Shown here one piece after another: positions 1 to 18,885 of a stretch of DNA of 18,885 bases (its first letter is position 1; every line of letters begins with the position of its first letter). Below the pieces are notes generated by a model that made no database searches, was not told the DNA's origin, and worked only from the letters and a program-made list of their open reading frames with translations. Origin of the DNA: Zoogloeaceae bacterium (lineage in GTDB: Bacteria; Pseudomonadota; Gammaproteobacteria; Burkholderiales; Rhodocyclaceae). Position numbers and translations under genes: made by a program. Location of the stretch: assembly GCA_031290535.1 (NCBI GenBank), contig JAITNI010000061.1, positions 1-18,885 on the forward strand. The letters run 5' to 3'.

Positions 1-1406
<1,406 letters not shown>

Positions 1407-1432
1407 TTAAATCGAAAAACGTGGCGAAAGCC

Positions 1433-1732
1433 TTACGCTTCCAGCACGCCCATGATGTCTTCTTCGCGCAGCACCAGGATTTCCTGGCCGTCGATCTTGA
1501 CGGTTTGTCCGGCGTATTTGCCGAACAGCACACGGTCGCCCACTTTGACGTCCGGGGCGGTGATCTTGCCGGAATCGTCGCGCTTGCCGGGGCCAACCGC
1601 CAGCACTTCGCCCTGATCGGGTTTTTCGCCCGCAGAATCGGGAATCACAATGCCAGCGGCAGTGGTGCGCTCGGCTTCAACGCGCTTGGCGATGACACGG
1701 TCGTGCAAGGGACGGATTTTGGTGAAGCTCAT
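1433..1732 (-). CDS. groES: GroES co-chaperonin, 10 kDa
   Basis: This encodes the heptameric lid of the GroEL chamber. The 99 residues begin [17 protein letters not shown] and contain the mobile-loop region ([14 protein letters not shown], about 19-32), [10 protein letters not shown] and [15 protein letters not shown], ending [10 protein letters not shown]; this is the full family length. I chose ATG 1732 because an AGGAG site lies about 7 bases upstream and the protein then starts as its homologues do; an in-frame ATG at 1777 would add 15 residues of no family resemblance. It is the first gene of the groES-groL operon, with the CIRCE operator in its leader. Confidence 0.98.
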
Positions 1733-1814
1733 GGAACAACTCCTTTGCTGAAAAATCAATAGGGTTAAGGGACGCAAAGTTAACAGCGCGGTTCACCGCC
1801 ACTGTCAGTCTCTG

Positions 1815-1841
1815 TTAGCACTCAGCGCCAACGAGTGCTAA
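1815..1841. promoter_or_regulatory. CIRCE operator (HrcA binding site)
   Basis: A perfect inverted repeat TTAGCACTC-N9-GAGTGCTAA, identical to the CIRCE consensus in both arms and in the 9-base spacer. HrcA binding here is known to repress groE operons outside stress. It sits 83 bases before the groES ATG and just downstream of the predicted promoter, so it would also lie in the 5' end of the mRNA. Confidence 0.97.
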
Positions 1842-1870
1842 TGATAGGGGCGAGGGGGCGGGATTTCAAG
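1841..1870 (-). promoter_or_regulatory. Overlapping sigma-32 and sigma-70 promoter of groESL
   Basis: On the minus strand CTTGAA (1865-1870) is followed after 14 bases by CCCCTATCA (1842-1850), close to the RpoH consensus CTTGAA-N13..15-CCCCATnT. In the same stretch TTGAAA (1864-1869) and TATCAT (1841-1846) are separated by exactly 17 bases, a good sigma-70 promoter. Transcription would begin inside or next to the CIRCE operator, which suits HrcA repression plus heat-shock activation. Confidence 0.82.
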
Positions 1871-2016
1871 GGCGGGGGAAGGATTTTTTATCGGAGGCGT
1901 TGCGCGGGGCGTCATGCCCTGCACAACAATGGTTCGGATTGCGGCGTTCTTCATCGTGCCTTGCTTTAGAATTCCCTGTTTTGCGTTTCTTGTGGTCGCT
2001 GACCGGTCATGCGGCG
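1871..2016. other. Host intergenic flank between groESL promoter and element end
   Basis: No convincing gene is seen in these 146 bases. A plus-strand frame of 30 codons (ATG at 1930) has no ribosome site and runs into the element end. Nothing here resembles the missing 5' part of tssM, which matters because the 3' part of tssM abuts the other end of the element. Confidence 0.6.
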
Positions 2017-2042
2017 TGTAAGCGGACAGAACATAGTCGAAA
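2017..2042 (+). repeat. Right terminal inverted repeat of the Mu-like element
   Basis: Begins TGTAAGCGGACAGAACATAG and continues into CGAAAGG. It pairs with the reverse complement of 9571-9596, with mismatches at positions 4, 7, 16 and 20 of the first 21. The start resembles Tn7 ends (TGTGGGCGGACA), and a CGAAA at position 22 recalls Mu end sites. It is placed as the right end because it is distal to the repressor. Confidence 0.78.
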
Positions 2043-2082
2043 GGCGGGAAAAGCGGTTTTGCAAATGACTTGGGGATAGGTG

Positions 2083-2137
2083 TTGCATCCCGCGCAAATT
2101 TTTTGCATCCTGTGCAACGGCGGCGCATCCCGCATGG
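2083..2137. repeat. Three direct repeats at exact 20-bp spacing near the right end
   Basis: The core GCATCCcGcgCAa starts at 2085, 2105 and 2125. The first two copies extend to TTGCA-N5-YGCAA, the second being a perfect 5-base dyad (TTGCA-TCCTG-TGCAA at 2103-2117); the third ends in CATGG instead. A 20-bp step puts the sites on nearly the same face of the helix, as expected for an array of protein sites. They lie 66-120 bp from the element end, so transposase binding is likely; a regulator of transcription is the alternative. Confidence 0.65.
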
Positions 2138-2201
2138 GTCGGGGTGTCTTGGGCGCTATGCGGGGTCTCGCGTCCTGACAATTCCCCAAGGAGAAGAGGC
2201 C

Positions 2202-2276
2202 ATGCAGCCCCTAATCAGAATTCTACCCAGACGCCCAAACTATCCACATCCCGCACGATACCGGCGGGGGCGCTAG
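2202..2276 (+). other. Short plus-strand frame with a strong ribosome site (24 codons), doubtful
   Basis: ATG at 2202 is preceded at 8-12 bases by AAGGAGAAGAGG, a better ribosome site than most genes here have. The frame gives only 24 residues (MQPLIRILPRR..) and ends at TAG 2274-2276, overlapping the 3' end of the decoration-like gene on the other strand. It may be the start of a cargo gene cut short by a deletion, or chance. The rest of 2017-2214 holds only the end repeats. Confidence 0.25.
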
Positions 2277-2622
2277 CGCCGCCGGGGTTGGTTTTGGCGA
2301 CGGTGGCATCATCGGCGATGTAACAGGCTTTCCAAAGATCAGCGCTGGTGATAGCGTCATCGCCGGGGCTGTTCTTGAGGCGATAGCAGCCGCGCCGCAC
2401 TTTTACGCGCCGATCTCCGCCCGCGCCGGTGCGGTTATCGGCGGCCTCTTGGGCAATCCCTATCCCAGCAAGGGTATTGGCAGCGCCGCCGGGGGCAACA
2501 TCGCCGGTTGAGGTCAGGGCAACAATGCCCCCAGCGTGAATCCAGACGCCAGCGGCAACGGGAAACTCAAAATCCACGGCATCGCGCCGGGGGGTGTTAT
2601 GGTCTTGGGTCAAGGCAGTCAT
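2215..2622 (-). CDS. Small head-decoration-like phage protein
   Basis: A 135-residue protein, mostly beta-type and rich in Gly, Ala and Val. It begins MTALTQDHNTPRRDAVDFEF and has the pattern (PVAAGVWIHAGGIVAL near 20-36, GIGIAQEAADN near 54-64, VRDVDSLGVWVEF at the end) seen in small capsid decoration/stabilisation proteins encoded directly after the major head gene of Mu-like phages. The ATG at 2622 has AAAGGAAA about 8 bases upstream and lies 15 bases after the T stop codon. The family call rests on position and general style, not on a motif I can name with certainty. It is the last gene before the right end, and no tail gene follows. Confidence 0.62.
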   Translation of the reverse strand: MTALTQDHNTPRRDAVDFEFPVAAGVWIHAGGIVALTSTGDVAPGGAANTLAGIGIAQEAADNRTGAGGDRRVKVRRGCYRLKNSPGDDAITSADLWKACYIADDATVAKTNPGGASAPAGIVRDVDSLGVWVEF

Positions 2623-2637
2623 GGCGGGTTTCCTTTC

Positions 2638-3522
2638 TTAAAGCCACGGGCAGACAATGAGTTCAAAAGCATCCCGATAATGCGAGGTTTCCAGCTTCAG
2701 GAGCTTCAAGGCGGATTCCTTCATGGCGGGGGAAACCAGCAACACATTGGCGGTAATGCCCAAAGGCTTGCCGGTGGGGGCTTTGATGCTCATCATGGCG
2801 GCATCGGCGCTGGCGACATTGGCGGCGGTAAGGGGCAGATTGGACGCATACGCCAATTGCCATAGGCCAAACCCGGCATTTAATCGCGCTTCCACCCCGT
2901 ACACGAATTCGCCCCGGTTAAACACATGATCGTCCGTGTTCTGGTCTTTTTTGATGAAGGTGTAATCCTTGCGGATTTGCAGGATAAAGGGCTTCACAAT
3001 CTTGGTCGTATCCAGCAGATACCATGACGGAACGCCACCTGCTTGCGGGTCAAGCGCAAGGTTTGAGACACCGCCCTTGTCCGGGTCTCCGGGGTCTGCT
3101 GGATGGTCAGTATCAAAGAAATATTGACCATCATAACAGGGCGTACCGGTGCCTTTCTGGATCAGTTCAAACAACAGGCTGTCCGGGTGCAGGGCGGCAT
3201 CCTGCCCCATCATCTGAAAGGGGCTGGAAAGCACACCCAGCTTGTCGTCCTCAATATCATTTTGGGGCACGGAAATGGTGTGCTCAAAATTGCGATTCTT
3301 GAGGGTGAAACTGGAAACAGCGAGGCCGTTAAAATGCTTGTCGCCTATCCATTCCCGCAAGCTGCTGTTTTGCCCCAGCCATGCATAATTCTCTTCGGCA
3401 GAAGAGGATTTAACCTGCATTGCAAGTTGGGGGTGAATGGGCTTTGCCGCCAGTTTTCCGGCCTCAAAATCAGCGCGGAAATTGGTAAAAACACTGGCGA
3501 TGCTTTCTTTGTTGAGAATCAT
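2638..3522 (-). CDS. T: Mu gpT-like major head (capsid) protein
   Basis: A 294-residue protein matching the Mu T major capsid family (Mu-like prophage major head subunit). Features typical of the family are the N-terminus MILNKESIASVFTNFRADF, the segment YAWLGQNSSLREWIGDKHFNGL (about 46-67), TISVPQNDIEDDKLG (about 83-97), YDGQYFFDTDHP (about 131-142) and the C-terminal FELIVCPWL. It would build the icosahedral shell with an HK97-type fold. The start has AAAGGAG 8 bases upstream, overlapping the end of gene I. Length is close to Mu T (about 305) and no break is seen. The I-T-decoration order is that of Mu, but the portal and terminase genes that normally come first are missing. Confidence 0.93.
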   Translation of the reverse strand: MILNKESIASVFTNFRADFEAGKLAAKPIHPQLAMQVKSSSAEENYAWLGQNSSLREWIGDKHFNGLAVSSFTLKNRNFEHTISVPQNDIEDDKLGVLSSPFQMMGQDAALHPDSLLFELIQKGTGTPCYDGQYFFDTDHPADPGDPDKGGVSNLALDPQAGGVPSWYLLDTTKIVKPFILQIRKDYTFIKKDQNTDDHVFNRGEFVYGVEARLNAGFGLWQLAYASNLPLTAANVASADAAMMSIKAPTGKPLGITANVLLVSPAMKESALKLLKLETSHYRDAFELIVCPWL

Positions 3523-3534
3523 GTTCAGGCTCCT

Positions 3535-3864
3535 TTACAGAGGGTGAGAGGTGGAAAAATCGCCGCCCTTGCCGCTGGAATCTTCAGCTTTCAGGCGGGC
3601 AAATTCGGCAGGGTCTTTGCCGGTCAATTGGCAAAGATGCAAATCAGAAGGGGTTAAACCGAGGGCTTTAATCCCCGCGAATCGTTGCGCCATTTTGGCG
3701 CGTTCAGATTGCATCTGGGGCATTTCGGGGCGATTCTCAACCAGCGCCTTGAAGGCGGAAAGGTTATATTGAGCAAGCTCTGTTGCAGCCCGGATTTCAG
3801 CCGCATCAATGCGTCCGGTCATCAGGCAATGCCCCACAAAATCATTGGCATCCCGCCGAATCAT
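3535..3864 (-). CDS. Possible internal scaffold start (Z-like) within gene I
   Basis: An in-frame ATG at 3864 is preceded by AGGA about 11 bases upstream and would give 109 residues starting MIRRDANDFVGHCL and ending with the I C-terminus. In phage Mu the scaffold Z is known to be encoded in frame inside I. Here the start is inferred only from the weak ribosome site and from that precedent; the ATG at the MEAAVAHSLQ segment further upstream is another candidate. Confidence 0.3.
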   Translation of the reverse strand: MIRRDANDFVGHCLMTGRIDAAEIRAATELAQYNLSAFKALVENRPEMPQMQSERAKMAQRFAGIKALGLTPSDLHLCQLTGKDPAEFARLKAEDSSGKGGDFSTSHPL

Positions 3865-4470
3865 GGCGGTTTTTTCCTGCGCCAATTCACGCTTGCTGTC
3901 GTTCAACCCTGCCAACTCAAGGCGTAAATCTTCGGTTTCCTTTTTGAGCGCTGCCCATTCCTTGCTTTCTGGTGAGGCTTCCAATTGCAGGCTATGGGCA
4001 ACAGCAGCCTCCATGCCATCCAGCGCCGGAATATTGGTTAGCGCCACATTAAACAGGCTGGCAATTGCGCCCGTTTTGCGGTCATAGCGAAAGACAGGCG
4101 AAATATAGCGGTATTCATCCGCCAGAATCGCCGTTTTTGCCGCTTGCGTCCATTTTACGCCGGTCGCAAACAGCCCTTTTCCGGGTCGCCATTCCAGACT
4201 ATGCACCCATCCAGCGGCGGGGGCAGGCTTGCCGTTTTGCTTGGCAAGTACGGCCTGATGCTCATAATCCACCATCAGCGGATTTTTTTGCGCGGTGTGC
4301 GCGGCAATCAATTGCGCGGCTTGGGATTCTTCCAGCACATAGGCGGCGGCATCAACCGGGCGGCCATCGCTGGCGCGAAATTCTCCCGCCGGGAAAATCT
4401 GAAACTCTCCCTCCGCTTCGTGAATTTCAGCGCTTAAAATGCCTATGGCGCGGTTGTGTTCGTGTTTCAT
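3535..4470 (-). CDS. I: Mu gpI-like prohead protease with C-terminal scaffold region
   Basis: 311 residues from ATG 4470, preceded by GAAAGGAAG. The N-terminal half fits the Mu-like I protein family: GEFQIFPAGEFRASDGRP near the start, MVDYEHQ near residue 72, GWVHSLEWRPGKGLFATGVKWT and the run YRYISPVFRYDRKTGAIASLFNVALTN around 120-145, with NIPALDGM. The C-terminal half is charged and helical (EWAALKKETEDLRLELAGL), as expected for a capsid scaffold. In Mu the I product matures the prohead and the scaffold Z is made from an internal start in the same frame. The first four bases overlap the Mor-like gene (ATGA), implying coupled translation. Extending to ATG 4527 would add a segment overlapping mor and is unlikely. 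Confidence 0.9.
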   Translation of the reverse strand: MKHEHNRAIGILSAEIHEAEGEFQIFPAGEFRASDGRPVDAAAYVLEESQAAQLIAAHTAQKNPLMVDYEHQAVLAKQNGKPAPAAGWVHSLEWRPGKGLFATGVKWTQAAKTAILADEYRYISPVFRYDRKTGAIASLFNVALTNIPALDGMEAAVAHSLQLEASPESKEWAALKKETEDLRLELAGLNDSKRELAQEKTAMIRRDANDFVGHCLMTGRIDAAEIRAATELAQYNLSAFKALVENRPEMPQMQSERAKMAQRFAGIKALGLTPSDLHLCQLTGKDPAEFARLKAEDSSGKGGDFSTSHPL

Positions 4471-4928
4471 ATCACAGCTTCCTTTCGTGGATTGATTGAG
4501 GGTTGTTTGAGTACCTTTTCTATCCATCGGTCAGAGCGATGGTAGCGTCCCGCCAGATCAAAAATCGCCTGACGGAAGGTATAGCCGCCCGTTTTGCCGG
4601 TCAACATATCAAATTCGGCGCGGATTTTATCCGCCTGTTTTTGCAACATGGCTTTCTGGCAAGAGGGGATATAAATATCACACCCGCCCATCTCTTTTAC
4701 CAATTGCGTGAGCACCTCAAAGCTGATGCATTTTAATATCTCGCGCCGTGATCTGCTGGCAGGACGCTGAAATGGGGAAGAAACAGCCACCGGCACACGA
4801 AAACTACGGCCTGCAAAATGCGTTACAACAGCGGCGGCGGCTTCCAGCCCCAATACGCGCACCAGTTCCCGCACGGTTTCCGGGAAGGCCGGGTAGACGC
4901 TCAAATCCTGTAATTCTTTCGGGGTCAT
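4467..4928 (-). CDS. mor: Mor-family middle/late transcription activator, doubled N-terminal domain
   Basis: 153 residues; GGAG lies 9 bases before ATG 4928. The second half matches Mu Mor: VLTQLVKEMGGCDIYIP (about 72-88; Mor has a like segment ending LGGGQVYIP) followed by a C-terminal helix-turn-helix (FRQAIFDLAGRYHRSDRWIE, about 117-136). Mor-type proteins are dimers that activate a phage promoter lacking a good -35. The first half (ELVRVLGLEAAAAVVTHFAG then RSFRVPV, about 21-47) looks like a second copy of the same dimerisation unit, so one chain may carry two such units and one DNA-binding domain. The gene lies just after the early terminator and overlaps gene I by 4 bases, so it shares a transcript with the capsid genes. 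Confidence 0.78.
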   Translation of the reverse strand: MTPKELQDLSVYPAFPETVRELVRVLGLEAAAAVVTHFAGRSFRVPVAVSSPFQRPASRSRREILKCISFEVLTQLVKEMGGCDIYIPSCQKAMLQKQADKIRAEFDMLTGKTGGYTFRQAIFDLAGRYHRSDRWIEKVLKQPSINPRKEAVI

Positions 4929-5195
4929 GATTTAACTCCATTCATCAATGACCGCCATGATACGGGGGATGGGGTTTGTGGGTCAGGGGGAAGGGGTTCG
5001 GCAGAAAGAGCGCCTGCGCCGGGGGCGATGCAGGCCAGCGCCGGGGGTAAAACGGATTGGTGGACAAGAGGGCAGAAGGGAAAGCAATTTGCACGCCGTA
5101 CAAACGCCCAAGGTTCGATTTTTGAGAGCGCGGCAAAGGGGCAAGGTAGGAGAGGCGACAAAATCGCCTGTAAGGGCGCAAAAAGGACGGGATGT
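4929..5195 (-). promoter_or_regulatory. Leader / control region upstream of mor, no gene seen
   Basis: About 265 bases between the early terminator and mor. The open frames across it (for example a Pro- and Leu-rich minus-strand frame at 4925-5218) have no ribosome site and cross the terminator, so I treat it as non-coding. The promoter for mor-I-T must be here, but I see no convincing -35/-10 pair, which would fit an activator-dependent promoter. It contains the inverted repeat at 5153-5169. Confidence 0.45.
5153..5169. repeat. 6-bp inverted repeat upstream of mor
   Basis: AGGCGA-CAAAA-TCGCCT, a perfect 6-base dyad with a 5-base centre, about 27 bases downstream (on the minus strand) of the early terminator. 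It could be a regulator site in the middle-promoter region or a weak RNA hairpin; no U-run follows. Confidence 0.4.
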
Positions 5196-5223
5196 AAAAA
5201 CGGCCTTGGGAGTGCCAAGGCCG
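5196..5223 (-). terminator. Rho-independent terminator of the early operon
   Basis: Perfect 9-bp stem CGGCCTTGG-(5-base loop)-CCAAGGCCG at 5201-5223, followed on the minus strand by TTTTTAC. It lies 12 bases after the stop of the 56-residue gene and separates the transposition genes from mor-I-T. Element genes are thus in two transcription units. Confidence 0.9.
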
Positions 5224-5234
5224 GGGGGGGATGG

Positions 5235-5405
5235 TCAGGACTTATGCCCGTCCATTATTTTAAGGACTTGTTGTCGCATGGCGTTGTGATAGCAGTCGAC
5301 CATTGCCATTAAAACATCCAAGGGATCAGGGGGCGCTTTCGCTTCTTCTTTGAGAGCGGCGCGGCGAGACGAGAGGAAAATAATAGGCGCGGGTTGGGTG
5401 TTCAT
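5235..5405 (-). CDS. Small protein of unknown function (56 aa), end of early operon
   Basis: ATG 5405 has GAAGGAG about 8 bases upstream, which decides the start. The protein begins MNTQPAPIIFLSSRR, has an acidic/proline centre (EEAKAPPDPLD) and a helical C-terminal half with VDCYHNAMRQQVLKIMDGHKS. There is no membrane segment or motif I recognise. It lies 46 bases after B and just before the early terminator, the place where Mu-like phages carry small early genes such as kil or gam, but it does not resemble these. The strong ribosome site and snug placement argue that it is real. Confidence 0.65.
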   Translation of the reverse strand: MNTQPAPIIFLSSRRAALKEEAKAPPDPLDVLMAMVDCYHNAMRQQVLKIMDGHKS

Positions 5406-5451
5406 GGTGTTTCTCCTTCGTGGTGAGTGATAAAACAGGTTGAGGTCAACT

Positions 5452-6468
5452 TCATGCCTCGTTAATAACGCCCGCCGCAATCGCGGCGGCCTTGAAAATA
5501 TCGGGGGTGATTGGGCAGCCTTTCAGGGTTGCCATACGTTGCGCCATAACCCTTGTTTTTCCAAGGTTACGCAAGCCGCCATTCTGGCAGCCAATCAGCA
5601 GCGCCACGTCACGCATGGCCTTGCCGCGCAATTCCCATGCCTCCATGAGCGCATCTACATCATCGGCGCTTGGGTTTTCAATAGTCATCATCGGGGCAAC
5701 CATGCGGCTAACAACTTGTGGCAGGTCGCCTTTTTTCAGGCTTGCATAGGCGGAAAGATTGCCCATAAAAGCAATGCCAATTCCGAATTCATCCGACAAA
5801 CAGCGCAATTCGTCATATCGTTTTGGGCGCAAAAATTGCGTTTCATCCAGAATCAAAAGCCCGCCGCGCCCGATGACATTTCCTATCCATGGCAAAGCAG
5901 CGCTTTCCGGGTTTTGTATCCACATGCCGCCGCCCATTTTAATGATTTTATCCTTGATTCCACGATAAAAAGCAGCAAGGCTTCTTTCCATGCCATTACA
6001 GGGAACAAGGACAACAGGTGTATGCGGATAAAAATCTTGTTGCTCCATATACAACAGCGCCGCCATTGTTTTTCCCGCACCCGCCGCGCCAAAAATTCCG
6101 CATAGCCCGCCCATTTCACGGCAGCGGGAAAATTGCGCGATGATCTTTTTAAGGGTTGGCGTTTGTACAATCCCGTGATCCGGCTTTTCTTCCGTGTCTA
6201 TGCGCTCCTTCCATACCAGCAGCGCCGGGGCAATTTCGGAAAGATCGCCCGATTTGATCGCGTCGCGAATCCGGGGGGCGGGAATTTCTGTTTCCAGCGC
6301 CATGCGGTTTTGACTTACGCCCGCCGCCTGTAATTCAGCAAGGAAGTTTTCAGCCCGCATCTGCTGTTTTTCAGCGGCTTTCAACTTCTCTTTTTCAGCC
6401 GCCCGGGCGCGCTCTGCCATTTTGGCCGCGAATTCTTCCGGGCTTTTAATCATCATTGGTGCGTCCAT
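5452..6468 (-). CDS. B: MuB-type AAA+ ATPase, target DNA activator
   Basis: 338 residues. In Mu, B binds target DNA as an ATP-dependent filament, delivers it to MuA and gives target immunity. Here a charged helical N-terminus (about 10-45) is followed by a helix-turn-helix region (GVSQNRMALETEIPAPRIRD, 50-69), Walker A GAAGAGKT at 127-134 and Walker B LLILDE at 204-209, then FMGNLSAY (about 234-241), a sensor-like segment. Length is near MuB (312). The ATG at 6468 has AAGGAG 8 bases upstream. It follows A by 40 bases. All ATPase motifs are intact, so it is probably functional. Tn7-type TnsC/TniB ATPases are related, but length and context favour MuB. Confidence 0.92.
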   Translation of the reverse strand: MDAPMMIKSPEEFAAKMAERARAAEKEKLKAAEKQQMRAENFLAELQAAGVSQNRMALETEIPAPRIRDAIKSGDLSEIAPALLVWKERIDTEEKPDHGIVQTPTLKKIIAQFSRCREMGGLCGIFGAAGAGKTMAALLYMEQQDFYPHTPVVLVPCNGMERSLAAFYRGIKDKIIKMGGGMWIQNPESAALPWIGNVIGRGGLLILDETQFLRPKRYDELRCLSDEFGIGIAFMGNLSAYASLKKGDLPQVVSRMVAPMMTIENPSADDVDALMEAWELRGKAMRDVALLIGCQNGGLRNLGKTRVMAQRMATLKGCPITPDIFKAAAIAAGVINEA

Positions 6469-6508
6469 GATACTGCTCCTTTTCAGGTTGGGTTATGGCG
6501 CTTCTGGA

Positions 6509-8662
6509 TTACAGAAATGCCCGTTTTTTTGGCAAGAAAAGCGCGGGGTCGGGGGCGTTCATTTCCTCCACAATCGCCATAACCCGCGACTGTACCTCCG
6601 TTTCTTCCGCCGTTTTTTCGCGGGGTCTTTCCAGCTTGCCCGGCACCATTTGCGCCACGGACGCAACGGGCAAAATCTCCCCTGTTTCGGGGGCGATTTC
6701 CTCCTGTTGCGCCCCTTGCAAGTTTTTTGCGCCCCGTGCAATCGTGCTCATAAGCCCTTGCGTAGCCCGCGCTTGCGCCTTCACGGCCTTTTTGTGTTGG
6801 CTTTGCGCCTTGCTGATTGCCCGCGCGTCTTCCTTGTTGTGGCCAGCGCCGCGCATTTGCGGCTTTACGGCCTTGGCAATCAGTTTATGCCCCCGGTAAA
6901 CATCTATTCCGGTGCTATAATCTTCAGGGTCAAACAGGGCAAAATATCCCTGCCCCTTGACCGCATCGGCGGTTTCTTTGCTCCAATACATCCAGCCATC
7001 CAGATAAACACGCCCATCCCGGCGCAAGGTGACTTCTGCACGGGAAAAGCGCAGGCGGTCAAATTGCGCCTCCGTAATCCGCCGGGGCACAAAACCGGGG
7101 GTGTGCATGAGTTCCTCATACATCATGATTGGGCTTTTGCCCCCCATGCCACTTCCCTTATGGGGGGAGCGGTGATACTGGCGTATTCTTTCCTCATATG
7201 CCCGGATAACATCTGCAACCGGGATGCATTTTCCTTTGTCCCATTCTTCGGGGCGGGCTTCGGGACGATTGCCAAGGTACGCGCCCCTGAATTCCGGGTG
7301 CATTTCTACGTCCTTCAGGGTTTTAAAGAGCCGTTCCACGGGTTTTGACCGCCCGCGCCCCGGTATCGCCCATGTCACTTCAATACCAAGATCAGTATAA
7401 AGACCAATGGGTTCACCTTCCTTCACTTTGCCGCGCCGCCGGAAAGGTGAGCCGCCCGTGATGCCCTTGGCGGCGGTCTCCATGCCGTTATCAGACTGTA
7501 TGCGGATTGGAATAACGCGCCCGGTATGCTTGACAGCATTAATAAATGCCTTCTGATTCAAGTCTGAAGTCAGCGCGTCGCCAAAGGCATAGCCCGTAAT
7601 ATAACGTGAGCGCACATCCATCATGGGATAAAACCAGAGCCGGAAAGGCTTGCCGCCTGCCATTTTTCCGGCAGGGTCAATGCACATTAAATCAATCCGC
7701 CGCCCGTCTATGCTCCATTCCTCATGCAGGGCGCCGGAATAACCGCGCTCAATTTTTGGCTCAAGCCGTTCCAGCGCCTTCCTGTCGCCAGACAGCGCCG
7801 CCCGTGTGGTTTCCGGCAGGTCAAACCAGCGCCGGTTAAAGGTCTTATGGCTTGGAATCTTCCCCCAGCCTTGCCGCTCTGCCTCGCGGGCGGTGGCAGC
7901 CCACGCCGCCCCGGTATTGGCTCCCGGCGCGGCGCGATGCGTCATAAAGAAAGGCCATGAATCCCCCGGAAATTCAGCCATGCGGGCATTGGTTCGCCCC
8001 GTAAGCTCTGGTAACAGCGCCGCGCCCCAATCGCAACGGGGTAGCCCCTTGATGCGGTTCAGGTAATTGATGGTGGTTCCCTGCTTGACTTCCGTAACCT
8101 CGCGCACTCGCGCATAAGCGTCCATCTTTGCCATGCCGCCGCGCACCAGTTCAAAGAACAGCGTCACCGCCGCAAGCGCCTTTTGCGCCCGCGCCTGACA
8201 TTTGGGCGACGCTGCGTTATAGCGCTGCTGCAAAAACTCCCGATCCTCCTCATCAAGCCGCGATTCGCCAGCGCCCGCCGCCGCTGGCGCTTGCGCCAGC
8301 CAGTACCGCGCCTGTGCTTCCGGGGACAAACCAGACAACGGAATCCGGTACGCCTCGCCCCCGTTGCCGGATTCCTTATATGTGCCGGGGTATTTGTCTG
8401 CGAGGATTCTTTTGCGAATTGCCCGCATGGTAACGCCCTCTAATTTTGCCGCTTCCTCAACATCAAAAAGGGGGGTCAAAAGTTCCGACCTTTGGCAAGG
8501 CTTGGCAGAAGAAAAATGCACGGGCTTGCCCTCCTCATTTCCCTGTCCTGTAAGGCTTTCTATGGGGTCGGAACCATTTTTAGGGGCTACGCTCTCAAGT
8601 TCCGACCTTTGCGGCAAAAGGTCGGAACCAAAACCCGGCTTTTTTGGGGCTTGCTTACGCAT
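6509..8662 (-). CDS. A: MuA-type DDE transposase
   Basis: 717 residues from ATG 8662, chosen because GGGAGG lies 6 bases upstream; ATGs at 8680 and 8707 are less well placed. It cuts and joins the element ends. Around 63-125 lies a winged-helix-type end-binding region (LFDVEEAAKLEGVTMRAIRK). The integrase-like core holds D319 (WSIDGRRID), D391 (IQSDNG) and E443 (GRSKPVERLF), the expected DDE triad. A Mu-type C-terminal barrel (VTLRRDGRVYLDGWMYW, YFALFDPEDY) and a basic tail for B contact follow. MuA is 663 residues. The start overlaps the ner-like stop by 8 bases, so translation is coupled. The first ~60 residues are low in complexity and coded by the repeats at 8480-8628; no enhancer-binding domain like that of MuA is evident there. 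Confidence 0.95.
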   Translation of the reverse strand: MRKQAPKKPGFGSDLLPQRSELESVAPKNGSDPIESLTGQGNEEGKPVHFSSAKPCQRSELLTPLFDVEEAAKLEGVTMRAIRKRILADKYPGTYKESGNGGEAYRIPLSGLSPEAQARYWLAQAPAAAGAGESRLDEEDREFLQQRYNAASPKCQARAQKALAAVTLFFELVRGGMAKMDAYARVREVTEVKQGTTINYLNRIKGLPRCDWGAALLPELTGRTNARMAEFPGDSWPFFMTHRAAPGANTGAAWAATAREAERQGWGKIPSHKTFNRRWFDLPETTRAALSGDRKALERLEPKIERGYSGALHEEWSIDGRRIDLMCIDPAGKMAGGKPFRLWFYPMMDVRSRYITGYAFGDALTSDLNQKAFINAVKHTGRVIPIRIQSDNGMETAAKGITGGSPFRRRGKVKEGEPIGLYTDLGIEVTWAIPGRGRSKPVERLFKTLKDVEMHPEFRGAYLGNRPEARPEEWDKGKCIPVADVIRAYEERIRQYHRSPHKGSGMGGKSPIMMYEELMHTPGFVPRRITEAQFDRLRFSRAEVTLRRDGRVYLDGWMYWSKETADAVKGQGYFALFDPEDYSTGIDVYRGHKLIAKAVKPQMRGAGHNKEDARAISKAQSQHKKAVKAQARATQGLMSTIARGAKNLQGAQQEEIAPETGEILPVASVAQMVPGKLERPREKTAEETEVQSRVMAIVEEMNAPDPALFLPKKRAFL
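8480..8628. repeat. Four alternating GTTCCGACC repeats within the 5' end of the transposase gene
   Basis: The motif GTTCCGACC occurs in + orientation at 8482 and 8599, and as its complement at 8566-8574 and 8617-8628. The last two copies make a perfect 12-bp dyad, GTTCCGACCTTT (8599-8610), 6-base centre, AAAGGTCGGAAC (8617-8628). The two + copies are in a 15-bp direct repeat AAGTTCCGACCTTTG (8480-8494, 8597-8611), 117 bp apart and in frame. The repeats encode RSEL and GSD segments of a poorly conserved N-terminal linker. They may be protein sites (an internal enhancer or operator) or a palindromic repeat that has spread into the gene. Confidence 0.8.
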
Positions 8663-8903
8663 GGTCAGCCTCCCATGCATGGTAGCTCTCCCCAGCAGTC
8701 GGGGCACATGCTACACTTGCGCCAAGGTCAGCATCTTTAAGACCAAGAGCAACGGCGATTTCATGCCCCTTGCCCCAATGGCCTTTAGATTGACCGTTAA
8801 GCGCCATGTAGACCGCAGTGCGGTTGTATCCGTGCTCTTTAGCCCATGCGGTGATAGTGCGGCCATCGCGCTTGAATCTGGCCTTAACTTGTTCGGGTGT
8901 CAT
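8655..8903 (-). CDS. Ner-like helix-turn-helix DNA-binding protein
   Basis: 82 residues from ATG 8903, with AAAGGAG about 7 bases upstream. The N-terminal ~60 residues (TPEQVKARFKRDGRTITAWAKEH and YNRTAVYMALNGQSKG) form a helix-turn-helix domain of the kind found in early regulators of Mu-like phages, where Ner turns down early and repressor transcription. A short Ala-rich tail with no recognisable motif ends the protein. It is the first gene of the early operon, divergent from the repressor at 8971, and overlaps the transposase start by 8 bases. I am sure of DNA binding; the Ner role is inferred from position. Confidence 0.8.
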   Translation of the reverse strand: MTPEQVKARFKRDGRTITAWAKEHGYNRTAVYMALNGQSKGHWGKGHEIAVALGLKDADLGASVACAPTAGESYHAWEADHA

Positions 8904-8925
8904 ATTGGCTCCTTTGTGGGGGTTG

Positions 8926-8965
8926 AACATATTTGTATGTTACACACACATTTGTGGATTTGCAA
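8926..8965 (-). promoter_or_regulatory. Early promoter with overlapping paired operator sites
   Basis: On the minus strand TTGCAA (8960-8965) and TAACAT (8937-8942) are separated by exactly 17 bases, a fair sigma-70 promoter for ner-A-B. A perfect dyad AACATA-TTTG-TATGTT (8926-8941) overlaps the -10, and a related site with the same ATTTGT centre (8950-8955) lies 19 bp away, between -35 and -10. The two sites in the gap between divergent regulator genes are the likely repressor/Ner operators. Confidence 0.7.
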
Positions 8966-8970
8966 CACTT

Positions 8971-9408
8971 ATGACTGACTTTAAAGAAATATTGTTGCGC
9001 CTCAAGCAACAGCTTGGCGTCGAAGATGACAAGGACGTTGCAGAGGCGCTTGGCTTGAAAGCCAATGCTTTCAATGCCCGTAAGAAGCGCGAGAGCTTCC
9101 CGGAGACAGAGCTTTACGCCCTTGCCGCCAAGCGCCCAGACCTTCATTTAGATGTAGAGTACGTACTTACTGGAAGGGCGTTTTTAGAGCGGTTCGGAGA
9201 AAAGGTGCGTACTGCCACAGTTCGTAGCATCAACGCTGTGACAAGAAAAATTGGTGAAATAGACGCCCATTCCGCTATGATCGAAGGTACGCCAATGTCT
9301 CATGGGTACAATGCCATCCTTGCTTCGTTTGCATCTCGGTTAAGCGATGAAGACAAGGTGGTTCTTCTGAGTGTTGCCGAATCGCTGTCAAAAAAGAACG
9401 AGGGGTAG
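8971..9408 (+). CDS. Phage repressor, CI/Mu c-like helix-turn-helix protein
   Basis: 145 residues, divergent from ner-A-B, in the place of the Mu c repressor. The N-terminus (TDFKEILLRLKQQLGVEDDKDVAEALGLKANAF up to ARKKRESFPETELYALAAKRPDL) matches the CI-type repressor N-terminal domain with its helix-turn-helix near 22-43 and the usual DVEYVLTG linker near 65-72. There is no peptidase domain; the C-terminal half is a short helical segment, probably for oligomerisation. It should hold the element in lysogeny through the sites at 8926-8955. ATG 8971 is the only sensible start in frame, but no ribosome site precedes it, so a leaderless or weakly translated message is possible. Confidence 0.85.
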   Translation: MTDFKEILLRLKQQLGVEDDKDVAEALGLKANAFNARKKRESFPETELYALAAKRPDLHLDVEYVLTGRAFLERFGEKVRTATVRSINAVTRKIGEIDAHSAMIEGTPMSHGYNAILASFASRLSDEDKVVLLSVAESLSKKNEG

Positions 9409-9478
9409 GCCTTCATGAATGCATTTCCGCTTGTGTTTTCCATATCTTTCCGCCGCTTCACGGCTAAAAATGCCATAA

Positions 9479-9498
9479 GATTTGATATAAATCAAATC
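9479..9498. promoter_or_regulatory. FNR/ANR-type box in a perfect 8-bp dyad
   Basis: GATTTGAT-ATAA-ATCAAATC, containing TTGAT-N4-ATCAA (9482-9495), the exact consensus of FNR/ANR/DNR oxygen- and NO-sensing regulators. It lies 70 bp downstream of the repressor stop and about 100 bp from the element end. No well-placed -10 was found on either strand, so the function is open. Confidence 0.5.
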
Positions 9499-9510
9499 GG
9501 CTTCCGTCCG

Positions 9511-9550
9511 CCATCCCGCCCCATCCCGCCTCATTCCGCCTCATCCCACG
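9511..9550. repeat. Four tandem 10-bp repeats near the left end
   Basis: Four back-to-back units: CCATCCCGCC, CCATCCCGCC, TCATTCCGCC, TCATCCCACG. On the minus strand the core is CGGGATG every 10 bp, about one helical turn. The array lies 46-86 bp inside the left end. The same CATCCCGC core recurs at the right end (2085-2137), in the same chromosomal direction. Confidence 0.75.
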
Positions 9551-9570
9551 TTTTCGCCCTGATTTTGTAA

Positions 9571-9596
9571 ATTTCAGTATCTTCTGTCCCCTGACA
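9571..9596 (-). repeat. Left terminal inverted repeat of the Mu-like element
   Basis: Read on the minus strand from 9596, TGTCAGGGGACAGAAGATAC, pairing with the right end at 2017-2042. The last element base is 9596, giving ...CCTGACA, with the 3' CA that DDE transposases need. The tssM frame becomes recognisable directly after it. Confidence 0.78.
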
Positions 9597-10411
9597 CCCA
9601 GGCAGAAGTTCAGGTTGAACGCACACTGGCCACACTCGCCTATCAGGTCAGCAATCCCTGTCGGCAAGGCATTGATGGGTATTATCCCTTTGCCGACAGC
9701 GAATACGATGCGTCCGTGGAAGATTTTACCCGCGTCTTTGCCGCAGGCGGCGCGGCGGATGAATTTTTTCAGAAACAGCTTGCCTCCTATGTGGATGTTG
9801 GAGAACGCCCCTGGCGCTACAAAACCCAGGCGACCCTGGGGATGAGCGACAGTCTGGCGACAGGGTCTGGGATGTCTGCGGCCATGCCGACAGCCAGCAA
9901 TCTTCCGACATTGCAGGGCGAATACCTGAAGCAGTTACAGCGCTATATCCCGAATCCAGACGCTTTTGCCCAGATTCAGTCCATCCGCGAAGTCTTTTTT
10001 CGGGAAGTGGGCAGCAAAAAAATGGCCTGGAAAATGGATTTCAAGATCGTTGAGCTGGATCCGAGCATCGTTGAATTCATGATCAATATTGATGGGCAGA
10101 CCCAGCGCTATGTTCACGGCCCGATACAGGTCTTTTCCGTCAATTGGCCCGGCCCGCGTGGCGGTTCTGTCGCGGAAATGTCCGCCAATCCCCGCGTTCG
10201 TCCAGAAACTTCCACCATCATTGCCAACGGCCCCTGGGCCATTTTCCGCCTGCTGGATCGGGGCAAAATCATCAACACGGCCAATCCAGACCGGGTGCTG
10301 GTCGAGTATGATTTTGATGGTCGCAAGGTTTTGCTGGAAATCAGCACCGGCGGCCAGCAGAATCCTCTCAGCACCAGACTCCTCAAGAATTTCAGATGCC
10401 CCGGATTATGA
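9597..10411 (+). pseudogene. tssM: TssM (IcmF/VasK) C-terminal fragment, 5' part lost at element insertion
   Basis: About 271 codons of the C-terminal periplasmic part of TssM, the inner-membrane anchor of the T6SS that joins TssJ and TssL. Diagnostic segments are CRQGIDGYYPF (codons from 9659), DFTRVFAAGGAADEFFQKQL, the WRYK and SIREVFFREVGSK regions, FMINIDGQTQRYVHGPIQ, VNWPGPRGG and a C-terminal GPWAIFRLLDRG. Full TssM proteins are about 1,100-1,200 residues, so some 900 residues with the transmembrane and NTPase-like parts are gone. The frame is open upstream only to 9563, which includes element bases, and has no sensible start; GTG 9716 lies inside a conserved part. The stop overlaps the tagF start. 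The product, if any, could not anchor a secretion machine. Confidence 0.88.
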
Positions 10412-11253
10412 TGCGACGATTGCTCTCTGGATTATGGCCTCAACCCTTGGTCAGCCCGATCGCGCTATGGGGAAAAATGCCCTGTCGCGGCGACTTTATC
10501 CGGCACAATTTACCGTATGAGCAGGGAGAAGCACTGCAAGTCTGGGTAAGCCAAAAACGCAAGATTCTGTCGCCCGCCGAGCCGGAAAGCCCACCGCGCA
10601 AGGTGAAGCAAGGCATTCCCTGGCATTCGCTGGAACCTCAAAAGACCAACCCCCGACAGTCTGCTGATCCCCTGACCACAGGACAAGCTGCCCAGCCCTG
10701 GTGCTTTCTCCTCCCCCCGGAAAGCTTGCCGTTTTCGACGGATCGCTACCTGATCGGCGTGTGGATGGACTCCTCTGACAAGGTGGGGCGGGAATACCCC
10801 CTGATGATGTTCCAGACGGCAACCGCCCGCTGGGTGAAGCAATATTTTGCCGCCCATGCGGAACAGCCGTGCGAATGGCTCTTTCATGCGGCCCGGATGA
10901 TTTCCAATTCAATCTATGCCCAGGAAGATGAAATAGACCGTCCCATTGAGCGCAATGGCGAGATCGACCCTATCACCATTCTGGTCGCGCAACTGAATGC
11001 GATCTGGTCTTTGTATGCGCCCAACTGGCGGCACTTTCTGGGAAAGCGTCTCCAGTTCCCCGGCCAGATGGAAGAAGACCAGATTCAAAGGCTTGTGGGG
11101 TCCCCCCACCCTGACGATCCTGTCCGACATCAGGAAGGTGTGCGTTTTTTGCCTTGGGCAAACTGGCCGGATTGCGTGTTGAATCCGCACACGCATGAAT
11201 ATTTCTGGCAACAAGACCTGCGCGGCAGGTTCATTGGCGCGGTGCAGGGGTGA
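10396..11253 (+). CDS. tagF: TagF / ImpM-family T6SS accessory protein
   Basis: 285 residues. TagF (ImpM, SciT) is a post-translational repressor or modulator of T6SS activity in several bacteria. Evidence is the N-terminal GKMPCRGDFIR (about 22-32), the family signature, then WCFLLPPESLPF, LIGVWMDSSDKVGREYPLMMF (about 119-139) and FLPWANWPDCVLNP near the C-terminus. The segment 45-95, rich in Pro and Gln, is an insertion of low similarity. ATG 10396 and ATG 10408 are both possible; the latter makes an ATGA overlap with the tssM stop, and neither has a good ribosome site, so translation is likely coupled to tssM. With tssM cut, tagF has lost its native promoter unless the element reads out into it. 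Confidence 0.85.
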   Translation: MPRIMMRRLLSGLWPQPLVSPIALWGKMPCRGDFIRHNLPYEQGEALQVWVSQKRKILSPAEPESPPRKVKQGIPWHSLEPQKTNPRQSADPLTTGQAAQPWCFLLPPESLPFSTDRYLIGVWMDSSDKVGREYPLMMFQTATARWVKQYFAAHAEQPCEWLFHAARMISNSIYAQEDEIDRPIERNGEIDPITILVAQLNAIWSLYAPNWRHFLGKRLQFPGQMEEDQIQRLVGSPHPDDPVRHQEGVRFLPWANWPDCVLNPHTHEYFWQQDLRGRFIGAVQG

Positions 11254-11314
11254 AGCGCGATGCCCATTGCTTATGCGGCAGCGCGTTTGATGATTTTGCA
11301 TAGGAACGAAAATC

Positions 11315-11361
11315 TTCCTGCCGGTCATTTTATGCGATATAGTGTCGCCTCCTGAAGAGGC
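11315..11361 (+). promoter_or_regulatory. Possible promoter and small hairpin upstream of the PAAR gene
   Basis: The 131-base gap after tagF is AT-richer than its surroundings. TATAGT (11338-11343) matches the -10 consensus at 5 of 6 bases; a poor -35 (TTCCTG, 11315-11320) lies 17 bases upstream. A 5-bp hairpin GCCTC-CTGAA-GAGGC (11347-11361) follows in the leader. A separate promoter for PAAR-vgrG-rhs is plausible but unproven. Confidence 0.4.
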
Positions 11362-11384
11362 TGAACTGTTTCGGAGCACACAAC

Positions 11385-11651
11385 ATGTCCCGTATCAAGC
11401 TGCACGGCAAACCTCGCATTCGGATTGGCGACGTCACGACGCACGGCGGCGTGGTGCTTACCGGCAGCGCCACGCTCAGGGAAGACGGCATTCCGGTCTC
11501 GTGCAAGGGCGATCAGGTCACGTGTCCGCTCTGCAAACCCCATGTTTTTGTCATTGCCGAAGGCTTTGAAACCTGTCTGGATCACGGCATCCCCATCGCG
11601 GCGGAAGGCCACCAGACCACCTGTGGCGCCAAACTGGTCGCCGTTTCGTAA
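11385..11651 (+). CDS. PAAR-domain T6SS spike tip protein
   Basis: 88 residues consisting only of a PAAR domain: IRIGDVTTHGGVVLTGS near 12-28, PVSCKGDQVTCPLC (37-50), DHGIPIAAEGHQTTCGAKLV (66-85). PAAR proteins cap the VgrG trimer with a zinc-held cone and link effectors to it. Candidate zinc ligands are H20, H53 or H67, H76 and C80; five cysteines are present, more than the fold needs. The start has CGGAG 11 bases upstream. The gene is 31 bases before vgrG, so the tip, spike and Rhs cargo form one unit. The Rhs protein here has no PAAR domain of its own, so this protein probably serves it. Confidence 0.92.
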   Translation: MSRIKLHGKPRIRIGDVTTHGGVVLTGSATLREDGIPVSCKGDQVTCPLCKPHVFVIAEGFETCLDHGIPIAAEGHQTTCGAKLVAVS

Positions 11652-11682
11652 CCCCCTCCCACGACATCAAGAGAACCCTATC

Positions 11683-14600
11683 ATGTCTTCAAGGACTTTA
11701 ACCGCGATTGGCGCGGCGTTACCTGGGGAAGCGTTGGTAGCGGTGAAGTTGCAGGGACATGAGGGGGTGGATGGGTTATTTGAGTACCGTCTGGTGTTAA
11801 AGACGCCGGACGACAAGAATGTGTCCTCATCGGCGGGGGCGGATTTCAATCTGGATGATTTCATTGGCAAGGAAGTGCAGGTTGAGATTGAGTTGGCGGA
11901 TGAAGACGGGGGGAAGCGGGAGATCAACGCGCTGGTGGTCGAAGCGCGTTTTTTGCGGGAAGAAGGGAGACACGCCTTTTATGAACTGACGCTGAAGCCC
12001 TGGCTTTATCTGGCGACCTTGACCTCGGACTGCAAGATATTTCAGGACAAGACGGTAGAGGAGATACTGGATGCGTTGTTGGGGGATTATGGCTATCCGG
12101 TGGAGAAGCGGCTGACGGGGGAGTATCCGAAGCGGGACTACCAGACACAATACAACGAGACGGATTACGCTTTTTTTGTGCGGTTGTGCGAAGAATGGGG
12201 CATCAGTTATTTTTTTGAACACGAAGGCGGGGCGCACCGGCTGATTCTGGTGGATGAGATGTCGGCGTACCGGAAGAATCCGAACGCCCGTTACCAGACC
12301 CTGAAGTTTCACTTTCCTGACGAACAGGTGGAAGAAGAATACATCGACGCCTTTGTGCCGCTGCGGCGAATAGCCAGTGGGCAATACGTCAGCCGGGAAT
12401 ACGACTACACCCGCCCGAAGGCGAATTTGACCGTCACACAGGCCAATCCGCGCGAAACGGCGGAGAACGGCTACGAAGTGTTTTTATGGCATGAGGGGAC
12501 GAGCGGGGGCAGTCACTACGCGCAGCCAAAGGCGGGGCCGAATCAGGCGACGAACGAACCGGTCACGGAAGGCGACCGTCTGGCCTTGTTGCGGATGCAG
12601 GCGCTGAGAAGTCCGGGCTGGCGGGCGAAAGGCGGAGGTAACGCGCGGGGGCTGACGCCGGGGTGCACTTTTGCCCTGATTGAACACCCCTCGTCGGCGG
12701 CCAATCTCGACTATTTGACGCTGGAGACCGTTCTGCTGGTGGAAGAAATCGCCCAGGAGACCCAGAAGGCGGGCGGCAGCGATAAAAGCAGCAGCAGTGC
12801 CGCGACCCAAAAGTCTGGTTTGCGGGAACAGACCTGGCAGGTGCGGGTGGATTTTGAGGCGCATCCCCTGAAAGAAGTCTATCGTCCAGAACCCACGCAA
12901 CAAAAGCCCGTCGTGCCGGGGCCGGAGACGGCGCTGGTAGTGGGGCCGGAAGGCGAAAGCCTGTGGACGGATGAACTGGGGCGGGTGAAGGTACAGTTTT
13001 ACTGGGATCGTCTGGGGCAAAAAAACGAAAACAGCAGTTGCTGGGTACGGGTAAGTTCGCCGTGGGCGGGCAACCAGTTGGGCAGTCTGCAATTACCGCG
13101 TATCGGACAGGAAGTGATCGTCAGTTATCTGGGGGGCGACCCGGATTTACCGGTGTGCACGGGGCGGGTACACAATCAGGACAATCTGCCGCCCTGGCGC
13201 CTGCCGGGTCAGCAGGCGCTGTCGGGGCTGCGGAGTCGGGAGCTGGTGCAGGGCGGGGGGAATGCCGCGAGCGGTCAGAGCAACGCCCTGGTCATGGACG
13301 ATACCGAAGGCAAGATACAGAGCGTACTGCGTTCGGATCACCTGGGCAGCGAATTGAGTCTGGGCTATGTGACGCGGGTAGAGGATTTTGAGGGTCGGAA
13401 GGACGGACGGGGGGAAGGGTTTGATCTGCGGACGGACGGGCACGGGGTGGTACGTTCGGCGGCGGGGCTGTATCTCACGACGGAATCGCGGCTGAACGCG
13501 CAGGGGCCGATGAAGGGGATGGAAGAGAGCGTTCAGCGGCTGGAACAGGCGAAGGCGCAACAGCAGACGCTCGCGGAAGTGGCGGACACCTTTGCGGCGG
13601 ATTTTGGGGAGCAGGCGAAGGTTGCCACGACACTCAAAGAAGCGAACGAGAAGATCAAGGGGACAGGAGAAACGGACGAGAAGGCGGGCAAGTTCCCGGA
13701 ACTGGAAGAAGCGCACCTGTTGCTTTCCAGCGCGCAGGGGATACACAGCACGAGCGCGCGCGCCACGCATCTGACGGCGGGAGATCATATGGCGCTCAGT
13801 AGCGGGGAGCACCTGAGTCTCTCGGTAGGCAAACGCCTGCTGGCGAGCGTGACGGACGGCATCCGGTACTTTGTGCGACAGGCGGGGATGAAGTTCATTG
13901 CGGCGGCGGACGATATTGACGTGAAGGCGTTAAAGGACAATCTGAACCTGTTTGCGAAGCTGGAGATTCGGCAGGACGCGAACAAAATCATTCTGAAGGC
14001 GAAAGAAGAAATCCTGCTGGTAGGCGGCGGGAGTTATATCAGGATCAACGGCGGCACGATAGAGAACGGCACACCGGGAGTGTGGGTGGCCTATGCGGGA
14101 ACACACCTCTTTGAACCGCCCAGAGGAATGAGTGTTTCGCTGCCGGGATTGCCGAAGGTTGGCGAGGGGGAACTGGATTTGTTCAGTCACTACACCAAGC
14201 CTTTTGGTCTCAAGAATACCCCCTACAAGGTGGTGGATGCGTTGGGCAAGACGGTGGAAGGGATGCTGGATGGTAGTGGCAAGGCGTTAGCTTCGGGATT
14301 GGCGATGGGGCCAGTCAAAGTATTCTTTGGCGAAGACCCCACGGATACCTGGGAAATGGACGCCAGTCATATTGGCGAACCGGAATGGCCGACCCATGAA
14401 CTGAAGGAAATCGCTGACGTGGGCGCGTTCAGCGCAAGTCCCTTTGCCGCTGCCGCCAAATCGGCGCTGGATGCGGCGACGAAGGTGGCGGGCGAGATAG
14501 GACAAAACCTGCAACAAATCGGCCAGATTGCGCCGACTCTTGCGCCCCTGAACAGCCTTGTGCCATTGGGCGGCGATCTGGGCAAGCTGGAGGGGTCTGG

Positions 14601-14841
14601 TATTTCCAGCATCATTTCCAGCCTCCCCGGTATTTCTGGTAGCCTTGGCAACCTTGGCAATCCGGGCGCTGTTGCCAGCAAAATTCCCGGCATGATTGGC
14701 ATCGATGGCCCGGTATCCGGCGCATTGTCCGGGACGTCGAATACGGGAAGCGTATTGCACGGCATCGCGGGTGACATTGCGCTTCCTGGCGCGTTACCCT
14801 CGCCATCGATACCGCAGTCTGGTATCGTTGATTATTTTTAA
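11683..14841 (+). CDS. vgrG: VgrG spike protein with DUF2345-type region and long C-terminal extension
   Basis: 1,052 residues. VgrG trimers form the T6SS puncturing spike. The start at ATG 11683 gives the proper family N-terminus; an upstream frame would overlap the PAAR gene. Domains: gp27-like part with ETDYAFFVRLCEEWGISYFF (about 165-185); gp5-like OB fold with WTDELGRVKVQFYWD near 427-441 and WVRVSSPWAGNQLGSLQLPR to VIVSYLGGDPD; DUF2345-like beta region (about 580-805) interrupted by a charged helical insert (about 615-680); then a 245-residue tail from about 806. The tail ends in a Gly/Ser/Pro/Leu-rich stretch (about 945-1045) of unknown role, likely a cargo-binding adaptor. It ends 21 bases before the rhs start. 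No frameshift is seen. Confidence 0.95.
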   Translation: MSSRTLTAIGAALPGEALVAVKLQGHEGVDGLFEYRLVLKTPDDKNVSSSAGADFNLDDFIGKEVQVEIELADEDGGKREINALVVEARFLREEGRHAFYELTLKPWLYLATLTSDCKIFQDKTVEEILDALLGDYGYPVEKRLTGEYPKRDYQTQYNETDYAFFVRLCEEWGISYFFEHEGGAHRLILVDEMSAYRKNPNARYQTLKFHFPDEQVEEEYIDAFVPLRRIASGQYVSREYDYTRPKANLTVTQANPRETAENGYEVFLWHEGTSGGSHYAQPKAGPNQATNEPVTEGDRLALLRMQALRSPGWRAKGGGNARGLTPGCTFALIEHPSSAANLDYLTLETVLLVEEIAQETQKAGGSDKSSSSAATQKSGLREQTWQVRVDFEAHPLKEVYRPEPTQQKPVVPGPETALVVGPEGESLWTDELGRVKVQFYWDRLGQKNENSSCWVRVSSPWAGNQLGSLQLPRIGQEVIVSYLGGDPDLPVCTGRVHNQDNLPPWRLPGQQALSGLRSRELVQGGGNAASGQSNALVMDDTEGKIQSVLRSDHLGSELSLGYVTRVEDFEGRKDGRGEGFDLRTDGHGVVRSAAGLYLTTESRLNAQGPMKGMEESVQRLEQAKAQQQTLAEVADTFAADFGEQAKVATTLKEANEKIKGTGETDEKAGKFPELEEAHLLLSSAQGIHSTSARATHLTAGDHMALSSGEHLSLSVGKRLLASVTDGIRYFVRQAGMKFIAAADDIDVKALKDNLNLFAKLEIRQDANKIILKAKEEILLVGGGSYIRINGGTIENGTPGVWVAYAGTHLFEPPRGMSVSLPGLPKVGEGELDLFSHYTKPFGLKNTPYKVVDALGKTVEGMLDGSGKALASGLAMGPVKVFFGEDPTDTWEMDASHIGEPEWPTHELKEIADVGAFSASPFAAAAKSALDAATKVAGEIGQNLQQIGQIAPTLAPLNSLVPLGGDLGKLEGSGISSIISSLPGISGSLGNLGNPGAVASKIPGMIGIDGPVSGALSGTSNTGSVLHGIAGDIALPGALPSPSIPQSGIVDYF

Positions 14842-14862
14842 CCCTTCTGAACTCTAACCGAG

Positions 14863-17800
14863 ATGGTTGATCCGAAACCTGCCTCTGTCCCCTCCTCTCC
14901 TGCGGCGTCTTCTGGCGCGCCGGCAGGCGGGAATGGGGCGTCGGTCTCACAGCGTCCGCCGCAGCCGGCGATTGCGCCGCTGAACACGATTGCGGTGGAG
15001 GACATGGCGGCGGGGGCGGCGAAGGTTGACAAATGGTTGCGGGAAATCAGCAACAACTACATCACGCTGGAGCGGGTGAAGAGTGTGCTGGGGGCGTTGC
15101 CGATCATCGGGAACATCATTGCGGCGATTGATGTGCTGTGCACTATTATCGTGCTGGTGAAGAACGAAGTGAAGAGCGTGTTCGAGAAGGTGATGGACTG
15201 GCTAACGCTGGGCATTAACCTGATTGGCGTGATACCGATTCCCCCGACGATGGCGGCGGCGCGAATGAGTCTGCGCCCCACTCTGGCGCTGGTGCGGCAA
15301 CGGCTGAAATATGTGGGGATGGACACCCTCAACGACACCATTGTTGAACTGGTGGTGGGGCATCTGAACGAAAGCATCGTGGGGTCGATCGAGAAATTTG
15401 TCGCGGACGCGCAGGCCAAACTGGCATCGATCATGGCGGAATGCGGGGTTTTTGCGAACAAGCTGGCGACGCAGATGGCGGCGGGGCTGGAGAAACTGGC
15501 GAAGGCGGAACTGTTCAACGCCGAAGAAAACCGCAAGGCGGCGGAAGCGGCGCTTCAGCGGGCGAGCAAGCGGTCATGGTACGACCCGCGCCAGGTGATT
15601 GATCTGGGAGAAGCGGCGGTTGAAGTCTATAAGGCGGGGAACAAGGAAGCGGCGAACTGGGCGGCGGCGAAGGTCATGCCGCAGGCGTTCATTGACCGGG
15701 TGCTGGGCATTGCCCGGAAACTTCGGGAGATTGGCAGCACCGTACAAGGCAAGATGGCGGGGTTGGTGGATCCGGGCAAGGCGTGGACGATTGCCTGGTT
15801 GCTGGTGGCGCTGTTGACAGCCGTCAAGCGCTGGCGGGACATGAAGATGAAGCGGGGAGTTCCCGCCAATTCGCCGGGGAAGGGAGAAGAACAAAAAGGT
15901 CAGGGAAAGATAGACACGACCAGTACGCAGGAAAAGGCGAAAGAAAAGCCAAAACCCAAGAAGCAATGTCCGGTTCCATCGGGAACGACACACAACATCA
16001 GTTTTGCGCTGGGCGACGAAACCATCACACACAGCGATTTTACGCTGGCGGGCGTCTTTCCTCTGGACGGGACGCGCATCTACAACTCGCGTCTGGGGGC
16101 ATTGGACAATGGCAGTCTGGGGTCACGCTGGCTGACGCCGTGGAGTACCCGGATAGAAATCGGGGCGCAAGGTCTTCAGTATCTGGGCGCAGATGGCCGC
16201 ATCCACGACTATCCGCAGGTTGCCATCGGCCAGCAACACCGCGATCTGATCGAGAATTTGACGATTCGTCCCCTGAGTGAAACCTTGCTGACCATTGAGC
16301 ACGGACAGGAAATCCGGGAGATTTACGAGAAAGTCGACGCAATAGAAGGATTTCCCGCTCACTACCGTCTGCGGCAGATCGAATACAAAGGGGGCGTCAA
16401 ACTCACTCTGCGCTATAACCACCGGCTTGGCCAGCGGGAAATTCTTTCCGATCTTCTGGTGACGATGGGCGACACCACGCTGCTGCACCATCTGGCGACG
16501 CGGATTGATGCCGGGGGGCGCATCTGTGAAATGTGGCTGGCAAAGGACGATCAACCCGTCCGCCAGCTTGCCCGGTATTTTTATCAATACCATGCCGATG
16601 GCACGGCTGACCTGATTGCGGCGCAGGACGAGAACGGGCAGACATGGGCTTACGAATACCAGCATCACCTGGTGACCCGCTACACCGACCGGACAGGTCG
16701 GGGGATGAATCTGGCGTGGGATGGCACGGGGTCGGACGCCCGCGCCTATCACGAATGGGCGGATGACGGCAGTTACGACACGCGGCTGGAATGGGATCCC
16801 AACATCCGGCTGACCTATGTGACGGACGCCGAAGGCGGGGAAAGCTGGCATTTTTACGACATCAAGGGCTACACCTACCGGATTCTGCATCCTGACAAGC
16901 GCGAGGAATGGCTGTTCCGGGATGAACGCAAAAATGTCATCCGTCACCTGCACCCGGACGGCAGCGCCGATCTGTATAGCTGGGATGAGCGGGACAACCT
17001 GACAAAACACGTCCGTCCCGATGGCGGCATGGCCTATTTCGAGTACGACGACAAAGACAATTTAACGGGAATTCAAGACCCGGAAGGCGGCATCTGGAAA
17101 CGGGACTATGACGGCAAGGGTAATTTGATTGAAGAAATCGACCCGCTGGGCAACAAGACCGAATACCAGTACAACAAATTCAACCTGCCGATTGAGATTA
17201 CCGACACCAAAGGCGGTAAAAAAACCATCGCCTACACCGCAACCGGACAGATTGAGACCTATACCGACTGCTCCAGCAAAACGACAGGCTGGGAGTACGA
17301 CGAGCGGGGCAGGCTCAAGCGCGAGACCAACGCCGCAGGCGAAACCACGCAATATCGCTACGCCGACATCGCCACACCAAACCCGGAAGCCTTGGATGCG
17401 GAAGCGGAGCAAAAGCGCGTCCAGTGGGCAAGACAGAATGCCGGGCAACTGGAAGCGGTCATTCACCCCGATCAGGCCAAAGAAACCTTCCAGCACGACG
17501 CCGAAGGGCGGTTGCTCACCCACACCGATCCGCTGGGCAAGATCACCGAATGGCGGTACACGGCAGCGGGTCTGATCGGCACCCGGCAGGACGCCTTGGG
17601 GCATCTGATTCAGTATCGTTGGGATCGCATTGGGCGGCTCACTCACCTGACCAACGAGAACAGCGCCACCGCCCGGTTCCAATACGACCCGGTAGGCAAG
17701 CTGCTGGAAGAAACGGGCTTTGACCAGAAGACCACAAAATACCGTTATGACCGTCACAACGGCCAGTTGGCTTCTGTCCGCGAAGGTGATGCGGAAACCC

Positions 17801-18885
17801 GCTTCGAGTTCGACGCGGCGGGCAGGTTGAGCCAACGGCAAAGCGGCCTTGTTACCCCGGACGGCAAGTGGAATCCTGAAAGTGTGGAAGAATACCAGTG
17901 GGACAGAAATGGTCGGCTGGCGCTGGCGAAGAACGACACCACCCAACTGCAATGGTTCTACGACCAAGCAGGGAATCTGACGACGGAACATCAGCACTAC
18001 CGCAGCGCCGGACAAACGGCGGTGTGGCATCACCAGTACGACCCGCTGGGCAACCGGATTGCCACCTTGCGCCCGGACGGCCACAGGATTGAGCGGATGA
18101 CCTACGGGACGGGGCATGTGCACGGCATTACCCTGGACGGAGAGGAAATTGTTGGGTTTGAGCGGGATGATCTGCACCGGGAAACCGAGAGAACCTTCAA
18201 AAACGGTCTCATCCACAGCCAGAGTTATGACCCGGCGGGGCGGTTGAAGGAACAAATCCTGCTGAAAGGCAAACAGGCGGGAAATGCCGCAACAATGGGC
18301 AGCACTGCGCCGCAACTCTTCAAACGCGCCTATGCCTATGATCGGGCGGGGCAACTCACCCAGATCAAGGACAGCGGCAAGGGAGAGCGGAACTACCGTT
18401 ACGACCCGGTAGGCAGATTAACGGAATCCCTCTCCCCCCTTGGACGAGAAAAATTTGCCTTTGACCCGGCCAGCAACCTGCTGGACAGCCAGCATACGGA
18501 CATCAGCAGGGACGAACACGGTCTGGCGCTGGAAACCGAAAAAACACCAAAAGTCTCGAAGTTGCTGGACAACCTGCTGAAAGACTATGCCGGGACGCAC
18601 TACCGCTATGATGAGCGGGGCAATCTGGTGGAGAAGCTGAAACACGGAGAGAGAACCCGTTATCAGTGGAACGCCAATAATCAACTGGTTCAGGTGGAGA
18701 GCCTTGCCACGAGAACCCGTTTTGCTTACGACCCGTTGGGCAGGCGTATTGTAAAGCGCAGCGAGCCGATTGTGCAGCAGCAGTGGGACGCGGGCAGCCA
18801 GTATCACCGGATGGAGCGGGAACGGATTTCCAGAGAGCAGAACCTGGGTACAACCTTCTACGGCTGGGATGGGGACACGCTGGCC
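14863..18885 (+). CDS. rhs: Rhs-family polymorphic toxin, N-terminal and core part (C-terminus beyond window)
   Basis: 1,341 codons are open to the window end with no stop. After a Pro/Ala/Ser-rich start, an N-terminal region of about 370 residues has hydrophobic segments near 75-99 (VLGALPIIGNIIAAIDVLCT), 113-131 and 307-320, then a basic linker (KEKPKPKKQCPVP). At about 370-430 comes the DUF6531-type start of the Rhs core (HNISFALGDETITHSDFTL, FPLDGTRIYNSRLG, RWLTPW). YD repeats fill the rest, such as YDDKDNLTGIQDPEGG, YDERGRLKRETNAAGETTQY and YDPVGKLLEETG. Rhs cores form a cocoon around a C-terminal toxin. The last visible residues (FYGWDGDTLA) are near the usual core end, so the toxin and any immunity gene lie beyond. 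It is cargo of the VgrG and PAAR encoded before it. Its ribosome site is weak. Confidence 0.93.
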   Translation, partial: MVDPKPASVPSSPAASSGAPAGGNGASVSQRPPQPAIAPLNTIAVEDMAAGAAKVDKWLREISNNYITLERVKSVLGALPIIGNIIAAIDVLCTIIVLVKNEVKSVFEKVMDWLTLGINLIGVIPIPPTMAAARMSLRPTLALVRQRLKYVGMDTLNDTIVELVVGHLNESIVGSIEKFVADAQAKLASIMAECGVFANKLATQMAAGLEKLAKAELFNAEENRKAAEAALQRASKRSWYDPRQVIDLGEAAVEVYKAGNKEAANWAAAKVMPQAFIDRVLGIARKLREIGSTVQGKMAGLVDPGKAWTIAWLLVALLTAVKRWRDMKMKRGVPANSPGKGEEQKGQGKIDTTSTQEKAKEKPKPKKQCPVPSGTTHNISFALGDETITHSDFTLAGVFPLDGTRIYNSRLGALDNGSLGSRWLTPWSTRIEIGAQGLQYLGADGRIHDYPQVAIGQQHRDLIENLTIRPLSETLLTIEHGQEIREIYEKVDAIEGFPAHYRLRQIEYKGGVKLTLRYNHRLGQREILSDLLVTMGDTTLLHHLATRIDAGGRICEMWLAKDDQPVRQLARYFYQYHADGTADLIAAQDENGQTWAYEYQHHLVTRYTDRTGRGMNLAWDGTGSDARAYHEWADDGSYDTRLEWDPNIRLTYVTDAEGGESWHFYDIKGYTYRILHPDKREEWLFRDERKNVIRHLHPDGSADLYSWDERDNLTKHVRPDGGMAYFEYDDKDNLTGIQDPEGGIWKRDYDGKGNLIEEIDPLGNKTEYQYNKFNLPIEITDTKGGKKTIAYTATGQIETYTDCSSKTTGWEYDERGRLKRETNAAGETTQYRYADIATPNPEALDAEAEQKRVQWARQNAGQLEAVIHPDQAKETFQHDAEGRLLTHTDPLGKITEWRYTAAGLIGTRQDALGHLIQYRWDRIGRLTHLTNENSATARFQYDPVGKLLEETGFDQKTTKYRYDRHNGQLASVREGDAETRFEFDAAGRLSQRQSGLVTPDGKWNPESVEEYQWDRNGRLALAKNDTTQLQWFYDQAGNLTTEHQHYRSAGQTAVWHHQYDPLGNRIATLRPDGHRIERMTYGTGHVHGITLDGEEIVGFERDDLHRETERTFKNGLIHSQSYDPAGRLKEQILLKGKQAGNAATMGSTAPQLFKRAYAYDRAGQLTQIKDSGKGERNYRYDPVGRLTESLSPLGREKFAFDPASNLLDSQHTDISRDEHGLALETEKTPKVSKLLDNLLKDYAGTHYRYDERGNLVEKLKHGERTRYQWNANNQLVQVESLATRTRFAYDPLGRRIVKRSEPIVQQQWDAGSQYHRMERERISREQNLGTTFYGWDGDTLA

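Follow-up and report, generated by a model that had tools for sequence, protein, structure and literature searches.

The 18,885-nucleotide stretch of DNA analyzed here (the window) carries a compact Mu-type element that appears, from its sequence, to be part of an old and distinct lineage of small transposing elements with one or few virion genes. By gene content, this lineage is a natural mini-Mu of 7.6 to about 11.7 kb, comprising A, B, two ends, a repressor, ner, usually a Mor-type activator and a few morphogenesis genes. It probably lives as a phage satellite, which would carry out its own transposition, take packaging and tails from a helper, and contribute a few morphogenesis parts. The sequences establish the lineage, its gene order and where several of its members end. 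They also establish purifying selection between the window element and its counterpart in G013 (a second species of the genus), an RNA shared by half of the loci, and repeated insertion sites.

Genes of the window element

The element contains repressor, ner, A, B, orf56, mor, I (protease), T (capsid) and decoration genes (Table 1), and every gene named in the original prediction is present with an open frame. PF02914, PF09039 and PF09077 scored above their cut-offs among the element proteins (the DDE transposase A and the ATPase B). Residues D320, D392 and E444 of A, which we take to be the DDE triad by analogy with MuA, are invariant in an alignment of 10 A proteins; in B, the Walker motifs were recognized by eye only. 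Among the nine element proteins, no integrase was matched in Pfam or PHROGs, a Mu transposase being present instead. The 4-base overlap of mor and I that had been predicted holds for a start of I at the ATG that ends at 4470, which we picked for its alignment with G013, but is not certain, given an in-frame upstream ATG at 4527.

Table 1. Features of the window element and its flanks (percentages are protein identities to G013)
Feature	Position	Strand	Evidence and remarks
Host groES	1433..1732	-	Cpn10 2.5e-34; downstream of element late genes, same direction
Host CIRCE operator of groES	1815..1841	-	exact TTAGCACTC-N9-GAGTGCTAA; intact next to element
Whole compact Mu-type element	2017..9596	-	7,580 bp; transcription right to left
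Right end (attR-type)	2017..2044	-	TGTAAGCGGACAGAAC...; resembles relatives' ends
Conserved pseudoknotted RNA near right end	2124..2187	-	compensatory changes; covariance-model matches; no Rfam match
Decoration-type virion protein, 135 aa	2215..2622	-	phrog_1731 8.6e-42; 56%
T, major capsid protein, 294 aa	2638..3522	-	gpT 9.1e-98; 72%
I, head maturation protease, 311 aa	3535..4470	-	Mu-like_Pro 3.6e-67; 50%
mor, middle/late transcription activator, 153 aa	4467..4928	-	Mor 5.1e-13; 34%
orf56	5235..5405	-	no family match; G013 has an unrelated 93-aa ORF in the same place (no blastp match)
B, AAA+ target-DNA activator, 338 aa	5452..6468	-	AAA_22, Phage-MuB_C; 34%
A, DDE transposase, 717 aa	6509..8662	-	DDE_2 3.9e-16, HTH_Tnp_Mu_2; 44%
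ner-like DNA-binding protein, 82 aa	8655..8903	-	phrog_925 2.1e-27; 53%
c-like repressor, 145 aa	8971..9408	+	Phage_CI_repr helix-turn-helix 4.4e-4, just under cut-off; 68% over 65 aa
Left end (attL-type, repressor side)	9569..9596	-	TGTCAGGGGACAGAAG...; resembles relatives' ends
Truncated tssM/icmF	9597..10411	+	IcmF_C 3.2e-27; frame open from junction at element left end

Using a labelled subset of the Mu, JBD25, martha and POA1180 proteins as tblastn queries (E <= 1e-4), we found no terminase, portal, F, G, neck or tail genes in the window, which upholds the absence of terminase, portal, F/G and tail genes read earlier from the sequence. Among 10 gpT loci from this bacterial family, the same queries detected a portal in 8; the ninth gave F and G, and the tenth, L162, no portal, F or G. 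By tblastn, the window element is thus without genes required for its own particle and is not a complete Mu-like phage. The L162 locus shows I, a decoration gene and T plus a neck-type match.

Protease, capsid and decoration protein without portal or terminase could also make up a shell with a different function, for example a compartment of the encapsulin or gene-transfer-agent type that travels on a Mu transposon, and encapsulins do occur among the distant fold matches of the modelled T (best about 7e-6). The top PDB matches of this predicted structure (pLDDT 83.6), however, are the JBD30 and Mu capsids, with far better E values (5e-26 to 1.5e-16). Moreover, no cargo-enzyme gene was noticed among the element genes, and relatives have a tape-measure protein in place of the shell, making an adopted compartment improbable.

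Ends and junctions of the window copy

The element terminates in TGTCAGGGGACAGAA at 9596 (repressor side) and TGTAAGCGGACAGAA at 2017, and 19 of 28 inward bases match between these paired TG..CA ends. The pair scored 26.8 against a maximum of 29.3 in random trials whose search ranges differed in size from the real search, and so is not above chance by itself; we accept the ends on account of their likeness to those of relatives, including G013. Of the hallmarks of a Mu-type transposable element, the window copy displays A and B of the Mu families and TG..CA ends, but no 5-bp target duplication (CGGCG versus CCCAG), so that the original prediction was right about both ends being present and missed the lack of a duplication.

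The element is flanked by groES-groEL on one side, and the sequence on the other side starts within tssM/icmF. Such a combination of a groES flank with a tssM-interior flank and no duplication suggests that the window copy has been rearranged, an assembly join being less likely. The target duplication may have been lost via a rearrangement of the Mu-transposition type, either an adjacent deletion or an inversion into tssM. The IcmF-related domain PF06761 has no match in the window's genome, which fits an adjacent deletion, in a genome that is only 63% complete.

A lineage of compact elements

G013 carries eight recognizable genes in the same order as the window, with 34-72% protein identity. 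Its element measures 7,794 bp and has TG..CA ends and an exact 5-bp target duplication, at a different site from the window copy. G068, G226 and G277 have target duplications too, and size-matched random trials (100 each) were run for these four elements: the G013 end score of 32.1 was reached in none of them, the scores of G068 and G226 likewise in 0 of 100, and that of G277 in 3 of 100. Duplications are also present in G075 and G061, but their end scores lie under the maximum of random trials that, as for the window, differed in search range from the real searches. The ends of G292 are clear (positions 7872 and 17763 of L153) and show no target duplication, the end of G099 has a modest score of 12.0, and our search did not fix the ends in G189, MS502-43 and G320.

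Members differ in their late cassettes. In place of the protease-capsid-decoration set of the window, relatives of 8-12 kb encode a protease, a tape-measure protein or both; where there is a protease, a coil-like ORF can accompany it. The capsid-centred frame of the original prediction was therefore too narrow: the capsid genes are real, but they represent one of several late cassettes. MS502-43 shows a third 3′ end, in which T and the decoration gene are followed by a host secretin gene, and its copy is cut inside T; the contig of G257, a Thauera relative, encodes mor-like genes as well as I, T and the decoration gene, but neither A nor B. Scans with single T and single A proteins retrieved no relative from viral contigs, nor did the A scan from genome contigs. 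With alignments, A matched one viral contig over a 25%-identical stretch and T matched 164 viral stretches.

A T tree sets the four T proteins of compact elements apart from 24 others, in a clade of their own with 100/100 support. In the tree of 22 transposases, a 100/100 branch separates 11 compact-labelled rows, together with G185, which is truncated at the end of its contig, from the seven labelled full phages. Mu and martha fall outside the compact branch in both trees, as does JBD25 in the T tree; judged against the phages sampled, the lineage stands apart from phages. Between the window element and G013, dN is well below dS (T, 0.20 vs 1.42; A, 0.57 vs 1.89; dS is saturated for B and mor), and by this measure the two elements are under purifying selection. 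A full-length parent and no independent relatives had been named as the pattern expected of a mere deletion product, and we found the opposite, i.e. a same-order element elsewhere in G013, a T clade made only of compact elements and an A branch without labelled full phages, which together give good support to a settled element as opposed to a random deletion.

These data bear directly on the possibility that the compact elements are independent, decayed Mu prophages in which A, B and mor survived by chance along with some late genes. Decay of this kind would fit the different late genes kept among relatives, the lack of A and B in G257 and the MS502-43 copy cut inside T, and since target duplications outlast internal deletions, they are no proof of transposition in compact form. 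It would not predict, however, that the window and G013 share one gene order at different sites with A proteins just 44% identical, nor the A branch and T clade of compact elements, nor open frames with dN below dS. The decoration gene, moreover, follows T in the window element, whereas it comes before T in JBD25 and nine of the 10 phage-type loci (L166 has none), and the RNA described below was not found with its model in 32 other loci searched. We thus strongly disfavor deletion derivatives, which we regard as very improbable.

A conserved pseudoknot RNA

A covarying RNA pseudoknot is present in 7 of the 14 compact loci, the covariance model giving no match in the other seven. A first model, based on three copies and run on 42 loci, retrieved four further copies, each of them in a compact element. 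Three of these four had E values of 0.06-0.28, and four viral contigs scored equally (E 0.08-0.6), so that the assignment of these copies relies on the aligned core and on a second model. The latter, based on seven copies, found two new elements in 358 genomes; the match G226:C227 sits in a different gene order. The RNA did not turn up in the phage loci covered by the search. Of the 164 viral T-matching stretches, the best 80 were included, and the RNA sequence pattern had no match in viral contigs. Rfam searches with E up to 1 gave no RNA match in the window, L036, L041 or L037, and Rfam gave none in L153, L154 or L156. These searches lend no support to the idea that the RNA is a known motif downstream of gpT. 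RNA-guided targeting was rejected: matches between element and target flanks were no better than shuffled ones in the window, G075, G277 and G013.

Insertion beside groES and ribonucleotide reductase genes

Among 14 readable right flanks, five have groES downstream, at 157-284 bp and in a single orientation, and two have a ribonucleotide reductase gene; G013, which has the same cassette as the window, is not located at groES. Beside the window element, a groES promoter-like site and a CIRCE operator are both intact. Insertion upstream of groES or the ribonucleotide reductase gene, reading toward it, may drive late transcription into host genes, and the genes so reached would be those needed for phage assembly and DNA synthesis. 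The intact promoter-like site and operator, and the position of G013, speak against such read-through into groES.

Comparison with known systems

Engineered or laboratory mini-Mu are deletion derivatives of phage Mu that are mobilized by helper Mu. The window element resembles them in having Mu ends, A and B and no packaging or tail genes, but its lineage arose naturally, has diverged and keeps late cassettes that are conserved; it also has a capsid clade to itself and an RNA that is conserved. Full-length Mu-like phages have Mu-type ends, as the element does; it further shares repressor, ner, A, B, mor, I and T proteins with Mu, JBD25 and martha 12B12, which in contrast are 33-40 kb long and have the terminase, portal, F, G and tail genes that it lacks. 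Capsid-forming PICIs (cfPICIs) carry their own capsid genes, rely on a helper, and have a site-specific integrase and packaging genes too. The window element is like them in its own capsid genes and in the helper reliance that its gene content would imply, and unlike them in its Mu transposition module and in that no portal or terminase was found; neither a tyrosine integrase nor PICI core genes, which define PICIs and cfPICIs, were found among its nine proteins compared with Pfam and PHROGs.

According to the accessible text on SaPIbov5, the satellite capsid homologue Ccm redirects the helper head and is the sole SaPIbov5 protein required for redirecting assembly (PMC8569155). SaPIbov5 thus offers a precedent for the satellite reading, as a satellite with a homologue of the helper's capsid protein. 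It is not Mu-type, however, and that text does not mention that it has a protease, decoration or tape-measure gene (PMC8569155). A 2024 review lists P4-like elements, PICI, cfPICI, PLE, PICMI, VEIMEs, Tycheposons and soil elements as satellite families, none of which is said to be Mu-built in the parts accessible, and the term "phage Mu" is absent from the main text as available (PMC11389934). Among the literature matches listed, titles and abstract openings reported no natural Mu satellite and no groES-sited element.

With one or few virion genes, an RNA fold that is often shared and a frequent place beside groES-groEL, the lineage may represent a new kind of virus parasite, one that multiplies by transposing. 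Relying on a transposase where other satellites have an integrase, and combining it with few virion parts, a conserved RNA and repeated groES insertion, it would widen the known routes of phage parasitism. It would also open two questions to experiment: whether exchanging one virion part is sufficient to take over a particle, and whether Mu-type transposases can favor particular sites.

Satellite reading and candidate helpers

A Mu-family satellite is the best fit to these sequences. The element would replicate through its own transposition, while a helper Mu-like phage would provide terminase, portal, neck, tail and lysis and package it; we infer this dependence on a helper from the gene content. 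The carried cassette may reshape the helper particle in the element's favor, e.g. into a satellite-specific head. As to possible helpers, G013 has two Mu-type portals on other contigs, one next to F and G and the other next to terminase, F and G, and the window's genome holds a second gpT, on contig C155, which belongs to a different T clade. A Mu-type portal (PF06074) is present in 4 of the 11 genomes checked and was not found in the other seven, including the window's own (63% complete), so that the helper would often come from outside.

The seven genomes without their own Mu-type portal would also suit a mobile anti-phage device, whose decoy or poisoning virion parts (capsid, protease, tape measure) would spoil the assembly of superinfecting Mu-like phages and which would spread mainly by transposition and ordinary gene transfer, not packaging. 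In agreement with this, each cassette is a virion fragment insufficient for a particle, and the components differ between members. A full protease-capsid-decoration set under purifying selection nevertheless exceeds the needs of a decoy, and the modelled T retains the Mu/JBD30 fold, so that we consider such a device unlikely. Defense and satellite life are compatible, not exclusive, and known satellites likewise harm their helpers.

The satellite reading can be extended into a far more tentative proposal, which we hold to be doubtful as a whole: Mu-module satellites would form a new class, combining replicative transposition, interchangeable virion parts (capsid set, protease or tape measure) that reprogram the helper particle, an undescribed pseudoknot RNA, and a choice of sites just upstream of groES-groEL or the ribonucleotide reductase gene that would bring host genes required by phages under the control of late transcription.

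An element with transposition and capsid genes

The window is contig C313 of a draft genome (G000) of 1.7 Mb that is 62.6% complete. Its Mu-type element is coding over 6,708 of 7,580 bases and has TG..CA ends, with inward sequence matching between both, and carries the full gene set of the original prediction. The predicted lack of packaging and tail genes was also borne out: when the window was searched by tblastn (E ≤ 1e-4) using a labelled subset of the proteins of Mu, JBD25, martha and POA1180, there was no match to a terminase, portal, F, G, neck or tail gene. The same queries matched a portal in 8 of 10 gpT loci of the same bacterial family and F and G in a ninth; the tenth, L162 (G340:C170), matched neither portal nor F/G. 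At that locus I, decoration gene and T are present, with portal, F and G unmatched in ~9 kb upstream. By its sequence, the window's element combines a transposition module, a lysogeny switch, a late activator and a protease-capsid-decoration set. The AlphaFold model of the capsid protein T (pLDDT 83.6) has the Mu/JBD30 fold: it matched JBD30 in Foldseek (E 5e-26), and the profile search matched the same PDB entries. A 24-39 bp repeat recurs in the genome, one copy lying upstream of mor and one upstream of another I gene.

Coordinates, sizes and late genes of the features analyzed
Feature	Locus	Position	Size	Remarks
Mu-type element	the window	2017-9596		right-to-left transcription, behind divergent repressor; repressor, ner-like, A, B, orf56, mor, I, T, decoration-type protein
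Right-end side	the window			CIRCE, groES (Cpn10), groEL (Cpn60)
Element, G013	L036	7517-15310	7,794 bp	exact 5-bp duplication TTGGA
Cassette, Thauera CSMAG_1199 (G257)	L037	4418-7831		mor-like genes, I, T, decoration gene
RNA	the window	2124-2187
RNA	L036 (G013)	14694-14757
RNA	L041 (MS502-43)	1478-1541
RNA, further copies	L152, L153, L154, L156, L213, L214
24-39 bp repeat	the window	4981-5019
24-39 bp repeat	C155	55-93
24-39 bp repeat	C329	1056-1082
24-39 bp repeat	C253	3368-3391
Element	G061		8,132 bp	5-bp duplication; I-type protease, coil-like ORF
Element	G068		8,237 bp	5-bp duplication; protease-like, coil-like ORF
Element	G226		9,322 bp	5-bp duplication; protease-like, coil-like ORF
Element	G277		9,327 bp	5-bp duplication; protease-like, coil-like ORF, tape measure (phrog_794 4.6e-140)
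Element	G075		11,672 bp	5-bp duplication; tape measure (phrog_24)
Element	G292		~9.9 kb	ends present, no duplication; tape measure (phrog_24)
Element	G1041		11,154 bp	ends present, no duplication; tape measure (phrog_794)
Element	G320, G1007			I-type protease, coil-like ORF

An independent relative in a second species

The same gene order, which the original prediction had proposed to look for in other genomes, is present in G013, a second species of the genus (contig JAITSU010000054), with host genes on both sides. By blastp against the window, its repressor is 68% identical over 65 aa, ner 53%, A 44%, B 34%, mor 34%, I 50%, T 72% and the decoration protein 56%, and the small ORF 3′ of B is unrelated. 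The alternative that the window holds a lone deletion of a longer prophage is contradicted by this same-order element with its own ends and an A only 44% identical; on sequence grounds, the window's element has an independent twin in G013. Between the two, dN and dS are 0.20 and 1.42 for T and 0.57 and 1.89 for A, dS being near or past saturation, while B and mor yield no estimate. None of 100 size-matched random trials reached the end-search score of G013 (32.1), G068 (35.0) or G226 (31.9), and 3 of 100 reached that of G277 (30.6); G061 (27.9), G075 (26.9) and the window (26.8) score below the maximum (29.3) of an earlier 60-trial null.

Scanning genome contigs with the T alignment gave six loci: G013, Thauera CSMAG_1199, MS502-43, Nitrosomonas halophila and two that match residues 1-75 only. 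MS502-43 carries T (73%, its 5′ side cut) and a decoration gene (63%), followed by a secretin gene. The Thauera cassette is flanked by a radical-SAM/TRAM (MiaB-type) gene and an ABC transporter, with unidentified ORFs on either side, and A and B are absent from its contig; a tRNA and a sRNA-Xcc1 match lie close by. The decoration gene is downstream of T in the window, G013, MS502-43 and Thauera; it is upstream in JBD25 and 9 of 10 phage-type loci, with none shown in L166.

In a T tree of 28 rows, the four compact T proteins form one clade (100/100, stem 0.82) against 24 others, which include C155 and nine viral-contig proteins (not necessarily full phages); long branches lead to POA1180, martha, L165 and Mu. 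The window's genome has a second Mu-like segment (C155, L003; I, decoration, T), and its T belongs to another clade. Neck-like and then fibre-like ORFs, named by eye, follow T on C155. In an A tree of 22 rows, where the window and G013 are sisters (100/99), a 100/100 branch splits the rows 12 to 10: on one side stand 11 labelled compact and G185, cut by a contig edge, on the other seven labelled as full phages and three without a label. The full-phage label of G477, G530 (two), G138 and G100 comes from terminase or portal matches near A, and L195 was excluded for a stop within its A.

A wider lineage and a possible mode of action

The A alignment matched 18 of 395 family genomes (E ≤ 0.001; 12 strong by eye) and, at E ≤ 1e-30 besides the window's genome, 3 of 369 class and 7 of 399 order genomes; these groups overlap, and part of the matches are full phages. 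All compact candidates have repressor, ner and A, and all except G061 a B match. A Mor- or C-type match is found in G185, G277, G226, G292, G068, G061, G320 and G075, and none in G1041, G1036 and G1007. Their late cassettes differ (Table; "coil-like" is a reading by eye, with weak family matches).

In laboratory mini-Mu, heads are filled by the helper's terminase from the left end. The element would most likely multiply by transposition upon induction, and a helper's terminase would fill heads starting from the element's left end, as with mini-Mu. Its own capsid set might tilt assembly toward particles suiting the element; in relatives, the protease or tape-measure protein would do so instead. 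A single satellite capsid homologue redirecting assembly has a published precedent in Ccm of SaPIbov5 (PMC8569155). A search of 11 genomes gave Mu-type portals in four, with two in G013, and no match in the remaining seven. Neither a natural Mu satellite nor a groES-site element was among the matches listed in the open-licence literature.

A shared pseudoknotted RNA

The window, G013 and MS502-43 share a conserved 64-nt stretch, located behind their last late genes or next to them. Its predicted fold is a stem in two parts, with the loop base-pairing to a strand further downstream to give a pseudoknot; 4 of 21 pairs show changes on both sides in the three-copy alignment. Folding z of the nested part is not unusual in the window (-0.6) and modestly unusual in G013 (-2.4) and MS502-43 (-2.3). 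A covariance model of these three copies, omitting the pseudoknot (R1), found four more among 42 loci, every one in a compact element (G292, E 5e-5; G320, 0.06; G226, 0.26; G068, 0.28). Over the best 80 of 164 viral gpT matches it gave four hits (E 0.08-0.6), so that R1 score alone does not separate weak copies and the aligned core does. In the seven-copy alignment, fitted to the nested stem with the pseudoknot left out, 98.6% of cells are paired, nine pairs differ on both sides, and the covariation score reaches 0.447, against 0.134 after shuffling (0/500); the pseudoknot pair 26-63 takes the forms CG, GC and AU.

A model built from all seven copies (R2) recovers these by construction; at E ≤ 1 it matched none of the remaining 39 of 46 loci, 7 of them compact, and its best E over the best 80 of 164 viral gpT matches was 0.74. 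Tested independently on 358 family genomes, R2 hit 9 places in 8 genomes. Six were known elements and two were new, G099 at 64.1 bits and G189 at 56.7 bits; the ninth was G226:C227, at 50.5 bits. The G099 RNA lies downstream of B, GemA-, C-, protease- and coil-type matches, and that of G189 downstream of a coil-type match only, close to the contig start. The order on G226:C227 (L215), a 5-kb contig, is unlike that of the other elements: tape measure, protease and RNA stand there with a G-like gene and, judged by eye, an A-like start. The RNA has no match in Rfam.

Insertion upstream of groES

No 5-bp target duplication was found at the window's element (flanks CGGCG versus CCCAG), and a tssM/icmF frame is open from the first bases outside its left end, on the side opposite groES. 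Products of Mu transposition include adjacent deletions and inversions. An IcmF-related domain had no match in the window's genome, consistent with a deletion beside the element, though the genome is incomplete. This copy is probably rearranged, an assembly join being less likely.

Right flanks were readable in 14 cases: the window, G013, G075, G277, G292, G068, G061, G1041, G1036, G1007, G099, G189, MS502-43 and G320, the ends of G189, MS502-43 and G320 not being fixed and G099 and G189 having been recovered via the RNA rather than A. In five, groES follows in the same direction, at 284 (the window), 210 (G075), 157 (G277), 168 (G292) and 172 bp (G099), and a CIRCE box lies 56-176 bp beyond the element end. 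Random insertion would not plausibly place 5 of 14 within a ~130-bp zone. Mu-like insertion is described in PMC5977238 as globally random with hotspots. Either the transposition machinery prefers these sites or selection retains such insertions. In the window, a simple scan of the coding strand from the last gene to groES found no terminator, so that late transcription could possibly read into groES. The loci with compact elements upstream of groES (L150, L151, L153, L213 and the window) share one orientation. Elsewhere, the next gene encodes an AhpC/TSA peroxidase (G061), a secretin (MS502-43) or, in 2 of 14 flanks (G068, G189), a ribonucleotide reductase, the two genes being 77% identical; G013 has none of these, nor groES. 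The ribonucleotide reductase sites are loci L154 and L214.
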